Assembly (NCBI GenBank): GCA_028748975.1
Contig: JAQTPI010000009.1
Coordinates: 1 to 42,946, forward strand
From: Patescibacteria group bacterium
Lineage (GTDB): Bacteria > Patescibacteriota > Patescibacteriia > UBA2196
Direction: 5' to 3'
DNA: 42,946 nt
Shown here: piece after piece, positions 1 through 42,946 of the stretch
Layout: each line of letters starts with the position of its first letter
How positions within the stretch are numbered: the stretch's first letter is position 1
The notes under the pieces: generated by a model
Told to the model about the DNA's origin: nothing
The model's input: only the letters and a program-made list of their open reading frames with translations
Databases searched by the model: none
Position numbers and translations under genes: made by a program

Positions 1-174
1 TTAAATGAAACGTGATTGATTTTTGAATTGGGCAGTAAGTCGTTTACTCCCCTAAAAGTTATTGCTTGGCAGAGCTTATAAAAGTCAACCAAACAATAAC
101 ATTTTGAGGAGCAAGATAGTAATTTATTCCAAGCGATCCCGAGTACTCGGGAGAGCCGAGGGATCTCTACCGTT

Positions 175-246
175 TGTCATTCCGGCCTCCGAACCGGAAT
201 CCAGGAATTATTTTTCTGGATCCCGGGTCACGGCCCGGGATGACAA
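175..246. repeat. Palindromic repeat (GTCATTCCGG...CCGGGATGACAA type)
   Basis: Same type of sequence at 11855-11924 (in lspA) and 42166-42238 (in uvrA). Confidence 0.8.
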
Positions 247-589
247 GTTTTGGACCAATTCAGCTCAAATATCCAAAGAGAGTGAAACGGATCAATTATT
301 GTAATTATTTAAATCCGCCATCTCTCTTCTCTTTGGGTATTTAAGCTAAATTTTTATCTTTTCTATATTATGTAATTATAGCAAACCTACAGAACTTGTC
401 AAGTGGATAACTTGCCTTAATTAGGTATTTATTATCTAATTTAGGTGATTTTATCTAATTATACTATGATTTGACAGCTCTGTCAAACAATTACGTAATA
501 AAAAAACATGTCATTTTTAACACTTTTTGGCTAATATAAGCCATTTTTGCCCTTTTCGCCAAAAAAACCAGTTTTTTTTGGCGAAAACA

Positions 590-619
590 GTGTTTTTGGC
601 TAACCTTAGCCAAAAACAC
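590..619. repeat. Perfect dyad GTGTTTTTGGCTAA-CC-TTAGCCAAAAACAC
   Basis: 14-bp arms, 2-bp spacer; related TTGGCTAA-nn-TTAGCC motifs recur elsewhere. Confidence 0.8.
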
Positions 620-748
620 AAAAAAAGTGCCATTTTCCAAAAAAACCAGTTTTCTGTGGTATAAGGTATTTGGCAGTTTATCCCGAGCGAGGAGCCCCGA
701 GTACTCGGGACGACGAGCCGAGGGATCTCGAGAGGTTTTGCGCTACAA

Positions 749-764
749 TGTTCCACGTGGAACA
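749..764. promoter_or_regulatory. parS-like palindrome TGTTCCACGTGGAACA (copy 1)
   Basis: Perfect 16-bp palindrome matching the ParB parS consensus (TGTTNCACGTGAAACA type); second identical copy at 1026. Confidence 0.65.
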
Positions 765-1025
765 TTTTTGTTATCCTCCCCTTTCGAAGGGGAGGTGCCC
801 CGACAGCAGTCGAGGGCGGAGGGGTTGTAATGCTGTTTACCGCAACCACCCCGGCTCGGCCTAAAGGCACTCGCCACCCCTCCTTCGAAAGGAGGGGATA
901 GAACACGAGTTATCCCCCAGAATGGCCCAAAAAGGGGACTTGTCCACACTTTGTCTACACTGGCGTAGACAAACAAGTTTAGTAACCAATATTTGTCCAG
1001 ACCTGTGTAGACGTTTTTTAATTAA

Positions 1026-1041
1026 TGTTCCACGTGGAACA
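1026..1041. promoter_or_regulatory. parS-like palindrome TGTTCCACGTGGAACA (copy 2)
   Basis: Identical to the 749-764 copy, 277 bp away, both intergenic. Confidence 0.65.
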
Positions 1042-1120
1042 ATTTGTCTATAAAAAAATATTATTTTATAAAGCCTTTTTTTTAGCTAATATTAGCCAAA
1101 AAGTAGCAAAACTCAACATA

Positions 1121-1180
1121 CCGGTTTCAAACCCGTATCACCGGTTTCAAACCTGTAATACCGGTTTGCAATCCGTATAA
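1121..1180. repeat. Iteron-like tandem array, 3 x 20 bp
   Basis: ccggtttcaaacccgtatca / ccggtttcaaacctgtaata / ccggtttgcaatccgtataa, exact 20-bp period. Confidence 0.75.
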
Positions 1181-1308
1181 AACTATGCTAAAATTAATAT
1201 AGACCATCAAAAACGCATGGATTCCGGGTCAAGCCCGGAATGACAAGTGATGAGATCCCCCGGTTCGTCCCGAGTAATCGGGACTTCGCTCGGGATAAAC
1301 TTAAAAAA

Positions 1309-1536
1309 ATGGAAAACCAAAACAAAAACCAAACCAAAACAGAACGCTTTAAAAAACTGGCCGAAGCCCGGACCAATCATGTCTTAAAAGCGCTCAAAAT
1401 TCTCGGCAATTGCGCCAACCGCAGTTTGTATGACTATGAAGACGAAGAAGTTCGCAAGATTTTTCGCGCCATTAATGAAAAAATAGAAGAAACTAAAGGT
1501 AAGTTCAAGTATTCGGAAAAGGAGTTTAGATTATAA
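1309..1536 (+). CDS. Small hypothetical protein (MENQNKNQTKTERFKKLAEARTNHVLKALKILGNCANRSLYDY...)
   Basis: ORF; the internal ATG at 1309 is preferred because upstream codons are repeat sequence. Confidence 0.65.
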   Translation: MENQNKNQTKTERFKKLAEARTNHVLKALKILGNCANRSLYDYEDEEVRKIFRAINEKIEETKGKFKYSEKEFRL

Positions 1537-1754
1537 TAAAAATTGATAATTGATAATTAAAAATTAGGCGGCAACCCCGCCTTTTAATTTTGGGGAAAAA
1601 AAGGTAGAATAATAAAAGAGAAATAAGGAAATAGGGATATAATGAAATAATGAATTGTTTATATATCCTTATATCTTTATATCCTTATTATTTAAACAAC
1701 GAGATCCCTCGGCTCCCCCGAGTACTCGGGGTCGCTCGGGATAAACTAAAAAAT

Positions 1755-2672
1755 ATGAACACCTACGACACCATTATTCTAGGCGGGGGACCCGCCGGCG
1801 TGGCCGCGGGAATCTATGCCGCGCGCAAAAAAGTAAAAACACTTTTGATTTCCGAACATCTGGGCGGACAATCCACCGTTTCCGCTGTGATTGAAAATTG
1901 GATCGGCGACATCAAGTTGTCCGGCTTTGATTTATTGAAAAAATTGGAAAACCATCTGCGGGCGCAAGAGGGGATTGAAATAATTACTGCTGAAAAAATT
2001 ATGGCAGTGAAAAAAGAGGGCAAAAATTTTTCCGTGGCCACTGACAAAAATAATTATCAAACCAAAACTGTCATCGTGGCCACCGGCGCCAAACATCGGC
2101 AACTGGGCGTACCGGGCGAAGACCAATTCGCTGGCAAAGGCGTAGCCTATTGTTCCACCTGCGATGCGCCCATGTTTAAAAATAAAGACGTGGTGGTGGT
2201 GGGCACTGGCAATTCTGGTTTGGAAGCAGTCATAGATCTTTTGCCTTACGCCAATAAAATTTATTTGATGGATGTTTTGGAAAAAATTTTTGGCGAGGAA
2301 ACTTTAGCGGAAAAAATAAAGTCCGAAAAAGTAGAAATGCTACTCGGCACCAAAATTAAATCAATTGAAGGCAGTCAGTTTGTAGAAAAAATTATTTATG
2401 AAAATATAAAGAGCGGGGAAGTGAAAGAAATTCCGGCGCAAGGCATTTTTGTGGAAATTGGCATGACGCCCAATTCCGACTGTGTTAAAGATTTGGTCAA
2501 ATTAAATAAGGCCAAAGAAATTGAAATTGATCATAAAAATATGGCCACCTCCGTGCCGGGAATTTTTGCCGCGGGCGACGTGACCGATGTGTTATTCAAA
2601 CAAAGCAGCGTGGCTTCTGGGGAAGGGGTAAAGGCGGCGTTGGCAGCATGTGGGTACCTAGGTAATAAGTAA
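1755..2672 (+). CDS. trxB: Thioredoxin reductase (NAD(P)/FAD-dependent)
   Basis: GGGPAGVAAG FAD motif, CSTCDAP redox motif, C-terminal GIFAAGDVT; start trimmed to 1755. Confidence 0.95.
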   Translation: MNTYDTIILGGGPAGVAAGIYAARKKVKTLLISEHLGGQSTVSAVIENWIGDIKLSGFDLLKKLENHLRAQEGIEIITAEKIMAVKKEGKNFSVATDKNNYQTKTVIVATGAKHRQLGVPGEDQFAGKGVAYCSTCDAPMFKNKDVVVVGTGNSGLEAVIDLLPYANKIYLMDVLEKIFGEETLAEKIKSEKVEMLLGTKIKSIEGSQFVEKIIYENIKSGEVKEIPAQGIFVEIGMTPNSDCVKDLVKLNKAKEIEIDHKNMATSVPGIFAAGDVTDVLFKQSSVASGEGVKAALAACGYLGNK

Positions 2673-2680
2673 TTTTGTTG

Positions 2681-2771
2681 GTTGTCATCCTGACGACCCC
2701 GATGAACATCGGGGGAGGAAGGATCTCGTACGAGATTCCTCCGCCACTGTCGCGGCGTTCGGAATGACAAC
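2681..2771. repeat. Interspersed repeat (GTCATCCTGACGACCCCGA...GGAATGACAA type)
   Basis: Same type at 6548-6637, 16013-16103, 31329-31453. Confidence 0.8.
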
Positions 2772-2799
2772 CACAAAAGTTTTGTGATATAATATAGAT

Positions 2800-3402
2800 A
2801 TGAACTTCCGTCACGAACACAAATTATGGAAACAGGGCTACGACCTCATCGTTGGCCTCGACGAAGCCGGCCGCGGTTCTTGGGCCGGGCCCTTGGTGGC
2901 TGGCGCGGTGGTTTGGCCGCGCGGATTTAAAAAAGTTGACGGCCTGAATGATTCCAAAAAACTAACGCCCTCCGCCCGCGAAAAATTATTTCTGCAAATC
3001 GTAAAAAATTGTCTGGGTTGGGCTGTGGGCATCGTGCCCCACACCCACCTTGATGAAGTCGGAGTTTTGGAAGCCAATCGCGAAGTTTTTCGCCGGGCTT
3101 TGGAAAATTTAGGTCTTACCCCGCACTATGTTTTGGTTGATGGCGTGAAAATTTTTGAGCCCGCGGTGCCGCATGAATTTATAATTCGGGGCGATGGCAA
3201 AATTGCGAGCATTGCCGCGGCCTCAATTGTGGCTAAAGTTGTGCGCGACAGAATGCTCGCGCAATTCAGTAAAGATTACCCGGAATATAATTGGCATAAT
3301 AACAAAGGTTATGGCACGGAAGAACACCGCGCCGCTCTTGATCAGTTTGGTTTATCCGAACTTCATCGTTTAAGTTTTTTACCAATGAGAGAGATTTGTT
3401 AA
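2800..3402 (+). CDS. rnhB: Ribonuclease HII
   Basis: VGLDEAGRGSWAGPLVAGAVV, LNDSKKLTP, VLVDG, ASIVAKVVRDR motifs. Confidence 0.97.
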   Translation: MNFRHEHKLWKQGYDLIVGLDEAGRGSWAGPLVAGAVVWPRGFKKVDGLNDSKKLTPSAREKLFLQIVKNCLGWAVGIVPHTHLDEVGVLEANREVFRRALENLGLTPHYVLVDGVKIFEPAVPHEFIIRGDGKIASIAAASIVAKVVRDRMLAQFSKDYPEYNWHNNKGYGTEEHRAALDQFGLSELHRLSFLPMREIC

Positions 3403-3454
3403 GTGATAAAAAATAAAGATAACGACGGGATTCCAACTCGTCTTTTTTGTTTGA

Positions 3455-3582
3455 ATAAATAAACTGAAGGTGTTAAAATTAAGAAACAGGGAGTTGAAAA
3501 AAATGGATAAAAAATTAACGAGAAAGTTTATGAACCTTATGATTTGACGAAGGAAGAGATAAAAATTATTGAGGAAAAATAA
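3455..3582 (+). pseudogene. C-terminal relic of a restriction-type / PglX-like DNA methyltransferase, frameshifted
   Basis: INKLKVLKLRNRELKKMDKK (-1 slip in poly-A) INEKVYEPYDLTKEEIKIIEEK*; resembles the (L)VYELYGLTEEEIKIVEE tail of Eco57I/TaqI/PglX-type N6-MTases. Confidence 0.5.
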
Positions 3583-3594
3583 ACAAATAACAAT

Positions 3595-4458
3595 ATGGAA
3601 AAATGTAAGTGTTATAAAAATGAGAATAAAAAAGATGGTCTGTGTCAAAAATACAAAAGTAAAATTGACGGTTTAAGTGTGCATTGTTCTGGATTCTGGA
3701 CGGAAGATAAAATTAGGCATTTTAAACATTATGCCGAAATGTTTTCTACTGGAATGAAAAATAAGTGGCAGGGGCGCTTATATTATATTGATTTATTTGC
3801 AGGACCGGGAAAGTGCATTATTAGGGAGAACCAAAAGGAAATAGATGGTACTTGTTTAGAGGTTGCATCTTTAAAAGACAAGTTTAAAAAGTATTTTTTT
3901 GTTGATAAAAACATTACTTGTATTGAGGATTTGAAAAAAAGACTTGAGAAACACAACAACATAGAATATTATAATGACGATTGTAATATTGCTATAAAGA
4001 AAATTGTTGAGGAGATTCCTGATAATTCATTGAGTTTGGCCATAGTTGATCCTGATAGTTTACAATTTCATTTTAATTCTTATAAAGAATTAGCTAAAAG
4101 GAAGATTGATTTAATCGTTAATTATCCAATATGCCCCGTTGGAAGAGCTTTTTCTTCCGTTTTAAGTAAAAAGAGTAACTCTGTAATTTTAGATAAATTT
4201 CATCCGGGATGGAGGGATGTAGTTGATGTAAACAAAAAATCTTGGAGAATGGCAATGGGAGATTTAATTAAAGATTATATTAATAAAATAGAGAGGTTAG
4301 GATATTATTCAAATTCAGTAAAGGCCCCTTTCAAAAATGATAAAAACGCTACTATGTATTACTTGCTTATGTTTAGTAAGGATAAAAGAGGTATTGAATT
4401 TTGGGATAAAATAATAAATTCTTTTAAGAAAAAGAAATCACTACAACCCATGTTTTAA
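3595..4458 (+). CDS. tcmP: Three-Cys-motif partner protein TcmP-like
   Basis: RLYYIDLFAGPGKC SAM-MTase-like motif I, LAIVDPDSLQFHF, AT-rich, next to a CX3CX3C protein. Confidence 0.7.
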   Translation: MEKCKCYKNENKKDGLCQKYKSKIDGLSVHCSGFWTEDKIRHFKHYAEMFSTGMKNKWQGRLYYIDLFAGPGKCIIRENQKEIDGTCLEVASLKDKFKKYFFVDKNITCIEDLKKRLEKHNNIEYYNDDCNIAIKKIVEEIPDNSLSLAIVDPDSLQFHFNSYKELAKRKIDLIVNYPICPVGRAFSSVLSKKSNSVILDKFHPGWRDVVDVNKKSWRMAMGDLIKDYINKIERLGYYSNSVKAPFKNDKNATMYYLLMFSKDKRGIEFWDKIINSFKKKKSLQPMF

Positions 4459-4501
4459 ATTTTGGTATAAAAGTGATATAATTAAGGTATAAATATCCAC
4501 C

Positions 4502-5350
4502 ATGCTTAAAATAACCCGAAAATCGCTATTATACAAAAGTGCTGTGGAATACGCTGATTATTGCATCAATCACGTTGAGGGTTGTTCACACGGCTGTAAA
4601 TTTCCTTGCTACGCCATGAATATGAAAAAGAGATGCGGCGTGATTAAGGATTATCAGGATTGGATTAGGCCAAAAATCGTAGAAAATGCGTTGGAACTTC
4701 TGGACAAAGAAATTCCAAAATTAAAACACAAAATCAAGGTTGTGCATCTTTGCTTTACTACCGACCCCTTCATGTATGGGCAAAAAGAAGTTTGTGATTT
4801 AACCTTAAAAATAATTGAAAAGTTGAATAAAAATGGAATTCGGTGCACGGTTTTAACCAAAGGAATTTACCCGAAGGAATTAACTGACACTAAAAAATAC
4901 AGTGTGGAAAATGAATATGCGATAACTCTGGTTTCATTGGACGAAAAATTTAAAAAGAAATTTGAGCCATACACGGCGCCGTATGAACAAAGAATCGAGG
5001 CATTGAAATATTTACATAGCTATGGTTTAAAAACATGGGTGAGTATGGAACCGTATCCGACGCCAAATTTAGCGCCAGACCAAAAATTAAAAAATATTTT
5101 AGAAAAAGTTAAATTTGTTGATAAGATTATTTTTGGCAAACTGAACTATAATGTAAAAATAACCGAATTTGAAGATAACAAAAATTTTTATGACAATTGC
5201 GCCAAAATAGTGATTGATTTTTGTAATAAAAATAAAATTAAATATCATATTAAATACGGCACGCAGTCTATGGTGGAAGAAAAAGAAACTGAAGATATTT
5301 TTTATAAGCCAAAATTTTATACTAATTTGGTGCCGCAGTTGGGCATTTAG
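4502..5350 (+). CDS. Radical-SAM-like / Gp37-Gp68-type protein with CX3CX3C motif
   Basis: NHVEGCSHGCKFPCYA cluster motif, FTTDPF, KGIYPKEL, GLKTWVSMEPYPTP typical of SplB-like radical SAM relatives. Confidence 0.8.
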   Translation: MLKITRKSLLYKSAVEYADYCINHVEGCSHGCKFPCYAMNMKKRCGVIKDYQDWIRPKIVENALELLDKEIPKLKHKIKVVHLCFTTDPFMYGQKEVCDLTLKIIEKLNKNGIRCTVLTKGIYPKELTDTKKYSVENEYAITLVSLDEKFKKKFEPYTAPYEQRIEALKYLHSYGLKTWVSMEPYPTPNLAPDQKLKNILEKVKFVDKIIFGKLNYNVKITEFEDNKNFYDNCAKIVIDFCNKNKIKYHIKYGTQSMVEEKETEDIFYKPKFYTNLVPQLGI

Positions 5351-5372
5351 ATTAAAACAGGGGTAAAAATAT

Positions 5373-5936
5373 ATGTTTCATAGTAAAGTTCCGGGCGGGA
5401 ACGAACTTCTTAACCCGGAAAAAATTCTAAAGGACGAACTCGGCTTGACCTCCGGCGCCTATGTCGGTGATTTTGGCTGCGGCGGCGCGGGCTATTTTGC
5501 CATTCAAGCCGGAAAAATCGTTGGCGACAGCGGCCTGGTTTATGCCGTGGACATTTTGCAGCCGGTTTTGAAAAACATTGAAAGCCGCGCCAAAGAATTA
5601 AATTTGAACAATATCAAACTAGTCTGGTCTAATTTGGAAAAATTTGGCGCCTGCAAAATTAATAACGAGAGTTTGGATTTTGGCCTGATTATTAATGTTC
5701 TTTTCCAAAATAAGGACAAAAAAACAATTTTAAAAGAGGTGGCGCGCATGATTAAGCCCTTGGGCAAACTTTTGGTGGTGGATTGGAAAGAGGGCCGCTT
5801 TCCACTTGGCCCGCGCCCGGACGATAAGCTCTCGGCTGAAGCCATTGTTACCTTGACCAATGAATTTGGCCTGAAATTGGCAAAAAAATTTGAAGCCGGG
5901 CAGTACCACTACGGACTTGTATTTGAGAAATTCTAG
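5373..5936 (+). CDS. Class I SAM-dependent methyltransferase
   Basis: VGDFGCGGAGYFAI motif I; YAVDILQPVL; LLVVDWKEG. Confidence 0.85.
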   Translation: MFHSKVPGGNELLNPEKILKDELGLTSGAYVGDFGCGGAGYFAIQAGKIVGDSGLVYAVDILQPVLKNIESRAKELNLNNIKLVWSNLEKFGACKINNESLDFGLIINVLFQNKDKKTILKEVARMIKPLGKLLVVDWKEGRFPLGPRPDDKLSAEAIVTLTNEFGLKLAKKFEAGQYHYGLVFEKF

Positions 5937-6123
5937 GATTAGGTTATCCACTTGCATGGTTTTGTGGAATAGATTAAGATAGTGGTAAATAAAATAATAG
6001 TCGTTGGTCGTTATACGGCATCGCGGCCCGGTTCGTCAGTAGTTGATCGTTAGACGGCCGTAAAACCACAACCTATAACGATACGGGTGGCGACGCCGTA
6101 CAACGCCTAACTAAACCATAAAC

Positions 6124-6540
6124 ATGAATCTACTTTTTGAAAATCTCAAAAATCTTTTTACTCTGAAATACTGGTTCACCTTAAACCCCGAGCCGTTTTT
6201 GCCCGTGGTTTTAAATATTTTGTATGTTGTTTTTGGCTTGATGATCATTGCCGGCCTGGCCGCGAAAATCATGAGTAAAAAACACGCCGACTATCCGCCG
6301 ACGAGAAAAATTTTTGAAAAATTTTATTATCTTTTGGCCTCCTTGGGCGTGGCGGGGTTGCTTTTGGTTTTTTTCCGCTCGGTTCGCGCCTACCTTCTTG
6401 GCGCGCCATTTTTGATGCTTTTTTGGCTGATTATTCTTTTGGTCTGGTTGTATTTTGTCTTGCGCTACGTCTTTATCAAAGTGCCGAAATTGAAGGAAGA
6501 GATTGAGATGAAGCGAGAGTTGGAAAAGTATTTGCCGTAA
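6124..6540 (+). CDS. Small membrane protein, unknown
   Basis: 138-aa ORF with several hydrophobic segments. Confidence 0.7.
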   Translation: MNLLFENLKNLFTLKYWFTLNPEPFLPVVLNILYVVFGLMIIAGLAAKIMSKKHADYPPTRKIFEKFYYLLASLGVAGLLLVFFRSVRAYLLGAPFLMLFWLIILLVWLYFVLRYVFIKVPKLKEEIEMKRELEKYLP

Positions 6541-6547
6541 TTTTTTT

Positions 6548-6637
6548 GGTTGTCATCCTGACGACTCCGAGGCCTCGGGGGAGGAAGGATCTCGTACGAG
6601 ATCCCTCGTCCCGAGTATTCGGGACTCGGGATGACAA
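6548..6637. repeat. Interspersed repeat (GTCATCCTGACGAC... type)
   Basis: Similar to 2681-2771. Confidence 0.8.
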
Positions 6638-6649
6638 ACACACAACCCC

Positions 6650-8749
6650 ATGCCCTCCAGCCAGGTGAGTAAAATTTATAAAATTATTTCCCTCATCGCC
6701 TGTTCTTTTCTGGCGATTTTTTGTTTTGGAAAAAGTGTCTGGGCAGGTGAGGCAACCACAACTGTTTATATAAATGAAATCTGTCCAAATCCAGAAAATA
6801 GTGATGATGGTAATGAGTGGATAGAAATTTTTAATAGCGGCGATACAAATATAAATTTATCAGGGTGGGAGTTATCATATGGAAAAGACGAAGCAAGCAA
6901 AAAATTTTTTATGTTTGGTGATATTATTCTTAGCCCAAATTCAACATCTTCTTATTATATTCTAAGGGGTATGCCCAGAGGTTTTTTAAATAATAGTGGT
7001 GGCATAGCCGAACTTTATCAACCCGACAGAAAATTACTAATGAATACGGGTTATGATGGCGCTGCATCAGGTAATGAATATTGCTGGGCCCAGGACGCCG
7101 ACAAAACTTTTAAATGGACAAAAAAATGTACGGAAGGTGCTGTAAATGAGATTATTCCAATAACAACACCACCAAATGATGGTAGTACTGGCGGCGGGGG
7201 TGGCGGTGGCGGCAGTAGCTCCAGTTCTTATTCTGGCGACAGCGGCGGTTATGTCGGCTACATCGTTGATCCCAAACCCAATCTCACTTCCGGTTTTGAA
7301 GACCGGGTTTTAATTACGGAAATTTTACCAAATCCTTTGGGCATTGACGACGGCGAGTGGATTGAAATTTATAACACCAGCACCGATGATTTTGTTTTAA
7401 ATAACTGGAAATTGCGCGATAATCAAAACGAATATTTAATAAACAATATTAAATTGCCAGCCAAAACATTTTTACTTTTTCCCAAAAGCGAAACTAAATT
7501 AACTTTAAATAATGGTGGCGATTTCGTGGAATTAATTGATTGGGACAAAAAAGTCGTGGCCCGCGCCGAATATAAAACAGCCGCGCCGGAAAACCAAAGC
7601 TATAATTTGTGTTATGGCAAATGGCTCTGGCTGGAAAATAAAACGCCGGGCGCGAGCACTGTTTGTCCGCCGCCAAATAAGTTACCCGTGGCTTTTTTTG
7701 AACCGACCACCGAAGATTTTTCCATCGGCGGCGAAGTACTTTTGGATGCCAATGAAAGTTTTGATGAAGACGGACAAATTATGAAATACACTTGGCAATT
7801 CGCCAAGGAGGTAGAAGAAATTGATCATTGGCGAAAAGAGAAAATTTTTGAGACAATCATTCCGGCTTTTAAATTTAAATTTTTATCCGGCGGCAAGCAA
7901 AAAATAACCTTAACGATAACCGATGATTTGGGCGGCGAGGATAAATTTTCTTTAGAAGTTTCGGTTGCCGGTGAAGAAGAAAAAACCAGCGAAGCAAATA
8001 AAAACAATCAAACCACTAATAAAAAATCAACCGGATATTTTGCGCCGGTGGATTTGGAAAACGTCCGGGAAATGGAAAAAGGAATTAAAATTTTGGTAAC
8101 TGGCGTGGTGGCGGTGGAGCCGGGAATTTTGGGCGCTGACCAATTCTATTTGGCCGGTTCTGGCATCCAAGTATATTTTTCCAAAAAAGAATTTCCTATT
8201 TTGGCGGTGGGCGACAAAATTCAAGTTGCCGGCACCTTGGCAACCTATTACAATGAAACACGTCTCAAAATTGCCAACCAAAATGATATTAAAATTTTAA
8301 GTCAAAACAATGAAGCTCCTATTCCGCATAAAATTGGGCTGGATGAAGTGGGCGAAGAATATGAAGGGTCGCTCGTGACTGTGGTTGGTGACATTACTGA
8401 AATTAAAGGCAGCTATCTTTGGCTGGATGATGGCTCGGGCGAAGCGCGCGCCTATCTTAAAAAAACCACCAACATTGACTTGAATAAACTGGATTTGAAA
8501 GTCGGTGACCACCTGACTTTAACTGGTATTGTTTCTGAAACCACAGCCGGCTACCGAATTTTGCCGCGCTATGAAAGCGATTTTAGGGTGGGTAAAACTT
8601 TGGGTACGGCCACCAAGCGTGAGGCCAAATCTCGCTGGCCCTATTATGTTTTTCCAGCGCTTCTGGCTGTGGTGCTTGTAATTGGAGGGATTTTGTGGAA
8701 GAATAAGAGAGATAAGCAAAAACATGATGAAGAAATTGTAAAATTTTGA
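6650..8749 (+). CDS. Secreted/anchored protein with two lamin-tail domains, PKD-like and OB-fold-like regions, C-terminal TM
   Basis: VYINEICPNPENSDDGNEWIEIFN and VLITEILPNPLGIDDGEWIEIYN; Gly/Ser linker; C-terminal TM segment plus KNKRDKQK. Confidence 0.85.
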   Translation: MPSSQVSKIYKIISLIACSFLAIFCFGKSVWAGEATTTVYINEICPNPENSDDGNEWIEIFNSGDTNINLSGWELSYGKDEASKKFFMFGDIILSPNSTSSYYILRGMPRGFLNNSGGIAELYQPDRKLLMNTGYDGAASGNEYCWAQDADKTFKWTKKCTEGAVNEIIPITTPPNDGSTGGGGGGGGSSSSSYSGDSGGYVGYIVDPKPNLTSGFEDRVLITEILPNPLGIDDGEWIEIYNTSTDDFVLNNWKLRDNQNEYLINNIKLPAKTFLLFPKSETKLTLNNGGDFVELIDWDKKVVARAEYKTAAPENQSYNLCYGKWLWLENKTPGASTVCPPPNKLPVAFFEPTTEDFSIGGEVLLDANESFDEDGQIMKYTWQFAKEVEEIDHWRKEKIFETIIPAFKFKFLSGGKQKITLTITDDLGGEDKFSLEVSVAGEEEKTSEANKNNQTTNKKSTGYFAPVDLENVREMEKGIKILVTGVVAVEPGILGADQFYLAGSGIQVYFSKKEFPILAVGDKIQVAGTLATYYNETRLKIANQNDIKILSQNNEAPIPHKIGLDEVGEEYEGSLVTVVGDITEIKGSYLWLDDGSGEARAYLKKTTNIDLNKLDLKVGDHLTLTGIVSETTAGYRILPRYESDFRVGKTLGTATKREAKSRWPYYVFPALLAVVLVIGGILWKNKRDKQKHDEEIVKF

Positions 8750-8874
8750 TATAAAAGACAGTCTTCTGTTTTTAATCAGCAGAATAATAGGGATATAAGG
8801 ATATAGGGATATAATAAAGTTAAGAATAATAAATTTATTTCTTTATATCCTTATTTCCTTATTTCTAAAATTCT

Positions 8875-9573
8875 ATGCGTTTTGATATAATTACCATCTT
8901 TCCAACCCTCTTTGATTCTTTCCTCAACGAGAGTTTAATCAAAAAATCTGTTGATAAAAAAATCAACCGTTTTTTAATTCATGATTTAAGAAAATGGGCC
9001 AAAGGCAAACACCATCAAGTTGACGATCGGCCGTTTGGCGGCGGCGCGGGGATGGTTTTGATGGCGGAGCCGATCATTAAAGCATTAAAGCATATTAGCA
9101 TTAAAGCATTAAAACATAAAAACAAAATAACAAATAACAAACAACAAATAACAAACAACAAAACACTAACCATTTTACTTTCTCCGGCAGGGAAACAGTT
9201 CAACCAAAAAATGGCGGAAAAATTTTCCAAGTATGACCAAATAATTTTTATTTGCGGGCGCTATGAAGGCATTGACGCGCGGGTGGAAAAATTTGTGGAT
9301 GAAAAAATTTCCATCGGCCCCTATGTTTTAAACGGCGGGGAAGTGGCGGCGATGGTCATGATAGAAGCGGTGGCGCGCTTGCAACCTGGCTTTGTCGGAA
9401 ATTGTGAATCATTAAAAGAAGAAAGTTTTAATAATGATAAAAAAGAATATCCGCAATACACTCGCCCGGAAGTTTTAGCAGTCAATAATAAAAAAATGAA
9501 AGTTCCACCGGTACTAATGTCCGGCGATCACAAAAAAATTAAAGAATGGCGGGAGAAGAATTCTAAAAAATAA
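8875..9573 (+). CDS. trmD: tRNA (guanine-N1)-methyltransferase with in-frame repeat-derived insertion
   Basis: MRFDIITIFPTLFDSF, DDRPFGGGAGMVLMAEPI, ICGRYEGIDARV, GPYVLNGGE, YTRPEV. Confidence 0.95.
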   Translation: MRFDIITIFPTLFDSFLNESLIKKSVDKKINRFLIHDLRKWAKGKHHQVDDRPFGGGAGMVLMAEPIIKALKHISIKALKHKNKITNNKQQITNNKTLTILLSPAGKQFNQKMAEKFSKYDQIIFICGRYEGIDARVEKFVDEKISIGPYVLNGGEVAAMVMIEAVARLQPGFVGNCESLKEESFNNDKKEYPQYTRPEVLAVNNKKMKVPPVLMSGDHKKIKEWREKNSKK

Positions 9574-9680
9574 TTATATGTCATCCCCGCCCCGTATCAA
9601 GTACGGGGTAAACTCCGGCGGGGATCTTACAAAACAATAAAATAAGATTCCCGCTTTCGCGGGAATGACACAGAAAAACA

Positions 9681-9716
9681 AAACCCCCGAGTACTCGGGG
9701 GTTTTTTGATTTTATT
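9681..9716. terminator. Rho-independent terminator (CCCCCGAGTACTCGGGGG + T tract)
   Basis: Perfect hairpin followed by TTTTTT, between convergent trmD and HU. Confidence 0.75.
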
Positions 9717-9728
9717 TTTTTTCAAAAA

Positions 9729-10004
9729 TTATTTCAACGCATCCTTCAAAGTTTTGCCGGCTTTGAATTTGGGAACTTTTACCGCCGCGATCTGGATTTT
9801 TTCCGAAGGATTGCGCGGATTAACGCCGACGCGCGCCGCTCTTTGTTTGGCCGAAAATGTGCCAAAGCCGGTCAGGGCGACTTCCTCGCCTTTTTTCAGT
9901 TCATTGATGACCGTGCCTTCAAAAAGGTTCATGATTTTTTCCACCAGAGATTTTTCCGCGCCGGCTGCTTCAGCCATGGCACTGACGAGTTCGTGTTTAT
10001 TCAT
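9729..10004 (-). CDS. hup: HU family DNA-binding protein
   Basis: MNKHELVSAMAEAAG...GEEVALTGFGTFSAKQRAARVGVNPRNPSEKI. Confidence 0.97.
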   Translation of the reverse strand: MNKHELVSAMAEAAGAEKSLVEKIMNLFEGTVINELKKGEEVALTGFGTFSAKQRAARVGVNPRNPSEKIQIAAVKVPKFKAGKTLKDALK

Positions 10005-10465
10005 AGTTTTTTACGAAGCGCCGATTAATCGGCGCTTAAAATTATTTTTCTTAGTTTAAGTATAGCATACTTTTACTAAATTCCAAATAACAAGCACCAA
10101 ATAACAAACAAATCTCAAATTCTAAATTCCAAATAATAAACGGTTGGCGCGGAGCGCCAATCTTTTAGGATTTAGGATTTGGTGCTTGGAATTTGTTTGT
10201 ATTTTGGAATTTGTGGTTTGGTGCTTGGCGTTTAGCCAGTTGTGGATAACTTTTTGGAAAATAACCAATTTTTTTAGAAATCGGCGGTGGATAATTTTTT
10301 TGAAAAACAGAAGATTTGTCTTGTGGGCGCGGGCGCGGACAAAGCCCGGCGCCTGCGCCCAAAATTTTATTTGGCTAAGGTTAGCACAAAAAAAATCGTC
10401 AAAAAATAACTGAAAATTTTTCTAAAAATCAGCCCGCCAATTAAGATAAATTCCAAGTTTTTCAT

Positions 10466-10494
10466 TTGACTTGATTTTTAAACCATGCTATAAT
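10466..10494 (+). promoter_or_regulatory. Sigma70-type promoter TTGACT-17-TATAAT
   Basis: Near-consensus boxes with 17-bp spacer upstream of the 10.5-11.1 kb structured region. Confidence 0.8.
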
Positions 10495-10500
10495 TAAAGT

Positions 10501-11095
10501 GTAGGCAGGAACTATCCACGCATAGCCGCCTATTAATGGTTCTTTCCGCCATCTTTGAGCGGGCAAAACAAAAACAAAGAGAACATCGATGTTTCCTTTT
10601 AGGAAACAAAAAACCTCTTTACTGTTTTAAACGCTGTATCGACACAGCCGCAAAACAAAAAAACAAAAACAAAACTGTAGGTTTTCATTTCGTGCTGCGA
10701 AATGGAGATATTACAATAAAATGGTAAAAAGGGGTTCCGCTAACATGTCGAATAACGGACACACAAAACTTATAGGTAACAAAATGTAGGATTGAGCACA
10801 CCCGCGCATCTATAAAAAATAGATTTGCAGGCGTGCTCAAGCCTGCTGGACCTATAGGCCTGAGCACTATTTTTCTTAGTGGGTTACAAATAATTTTTTA
10901 ATTGAATCCATTACAGATGATAGTGCTCTTTTATTTGGAAAAAAATTATCAGCTGTTTATTCGGCCTACGCTCCCCAACAACCCTTTAGACGCTCCGGCG
11001 AATAAACTCTTATCTTTTAGAAGATGATAAAAAACAAGAGTTTACCCGCCGGAGTATTAAAAGACCTCCAGGGAACGAAGGCGGGGAAATTAACT
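10501..11095 (+). ncRNA. Candidate large structured non-coding RNA, family unassigned
   Basis: Strong promoter, no convincing ORF, many nested stems (GAGCACTAT/ATAGTGCTC, CTCCGGCG/CGCCGGAG, GTTTCC/GGAAAC, GCTGT/ACAGC and others). Confidence 0.55.
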
Positions 11096-11101
11096 ACCTA
11101 C

Positions 11102-11130
11102 TTGAAACAAAAAATTAGATAGAGTATAAT
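11102..11130 (+). promoter_or_regulatory. Promoter TTGAAA-17-TATAAT for the DksA-like gene
   Basis: Box match and spacing. Confidence 0.7.
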
Positions 11131-11198
11131 ATATAGGTAAGGAAGATAATTAAATTGAAGGGGCAGGTTTGCTGCTTTCTACAATAAAATGGAGTTTT

Positions 11199-11579
11199 AT
11201 GCCGTTAAATAAAACACAATTAAAAGAATTTGAAGAACTTCTAAAAAAACGCGCGGTGGAAATCCGGGCGGATTTATCGGACTTCAGCCATGAAGATAAA
11301 AAAGCCACGGAAAAAAATTTCGTTTCCAATTTTCCCGATTATGGTTCCAGTGAAGATGAGAATGCCCAAGAGGTTTCGGCCTATGAAGACCGGCTGTCAG
11401 TGGAAGGCACGCTGGAAAGGGAATTGCGCGACATTGATTCCTCTTTGAAAAAAATCAAAGAGGGAACTTATGGCGTCTGCAAATATTGCGGCAAAGACAT
11501 TGGCGAAGCGCGTTTGCGCGTGCGGCCTGCATCTTCCGCCTGCGTGGAATGCAAAAAAAAGTTTAAGGGAGAGAAATAG
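11199..11579 (+). CDS. DksA/TraR C4-type zinc finger protein
   Basis: GTYGVCKYCGKDIGEARLRVRPASSACVECKKK; start 11199 preceded by GGAG. Confidence 0.92.
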   Translation: MPLNKTQLKEFEELLKKRAVEIRADLSDFSHEDKKATEKNFVSNFPDYGSSEDENAQEVSAYEDRLSVEGTLERELRDIDSSLKKIKEGTYGVCKYCGKDIGEARLRVRPASSACVECKKKFKGEK

Positions 11580-11605
11580 TATTAATGAATAATGAATAAT
11601 GAATA

Positions 11606-12133
11606 ATGAATAAACTCTTTAATATGGAGATAAAAAATAAAAATTTATTTTTTGGTGCCGGCCTATTGGGACTGGCATTTTTTATTGCCGACCGGATTCT
11701 AAAAAATCTGGTTTTGGCCGGCCGGATTTTCGGCCTGAAAAATTATGGCCTAGCGCTCTCCATAAATTTTAGCGGAAAAATTTGGGAAATTATTTTTTGG
11801 ATTTTAGCCACCGCGGTGATTTTTTTGTTAGGATATCTTATAATAAAAAATATTTGTCATCCTCGCGAAAGCGGGGATCCAGAAAAAATAATTCCTGGAT
11901 CCCGGGTCAAGCCCGGGATGACAACAACCCTACTTCTTACTTCTTACTTCTTGCTTCTTTTCGGCGCGGCCAGTAATTTATTAGATCGTATCAAATTCGG
12001 CTATGTGATTGATTATCTTAATTTTCATTTCTTCTATAATAATCTCGCGGATATTATGATTTGGGCGGGGATTATAATCTATTTGGTTGGGGTCTGGTAT
12101 AATAGAAATAAGCAAAACACAAAACTCAATTAA
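11606..12133 (+). CDS. lspA: Signal peptidase II (lipoprotein signal peptidase) with in-frame repeat insertion
   Basis: GAASNLLDRIKFGYVIDYLNF and YNNLADIMIWAG motifs; insertion ICHPRESGDPEKIIPGSRVKPGMT. Confidence 0.9.
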   Translation: MNKLFNMEIKNKNLFFGAGLLGLAFFIADRILKNLVLAGRIFGLKNYGLALSINFSGKIWEIIFWILATAVIFLLGYLIIKNICHPRESGDPEKIIPGSRVKPGMTTTLLLTSYFLLLFGAASNLLDRIKFGYVIDYLNFHFFYNNLADIMIWAGIIIYLVGVWYNRNKQNTKLN

Positions 12134-12263
12134 CAAAACTCAAGAAAAAGAAAACAGAAATTAGAAATCAGAAAACAGGGAAACCCTGATTACTAATTTC
12201 TGATTTCTGATTACAAACCATGGCCCTTGCTTCTTGTTTATTGTGTTTTGAGTCTTAAGTTTT

Positions 12264-13790
12264 ATGTCTAGTAAAATTCTCTCCGCGGCCACGGTCGGCC
12301 TGGATTCCCAAGTAATTGAAGTGGAAGCGGATTTTGGCGGCGGGCAGGGCGGACTTTTCATTATTGTCGGCCTGCCTGACACGGCCGTGCAGGAATCCAA
12401 AGAACGCGTCTGGTCAGCCATTAAAAATTCCGGCCTAGAGTTCGCGCGCTCAAAAATCGTGATCAATTTGGCGCCGGCTGACCTTAAAAAAGAAGGCCCG
12501 GCCTATGATTTACCCATTGCTTTAAGCATTTTAATGGCCGCGGGCATGCTGGTGGTGGGCGATGACGACAAAAAAGCGCTCTATTTGGGCGAGCTGTCTT
12601 TGGATGGCCACTTACGCCCGATTGCCGGCGTTTTGCCCGTGGCCATTATGGCGCGCGAAAAGGGCATTAAAAGAGTTTTTGTGCCGGAAGCCAACGCCGA
12701 AGAAGCAGCCTTGGTTGATGAAATTGAAGTTTTGCCGGTTTCTTCTCTGACGCAATTGGTTTTGTATTTGCGGGGCGAGGTGTCAATTGAGCCGAAAAAA
12801 ACAATAGAAAACCTGAATAATTATCCGAGCGCGGATTACGGCATTGACATGTCGTTTGTTAAAGGCCAGGAACATGCCAAACGTGCTTTGGAAATCGCCG
12901 CGGCTGGCGGACATAATGTTTTGCTTTCCGGCCCGCCAGGTTCTGGCAAAACCATGCTGGCGCGCGCCTTGCCTACCATTTTGCCGGCCATGACGCGGGC
13001 GGAAGTTTTGGAAGTAAGTAAAATTTATTCCATTGCCGGCAAATTGACCAAAGATAAACCCTTAGTTGTAGAGCGTCCTTTTAGGAGTCCGCATCATACC
13101 TCGAGCGGCGTGGCCTTGGTTGGCGGCGGAACTTTCCCCCGGCCGGGTGAAATTTCTCTGGCGCACCGCGGCATTTTATTTTTGGATGAATTTCCGGAAT
13201 TTACGCGCGCTGTTTTGGAAAATCTGCGGCAACCACTAGAAGACGGCGTGATTACGGTTTCGCGCGCGCAGGGCACTATTACTTTTCCCGCGCGCTTCAC
13301 TTTAATCGCGGCGCAAAATCCCTGCCCCTGCGGCTATTATTCTGATCCGGAACGGCGCTGTATTTGCGCGCCCACGCAAATTATTAAATATCAAAAAAGA
13401 ATTTCCGGGCCGCTTTTGGACAGAATTGATCTACATATTGAAGTGCCGCGGATTAAATTTGAAAAATTAACCAGTGAACTCTCCGGCGAAACTTCGGAGG
13501 AAATTCGCGCTCGGGTGGAAATTGCCCGCGCCAAACAAACTGAACGTTTTAAGAATTTAAATATCAAAACCAACGCGGAAATGGGCGCTAAAGAGATGAA
13601 AGAATTTTGCAAAGTGGATGAGCAGACGCTTTTATTATTAAAAAATGCGGTGCAACAACTGAATTTATCAGCGCGCGCCTATCATCGCGTTTTAAAAACC
13701 AGCCGCACCATCGCGGATTTATGTGGCGCGGAAACAATCGTCCTCGCCCACGTGGCCGAAGCGCTGCAGTATCGCACCAAGATTGAATAA
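12264..13790 (+). CDS. comM: YifB/ComM family Mg-chelatase-like AAA+ ATPase
   Basis: VEADFGGGQGGLFIIVGLPDTAVQESKERV; SGPPGSGKTMLARALPTILP; FRSPHHTSS; AQNPCPCGYY. Confidence 0.96.
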   Translation: MSSKILSAATVGLDSQVIEVEADFGGGQGGLFIIVGLPDTAVQESKERVWSAIKNSGLEFARSKIVINLAPADLKKEGPAYDLPIALSILMAAGMLVVGDDDKKALYLGELSLDGHLRPIAGVLPVAIMAREKGIKRVFVPEANAEEAALVDEIEVLPVSSLTQLVLYLRGEVSIEPKKTIENLNNYPSADYGIDMSFVKGQEHAKRALEIAAAGGHNVLLSGPPGSGKTMLARALPTILPAMTRAEVLEVSKIYSIAGKLTKDKPLVVERPFRSPHHTSSGVALVGGGTFPRPGEISLAHRGILFLDEFPEFTRAVLENLRQPLEDGVITVSRAQGTITFPARFTLIAAQNPCPCGYYSDPERRCICAPTQIIKYQKRISGPLLDRIDLHIEVPRIKFEKLTSELSGETSEEIRARVEIARAKQTERFKNLNIKTNAEMGAKEMKEFCKVDEQTLLLLKNAVQQLNLSARAYHRVLKTSRTIADLCGAETIVLAHVAEALQYRTKIE

Positions 13791-13878
13791 TTATTCATTA
13801 ACGAATTGTGAATTAACGAATTAAAAATAAAAATCCCGATTTAAAAAATCAGGATTTTTTGTTTTAAAATTATACAGT

Positions 13879-14511
13879 TTAATTTAAACTTTTAAAATAA
13901 TCGGAAACAGCCATTAAAAGGTCGCTTGGTTTTTCAACGAGCCTAAACGGTTCTCCTAAAAGCAGCGTTTCTGATTTATGAAAACCCCAAGTAACTCCGA
14001 TTGATTTGACACCGACCTGGGAGGCTTCGCGCACATCACCAAGTGTGTCGGTTATAAAAACACAGTCATTTGGTCCAATGTTGTATTTTTCAAAAACCAT
14101 TCTTATCTTTTCAATCTTACTTTTATGGACATCATTACCTAAAATTTGAGTGAAGTGTTTTGCTAAACCACGTTCCTTTAAAAATTCTTGAATTGGACTT
14201 GTTATCGTTGAAGAAATAATGATTAAAATATAATCTTTTTCAAGTTCGGTGATTACCTCTTTAATTCCAGACACGATTTGTACCTCTTTTTTCATTCTGG
14301 GAATATATTCCGTAAAAAAATCTATATCACGCCGACATTCTTTTGCATGGCCATTTGTTGGATCTTCCCAATCATTAATATTACCTTCAAAAAGTTTTCT
14401 GTAAGTGTTTTCATCTAAAAACGGACATATCATTTTATTAACCTCAAAAGCCACCTGGAAGGAATTCATTATCACGCCATCAAAATCAAAGAGGACAAAA
14501 CGTTTTCTCAT
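13879..14511 (-). CDS. HAD family hydrolase
   Basis: FVLFDFDGVIMNSF; IIISSTI; FITDTLGDVREA. Confidence 0.9.
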   Translation of the reverse strand: MRKRFVLFDFDGVIMNSFQVAFEVNKMICPFLDENTYRKLFEGNINDWEDPTNGHAKECRRDIDFFTEYIPRMKKEVQIVSGIKEVITELEKDYILIIISSTITSPIQEFLKERGLAKHFTQILGNDVHKSKIEKIRMVFEKYNIGPNDCVFITDTLGDVREASQVGVKSIGVTWGFHKSETLLLGEPFRLVEKPSDLLMAVSDYFKSLN

Positions 14512-14523
14512 AAATTATAAATT

Positions 14524-14600
14524 TGGTGCCCTGTGAGGGATTCGAACCCCCGACCATATCCTTAAGAGGGATCTGCTCTACCAACTGAGCTAACAGGGCA
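14524..14600 (-). tRNA. tRNA-Lys (CTT), CCA encoded
   Basis: TGCCCTG...CAGGGCACCA acceptor, TTCGAATC T-loop, CTCTTAA anticodon loop. Confidence 0.9.
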
Positions 14601-14622
14601 AGTTTGGAAATATTTTACAAGT

Positions 14623-15654
14623 TTAATTAGAAAGAGGCGTTTTTCTTAGTTGTTTTGCTCTGGCTTTTTTAAGCGATTCCAGATGCAAAACACCGCTTTG
14701 TTTGTCAGTACCCATATTACCAAGAAGCCGAAAGCTTCCTTCACCGAAAGTTTTTTCAACAAGGTGTGCTATGGGTAAAAGTTTCCCGGTAAAATTTGCG
14801 TTCAGAAATATTTTATAAACATCATCAATACTTTGATATTGGTCGGAAAATTGTTTCTGTATTTCACCACAGACATAATTAAGAACATTTCTTTGTCGGG
14901 TATATGAAAATTCTTTCCAGTCGTCTTTTCCTTTTTTGCCAACCCAAACAATGTCATCTTCTGAAATTTCCTTTTCCTTCGCGATTTTTTTTCTCAATTC
15001 TTTGGCTTCGTCTGATGTCAACCATTCTTTTTCTTTTGTCAGTTCCGGCACTTCCAGAAGCTTGGTCAGAAGTCTTTTTTCTGTTTCCGAAACGATCGCT
15101 TCACACAGACCCGCAAAATGTTCATGATATTTTCCACCACAATCATGTTTTTGTGATGCTAGAACCGCTACACCTTCTCGGTATGGTGATTTTATTATTG
15201 TATCGCCCTTTTCCTGAACCTCCACAGAAAAATGTGATTTAAGATGGAGCGTTTCGTGAATGGCGACAGACCCGAAATTTATTGGCTTATCTCGAAAGTA
15301 TTGCGCGTTAAAAAATATTCCCTGTTTTATAGTGGAGGTTACCGCTCTTCCACCACCGCCGCTAGTCACTATTTTGAATAATTCGGGTGGTATTATATGA
15401 TAATTTTTGTAAGGTATATCATACGGTTTTATACCCGCTTCTGTCATTAATTTTGATGTTTCTTTATTAGCGAAATCAATAAGAGCAAGTTCTTTTTCAG
15501 ATTTCGGGTATTCCAATTTTTCGAGCTGTTCTTTTTCTTTTGGTGACAGAGATTCAAAATGATTAAAAAAAGTTTGTTCAACTTCTTTTATAACTTGTTC
15601 TTTTTTTTCGGCGCTGGCGCCGCCGACAATACGAATTTTAGGTCCTTTTTCCAT
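14623..15654 (-). CDS. Unknown protein with HExxH zinc-metallopeptidase motif
   Basis: AIHETLHLKSHF followed by YREGVAVLAS. Confidence 0.75.
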   Translation of the reverse strand: MEKGPKIRIVGGASAEKKEQVIKEVEQTFFNHFESLSPKEKEQLEKLEYPKSEKELALIDFANKETSKLMTEAGIKPYDIPYKNYHIIPPELFKIVTSGGGGRAVTSTIKQGIFFNAQYFRDKPINFGSVAIHETLHLKSHFSVEVQEKGDTIIKSPYREGVAVLASQKHDCGGKYHEHFAGLCEAIVSETEKRLLTKLLEVPELTKEKEWLTSDEAKELRKKIAKEKEISEDDIVWVGKKGKDDWKEFSYTRQRNVLNYVCGEIQKQFSDQYQSIDDVYKIFLNANFTGKLLPIAHLVEKTFGEGSFRLLGNMGTDKQSGVLHLESLKKARAKQLRKTPLSN

Positions 15655-15670
15655 ATAAATATTTAATTAT

Positions 15671-15755
15671 GGTGCGTCGTACCCCGCATTTGCGGAGTGA
15701 CCATCAGCTTAAAAGCCCGCCAGCTGGCGGATCTACCAACTGAGCTAACAGGGCA
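15671..15755 (-). pseudogene. tRNA-Lys-like relic interrupted by palindromic sequences
   Basis: 5' TGCCCTGTTAGCTCAGTTGGTAGA identical to the tRNA-Lys above, CTTTTAA anticodon-loop-like segment, but no matching acceptor 3' strand. Confidence 0.55.
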
Positions 15756-15863
15756 TTTTTTAGAATGTCATTCCCGCGAAAGCGGAAATCTTGCCCTATT
15801 CTTTTGTAAGATCCCCGCCTGCGCGGGATTGACATAAAATTAAATTTTATTTCCCGCCGAAAA

Positions 15864-15936
15864 TGCGCCCGGCAGGAATTGAACCCACAACCTCTTGGTT
15901 CGAAGCCAAGCGCTCTATCCATTGAGCTACGGGCGC
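15864..15936 (-). tRNA. tRNA-Arg (TCG)
   Basis: GCGCCCGTAGCTCAATGGATAGAGCGCTTGGCTTCGAACCAAG...GGGCGC cloverleaf. Confidence 0.92.
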
Positions 15937-16012
15937 ATTTTCCGCGGGACAAATTCCGCCAAGGTGTTTAATATATTTTAGCAAAAAATAAAAGAAAGTC
16001 AATCTCAAACGG

Positions 16013-16103
16013 TTGTCATTCCGAGCGGAGCGAGGAATCTCGTAGCAACATACAACGAGATCCTTCCTCCCCCGACTGTTGTCGTGGGTCGTCAGGATGA
16101 CAA
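16013..16103. repeat. Interspersed repeat (GTCATTCCGAGCGGAGCGAGGAATCTCG...GTCAGGATGACAA)
   Basis: Matches the 2681/6548 family. Confidence 0.8.
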
Positions 16104-16112
16104 ACACCTAAA

Positions 16113-17144
16113 TTACTCCCCATCTTCCAAATATGCTTTGTACACTTCTTTAGTAATTAATTTTTGCGCCAAGAGCTGTTTCAGATATTGGTCGCGGGTA
16201 ATCATGCCTTCCTCGGCTGAAGTTTGAATGACGGATTTAATCTGCGCCACTTTGTTTTCTTTAATGGAATTGGCCACGGCTGGGGTATTGATTAAAATTT
16301 CGCGCACGGCCACGCGGCCGCCGCTGGCTGAGGGAATTAAATGCTGGGAAATTACCGCGCTTAAAGACAGCGAAAGCTGCAGGCGCACCTGTTCTTGCTG
16401 GTGCGGCGGAAAAACGTCAATGATGCGGTCAATGGTTTGGCCGGCGTTGTGGGTGTGCAGCGTGGCCAAAACCAAGTGCCCGGTTTCTGCCATGGTGATG
16501 GTGGTGGCAATGGTATCCAAATCGCGCATCTCGCCCACGAGCAAAATATTGGGATCTTGGCGCAAGGCGTGTTTTAACCCTTCGCCAAAAGAAAGCATGT
16601 CTTGTCCCAATTGTCTTTGAATAATAACTGATTTTTTAGGCGCATAAATAAACTCAATCGGATCTTCCAAGGTAATGATAGATTCCGACCGTTCCTGATT
16701 AACCAAATCAATCATGGCGGCAAGCGAGGTGGATTTGCCGCAGCCGGTCGGGCCAGTCACTAAAATCAAGCCCTGTTTTTGACGGGTCAGTTGGTAGACG
16801 ATTTCCGGCATGCCGATTTCTTCCATGGAAGGGATTTGGGAAGGAATGATGCGGGCCGCGAGGCCGAGATTGCCTTTTTCAAAATAGCAATTGACGCGCA
16901 AGCGCGAACCGTCTTTAATTTGATATGACAAATCCAGCTCTTTTTCTTTTTCCAAGCGTTCTTTTTGGTCCGGCGCCAAAATGCCATAAATCATTGTTTG
17001 CGCGACGCTTGGGGTGATTGTTTCCGCGTCTTTAATTTGGTGCAGTTCGCCGGTGATGCGCAGAATGGGCGGTTCACCCACCACGATGTGTACGTCGGAG
17101 GCTTTTTTTTCCGCCGCAATTTCAAAAATTTGGTCAAGAGTCAT
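16113..17144 (-). CDS. pilT: Type IV pilus twitching motility ATPase PilT
   Basis: ASDVHIVVGEPP; VTGPTGCGKSTSLAAMID; ITLEDPIEFI; VGEMRDLDTI; TLHTHNAGQTIDRIIDVFP. Confidence 0.96.
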   Translation of the reverse strand: MTLDQIFEIAAEKKASDVHIVVGEPPILRITGELHQIKDAETITPSVAQTMIYGILAPDQKERLEKEKELDLSYQIKDGSRLRVNCYFEKGNLGLAARIIPSQIPSMEEIGMPEIVYQLTRQKQGLILVTGPTGCGKSTSLAAMIDLVNQERSESIITLEDPIEFIYAPKKSVIIQRQLGQDMLSFGEGLKHALRQDPNILLVGEMRDLDTIATTITMAETGHLVLATLHTHNAGQTIDRIIDVFPPHQQEQVRLQLSLSLSAVISQHLIPSASGGRVAVREILINTPAVANSIKENKVAQIKSVIQTSAEEGMITRDQYLKQLLAQKLITKEVYKAYLEDGE

Positions 17145-17353
17145 AAAGTTAGGGTTAATGTTGATAATTTAATTATAGCATAAATCATTTTAGCGTGTTA
17201 GCATATTAGCATTAAAACATTAAAGCATGAAAACATTAAAACAAAACTCAAAAAACGTTGTGGTTATGTAACTCGTGAATGCGAGCTTAGCGGAGCGTTA
17301 GTTAGAAAATCGAGATAAAAAATATCGTTGTGATTGTCGCTTCAAAAAAGGTT

Positions 17354-17500
17354 CCCTACAAAATCGAGCTAAGTCGGAGCGATTCTCCGCCCGGGGCGGA
17401 GAAAAACCCGCTTCTGTCTGACGAACTCCGATGAGCCACAGCAGTGGCTCCAGCGGAGGAGGAGTTAACGGGTTTAGCGAGGACGCAGCCGATTTTGTGG
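17354..17500. repeat. Structured multi-stem element (three-way-junction-like)
   Basis: Nested complements ACAAAATCG/CGATTTTGT, TTCTCCGCC/GGCGGAGAA, AACCCG/CGGGTT, AACTCC/GGAGTT, GAGCCAC/GTGGCTC. Confidence 0.6.
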
Positions 17501-17647
17501 AAGCTTTTTTGCTGGCGGCGCTTTTTGGCGCCACCTTTTACTAAAAAAGGTGGCAAAAGAGATTTGTCCAAAGAAAGTGGTATAAAAAATGCGACTAAAA
17601 ATTAAAATCCTAAATAAAAACTCGCCCCGAACTTTCGGAGCGAATTT

Positions 17648-17728
17648 TTATTTAAATCTGACAATGCTAATTTTCTTGCCCGCTTTCCGGCGGTGCTTTT
17701 TGGCCGCCATTTTTTTCTTTTTGTACAT
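17648..17728 (-). CDS. Very short basic ORF, MYKKKKMAAKKHRRKAGKKISIVRFK
   Basis: 26 aa, mostly Lys/Arg; followed on the minus strand by a terminator-like hairpin (TTCGCTCCGAA..TTCGGGGCGA-TTTTTA). Confidence 0.45.
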   Translation of the reverse strand: MYKKKKMAAKKHRRKAGKKISIVRFK

Positions 17729-17941
17729 GTTTTTGAGATTGTCATTCCGAGGACTCCGACATCACGTCGGAGGACGAGGAATCTCGTAGTTTTATAAAAA
17801 AGATATAGGGATATAGAGATATAAAGATATATAAAATTAGCCTGTTATATCCTTATTTCTTTATATCTTTATTATTTATCTCTTCGGCCACGGGATCCTT
17901 CGCTATCGCTCAGGATGACATTACAATTAATTTTTTCTAAA

Positions 17942-18013
17942 AGGCCACAGGCGGATTCGAACCGCCGTATAAGGGTTTTGCAGACCCTCGCCTTACCACT
18001 TGGCTATGTGGCC
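17942..18013 (-). tRNA. tRNA-Cys (GCA)
   Basis: GGCCACATAGCCAAGTGGTAAGGCGAGGGTCTGCAAAACCC...GGTTCGAATCC...TGTGGCC. Confidence 0.92.
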
Positions 18014-18019
18014 AAAAAA

Positions 18020-18065
18020 TGATGGAGGATGGTAGACTCTCGCCTTATCGCTTGGCTACCAGGCC
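18020..18065 (-). pseudogene. Partial tRNA-like 5' fragment
   Basis: GGCCTGGTAGCCAAGCGATAAGGCGAGAGTCT resembles the tRNA-Cys 5' half, then diverges. Confidence 0.5.
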
Positions 18066-18183
18066 GTGTTGTTATCCCCTCCTTTCGAAGGAGGGGTGGT
18101 CCGAAGAGCGAAGCGACATCGGACCGGGGTGGTTGTTGTGTTTTTACAACCCCTCCGCGCCTCCCCTTCGAAAAGGGAGGATA
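18066..18183. repeat. Palindromic repeat (ATCCCCTCCTTTCGAAGGAGGGG...CCTCCCCTTCGAAAAGGGAGGAT)
   Basis: Same type at 776-902, 21357-21484, 32011-32130, 34113-34235. Confidence 0.85.
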
Positions 18184-18272
18184 AAACTACATTTAGATTA
18201 GCAAATTTTTTGCGTTTTGACAAATCAAAAACCGCCCCGAGCATCGAGGCGGCTTTTATTTTATCAGTAAAT

Positions 18273-18797
18273 TTACTTTAACATCGCCACTTCCGTTTTG
18301 GCGTCATAAATTTCCACCTTAACCCACTTGGCGCCAAATTTAATGGCGGCCTCGCGGGAAGCCATCCAAACGTCAACGCGGTCAGAGAATTTTTTATTCA
18401 TTCTGTCTTCCACTTCAAAGACTTTGTTGCCGAAAATTTCCGGCATTTTGACTTTGGTATGAAAAGTTAAGAAGTTGGCAGCAACGATACCGTCGCGCAC
18501 GTGAGTGTTGTGGGCGGTAATAAAAGGCGTGCTATCGCACTGGTCAACAGTGGAGGAATAGGCGGTCACCAAAACCCAGCGAGTGGATTTGGGTTGAACG
18601 GTCATGTTGTTGGCAAAAGCCAAGGTTTCATTGCCAGGGATGCCGTCAGAAAGAAAGGTTTTGGCCGGGCCAGTGGCAAAGCCATTATTTTCAGCCGCTA
18701 AAAGATGCTGCGGAAAGATAAATTCCGCTAAAAACACGATTAGGGCTAAGATAAGCACTTTTTTGGCTAAATTATGTTGTTTTTGGTATATAATCAT
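18273..18797 (-). CDS. 3D (Asp-Asp-Asp) domain-containing protein
   Basis: VLVTAYSSTVDQCDSTPFITA; MPEIFGNKVFEVEDRM; VDVWM. Confidence 0.9.
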   Translation of the reverse strand: MIIYQKQHNLAKKVLILALIVFLAEFIFPQHLLAAENNGFATGPAKTFLSDGIPGNETLAFANNMTVQPKSTRWVLVTAYSSTVDQCDSTPFITAHNTHVRDGIVAANFLTFHTKVKMPEIFGNKVFEVEDRMNKKFSDRVDVWMASREAAIKFGAKWVKVEIYDAKTEVAMLK

Positions 18798-18892
18798 ATA
18801 TTTTTGGCTAAGGTTAGCGAAAGTTAGTTATTCCACAGACCTTTTGGGGAATTTAAAAGACTCCATTATCTGGAGTCCTTTTACCCGCTATA

Positions 18893-18921
18893 AGTATAGC
18901 ATGCTTGACAAAACTTGTCAA
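18893..18921 (-). promoter_or_regulatory. Promoter TTGACA-17-TATACT
   Basis: Reverse-strand match upstream of the 3D-domain gene. Confidence 0.75.
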
Positions 18922-18964
18922 GTGTTTTATTGTGGATAAGTTTTTCAAGAAAAAACCGAAGATT

Positions 18965-19513
18965 TTACTCTTCGGCTGTTGAAGCTGGTATAAACCAGGC
19001 TGTTTCGATAATTTTTTTCTCGTGTCTTTGGTATCGTTCAATAATCATTCTTATTGCTCTTTGAATTTCTTTTTTACTGGCCCCGGCCTGTCGGACTAAG
19101 ACCGGTTTGTGCTTATGCCCCTCATTTTTTTTGAAGAAATTTAAAGCTGCTCCATAAGATGATTTGACTTGCAGGGTAATGCAAGTAATTTTTTCTCCCT
19201 CTTTTTCATCTTGTTTTTTTAAACAAAACGGGATATCTTCACCCCGCCAATCAGCCGGTGAATTTTTTGGATTAATTTTTGCGCTTTCCTTATCCACTTC
19301 CGGAAGCTCTAAAATTGCCTCCAAAACACTTTTTTCACCAGTGTCTCCCCGCTGATCGGCAATTTGTTTAAGTAGGTAATTAATGCGCCTACCTTTTCTT
19401 TTGGAAAATATCTCGTAAGGCCGTAGTTTTTTCTTGTGTTTTTTGCGCGAGCCCACCCCCAACCTCCTTCTAGTTGAAAAAACCGTGATTTTATGCGGAA
19501 GTAAATGAACCAC
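18965..19513 (-). CDS. Hypothetical protein
   Basis: 182-aa ORF, charged, with terminator-like hairpin overlapping its end. Confidence 0.65.
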   Translation of the reverse strand: MVHLLPHKITVFSTRRRLGVGSRKKHKKKLRPYEIFSKRKGRRINYLLKQIADQRGDTGEKSVLEAILELPEVDKESAKINPKNSPADWRGEDIPFCLKKQDEKEGEKITCITLQVKSSYGAALNFFKKNEGHKHKPVLVRQAGASKKEIQRAIRMIIERYQRHEKKIIETAWFIPASTAEE

Positions 19514-19543
19514 TTAAATTTTAGCATGAGCTGGAAAATCCTG

Positions 19544-21217
19544 TCAATAGCTTGGTGCCGCTCCAAACATTTCCCGGGGCAAGCCATATTTTTCAATCAA
19601 TTTTTTATTTTGCGCGTTATCTTTCACAAAAATTATATTTTCCTCGTCCACAAAGACCACGCGCCAGTTTAAATCTTTGGCCCGGGTGATGAGAAAGTTT
19701 TGGCCCCAGGGTGTCAAATCCAGACGGTAGAAAAAAATGGCATTAAAATTATATTTTTCATCAAGCTTTTGCCAGCGCGCATCAGATTCCTGCGCGGCAA
19801 TGTAATCATTTTGAAAAAACTCCGCTGGATAGGCCTCGGGCCGATTGTCCACGAAAACTTTTTGTTGCGGATAGAGATAGTAAATTAAATAACCACCAAG
19901 GTCATAATTGTTAAAAATTGGCCCAGTAATTTTTTGTTTCAGAAAAAATTCACCGGCGGCGGCCGCGCCAGGAGACAATTCCAAACCAAATTGGCCGCTG
20001 CCCAAATAATTTGGCGCCCAAAAGAAACAGGCAAAAAGCGCGATTACTAAAAATATTATTCCCCACGCCTCTTTCTTTTTTAAGAATTCATTTAATTTCT
20101 GGCTGGCAACATTGGCGGCGATTAAAACCGGCGCCATTAAACCAAACAGGGCAAAATTGCGCACGGCTTTAATTCCCAAATAACTGACAAAAACGGAAAT
20201 TAAAAACAAAGCCACGGGAAATTTTTCTTGGCGGCGCGCCACCCAAAAAATCCGCCAGAGCCAGCTCAAAATTAAAAGTCCGAATAAAATTTCAAAATAA
20301 ATCGTGGCCGGATAAGCAATTAATTTTTTCAAAAAGAAAAAAGTTTGGTTTTCCAAAACACGATAGCCGTAATTGTTAAAAATCTGAAAAGGATAAAGCA
20401 GGCCTTTTAATCCGGCGGGGTTGAATAAAGTAATCAGGATGGAAATTATGCCAATGAGAGTGAGCTTTCGGAGTTTATCCCGAGTGAGGCCGATCGTAAT
20501 CGGCCGAATCGAGGGATCTCGTGGGGTTTGAGCAGTCTTTTCCAATTTCTGTGGGGATCCCTCGGCTCCCCCGCCAAAATTTTTGCCACAGCAAAAACTT
20601 AGGCGGGTTCGCTCGGGATAGACTATGGTATGGAAAATTTCTTCCACCCAAAACGCCCCCATTAAAAACAAGCCGAAGAAAAAATAGATATGGCAGTTGA
20701 CCCAGATCAGAAAAATCGGCGGCAAAAACCAGAGCCATTTTTGTTGGCCGCTTTCTTTGAATTTAATCAATAAATAAAAAACCAGAGCGGAAAAAAAATA
20801 ACTGATGGCTTCGGGCCGGATTTCCGGTCGGGAAGCCAGAAGCGGAATGGCTGGCAAACAAAATAACAAAAACAATTTCCAATCCGCCAATTTCTGGCCG
20901 GCCAGAAATAAAAAAATAAACGCGCCCAAATTAAGCGCGATGAAAAACAAAGACAAGCCGTTCCAGCCAGCCATTTTTTGTATTAGAAAAAAGATTACGC
21001 CCGTGCCCCAGTGATGATTGAGGAAAGGAAAATCGGGATTGGTATAAGAATAAAAATTACCCTGCGGTACGGTTAAGGTTTGCCAGAAAACCTCGCCGTT
21101 TTTCAGGTGCCTCCCCAAATCCGCCGTGGCCAAATCAATCTTTTTTGCCAAAGCCAAAAAGCAGACGAAAAGAAATAGAATTAAAACTAAAATTAATAAA
21201 ATTTTCTTTTGGTTCAT
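19544..21217 (-). CDS. Polytopic membrane protein (glycosyltransferase-like), contains in-frame repeat-derived segment
   Basis: Many hydrophobic helices; FVDNRPEAYPAEFF near the C-terminus; repeat at 20472-20625. Confidence 0.8.
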   Translation of the reverse strand: MNQKKILLILVLILFLFVCFLALAKKIDLATADLGRHLKNGEVFWQTLTVPQGNFYSYTNPDFPFLNHHWGTGVIFFLIQKMAGWNGLSLFFIALNLGAFIFLFLAGQKLADWKLFLLFCLPAIPLLASRPEIRPEAISYFFSALVFYLLIKFKESGQQKWLWFLPPIFLIWVNCHIYFFFGLFLMGAFWVEEIFHTIVYPERTRLSFCCGKNFGGGAEGSPQKLEKTAQTPRDPSIRPITIGLTRDKLRKLTLIGIISILITLFNPAGLKGLLYPFQIFNNYGYRVLENQTFFFLKKLIAYPATIYFEILFGLLILSWLWRIFWVARRQEKFPVALFLISVFVSYLGIKAVRNFALFGLMAPVLIAANVASQKLNEFLKKKEAWGIIFLVIALFACFFWAPNYLGSGQFGLELSPGAAAAGEFFLKQKITGPIFNNYDLGGYLIYYLYPQQKVFVDNRPEAYPAEFFQNDYIAAQESDARWQKLDEKYNFNAIFFYRLDLTPWGQNFLITRAKDLNWRVVFVDEENIIFVKDNAQNKKLIEKYGLPREMFGAAPSY

Positions 21218-21356
21218 GAATTAATTTTAGCACGAAGGAGAGATAAGTGAATAGGGATTAGAGATTAGTGAAGAGAGAAGAGATGCGATTTAATATTTAT
21301 GATTTAAGAAAATAAGATTATTAAATTGTTAAATGGTTAAATTGGGCAATGTGTAG

Positions 21357-21484
21357 CTATCCTCCCCTTTCGAAGGGGAGGTGGTCCCGAGTCCTCGGGA
21401 CCGGAGGGGTTGTAATGCGGCAACCACAACCACCCCGGCTCGGCCCTATTGGCCTCGCCACCCCTCCTTCGAAAGGAGGGGATA
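21357..21484. repeat. Palindromic repeat (TATCCTCCCCTTTCGAAGGGGAGG...CCTCCTTCGAAAGGAGGGGATA)
   Basis: Family member, see 18066-18183. Confidence 0.85.
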
Positions 21485-21548
21485 ATGGCGGCCAAATAAA
21501 AAACCCGGAAACTTTCGTTTCCGGGTACGATCTGAGATCGGTTTTGTG

Positions 21549-22220
21549 TTACTTGGTTTTCTTGCCGCCCTTTTTCTTGGGCGCCGGTTCGGGCTGCGTT
21601 TCGGGCGCCGGTTCCGATTTCTCGGCCGACACTTCGGACGGCTTCGCTTCGGAGGCGGGCTGGTTCGCGGGCGCCGGTTCGGGCGCGGGCGCGGCGGGCT
21701 TCGCTTCGGGTCGGGGTTTGTAGACCAAGACCGGAATGTTGGCCGTGCCCTCGGCCACCTTCTCCAGTTCCTCGATGGTTTTCGGGAGCAGGTCGGCCGT
21801 GGTTTTCATGTCCGCTTCGTCGATCCCGGTGAGTTTGTCGGGGAGCGTGATCCCGTGCTTTATTGCCGCGGGAATCGCTCCGTCGTAGAAGCGCTGAACT
21901 GCCACGCCTCTGACCGCGCCGGCGTCCATCCGGGGGCGCAGGCTGTAGGCCTTGTAGGTGTTGGTGCCAGCGTTGCGCACCAGCACGATCATTGGCCTGT
22001 CCACTTTGTACATCTGGAAGATGACCTGGCCGTCTTCTTTCCCCTTGACCAGGGATTTGATCATGTAAAGGGGGAATTTGGAACCCGGTTTGACCAGGCC
22101 CACGATGACCTTTGGCCTGACCTTGATCGATATCATGGCGGCGTCCTTTTCATAACCGACGCTCCAGGATACGTTGTCGATGTCGGGGACCGGCTTCCAC
22201 TCGGGTTTTCTGTTGTCCAT
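21549..22220 (-). CDS. Hypothetical protein with Ala/Pro/Glu-rich C-terminal tail, GC-rich
   Basis: SD AGGAGGTGTATC-ATG; hairpin AACCCGGAAACTTTCGTTTCCGGGT downstream. Confidence 0.8.
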   Translation of the reverse strand: MDNRKPEWKPVPDIDNVSWSVGYEKDAAMISIKVRPKVIVGLVKPGSKFPLYMIKSLVKGKEDGQVIFQMYKVDRPMIVLVRNAGTNTYKAYSLRPRMDAGAVRGVAVQRFYDGAIPAAIKHGITLPDKLTGIDEADMKTTADLLPKTIEELEKVAEGTANIPVLVYKPRPEAKPAAPAPEPAPANQPASEAKPSEVSAEKSEPAPETQPEPAPKKKGGKKTK

Positions 22221-22337
22221 GATACACCTCCTAAATAAGTGAAACGTTTACCCCACAAAATTCAGGTGGGGCGTGTGAGTTAAACCGCCGACGCTTTGTA
22301 GGCGTCGCGAATTGCCTGAACGATTTATAAACCGACT

Positions 22338-22718
22338 TCAGGCAGGCCGGGGTTTTTTTACTGGAATGCGCAGAGAATTAAACGGGAAATGTTGGGTGCG
22401 TTTTGTATTTATTTTCTCTACAAAAAATATTTCCCGCATCCCTGCCAGGGGTTTTTCCAAAAAAAAGTTTTCATCTTCATCCACGACAAATATTTCAAAA
22501 GGAAGCCGTGGATTTCTTGGAAAAAATATTTTTCGATTTTTTTGGTCAGAGATCTGAAGCGTATCTTGGCGGTAGAAAATAATCAGAGTCCCGTCGCAGT
22601 CATCATCGTAAATGGCAAAAGTCCGATGACACTTCGGGCAGACGCCGTGAACAGTTTCTTCACACCAAGGACAAAACCAGGTATTGTTCCAGTTCTTAAT
22701 ATTTACTTTCTTTTCCAT
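22338..22718 (-). CDS. Small zinc-ribbon protein
   Basis: WFCPWCEETVHGVCPKCHRTF; start 22718 with SD GAGGT; promoter at 22797-22825. Confidence 0.75.
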   Translation of the reverse strand: MEKKVNIKNWNNTWFCPWCEETVHGVCPKCHRTFAIYDDDCDGTLIIFYRQDTLQISDQKNRKIFFPRNPRLPFEIFVVDEDENFFLEKPLAGMREIFFVEKINTKRTQHFPFNSLRIPVKKPRPA

Positions 22719-22796
22719 AATAATACCTCTTTTTTTATGGGTAGTTGGATTTTGAAAAGAGATTACCACATAAGCCACCTTTTGGCTTAATAAATA

Positions 22797-22825
22797 AGTA
22801 TAGCATAGCTAAAAAAAGTTGTCAA
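22797..22825 (-). promoter_or_regulatory. Promoter TTGACA-17-TATACT
   Basis: Near-consensus boxes, 17-bp spacer. Confidence 0.8.
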
Positions 22826-23004
22826 GTGGATAAGTTTGATTTTTTTCAAAAATAGGCTTAATAATGCCAATTTTTGGCTAAGATTAGCCATTTCCTACGA
22901 ATTTACGAATCCCGAGTACTTGGGACGAATATACGAATAAATTTAAACAAAAAGGGCGGGTTTCAAACCCGCCTCATTTTTCACTTTTCATTTTTCATTA
23001 TTCA

Positions 23005-25389
23005 CTATTTTTTCACCCTCTTCTCCACCGCCTTAATTTTAATCATGGTTTTAATCACCGAATCCGGATTGAGAGAAATTGAGTCAATTCCTTCGCGCAC
23101 CAAAAACTGGGCAAAATCAGGGAAATCCGACGGCGCCTGGCCGCAGATGCCGATTTTTCTTTTGTTTTCTTTGGCTTTCTTGATTATTTCGGAAATCATT
23201 TTTTTCACCGCCGCGTCTTTTTCATTGGCCACATTGGCGATTTTTCCGGAATTTCTGTCCAGCCCCAAAACCAGCATAGTCAAATCATTGGAGCCGATGG
23301 AAAAGCCGTCAAAAATTTTAGAAAATTCATCCGCCAAAATTATATTGGAGGGAATCTCACACATGACGTAAACCTGCAAATTATTCTTGCCGCGGACGAG
23401 TCCCATGCTCTCCATGATTTTTAAAACTTTTCTGCCTTCTTCCGGCGTGCGGCAGAACGGCACCATAATTTTGACATTATCCAAACCCATTTCATCACGC
23501 ACTTTTTTTAGGGCCTTGCATTCCAATTCAAAGGCCGGCTGAAAACCCGGATCATAGTAGCGAGAAGAGCCGCGCCAGCCAATCATCGGGTCGGACTCCA
23601 AGGGTTCAAAATCTTTGCCGCCGATTAAATTGCGATATTCATCGGTTTTAAAATCCGACAGGCGCACAATTACATCTTTGGGATAAAAAGCCGCGGCGAT
23701 GCGCGCGATGCCTTCCGCCAACTCACCAACATAAAAATCTGTTTTGTCAGCATATTCTTTGGTCAGCTTTTCAATTTGTGCTTTAACTTTTTTGTCCGTC
23801 AATTTGTCAAAATTAATCAAAGCCATCGGATGGATTTTGATGTAATTATTAATGATAAATTCTTCGCGCGCCAAGCCCACGCCGTCATTCGGAATGAAAG
23901 AAAATTCAAACGCGCGTTCCGGTTCGCCCACATTCAGCATGATCTTTGTTTTGGGCCGCGCCAGTTTTTTGAGATTGGTTTTTTTAATTCGGTAACCCAC
24001 CAGGCCTTCATAAATTATTCCCGCTTCGCCTTCGGCGCAGTTGACCGTGTATTTTTCTCCATTTTTTAAAACTTCCGTGGCGTTGCCCGTGCCCACGATA
24101 CAAGGCACGCCGAGCTCGCGGCTGACAATCGCCGCGTGGCAGGTGCGGCCGCCGGAGTTGGTGACAATCGCGCCGGCAATTTTCATCACCGGCACCCAAT
24201 CCGGATCAGTCATTTCCGTCACCAAAATTTGGCCAGGCCGAAATTTGCCAATATCTTTAACATCCGTAATCACATGCGCTTCACCCGCGCCAATTTTACT
24301 GCCGATGGATTTGCCGCTGCCAACAATTTTATTTTTAAGTTCTGCCCGATTTTCGGTAATAAGATATTCCTCTAAAACATCATAATTTTTTCGGGAATGG
24401 ACTGTTTCCGGCCGCGCCTGCACCATGAAAAGCTGGCCCGTGCGCCCGTCTTTGGCCCATTCCATATCCATGGGCTTGCCATAATGTTTTTCAATCATGA
24501 CTGCCCACTTGGCCAGCTGGATTACTTCATTATTGGTTAAAGAAAATTTATCCTGGTCTTTGGTTGGCACCGGCACATTTTTAACACTGCCCCCGTCATA
24601 AATCATTTTAATTGCTTTGTCGCCCAAAGTTTTGGAAAGAATGGCATTTTTATTTTTGGCGAGAGTGGGTTTGAAAACATAAAATTCATCCGGATTCACG
24701 CGGCCCTGCACGATGTTTTCACCCAGGCCATAGGTGGCATTAATTAAAACCACGTCTTTAAAACCACTTTCCGTATCAAGTGAAAAGATAATTCCGGAAG
24801 AGGCCAAATCGCTTCGAACCATTTTTTGCACGCCGACCGACAGATAAACTTTAAAATGATTAAAATGATTTTCTTCGCGATAAAAAATGGAGCGGTCGGT
24901 GTACATGGAAGCAAAACATTTTTTAACTGAATCTAAAAGATTTTCCCGGCCGGACACGTTCAAATATGTTTCGCCCATGCCGGCAAAAGAGGCCTCGGGC
25001 AAATCTTCCGCGGTCGCCGAAGTGCGCACCGCCACATCTGGATTTTTGCCCAAGCGGTGATAGGCGGCCAAAATTTTCAATTCCAAATCCGCCGGCATTT
25101 TTCCGCCTTCAATCGCTTCGCGGATATTTCGCGCCCGGCGCGCCAAATCTTTCATGTCATTTTTTTTCAGTCCCTTAAGATTTTGTTTAATTTTGTCTTT
25201 GAGATTGTTTTTTTCAATATAATAGCGGAAAGCCGCGGCCGTGATGGCAAAACCATTGGGCACTTTGATGCCTTTTTGGGTGAGCGTGGAATACATCTCG
25301 CCGAGCGACGAATTTTTGCCGCCGACCAAGGGCGTGTCTTCTTTTCTGATTTCCGAAAACCAGAGGATGTGTTTTTGTTTTAATTTCAT
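23005..25389 (-). CDS. ppsA: Phosphoenolpyruvate synthase
   Basis: VGGKNSSLGEM, AVRTSATAEDLPEASFAGMGETYLN, SGGRTCHAAIVSRELGVPCIVGTG, GSNDLTMLVLGLDR, GICGQAPSD. Confidence 0.97.
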   Translation of the reverse strand: MKLKQKHILWFSEIRKEDTPLVGGKNSSLGEMYSTLTQKGIKVPNGFAITAAAFRYYIEKNNLKDKIKQNLKGLKKNDMKDLARRARNIREAIEGGKMPADLELKILAAYHRLGKNPDVAVRTSATAEDLPEASFAGMGETYLNVSGRENLLDSVKKCFASMYTDRSIFYREENHFNHFKVYLSVGVQKMVRSDLASSGIIFSLDTESGFKDVVLINATYGLGENIVQGRVNPDEFYVFKPTLAKNKNAILSKTLGDKAIKMIYDGGSVKNVPVPTKDQDKFSLTNNEVIQLAKWAVMIEKHYGKPMDMEWAKDGRTGQLFMVQARPETVHSRKNYDVLEEYLITENRAELKNKIVGSGKSIGSKIGAGEAHVITDVKDIGKFRPGQILVTEMTDPDWVPVMKIAGAIVTNSGGRTCHAAIVSRELGVPCIVGTGNATEVLKNGEKYTVNCAEGEAGIIYEGLVGYRIKKTNLKKLARPKTKIMLNVGEPERAFEFSFIPNDGVGLAREEFIINNYIKIHPMALINFDKLTDKKVKAQIEKLTKEYADKTDFYVGELAEGIARIAAAFYPKDVIVRLSDFKTDEYRNLIGGKDFEPLESDPMIGWRGSSRYYDPGFQPAFELECKALKKVRDEMGLDNVKIMVPFCRTPEEGRKVLKIMESMGLVRGKNNLQVYVMCEIPSNIILADEFSKIFDGFSIGSNDLTMLVLGLDRNSGKIANVANEKDAAVKKMISEIIKKAKENKRKIGICGQAPSDFPDFAQFLVREGIDSISLNPDSVIKTMIKIKAVEKRVKK

Positions 25390-25493
25390 AAAAATACCAA
25401 TGCGAATTATTACCAATTTTGTGCGAATTTTGCGAACATATTATTTGTTTCCATTCGCATAATTCGCAGGTAATTCGCTAATAATTCGCATGA

Positions 25494-25892
25494 TTAAATT
25501 CTTATTTTCTTCGCAAACTTCCCTAAATACGGCATCTCCCACATTTCCCCGCGCAGGGCGTTGATGATGCCGAGAATCATCAGTCCCAAAACAATTAACC
25601 AGCCGAAAAAACCAACGAGCCAGCCGATGACCGGGATGGCGCTGACAATGGAAACTAAAATGGAAAAAATGAAAAGCACCAGGCCCTGCTTGCCGTGATG
25701 AAGGCACAGCGGCTCGTTTTTTTTCCATAAAAGCGGCACCAGAAAAAGAATCCAAAGATAGCCGATGGCGGCGATTGTCTTGGGGTCGCCGGAATCCACT
25801 ACTTCTTTTTTAAATTCATCTTTAGCGCGAGTAAATTCACTTTTAATTTCTTGACCCTCATTTTTTGGGGTTTCTTTTTGTTGTTCAGTCAT
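25494..25892 (-). CDS. DUF4870-like small membrane protein
   Basis: PLLWKKNEPLCLHHGKQGLVLF; hydrophobic helices; start trimmed to MTEQQKE. Confidence 0.75.
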   Translation of the reverse strand: MTEQQKETPKNEGQEIKSEFTRAKDEFKKEVVDSGDPKTIAAIGYLWILFLVPLLWKKNEPLCLHHGKQGLVLFIFSILVSIVSAIPVIGWLVGFFGWLIVLGLMILGIINALRGEMWEMPYLGKFAKKIRI

Positions 25893-26036
25893 AAAAATAA
25901 TACAGATTCTCACAGATAGAGCACGGATTTTCACAAATACACAGATTAATTTTCTTTATCATTCCCGCGCAGGCGGGGATCCAGAAATCTGTGTATTTGT
26001 GTCTATCTGTCTGACATCTGTGTCTATCTGTTTTAA
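25893..26036. repeat. Interspersed repeat (CACAGAT...CAGATTTTCACA type)
   Basis: Similar to 28992-29130 between groES and groEL. Confidence 0.75.
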
Positions 26037-26575
26037 TTAATTTTCAGCGTCGGCTCCACCCCTTTTTTAAAAGTCAGGAGCTGATAAATTTTGTAAACAA
26101 TATTAACAAGAATTACGACCACCAAAGCGCGGACCAGCCACCAGATTGGTTCCAAGGCTAAATTATATAATGTCCAAACACGATGGTACAAAATTAATTG
26201 GACTATGGCTAAAATTAAACCCGCTAAAAAAGCGCAAAACAACGGCGCCAGAAAAGACCGCTTGACGCTTTTTTCTTTCAAAAATTTGGCGCTTAAAAAA
26301 ATAAAAGCCGTGATTTGCGCCAGTACACTCACTGGCGAGAAAATTTCATTGGCAAAGTTGGCCATGGCCGGGATGGTGGAAAAAACATAAACCAAAAATT
26401 CCAAGACCGCAAGTGTCAGCGCGATCAGGCGAACTTGGTGCCAATAAAATTTAATGCCCTTTTTGGGCGCGGCCAGTCGGTGCTTCATGTCCGCGATTTT
26501 CGGCGCAATAATTTCTTTTTCAACACCCGAAGATAATTCGTTTTCCGGGGTTAAATTTGGTTGTGGAAATTCCAT
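26033..26575 (-). CDS. Membrane protein, unknown
   Basis: 180-aa ORF with several hydrophobic helices. Confidence 0.7.
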   Translation of the reverse strand: MEFPQPNLTPENELSSGVEKEIIAPKIADMKHRLAAPKKGIKFYWHQVRLIALTLAVLEFLVYVFSTIPAMANFANEIFSPVSVLAQITAFIFLSAKFLKEKSVKRSFLAPLFCAFLAGLILAIVQLILYHRVWTLYNLALEPIWWLVRALVVVILVNIVYKIYQLLTFKKGVEPTLKIN

Positions 26576-26719
26576 AATCTTATTATATCATAAGTGAGGG
26601 TAATAAGTAATAAGTAACTGGTAATAAGGGAAACGGAAATAATAATATAAAGATATAAGGATATAAACTATTTATATATTTGTATAATTTTTACATTTAT
26701 AGGACTCGTCAGACAAAAT

Positions 26720-26756
26720 AAAAACCCTCAGAAGTTTTGGACTTCGAGGGTTTGAT
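26720..26756 (-). terminator. Hairpin AACCCTC(A)GAAG...CTTCGAGGGTT
   Basis: Inverted repeat downstream of the 26767-27204 gene. Confidence 0.6.
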
Positions 26757-26766
26757 GGTTTTTATG

Positions 26767-27204
26767 TTATTTTTTTAGACGAACCCAAATACTGTCTTTG
26801 GAAACTAAAAAATAAATATTTTTATATCTTTGTTCGCCCTTATGATCAAAAATAATGGTTTCGTTTATTTCTGACACAAGGCTGCGCAGGACAGGTTTAC
26901 TCGTCGTTGCTTTTGGAAAGGTCGCGGCGAGGTATGATTTTTTATAATCATACGAGAACCATAGTCCATTTTTTCCATACTTTACATCGCGCAGAGCATA
27001 AAATTCGAAATACCCCGGGTATTCGAGGATTTTTCCGAAGAGGGTTTCGGTTTCTGTGGAAGCAGGTAAAAAAGTGTTGGTTTTACAGGGAACATTCACC
27101 ATTTCATATTGAGGATGGCCAAGCGCCGTAACCTTGTGTGATTGAGGATGGCCAAACACCGCAATCGCCAGCACCAACACCACAATGACCGGTGACTTTT
27201 TCAT
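26767..27204 (-). CDS. Secreted hypothetical protein
   Basis: N-terminal signal-like segment MKKSPVIVVLVLAIAVFG; SD GGAGAAG; promoter at 27264-27292. Confidence 0.7.
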   Translation of the reverse strand: MKKSPVIVVLVLAIAVFGHPQSHKVTALGHPQYEMVNVPCKTNTFLPASTETETLFGKILEYPGYFEFYALRDVKYGKNGLWFSYDYKKSYLAATFPKATTSKPVLRSLVSEINETIIFDHKGEQRYKNIYFLVSKDSIWVRLKK

Positions 27205-27263
27205 GCTTCTTCTCCTTTTTTGGTTCTAGTTTTCAAAGACCTCCGGCGTTTCCGGATAAGATT

Positions 27264-27292
27264 ATTGTAGCATACCTAAAAAATTTTGTCAA
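27264..27292 (-). promoter_or_regulatory. Promoter TTGACA-17-TACAAT
   Basis: Near-consensus boxes. Confidence 0.75.
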
Positions 27293-27383
27293 GTGTTCCA
27301 AATAAAACAAAGGAACTTGCCTTAGGAAAATAAAAAAATCGGCCGCGCTGAGCGTGACCGATATTTGGTCTCGATAGATTTGT

Positions 27384-28076
27384 TTAGGATGATTTTTTAA
27401 TTTTTTCTTTTTGCGAAGCCAGCGATGCAACATCTTGCGTCGCCGACTGATTTGGTAGAAGAACGGCCAAGTCCTCTGGAACTTCTATTTTCACAAGGCT
27501 GTCCATCAGAAAAGTCGATAATTCGGAGTAGGCAACAGCAGCTTTTTGATAAATTAATTCACATTGAGATTTTCCCTTCGCCACTTCCTTTACCAGCGAT
27601 TGCCCCGGGGATATCTCATGTGTTTGTCTTTCTATTAAAACATTTTTATAAGCCTCAAGACGCCTAAGTTGAAGCTGGTCGAGGATCCTAAGCAAGTTTC
27701 CAACCGTGTTTTTTTTATTTGCCACTGTTTCTGGAAGCTGACAATCTGGGTATTGGTTTGTCGGCCAGCGCTTGCTGATTTTTTTGTTGTCTTTTGGTGG
27801 GCCAGATTGACATGGTCCACAACAACCCAAACCATCACCGAAATAAAAAAGAAAAGCACACTCGTTTTCACCCATACCTTCGCCGCATTTCTTGGTGTCA
27901 AAAATTTCTCTTTTTCTTTCTGGTTCCTGTAGGTGGACTATCTCCACCAAACAACCAGGCGCCCACTCTCCCTCTTTATGGATTATGGCATTAGGCGCTC
28001 CCGGGTAGTAGGCAACGATTGTTCCCAATTTTCCATCTCGATTGTCGATTATCAGCTTTCCTTCAAAAAGTTCCAT
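27384..28076 (-). CDS. Hypothetical protein (MELFEGKLIIDNRDGKLG...)
   Basis: SD AAGGAGG upstream of ATG at 28076. Confidence 0.75.
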   Translation of the reverse strand: MELFEGKLIIDNRDGKLGTIVAYYPGAPNAIIHKEGEWAPGCLVEIVHLQEPERKREIFDTKKCGEGMGENECAFLFYFGDGLGCCGPCQSGPPKDNKKISKRWPTNQYPDCQLPETVANKKNTVGNLLRILDQLQLRRLEAYKNVLIERQTHEISPGQSLVKEVAKGKSQCELIYQKAAVAYSELSTFLMDSLVKIEVPEDLAVLLPNQSATQDVASLASQKEKIKKSS

Positions 28077-28087
28077 TTGTTCCTCCT

Positions 28088-28264
28088 TCACCTTTTGATT
28101 TTTTGATTAATTGTGTCCGCCACAACGGCGGTTTTTTTTGTTCCTGTTTTTTCCGGTGGTTTTTCTAAATTACTACCAACAATGAATAAAAAAATAATGA
28201 TCACAATTATTGTCATCGGTATAGTTCCAATCCGGCGCCACAAGGGCAATTCTCGCCAATTCAT
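28088..28264 (-). CDS. Small single-TM hypothetical protein
   Basis: MNWRELPLWRRIGTIPMTIIVIIIFLFIVGS; SD AAGGAGG. Confidence 0.7.
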   Translation of the reverse strand: MNWRELPLWRRIGTIPMTIIVIIIFLFIVGSNLEKPPEKTGTKKTAVVADTINQKIKR

Positions 28265-28325
28265 TTTTGCCTCCTTTTTGGTTTGAGTTTTCAAATGATT
28301 TTTCTGGATTTTCCAGACAAAGTTA

Positions 28326-28353
28326 GTGTAGCAAATAGGGAAAATTTGTCAAA
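28326..28353 (-). promoter_or_regulatory. Promoter TTGACA-16-TACACT
   Basis: Upstream of the 28264/28076 gene pair. Confidence 0.65.
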
Positions 28354-28458
28354 CGTTAGCTCCCCTCCTTTATAAGGAGGGGAAAGGGGAGGTAAATAAA
28401 AAAATAATAATAAACCCCTCCCAAATCCTCCCCTTAGTAAGGGGAGGAGCTTACTTTT

Positions 28459-28485
28459 CTAGCACTCTTGACAGCTAAGTGCTAA
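28459..28485 (+). promoter_or_regulatory. CIRCE element (HrcA operator) overlapping promoter
   Basis: CTAGCACTC-TTGACAGCT-AAGTGCTAA versus TTAGCACTC-N9-GAGTGCTAA; TTGACA inside; groES-groEL downstream. Confidence 0.9.
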
Positions 28486-28698
28486 AGGAGGTAGAATGAA
28501 GGTAGAAATAAAGTTTAATAAAGCCTGTCCTGAGGTCCGATAGTCCGCCGGTTGGCGGATCGGACCGAAGGACCCCGTGGCAGAAAGATAAGATTTACAA
28601 AATACTATCTGCCCAGGTTCGCAGGGGATCCTTCCTCCCCGCCAAAATTTTTGCTCCGCAAAAACTTAGGCGGGTCCTCAGGATGACACTCAAATTAT

Positions 28699-28983
28699 AT
28701 GAACCTCAAACCCTTAACCGACCACTTGCTCGTCAAACCAATTAAAAAAGAAACTGCCAAAGGCGGACTGGTTTTGCCTGCCACCGGCCAGGAAAAACCG
28801 GAAACCGGCGAAGTTGTGGCCGTCGGGCCCGGCCGAATTTTGGATAATGGCACGCGCTTGGAAATGACTTTAAAAGTCGGCGACAAAATTATGTTTAAAA
28901 AATATGCGCCGGATGAAATTAAAGTGGAAGATCAGGAATATCTAATAATTTCAGAATCCGAGGTGCTGGCAATAATTAACTAA
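28699..28983 (+). CDS. groES: Co-chaperonin GroES
   Basis: MNLKPLTDHLLVKPIKKETAKGGLVLP...VGDKIMFKKYAPDEIK. Confidence 0.97.
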   Translation: MNLKPLTDHLLVKPIKKETAKGGLVLPATGQEKPETGEVVAVGPGRILDNGTRLEMTLKVGDKIMFKKYAPDEIKVEDQEYLIISESEVLAIIN

Positions 28984-28991
28984 AAAATAAA

Positions 28992-30759
<1,768 letters not shown>

Positions 30760-30812
30760 TAGTAATCAGTAATCAGTAATTAGTAATCAGGGATAACAAA
30801 AAACAATTCCGA

Positions 30813-32321
30813 TTATTCGGAATTGTTTTTTTTAATTAGGATGGGAAGGAAAAAGAGAGGTAAAAAAGCTGAAGGCAAGGTCCACCAGAAGTGGTCGAAA
30901 AATAAAAATATAAAAACACAAGAATATAAAATTAAGCCCAATTTCTGATCTCTGATTTCTGATTTATTTTTTATAAGGAAATAAAGAAATAAGGAAATAA
31001 GGGTAATAATTAAAATAATCCCTAGTTCTGCCAGCGCCAATAAATAGATATTATGAACTGGCTGATAAAACCAGGCGGGTTGGCCCGGATTATTTTTTTG
31101 CAAAGCAATTGTGTAATTTCCTAAACCAACTCCTAAAAGCGGATTTTGTTTAATGATTTGCCAGGCCTGGCTGTAGCCGGTGAGGCGTTCAGTGTTGGAT
31201 TTGAGTTCCAGGCGAGAAGTGGTGGAAGTTCTGGTTTGAATTAGTGGCCAATAAATAAATGATAAACAACAAAAAATTAGTATAATGAATAATGAATAAT
31301 GAAAAATGAATAATGGTTTTTTTCTAACGTCATTCCGAGGCCTGATAGCAATCGGGCCGATGGAATCTTTGGTAAAGATCCCATCGCTTCGCTCGGGATG
31401 ACAGCGACGAGATCCTTCCTTCTCGCCTCGTTGGCGAGTCGTCAGGATGACAATCACCACGAGAAACAGCATCAGCCAGGCGGCGCGGGAGAAGGTGAAG
31501 AATAAACCAGCAGTTAGCAATAAACAATTAGCAATTAGTAAAGCGCCAACAATTGGTAATTGATAATTAAAAATTTTATAATTAATTTTGTTAATTGTTA
31601 ATTGATTTTTGTTAATTATTATTATCCAGAAACATAAAACAATTGCTACAACAATAAACCCCGCTAACACATTCGGGTGTGGCAGGTTGCCATAGGCGCG
31701 CAGGAAGCGGCCGCCAGTGGTTTCCACCACGCTCACGCCCAAGTCGCCGGGATGTTGCGAAGCCATGCCCAGCCACTTGCTCGCGAAAACGTTTTGGGTA
31801 ATAAATTGATAAATTCCCAGCGCGGCGGAAATAGTCATGCTCAAAACAAAAGCCAGCGCGGTTTTAGTTTTGGAAAAATCTATTTTTTTGATTAGCCAAA
31901 TTAATAATAAACCTTCGGCAATGCGGAGATACCAGTAGGTGGATAATAATTTATCGGAAGAGGTGAGAATATTTAAAATACAAAATACAATTAACAAAAA
32001 GCAAAACACGACAACCCCTCTGGTTCGCCGTGAGCGAACCACCTCCCCTTCGAAAGGGGAGGATAGCGACGGCATCCCCTCCTTTCGAAGGAGGGGTGAG
32101 CCGACAGTAGTCGGCTCGAGGTGGTTGTTTAACAATTTAACAATCAAACAATTTAACAATATTAGCACAAAAACCACATCAAAAGCATAAATTGAAATCC
32201 GGCCATACTCAAAAACCCCGCTGGAAATTTGCGCCTCGCGAATAATCCAGCGCGTTTGCCACGGCAGGAGAAAAACGAAAAGATAAAGCAGGTATTCTTG
32301 AATTTTTTTTAAGTTTGACAT
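30813..32321 (-). CDS. O-antigen ligase / Wzy-like membrane protein with two repeat-derived insertions
   Basis: Polytopic; LLGVGLGNYTIAL...QPVHNIYLLALAELGI Wzy_C-type motif. Confidence 0.88.
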   Translation of the reverse strand: MSNLKKIQEYLLYLFVFLLPWQTRWIIREAQISSGVFEYGRISIYAFDVVFVLILLNCLIVKLLNNHLEPTTVGSPLLRKEGMPSLSSPFEGEVVRSRRTRGVVVFCFLLIVFCILNILTSSDKLLSTYWYLRIAEGLLLIWLIKKIDFSKTKTALAFVLSMTISAALGIYQFITQNVFASKWLGMASQHPGDLGVSVVETTGGRFLRAYGNLPHPNVLAGFIVVAIVLCFWIIIINKNQLTINKINYKIFNYQLPIVGALLIANCLLLTAGLFFTFSRAAWLMLFLVVIVILTTRQRGEKEGSRRCHPERSDGIFTKDSIGPIAIRPRNDVRKKPLFIFHYSLFIILIFCCLSFIYWPLIQTRTSTTSRLELKSNTERLTGYSQAWQIIKQNPLLGVGLGNYTIALQKNNPGQPAWFYQPVHNIYLLALAELGIILIITLISLFLYFLIKNKSEIRDQKLGLILYSCVFIFLFFDHFWWTLPSAFLPLFFLPILIKKNNSE

Positions 32322-32385
32322 AAAGTTTGGATGTGGTAAGATTTTAATGGAACTTTCAATAATTAATCAAGCAGGAGAAAAAAGC

Positions 32386-33138
32386 ATGGACGCGAAGATT
32401 GAATTGGTGAGAGGAGAAAATTGTTTTACCGTGTTTGATCTTTTGAAAAAAGCCGCTCGATTTGCTCAACTTAAATTGGTTGATAAAAAAAATTCCAAAT
32501 TTTTGACCGAGCCAATCAAGACATACGCGTTAGACAAAAATACGCTTGCTTTTCTGGCTGAAAAGGGAATTAAAGAACAAAAACGCCCCGATTGTAATAA
32601 TGAAATTTTTACTTTGATTGACCAAAACCCGCAAAATCCTAGACCCGGCTTTCAGCCCAGTAATAGTTGGAATTTTAAACAAAGAAAAGACGGCAACGAA
32701 TTTGATTTGGAAATTACTTTGTATGCCAAATTGGTTATGAACCCAAAAAAACGCGGAATTGAGATTTATCCCCAGGTTTTTGGGACATTTCTTTCGGCCA
32801 CCGACCCCTTGCCTGTCAGCCGGATGTTTAAGGCCTTGGTTGATAGTGACAAGGCGGCGCTAATTGTGGCCAAAGAACTGGCCGCCAAAAACAAACTCTT
32901 TGTTACTTGGGCACAATTGGGTTTTGCCGGCATTCGTCTCATCAGCGATCTCTTTGTTGAGCTTTTCGGCAAAAATGAAGCCGTGATGCGACTTAGCCAC
33001 GATCAAAAAATCTTTAAACCCACACCTTTTAATTCAGATGAAAGCAATCTGTACTTGATGGAATCTGAACACTGGAAACTGTTTGAGATTTGGGTAAAAC
33101 AACTTGAGGAATACCGCTTAAGGTTAAAAATTCAATAA
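32386..33138 (+). CDS. Hypothetical protein
   Basis: SD CAGGAGA before ATG 32386; promoter-like TTGACA at 32315. Confidence 0.7.
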   Translation: MDAKIELVRGENCFTVFDLLKKAARFAQLKLVDKKNSKFLTEPIKTYALDKNTLAFLAEKGIKEQKRPDCNNEIFTLIDQNPQNPRPGFQPSNSWNFKQRKDGNEFDLEITLYAKLVMNPKKRGIEIYPQVFGTFLSATDPLPVSRMFKALVDSDKAALIVAKELAAKNKLFVTWAQLGFAGIRLISDLFVELFGKNEAVMRLSHDQKIFKPTPFNSDESNLYLMESEHWKLFEIWVKQLEEYRLRLKIQ

Positions 33139-33290
33139 AGATTCAACTGTCCCCGTCTCGGTTCAAAACCGCGCGGGGATTTTTTTAAGCTTGACATAAA
33201 AATTGATTGTGCTAGGATTATTTCAGGAGGTAATCGTTTGTTTTTACAAACCCGCCCGATAGTGGGCAAAAAATAAAAAGGAGATACACC

Positions 33291-33689
33291 ATGAAGATAA
33301 GGTACACTGGTGCGGCTACTATAATTGTTGCTGAAATGGAAATCGGCGAAATAATCTCAAAACCACTAGGTTATCCGGCAGTGTACATCAACGACAAGGA
33401 CAGCAAATTTTGCTTTAGTTTATCACTGGATGATGCTAAGAAAAATGAAGAAATAACAGATCAATTAAAAGTTGGAGATCGGTTAGTTTTAATGTTTATA
33501 CCAAACGAAACCATGCCGATTGCCGCAAAGATCTTGTTTCTTGCTCGAGTAGAGCTAGACGAACATAAACTTCCGTACCTTAACATCTTAATTAATGATG
33601 ATTCTCCGAGTTATTGTAGTTATTGGGAACGGTTTATTAATTCATACACTCAAATTCACCGAAGAGCTCCGGATTTGGCTAAAGAATAG
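33291..33689 (+). CDS. Hypothetical protein
   Basis: SD AAGGAGATACACCATG; promoter TTGACA-16-TAGGAT at 33191-33218; terminator at 33712-33740. Confidence 0.72.
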   Translation: MKIRYTGAATIIVAEMEIGEIISKPLGYPAVYINDKDSKFCFSLSLDDAKKNEEITDQLKVGDRLVLMFIPNETMPIAAKILFLARVELDEHKLPYLNILINDDSPSYCSYWERFINSYTQIHRRAPDLAKE

Positions 33690-33711
33690 ATGCATCTAAA
33701 CTATCACTTAA

Positions 33712-33740
33712 AGGGTGGCAAAAGCCATCCTTTTTTATTT
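33712..33740 (+). terminator. Hairpin AAGGGTGGCAAAAGCCATCCTTTTTT
   Basis: Hairpin plus T tract after the 33291 gene. Confidence 0.7.
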
Positions 33741-33888
33741 GGTTTGATGACCTACTACGAATGTACGAATCCCGAATACTCGGGACGAATATACGAATAA
33801 TAATACACGCCTATCGGCGAGACAATAATAAACCTCTCCCCTAACCCTCTCCTTCGTAAGGAGAGGGGACGCTACCAACAAATTTACA

Positions 33889-34902
33889 TCAATTGCCAAT
33901 AATCTCCATCAGTTTCTTTTGATATTTTTCCGCAAACTCGGCGCGGCGATCTACAAGGTGAAATTTTAAAATCTGATCGCTGATAATGACGCCCTGGGTT
34001 TTGTTGGCCAATTCTTTTAATTGTCTGGGCATAATCCAAAGCTGGATTTTCTGATAAAATTTATCCGGCCAAATGGCGGCGAAGAATTGCCAGACTTTTT
34101 TTAGAAATAATCCAACAACCCCTCCCTCCGACCGCTGTCGGAGACCTCCCCTTCGAAAGGGGAGGATAGCGACGACGGTATCCCCTCCTTTCGAAGGAGG
34201 GGTGGCGAGCGAGAGCGAGCCGGGGTGGTTGTTTGGCAGCCATTTTTCCACCCACTCATTTTCTTTTATAAATTTTTCAAAAATTCCGCCGGCATCATAC
34301 AAAGGAATTAAACCTGTAAACCACCAAGTTAAATAGGGGTCGTCAGCCAGTTTTATTTTTTCCAAATTCAAACCGTCTTCGGCTAAGTAAAATGAAAAAC
34401 AAAATTTGTCTCTAATAGTTTTTTTATTCGGGCGCAAATTCAGGATTTTAAAAAATCCGGTGGCAAACCAGCGGGTGGCCCAAATTCTCTTGGGCGCGGT
34501 AATGATTAAAAAATCAATGTCATCTTCGGCTTTGGCATTTTTATAGCCCAAAACATTACAAACAACCACGGCTTTGATAAAAGGTAAAATTCCTAAAAAT
34601 TTGGCTGCTCGTCTGGCGCGTTTTAATTTTCTTTCCGATTCAATGGCGCGTTCTTTTCGTGTCCCAATAATTTTTTCTCTGCCAGGCAGAAAATAGAAAC
34701 TATTTTGATGAATAATTAAATTTTTACTAAGCAACTTTTCTATCTCTGAAAAAATCAGGAGCCTGTCCGCCGGAGCGTTAATGGGTGGCTGAGGAGCGTA
34801 GGCGGACAAATACCAATTAAAAATTTCCTCTTGGGTTAAGGGATATTCAAATAAATCAAACCAAATGATGGTTTTTAGGATGTTTTTGGCAAGTTCGTCC
34901 AT
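33889..34902 (-). CDS. Nucleotidyltransferase-like hypothetical protein with in-frame repeat insertion
   Basis: AEDDIDFLIITAPKRIWATRW; insertion TPPSKGGDTVVAILPFRRGG. Confidence 0.7.
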   Translation of the reverse strand: MDELAKNILKTIIWFDLFEYPLTQEEIFNWYLSAYAPQPPINAPADRLLIFSEIEKLLSKNLIIHQNSFYFLPGREKIIGTRKERAIESERKLKRARRAAKFLGILPFIKAVVVCNVLGYKNAKAEDDIDFLIITAPKRIWATRWFATGFFKILNLRPNKKTIRDKFCFSFYLAEDGLNLEKIKLADDPYLTWWFTGLIPLYDAGGIFEKFIKENEWVEKWLPNNHPGSLSLATPPSKGGDTVVAILPFRRGGLRQRSEGGVVGLFLKKVWQFFAAIWPDKFYQKIQLWIMPRQLKELANKTQGVIISDQILKFHLVDRRAEFAEKYQKKLMEIIGN

Positions 34903-35250
34903 GGATTTATTGTAGCACAGGTAACAAAGTAATAAAGCAATAGAGTAATAAAGTAATAATATTAAGCGGGCTTTTTCTTTTCCCGATTTTGTGATAGAGT
35001 GGTAGAATTAAGTCATGTTAGCATAAAGCATTTTAGCATAAGAGCATACGACTTTTCGCCTATTGGCGAAGTGTATAAACCTCACCCTGCTCTCTCTCCC
35101 GAGTACTCGGGATAAGGAGAGGGGGCGCTCAGGATCCCCGCTTTCGCGGGGATGACAGGATATAGTTATTTGTAAATTTGTATATTTGTATTTGATTTGC
35201 CCGCCCGACTGAACGACAGCAGTCGTTCGGGCGGGTAATTTGTATTAATT

Positions 35251-37380
35251 ATGAAATTCCAAATAAAATCAAAATATAAGCCTGCCGGCGACCAGCCCAA
35301 AGCGATTAAGGAATTAAGCGCTGGCATTGAATGTGGCTTAAAAAAGCAAACACTCCTTGGCGTGACCGGTTCGGGCAAGACTTTTACCGTGGCTAATGTG
35401 ATTGAAAAAATTCAAAAGCCGACTTTGGTAATTTCGCATAATAAAACTTTGGCGGCGCAACTGTGCCAGGAATTTCGCGATTTTTTTCCCGAAAATGCCG
35501 TGGAATATTTTGTTTCCTACTACGACTATTATCAGCCAGAAGCGTATTTGCCGCACACCGACACCTACATTGAAAAAGAAGCGCAGATTAATGAGGAAAT
35601 TGACCGCCTGCGCCATGCTTCCACCCAGGCGCTTTTAAGCCGCAAAGACGTGATCATTGTCGCCTCGGTTTCGGCCATTTATGGTTTGGGTTCGCCCAAG
35701 GAATATGAAAAAATTGTTTTGCATCTGAAGCACGGGCAAAAATTGGCGCGCGAAGAATTAACCAAGCAATTGATTGAAATGCAGTTTGAACGCACCAATT
35801 CTGATTTGCGGCGCGGGCACTTTCGTCTGCGCGGGCAAGTTTTGGAAGTGGCGCCGGTCAATGAGGAAAAAATTTATCGCTTTTATATTGGCGAAAAAAT
35901 TGAAGCGATTGAACAGCTGGATCCGGTAACCAGGAAAATTTTATCAGAACCAAAAGATGTGTTTTTCTTCCCAACCAAACATTATGTGGCGGGTGATAGC
36001 GCGCGGGCAATGGCTTTTAAAACAATCAAAGATGAATTGAAAGACCGGCTGGCGTATTTTAAAAAACACGGCAAATTTTTGGAAGAAGAAAGGTTGAGAC
36101 GGCGCGTGCGCTATGATTTGGAAATGATTAAAAATATCGGCTACTGCAACGGCATTGAAAATTATTCACGTCATTTTGAAGGCCGACAAGCTGGCGAACC
36201 GCCGTTTACGCTTTTGGATTATTTCAAGGTTTGCGCGCCGGATTTTTTGACCATCATTGATGAATCGCATGTGACTTTGCCGCAAATCCGGGGCATGTAT
36301 GAAGGCGACAAGTCGCGCAAAGATGTTTTAATTGAACATGGCTTCCGCTTGCCCTCGGCCAAAGACAATCGTCCGCTTAAAAATTCCGAATTTGCCCAAA
36401 AAGTAAATCAAATAATTTATATGTCAGCCACGCCGGCGGAAGAAGAAATTCGGGAAAGTGAAAAAGTGGTGGAACAGATTGTGCGGCCGACAGGGTTGAT
36501 TGATCCGGAGGTGGTGATTAGACCGATAGTTGGTAAAACCCAAAACTCAATTAACAAAACTCAAGAAAAGAAATCAGAAATCAGAAATCAGAAATCAGGG
36601 CTTACTGATTACGAGTTACAAGTTACGGATTACAAGTTACAAAAACTGTCTCAAGTGGAAGATTTAATTGAAAGAATAAAAGACCGTGTTAAAAAACACG
36701 AGCGAGTTTTGGTAACCACTTTGACCAAACGCATGGCTGAAGATTTGACCGAATATTTAGAGCAACAAAAAATCAAGGTGAAATATCTCCACAGCGACGT
36801 ACAAACTTTGGACAGAATTGAAATTATTATGGGACTGCGTCAGGGGAAAATTGACGTGATCGTGGGCGTGAATTTATTGCGTGAGGGCTTGGATTTGCCG
36901 GAAGTGTCCCTGGTGGCAATTTTGGATGCGGACAAAGAAGGGTTTTTGAGAAACGATACTTCGTTGATTCAAACCATTGGCCGGGCAGCGAGAAACATTA
37001 ATGGCCAGGTGGTAATTTACGCGGATAAAATTACGGAATCAATCAAGCGCGCTGTTTTTGAAACCGACCGCCGTAGGAAAATTCAGATTGCTTACAATAA
37101 AAAACACAACATCACGCCGAAAACGATTGAGAAAAATATTAAAAATATCTTGGAGGAATTTGGAATAACGTCATTAAAACATAAAAGCATTAAAACATTA
37201 AAACAAAGAAGCGAAGTGCTGCGGCTCGATTTGACGGGCGACAAGCGGCCGCTGGAGGAAATTATTAAAGACAAAGAAAATCAGATGCGTCGCGCGGCCA
37301 AGGAATTGGAGTTTGAACTGGCAGCAATACTCCGAGATGAAATTTATCAGTTAAGAAAAGAAATAAGAAATGCAGAGTAA
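35251..37380 (+). CDS. uvrB: Excinuclease ABC subunit B with two repeat-derived insertions
   Basis: GVTGSGKTFTVANVI, YDYYQPEAYLP, TLTKRMAEDLTEYL, GRAARNINGQVV, C-terminal UVR domain. Confidence 0.97.
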   Translation: MKFQIKSKYKPAGDQPKAIKELSAGIECGLKKQTLLGVTGSGKTFTVANVIEKIQKPTLVISHNKTLAAQLCQEFRDFFPENAVEYFVSYYDYYQPEAYLPHTDTYIEKEAQINEEIDRLRHASTQALLSRKDVIIVASVSAIYGLGSPKEYEKIVLHLKHGQKLAREELTKQLIEMQFERTNSDLRRGHFRLRGQVLEVAPVNEEKIYRFYIGEKIEAIEQLDPVTRKILSEPKDVFFFPTKHYVAGDSARAMAFKTIKDELKDRLAYFKKHGKFLEEERLRRRVRYDLEMIKNIGYCNGIENYSRHFEGRQAGEPPFTLLDYFKVCAPDFLTIIDESHVTLPQIRGMYEGDKSRKDVLIEHGFRLPSAKDNRPLKNSEFAQKVNQIIYMSATPAEEEIRESEKVVEQIVRPTGLIDPEVVIRPIVGKTQNSINKTQEKKSEIRNQKSGLTDYELQVTDYKLQKLSQVEDLIERIKDRVKKHERVLVTTLTKRMAEDLTEYLEQQKIKVKYLHSDVQTLDRIEIIMGLRQGKIDVIVGVNLLREGLDLPEVSLVAILDADKEGFLRNDTSLIQTIGRAARNINGQVVIYADKITESIKRAVFETDRRRKIQIAYNKKHNITPKTIEKNIKNILEEFGITSLKHKSIKTLKQRSEVLRLDLTGDKRPLEEIIKDKENQMRRAAKELEFELAAILRDEIYQLRKEIRNAE

Positions 37381-37397
37381 AAAATAAACCCCGTTTT

Positions 37398-37814
37398 TTA
37401 AGGCGGGGTCTGTAATGATTTGAGGTGGTTGATTAATGAATGATGAGAAATTATTATTTCGTCTATTAAGGTACAAAATTCCTCTCTCTGTGTTATTAAA
37501 GATCGCATTTCTTCTCGTGGTCTGCGAAAAATAGAATCGGCTAATTTTTCCATTTTAAATAGCAGGTCTACTAAGAGGTTTTTGGAATGCTCATCCGGCA
37601 TTTGCATTAGGAAAGAGCGAAAATGCGTATTTCTATTCACGATAGTACCAGCTGCAAAAGCAATGGTGCTGATGATTAATTCTGGTTTAAGTTTGGGGTC
37701 GGCGATCATAAAAAATTGACTCAGTTCATGTAAAAAACGACTATTATCTTCCAAGAGAATATCGATCGGCCTGGAATCTATCGTTAGTTTATTTTCCGGC
37801 TGTTTTTTATGCAT
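37398..37814 (-). CDS. Hypothetical protein
   Basis: SD GGGAGG before ATG 37814; promoter TTGACA-17-TATAAT at 37862-37890. Confidence 0.7.
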   Translation of the reverse strand: MHKKQPENKLTIDSRPIDILLEDNSRFLHELSQFFMIADPKLKPELIISTIAFAAGTIVNRNTHFRSFLMQMPDEHSKNLLVDLLFKMEKLADSIFRRPREEMRSLITQREEFCTLIDEIIISHHSLINHLKSLQTPP

Positions 37815-37861
37815 TTTTCCTCCCACTATTTAGTTTTTGAATGGGTTTTTAAATTTATTTC

Positions 37862-37890
37862 ATTATATAGCAGTAATTATTTTTTGTCAA
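37862..37890 (-). promoter_or_regulatory. Consensus promoter TTGACA-17-TATAAT
   Basis: Perfect -35 and -10, 17-bp spacer. Confidence 0.85.
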
Positions 37891-37913
37891 GTTTTATCAA
37901 TTTTTGAAGTTTA

Positions 37914-38033
37914 TGCAAATTCGTGAAATTAAAGCCAAAACAATTATTGCCAAATCCAATTTGTTGGCGACGGATGGTAGGAAATTGGGAAATAAAAAAC
38001 CGCGATCAGGACGCAGTTATTATACAATATAAA
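37914..38033 (+). pseudogene. Truncated 5' gene fragment, copy 1 (MQIREIKAKTIIAKSNLLATD...)
   Basis: N-terminal segment shared with 38730 and 40171 copies; resembles N-termini of SPL-family radical SAM proteins. Confidence 0.5.
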
Positions 38034-38041
38034 TAGAAAAA

Positions 38042-38101
38042 AAATTGGGCGTGGGGCTAAGCAAGGTGTTTGTACGCACCGTGTTTAGCTTCCACGCCCG
38101 T
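38042..38101 (-). terminator. Hairpin GGGCGTGG...CCACGCCC with T tract on the minus strand
   Basis: Long imperfect inverted repeat after the 38111-38563 gene. Confidence 0.65.
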
Positions 38102-38110
38102 GAAGATGAA

Positions 38111-38563
38111 TTACTCGTCGATTTTGGCGACCCAGAATTTCTGAGTTCGTCTTCCCGCCGACATATGGGAGACTACCCAGATGGAAACGTTTTTTGAAAA
38201 TACCATCTTGTGGGTATAGATTGTTCCTCCGTCTGGGGTGGATTTTTCGTACATGGCGCCACCTTCGGCTTTGCCATGGCCGATGACATTCATTTGGTCA
38301 TAAGTTGCCGACCAGACGAGTATGGGCGAGGAATTTCCGATTCCTTGGTCATCAGTCCAACGGAAAACCTTCAAAGCGACTATGTTTCCGTTCTTTTGTG
38401 TTCCACCAACCTCGTAGGATTCAATTGTGTAGACCGGTTTCCCGTTTTTACCCCCAAACGAACGAGTGGACAGAGGCTTGAGTTCGGTTTTTTCAGCCGC
38501 CGAACAACCACCAATTACCACCACTGCCGCGAGCAACAACAAAGCGAACCATGCCTTCTTCAT
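38111..38563 (-). CDS. Putative lipoprotein, unknown
   Basis: MKKAWFALLLLAAVVVIGGCSA lipobox; SD AAGGAGG; promoter at 38639-38667. Confidence 0.8.
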   Translation of the reverse strand: MKKAWFALLLLAAVVVIGGCSAAEKTELKPLSTRSFGGKNGKPVYTIESYEVGGTQKNGNIVALKVFRWTDDQGIGNSSPILVWSATYDQMNVIGHGKAEGGAMYEKSTPDGGTIYTHKMVFSKNVSIWVVSHMSAGRRTQKFWVAKIDE

Positions 38564-38638
38564 GACAATCCTCCTTAAAAAGATATGTGCATTTTCCGCT
38601 TTTAATGGGACGGAAATCATCTGTTTGATGATATTACC

Positions 38639-38667
38639 ATTATATATCATTCTAAAAATTTTGTCAA
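38639..38667 (-). promoter_or_regulatory. Consensus promoter TTGACA-17-TATAAT
   Basis: Perfect boxes and spacer. Confidence 0.85.
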
Positions 38668-38729
38668 GTGGATAATTTTGAAAAATACCATTAAAATGTC
38701 AAAATTTGGCTAAAATAAGCCAAAATATT

Positions 38730-38858
38730 ATGAAAATCCGTAAAATTAAAGCCAAATCAATTATTGCCAAATCCAAAATTAAATACCTTGTACAGTTAAC
38801 AGGTGTTACCTCTATTTTATCAAAGTGTTATTTCATAGTGTTAACTAAAGGAGTTTGA
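38730..38858 (+). pseudogene. Truncated 5' gene fragment, copy 2 (MKIRKIKAKSIIAKSK...)
   Basis: Homologous to copies 1 and 3, then unrelated codons. Confidence 0.5.
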
Positions 38859-38883
38859 CAAAAAAGTTCTAGTTTGCTATAAT
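38855..38883 (+). promoter_or_regulatory. Consensus promoter TTGACA-17-TATAAT
   Basis: Perfect boxes and spacer, upstream of the 38962 gene. Confidence 0.85.
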
Positions 38884-38961
38884 GATCTATTACCAACTGG
38901 TAATCCCAAAGCGAGGGTTTTTCGCTAAAAACAGACAAATTAATAGAGGAGGAAAAGTACA

Positions 38962-40062
38962 ATGTTGCAATTTGCCATCGGTAACGAAAAACGAGTCCAT
39001 GATGAGGTTGATAGACCGTGGTACGATACCAAAAATGGTATTGCCGAATCACTCAAGTCCCTGGAAGGACTGAACCGTCTTATTAACGAACGGCACACCG
39101 CTGGATATGAACGAAAGGAGCGATTGAATGAATTCCATATTCTCGGTCGCTACGCGCTTGATACCTGCGGAAATTGTTCGAAGGCAAGCGAAGTAATTCC
39201 GAAAGATTTTTTGCCCAATATTCCCGATGTTCTTACTCAGGATGAATCTTGCGCGTACATTCGGAAGCACGCGGGCAAGGGTTTTATGTTATCTTTCACA
39301 ATAAATGGCGGCGATTTACCATTACCTGGTCTGAAGTGTGCGCACTGTGGCACATCGTGGAATATTCAGAATTGTCACGATACCGTGGTCTGGCACACAA
39401 CGGAAGTATTTCCACTCACCGATTTTGTCGGTGAAACGTTGCATAGTGTCAAAGTCGTGAGCAGACACTGGAAGGATGCCATCTACCGGATGCAGTCCGA
39501 TATCCTTATCCGCAACAGCAAACACATTAATCTCTTGCCGAAGTATCCCAAGCCGGAGCATGATTGGCAGAAATCAATTGTCAAGAATGAGCATGGCTGG
39601 TTGGCTGAAAAGGACGGCATCAGCGACGACTATGTGATTCAGCCAGGCGACGAGGGGTACTTCAATATCTGGAGATATTACCACGGCACCTGCAACCGTG
39701 ACCATCTGCGCCGGGAAGAAGAGCGGCAGTTCCGTGAGATTTTCGAAAAAGCGGGCTTCAAGATCACTCAAATGAACGCTTTGTCGAATGAATACTGCTC
39801 GTGTGATCACTGCGCTCCCTGGTTTACTGTCGGCACTGGGTTCGGGTTGATCAAGATCGGCTGGCGCAAGCGCGTCATCAAGATTGACTGGAATGCCATG
39901 GCCGCAACACTGAAGGCGTGCAACAAACTGCCCAAAAAATCCATCATTTCTCTGTTCCAGAACGAGGATGTGACGAAGGGTGAAAATTTCATCCATGCCT
40001 GGGGCTGGGAGAAAGCGGAGGAGTATTTGAGTAGAATCCACGCTTTTCTGTCGGAGAAATAG
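38962..40062 (+). CDS. Hypothetical Cys-pair-containing protein (possible Zn binding)
   Basis: SD GAGGAGG; CGNC, CAHCG, CSCDHC motifs; terminator downstream. Confidence 0.8.
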   Translation: MLQFAIGNEKRVHDEVDRPWYDTKNGIAESLKSLEGLNRLINERHTAGYERKERLNEFHILGRYALDTCGNCSKASEVIPKDFLPNIPDVLTQDESCAYIRKHAGKGFMLSFTINGGDLPLPGLKCAHCGTSWNIQNCHDTVVWHTTEVFPLTDFVGETLHSVKVVSRHWKDAIYRMQSDILIRNSKHINLLPKYPKPEHDWQKSIVKNEHGWLAEKDGISDDYVIQPGDEGYFNIWRYYHGTCNRDHLRREEERQFREIFEKAGFKITQMNALSNEYCSCDHCAPWFTVGTGFGLIKIGWRKRVIKIDWNAMAATLKACNKLPKKSIISLFQNEDVTKGENFIHAWGWEKAEEYLSRIHAFLSEK

Positions 40063-40087
40063 TCATACTCAATCATCAAAAAGAACA

Positions 40088-40120
40088 GGGGCCTTGCTAG
40101 TCAGGGCCCTTATTTTTTTT
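40088..40120 (+). terminator. Hairpin AGGGGCCTTGCTAGTCAGGGCCCTTATTTTTTTT
   Basis: Inverted repeat plus T tract. Confidence 0.75.
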
Positions 40121-40170
40121 CGTCATTTAATTAAATTTATGTTAAAATTTTATTGTAAACATCAATTTTT

Positions 40171-40224
40171 ATGAAAATCCGTGAAATTAAGGCCAAAACA
40201 ATCATTGCCAAATATAAAAATTAG
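40171..40224 (+). pseudogene. Truncated 5' gene fragment, copy 3 (MKIREIKAKTIIAKYKN*)
   Basis: Homologous to copies 1 and 2. Confidence 0.5.
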
Positions 40225-40235
40225 GAAATAAAAAA

Positions 40236-40336
40236 ACCACCGGCGAGTTCCAGAATAAACTCTTGATAGCGGCGGTTGGTACAAGGCCATTGAAGTGTTC
40301 CTGTGTTTTGGAACACGGCCCCGCTATACCGGTGGT
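40236..40336. repeat. Long imperfect hairpin ACCACCGG...CCGGTGGT
   Basis: Nested ATAGCGG/CCGCTAT and GTTCC/GGAAC. Confidence 0.6.
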
Positions 40337-40381
40337 GGTAATTTAATTTTAGAAAATATTTTAATAGTTGTCAAAGTAAGA

Positions 40382-40410
40382 TTGACTTTTTTCTTTTTCG
40401 GCGCTACACT
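40382..40410 (+). promoter_or_regulatory. Promoter TTGACT-17-TACACT (possible uvrA promoter)
   Basis: Box match and spacing. Confidence 0.55.
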
Positions 40411-40581
40411 TAAGATAATTAAATATTTCAGTGACCCCCTAGTGGAACAACCGCGGGGGATTTTGAAGTTCATAAAAGCATGAAAGCATTAAAGCACTAG
40501 AGCATTAAAGCAACAAAATAACAACGCGGTTTGTTTTAATGTTTTAATGTTTTAATGATTTCATGTTTTAATGTTAATTCT

Positions 40582-42946
40582 ATGGAAAACAAAATCATAA
40601 TCAAAGGCGCGCGGGAACATAATTTGAAAAATATTTCTCTGGAATTGCCGCGCAACCAAATGATTGTTTTTACAGGACTGTCCGGCTCGGGCAAGTCCTC
40701 TTTGGCGTTTGACACGATTTTTGCCGAAGGCCAGCGCAGATATATTGAATCTCTTTCCGCTTACGCCCGGCAGTTTTTGGGCGGAATGCAAAAACCGGAC
40801 GTGGATGAAATTACCGGACTTTCGCCCGCCATTGCCATTGACCAAAAAGCGCATAGCGCCAATCCGCGCTCCACCGTGGCAACCATTACGGAAATTTATG
40901 ATTATCTGCGCGTGCTTTACGCCAGAATCGGCGAACCGCATTGCCCGGTTTGCCATAAAAAACTTTCCAAAATGACAGTGGATGAAATGGCGGGGGGAGT
41001 CATAAAAGCATTAAAGCATTTTAATATAGAGCATAAGAGCAAAAGAACAAATTCTACCTCCCCCAAACCCCCTCCTTATAAAGGAGGGGAGCTTCGAGCT
41101 CTCCCCCTTGATAAGGGGGAGTCCCTCCGATGTAACATCGGAGGGGAGGGGGTCGGCGAGTTAATTATATTATCTCCGGTGGTGCGCGGACGCAAAGGCG
41201 AATATTACCAGATGCTTTATGATTTATATAATTCCGGTTTTGCCGAAGTGCGCCTCGACGGGAAATTTAAATCATTGCGCAACAGAATTGATTTGAAGAA
41301 AAATTTTAAACACACGATTGAGGTGGTGATTGATAAACTTCCAATTATTAATACAAAAAATTTACCAACCACCGAGAAAGAATTTGAAAAACGCCTGACC
41401 GAAGCGATTGAATCGGCAGTGGATTTGTCTAATGGACTTTGTACAATAATTTATCCCAGTGATGAGGAACAAATTTTTTCTTCAGAATATTCTTGCCCAA
41501 CCGACGGTTACAGTTTTCCAGAAATTGAACCGCGTTTGTTTTCTTTTAATTCTCCTTATGGTTATTGTGAAGAGTGCACCGGACTTGGCACTGACGGACT
41601 TTTTAGCGAAGACCCTTGCCCCAAATGCCGCGGCAAGCGTTTGAATGAAAATGCTTTGAGTGTGAAAATTGTGGGCAAAAATATCTGGGAATTTACCAGT
41701 TTGGCCATTGCCGAAGCCAAAGATTTTGTATTAATGGCCGAGAAAAAATTGAATGAGCGGGAAAAAGAAATTTCCGGCGTAGTTTTGAATGAAATTAAAA
41801 ACCGCCTGGATTTTATGCTGGATGTGGGGTTGCATTATCTAACTTTGGACCGGCGCGCCGGCACGCTTTCCGGCGGCGAGGCCCAGCGCATCCGTTTGGC
41901 ATCGCAAGTCGGCACCAAACTGGTGGGCGCGCTTTATGTTTTGGATGAACCAACGATTGGTTTGCACCAAAAAGACAATGAAAAACTGGTTAATACTTTG
42001 CGCAAACTGGCTGACGCCGGCAATACGATTATTGTGGTGGAGCATGATGAAGATACAATTTTAATGAGCGACTGGGCGGTGGATTTTGGGCCAGGCGCGG
42101 GCGTGAATGGCGGGGAGATTGTGTTTTCCGGACCGACTAGCGAACTTTTAAAAAACGTTTCTAGTTTGTCATTCCGGCCCGAGAGCCGGAATCCAGAAAA
42201 AATGATTCCTGGATCCCGGGTCAAGCCCGGGATGACACCCGGCGGTGATTGTGCCATTCTCGGCGACCCCAAAACCTCTCTCACCGGACAATATTTGCGC
42301 GGGGAAAAGAAAATTAGCATGCCAATTAAACGGCGCAAAATTGATTCGTCCACGCCGAAAATTAAAATTACGGGGGCGGAAGAAAATAATTTGAAAAACA
42401 TCAAAGTGGAAATTCCGCTCCGCCGTTTTGTTTGTCTGACCGGCGTATCCGGTTCGGGTAAATCAACTTTGATGGAAAGCATAATTTTCCGTTCCATTAA
42501 TAATCGGCTTAATCATACGCGCGCTATTGAGGGAAAACATAAAACAATCACTGGCACGGAATATATTGATAAAATTATTGAAATTAATCAAAATCCGATC
42601 GGCCGGACTTCGCGCAGCAATCCCGCCACCTACACCAAAGCGTTTGATGAAATTCGCGAAATTTTTGCCGCGACCCCGGAAGCCAGAATGCGCGGTTTTG
42701 GCGCGAGCCGGTTTAGTTTTAATGTGCCTTCTGTCTCGCCGCGCGAAGGCAGTCATCGCTCCGCTGGGGGCAGATGCGAGAAATGCGAAGGCAAAGGAAG
42801 TTTGGAAAGTGAAATGCGCATTTTGCCAAGCGTGCAAATTGTCTGCGATGTCTGCAAAGGCAAAAGATTTACCAAGGAAACCCTGGAAGTTAAATTCAAA
42901 GGGAAAAACATTTCTGATATTTTAAACATGACCATTGCCGAGGCGG
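40582..42946 (+). CDS. uvrA: Excinuclease ABC subunit A, truncated at the window end; contains two repeat-derived insertions
   Basis: IKGAREHNLKNISLELPRNQMIVFTGLSGSGKSSLAFDTIFAEGQRRYIESLSAYARQFLG; TLSGGEAQRIRLASQVG; continuous frame to the window end. Confidence 0.97.
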   Translation, partial: MENKIIIKGAREHNLKNISLELPRNQMIVFTGLSGSGKSSLAFDTIFAEGQRRYIESLSAYARQFLGGMQKPDVDEITGLSPAIAIDQKAHSANPRSTVATITEIYDYLRVLYARIGEPHCPVCHKKLSKMTVDEMAGGVIKALKHFNIEHKSKRTNSTSPKPPPYKGGELRALPLDKGESLRCNIGGEGVGELIILSPVVRGRKGEYYQMLYDLYNSGFAEVRLDGKFKSLRNRIDLKKNFKHTIEVVIDKLPIINTKNLPTTEKEFEKRLTEAIESAVDLSNGLCTIIYPSDEEQIFSSEYSCPTDGYSFPEIEPRLFSFNSPYGYCEECTGLGTDGLFSEDPCPKCRGKRLNENALSVKIVGKNIWEFTSLAIAEAKDFVLMAEKKLNEREKEISGVVLNEIKNRLDFMLDVGLHYLTLDRRAGTLSGGEAQRIRLASQVGTKLVGALYVLDEPTIGLHQKDNEKLVNTLRKLADAGNTIIVVEHDEDTILMSDWAVDFGPGAGVNGGEIVFSGPTSELLKNVSSLSFRPESRNPEKMIPGSRVKPGMTPGGDCAILGDPKTSLTGQYLRGEKKISMPIKRRKIDSSTPKIKITGAEENNLKNIKVEIPLRRFVCLTGVSGSGKSTLMESIIFRSINNRLNHTRAIEGKHKTITGTEYIDKIIEINQNPIGRTSRSNPATYTKAFDEIREIFAATPEARMRGFGASRFSFNVPSVSPREGSHRSAGGRCEKCEGKGSLESEMRILPSVQIVCDVCKGKRFTKETLEVKFKGKNISDILNMTIAEA

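Follow-up and report, generated by a model that had tools for sequence, protein, structure and literature searches.

Genetic organization and extent of the RNA gene

The stretch of DNA analysed here (hereafter the window; 42,946 nucleotides) belongs to a 904-kb, 23-contig, 99%-complete Patescibacteria (CPR) genome, designated G000. Across positions 8875-11579 the gene order is trmD, a HU gene on the opposite strand, the RNA described below, a dksA/traR-like gene and lspA; in the relatives G002 and G001 the RNA likewise has a TrmD-like gene before it and dksA after it. An earlier note on this DNA, made from the letters alone, had proposed a large structured ncRNA of about 600 nt driven by a TTGACT-17-TATAAT promoter and lacking plausible ORFs. 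The promoter was found at 10466-10494 on the plus strand, where it also carries an extended -10 element (TTGACT-17-TGcTATAAT), and it is predicted to be a strong promoter of the sigma-70 type. The structured ncRNA was likewise upheld, but its length was not, as the predicted gene occupies only 10501-10937 of the plus strand (~437 nt) and the rest of the proposed region is an adjoining dispersed repeat. The 5' end was placed from the promoter and the 3' end from a terminator hairpin with a U-rich tail, expression of the RNA being likewise a prediction from the sequence, and homologs have matching ends. The helix GAGCACTAT/ATAGTGCTC enclosing TAGTGGGTT/AATCCATTA, listed in the earlier note as one helix among several, does exist, but it proved to be the 3' terminal hairpin and is followed by the U-rich tail, which puts the 3' end near 10937.

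The folding energy of 10501-10937 was -141 kcal/mol, compared to -90 ± 6.2 kcal/mol in shuffled sequences (z = -8.2; none of 100 shuffles equalled it), and the longer segment 10503-11102 folded at -191.6 kcal/mol (z = -9.6). All of the helices named earlier were present in this region, which folds far better than chance. The only ORF of note, a 63-aa frame at 10536-10727, had no Pfam match and no credible protein was found in the region, in keeping with the earlier claim.

Downstream of the RNA lies a dispersed foldback repeat (10955-11092, no strand assigned) with the make-up CCGCCTnCGCTCC..CGCTCCGGCGGATAAACTC-loop-GAGTTTACCCGCCGGAGTGTTAAAGGAC..GGGAACGAAGGCGGG, which in this lineage has been inserted between the RNA and dksA and is absent from that position in G002. 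A search of the genome with a 701-bp query returned 12 further full or partial matches, and those listed fell almost wholly within 10955-11092; several cover one arm only, and a half copy is present at 34768-34806. The repeat is unrelated to the RNA and may be a small mobile element. The helix CTCCGGCG/CGCCGGAG enclosing AAACTCTT/AAGAGTTT, formerly counted as part of the RNA, forms as claimed but sits in this repeat and so does not belong to the RNA. Beyond the repeat, and also outside the RNA, the DksA/TraR-like zinc-finger gene (PF01258) occupies 11199-11579 on the plus strand, with its own promoter, TTGAAA-17-TATAAT, at 11102-11130.

Architecture of the RNA

All elements of the RNA lie on the plus strand. 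A 5' variable region (10540-10608) with the hairpins GUUCUU../..GAGAAC and GUUUCC/GGAAAC differs among relatives. It is followed by P2 (10614-10734, in which 10614-10629 pairs with 10717-10734), the central conserved helix, which closes a three-way junction and is supported by covariation; its strands UUUACUGUUUUA (10618-10629) and UAAAAUGGUAAA (10717-10728) were missing from the earlier list of helices. P2 contains a near-invariant C-G pair (80 of 81 sequences) followed by a U.G wobble (73 of 81; U10623.G10723 in the window), and the covariance-model match of the window, spanning 10613-10756, scored 85.1 bits. Nested inside P2 are P3 (10633-10648), a hairpin GCUGU-AUCGAC-ACAGC whose loop reads YYGAC in many relatives, an unpaired A-rich linker AAAACAAAAAAACAAAAACAAAA (10650-10674) whose sequence is conserved across the alignment, and P4 (10676-10715), with outer UGUA/UACA and inner CAUUUCG/CGAAAUG helices that are also supported by covariation.

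Three further hairpins lie downstream of P2. P5 (10736-10759) is a small hairpin, UCCG..GUCGAAUAA..CGGA. P6 (10769-10858) is long and has an asymmetric internal loop, with AACAAAAUG on the 5' side in the window and CAAAAUCUU in the loop of many relatives; the long-range pair TATAGG/CCTATA, put forward earlier as possible, is real and forms the base of this hairpin. Compensatory changes in P6 are seen between the window (5'-CUUAUAGGU/ACCUAUAGG) and G002 (UUCCAU-AGA/UCU-AUGGAA) and also within groups of relatives. P7 (10862-10937) is the terminal hairpin and predicted intrinsic terminator, GAGCACUAU/AUAGUGCUC followed by UUUUAUUU, and homologs have an equivalent GC hairpin and U-run at the 3' end.

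P7 was unusually large in most homologs (e.g., L062, L185 and L060), its A/U-rich apical part, CAUUUAUUAAUUUUUUAA..GGG, being conserved, and is more elaborate than a simple terminator. Four loci from another class of the phylum (L165, L172, L173 and L176) carry a variant RNA with additional A-rich linkers and a P3 hairpin conserved as AGCUGUUCUAACCCAGCU, and possibly represent a distinct subfamily.

Identification of homologs and their distribution

A nucleotide search of 94 relatives gave only low-complexity matches outside the window's own genome, and an exact-pattern search of 144 genomes, with gap limits that were too tight, recovered the window's own genome only. The RNA changes too quickly to be traced by BLAST, so gene order was used. 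The DksA/TraR-like zinc-finger gene was located in 26 of 27 relatives and the DNA upstream of it was read; many of these syntenic regions contained a folded RNA with AAAACAAAAAUAAAA linkers as well as promoter and terminator sequences. The first homologs were thus found by gene order alone, independently of RNA similarity. Covariance models were built from 8 syntenic sequences (R1), 35 sequences (R2) and 82 sequences (R3). R1 matched 96 of 381 genomes of the class at E <= 0.01, and R3, at E <= 0.001, matched 146 of these 381 genomes as well as 47 genomes in a 380-genome sample of the phylum, 40 of them outside the class, with exactly one R3 match in every positive genome. These prevalences are lower bounds, because the models miss clear syntenic members (L020 and L022), and the few matches at 30-35 bits among them could be false. 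As background, a sample of CPR DNA totalling 800 kb was scored; its one true locus reached 66.7 bits and the runner-up 28.6 bits. One covariance-model match, in G347 (29 bits), appears inside a gene and was rejected as false, and matches below ~33 bits were therefore distrusted. Of 14 pattern matches in named genomes, 10 fall outside Patescibacteria, and these 10 gave no R2 match up to E = 10. A phage element was considered and rejected, as phage records held no match and a single pattern match on a viral contig lacked R3 support. Overall, the homologs are 350-550 nt long and single copy and occur across many Patescibacteria genera, a phylum-wide distribution that had escaped the earlier note.

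Covariation supports the conserved core

The covariation analysis of homologs suggested in the earlier note gave a strong signal. In the alignment of 82 sequences, a structural alignment fitted, like the other used here, to the model's own helices, 22 of 24 core pairs showed double compensatory changes, 89.7% of cells were paired compared to 70.2% after shuffling, 364 cells were doubly changed compared to 108, and the covariation score was 0.503 compared to 0.192, a value reached in none of 500 shuffles. When the helices were slid along the alignment, a control that preserves relatedness, the signal was lost (0.105-0.142, versus ~0.50). A second set gave the same result. Of its 62 loci almost none supplied a row to R2, and a few come from species that appear there under a different locus id. 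The evidence is weaker in the 3' half than in the core. RNAalifold run on the raw MAFFT alignment gave only 4 pairs, because hairpin lengths differ; a structure-aware alignment was needed. The conserved structured ncRNA is almost certainly real.

DnaA boxes upstream of the promoter

DnaA is the protein that starts DNA replication, and a perfect DnaA box, TTATCCACA (the plus strand reads TGTGGATAA), was found on the minus strand at 10241-10249, 225 nt upstream of the -35 element, together with a one-mismatch box at 10286-10294; neither the box nor its recurrence had been noticed earlier. A second perfect box is present in the window at 18931-18939, away from the RNA gene. Among the 96 loci examined, 64 have a perfect TTATCCACA in the 450 nt that precede the core, compared to 0 of 410 control intervals of equal length drawn from the same loci, and 86 have a box with at most one mismatch, compared to 41 of the 410, although the loci are related and the box counts are not independent events. 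A perfect box is lacking in 32 of the 96. The boxes are biased in orientation (70 versus 12) and usually lie 50-160 nt upstream of the -35 element, versus 225 nt in the window. A second box-like site is enriched at exactly +11 bp (mean 4.5 matches, versus 2.6 ± 0.37 over all offsets), the spacing that DnaA molecules bound next to one another would be expected to produce. The arrangement at these loci, consensus boxes upstream of a promoter, is that of a DnaA-regulated gene, and the sequences suggest that transcription of the RNA is probably under DnaA control. Since the perfect 9-mer occurs within 1.5 kb at only 4 of 18 dnaA loci, we infer rather than observe that DnaA reads the box upstream of the RNA, and another factor could do so.

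The boxes also bear on a different explanation, that the locus serves mainly as a DnaA-binding site for titration or reactivation, like datA or DARS, with the RNA being secondary. Such a site would fit the strong enrichment of boxes and the secondary boxes that lie at +11 and +20 bp in the same orientation, an arrangement seen in DnaA assembly sites. However, the structure of the RNA is itself under selection, most loci have only one or two boxes and a third have no perfect box, making this explanation unlikely.

The RNA as a stand-alone gene

The gene most often found downstream of the RNA is dksA-like (62 of 96 loci), on the same strand, and P7 resembles a terminator as in an attenuator; both observations would suit a riboswitch or attenuator, with the RNA acting in cis as leader of the dksA/traR-like gene. 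On the other hand, the remaining 34 loci have no dksA in the DNA examined and carry other genes there, which include those for tRNA nucleotidyltransferase, RNase HII, a ComM-like protein, ribosomal protein S2 (rpsB) and SMC (named from the starts of their protein sequences). In the window, the dksA-like gene has its own promoter beyond the terminator of the RNA, with the foldback repeat between the two, and a second TATAAT-like site is seen in relatives. A cis-leader would have a conserved linkage to one gene and no promoter of its own; here the downstream genes vary, and a near-consensus promoter, matching at 9 or more of 12 positions when the best upstream site is taken and mostly of the form TTGACN-17-TGnTATAnT, precedes the RNA in 96 of 96 loci. 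A leader function is thus improbable. Because the downstream genes vary, the RNA is read as a stand-alone gene and not as the leader of one gene, and it is very probably both stand-alone and trans-acting.

Comparison with known RNAs

The Rfam scan suggested in the earlier note was carried out with Rfam 15. Only three tRNAs in the window reached the gathering score and the sub-threshold matches were unconvincing, and six homologs also gave no family match. The earlier statement that the RNA could not be matched to tmRNA or RNase P RNA was correct: RNase P RNA (RF00010) gave no match at the locus, and ARAGORN found no tmRNA (RF00023) in the window. When RNase P RNA, tmRNA and 6S RNA were searched across genomes, a separate RNase P RNA gene was found in 10 of 12 genomes and a separate tmRNA in 12 of 12, including this one. 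Both RNase P RNA and the new RNA are present in G001, G002, G003, G004, G005, G006, G008 and G010. The RF00010 search of G000 itself returned no RNase P RNA, though 10 of 11 other relatives have one, so that its copy is either diverged or missing. 6S RNA (RF00013) gave no match at the locus and none in 12 relatives, an absence that carries little weight because the model recovered no more than 5 of 14 controls.

These searches weigh on the idea that the RNA descends, much altered, from a known housekeeping RNA (RNase P RNA, tmRNA, SRP RNA or 6S RNA). Its size and single copy would be suitable, no 6S RNA was found in the 12 relatives, and CPR bacteria with diverged RNase P RNAs are on record (PMC8172020), while G000 yielded no RNase P RNA. 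RNase P RNA and tmRNA are indeed of similar length (350-450 nt) and single copy, but both are separate genes in the same genomes (RNase P RNA in relatives that carry the new RNA, tmRNA in all 12), and neither their models nor any sub-threshold Rfam match is convincing at the locus. 6S RNA, a regulatory RNA of the housekeeping type, is present as one copy, has a promoter to itself and does not depend on the genes beside it, and the new RNA resembles it in copy number, promoter and independence, and putatively in type; however, 6S RNA is ~180 nt and forms one long hairpin with an open-promoter-like bubble, whereas the new RNA is branched and matches neither its sequence nor its model. We consider a diverged housekeeping RNA very unlikely.

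The raiA-motif (ModT) RNA has a length of about 200 nt. It is reported as a conserved structured bacterial ncRNA from over 2,500 species (PMC11706538); the new RNA is likewise a conserved structured ncRNA in many species, but raiA-motif RNAs are described there from other phyla, Bacillota among them, and the new RNA has no Rfam match. GOLLD, ROOL and OLE are described as large, ornate bacterial RNAs (PMC12286853). The likeness to them proposed earlier extends to size and to nothing beyond it: none of their models matched the locus at the Rfam gathering score, and the new RNA, in contrast, is a chromosomal single-copy gene of Patescibacteria. A TIGR-Tas-like guide RNA was dropped from consideration, as no adjacent effector gene was apparent. 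CcnA of Caulobacter is an ncRNA tied to cell-cycle control (PMC8959179). It differs in acting upon two master regulators, CtrA and GcrA, and its resemblance to the new RNA would be functional and is hypothetical.

The weakest alternative, that the locus is a replication origin and the RNA an origin transcript, could draw on the DnaA boxes in an AT-rich region and on an RNA lying 7-30 kb from dnaA in G279, G002 and G010, but it was rejected by GC skew and dnaA position and is hardly credible, as the single-contig genome G173 has its GC-skew minimum at dnaA (~210 kb), its RNA lying 185 kb away at 395 kb, and the distance between RNA and dnaA ranges from 7 to 256 kb.

Proposed function and significance

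Our preferred reading, which we hold to be more likely than not, is that the locus encodes a stand-alone structured ncRNA of an undescribed Patescibacteria family that would act in trans and be controlled by DnaA. The RNA would be transcribed from its own sigma-70-type promoter and end at its own terminator hairpin. In its core, the covarying P2 closes the three-way junction of P3 and P4, which are joined by the long unpaired A-rich linker. The RNA would act in trans, and the likeliest form of this is a ribonucleoprotein particle whose RNA component offers the A-rich linker and the conserved internal loop of P6 as binding surfaces. That the RNA works in trans, binds protein and is controlled by DnaA are all steps that we infer. 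DnaA, through at least one box usually 50-160 bp upstream of the -35 element, would control transcription and thereby tie the level of the RNA to replication or growth state. Patescibacteria have lost most classical cell-cycle regulators, and we tentatively suggest, as a possibility we would not put at even odds, that this phylum-spread, DnaA-controlled RNA is a trans regulator coupling chromosome replication to a growth- or host-dependent state. For the tie to replication or growth state, the analogy is with 6S RNA and CcnA, housekeeping regulatory RNAs that tie cell state to global control, although CcnA, to our knowledge, does not form a phylum-wide structured family.

No earlier description of such an RNA was found in the open-access full text searched. 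The large stand-alone bacterial ncRNA is already known as a kind; what is new here is the family, its architecture and the putative link to DnaA. A large share of bacterial diversity belongs to the Patescibacteria, whose genomes are tiny; most are uncultured, and little is known of their regulation. Many of their genera retain the RNA, as one copy, despite extensive losses elsewhere in the genome, and it is therefore probably important and perhaps essential. The covariance model would permit the annotation of RNA genes of this family in existing genomes, and the DnaA boxes, by linking the RNA to replication control, offer a concrete hypothesis that could be tested in cultured members of the phylum, if these carry it.
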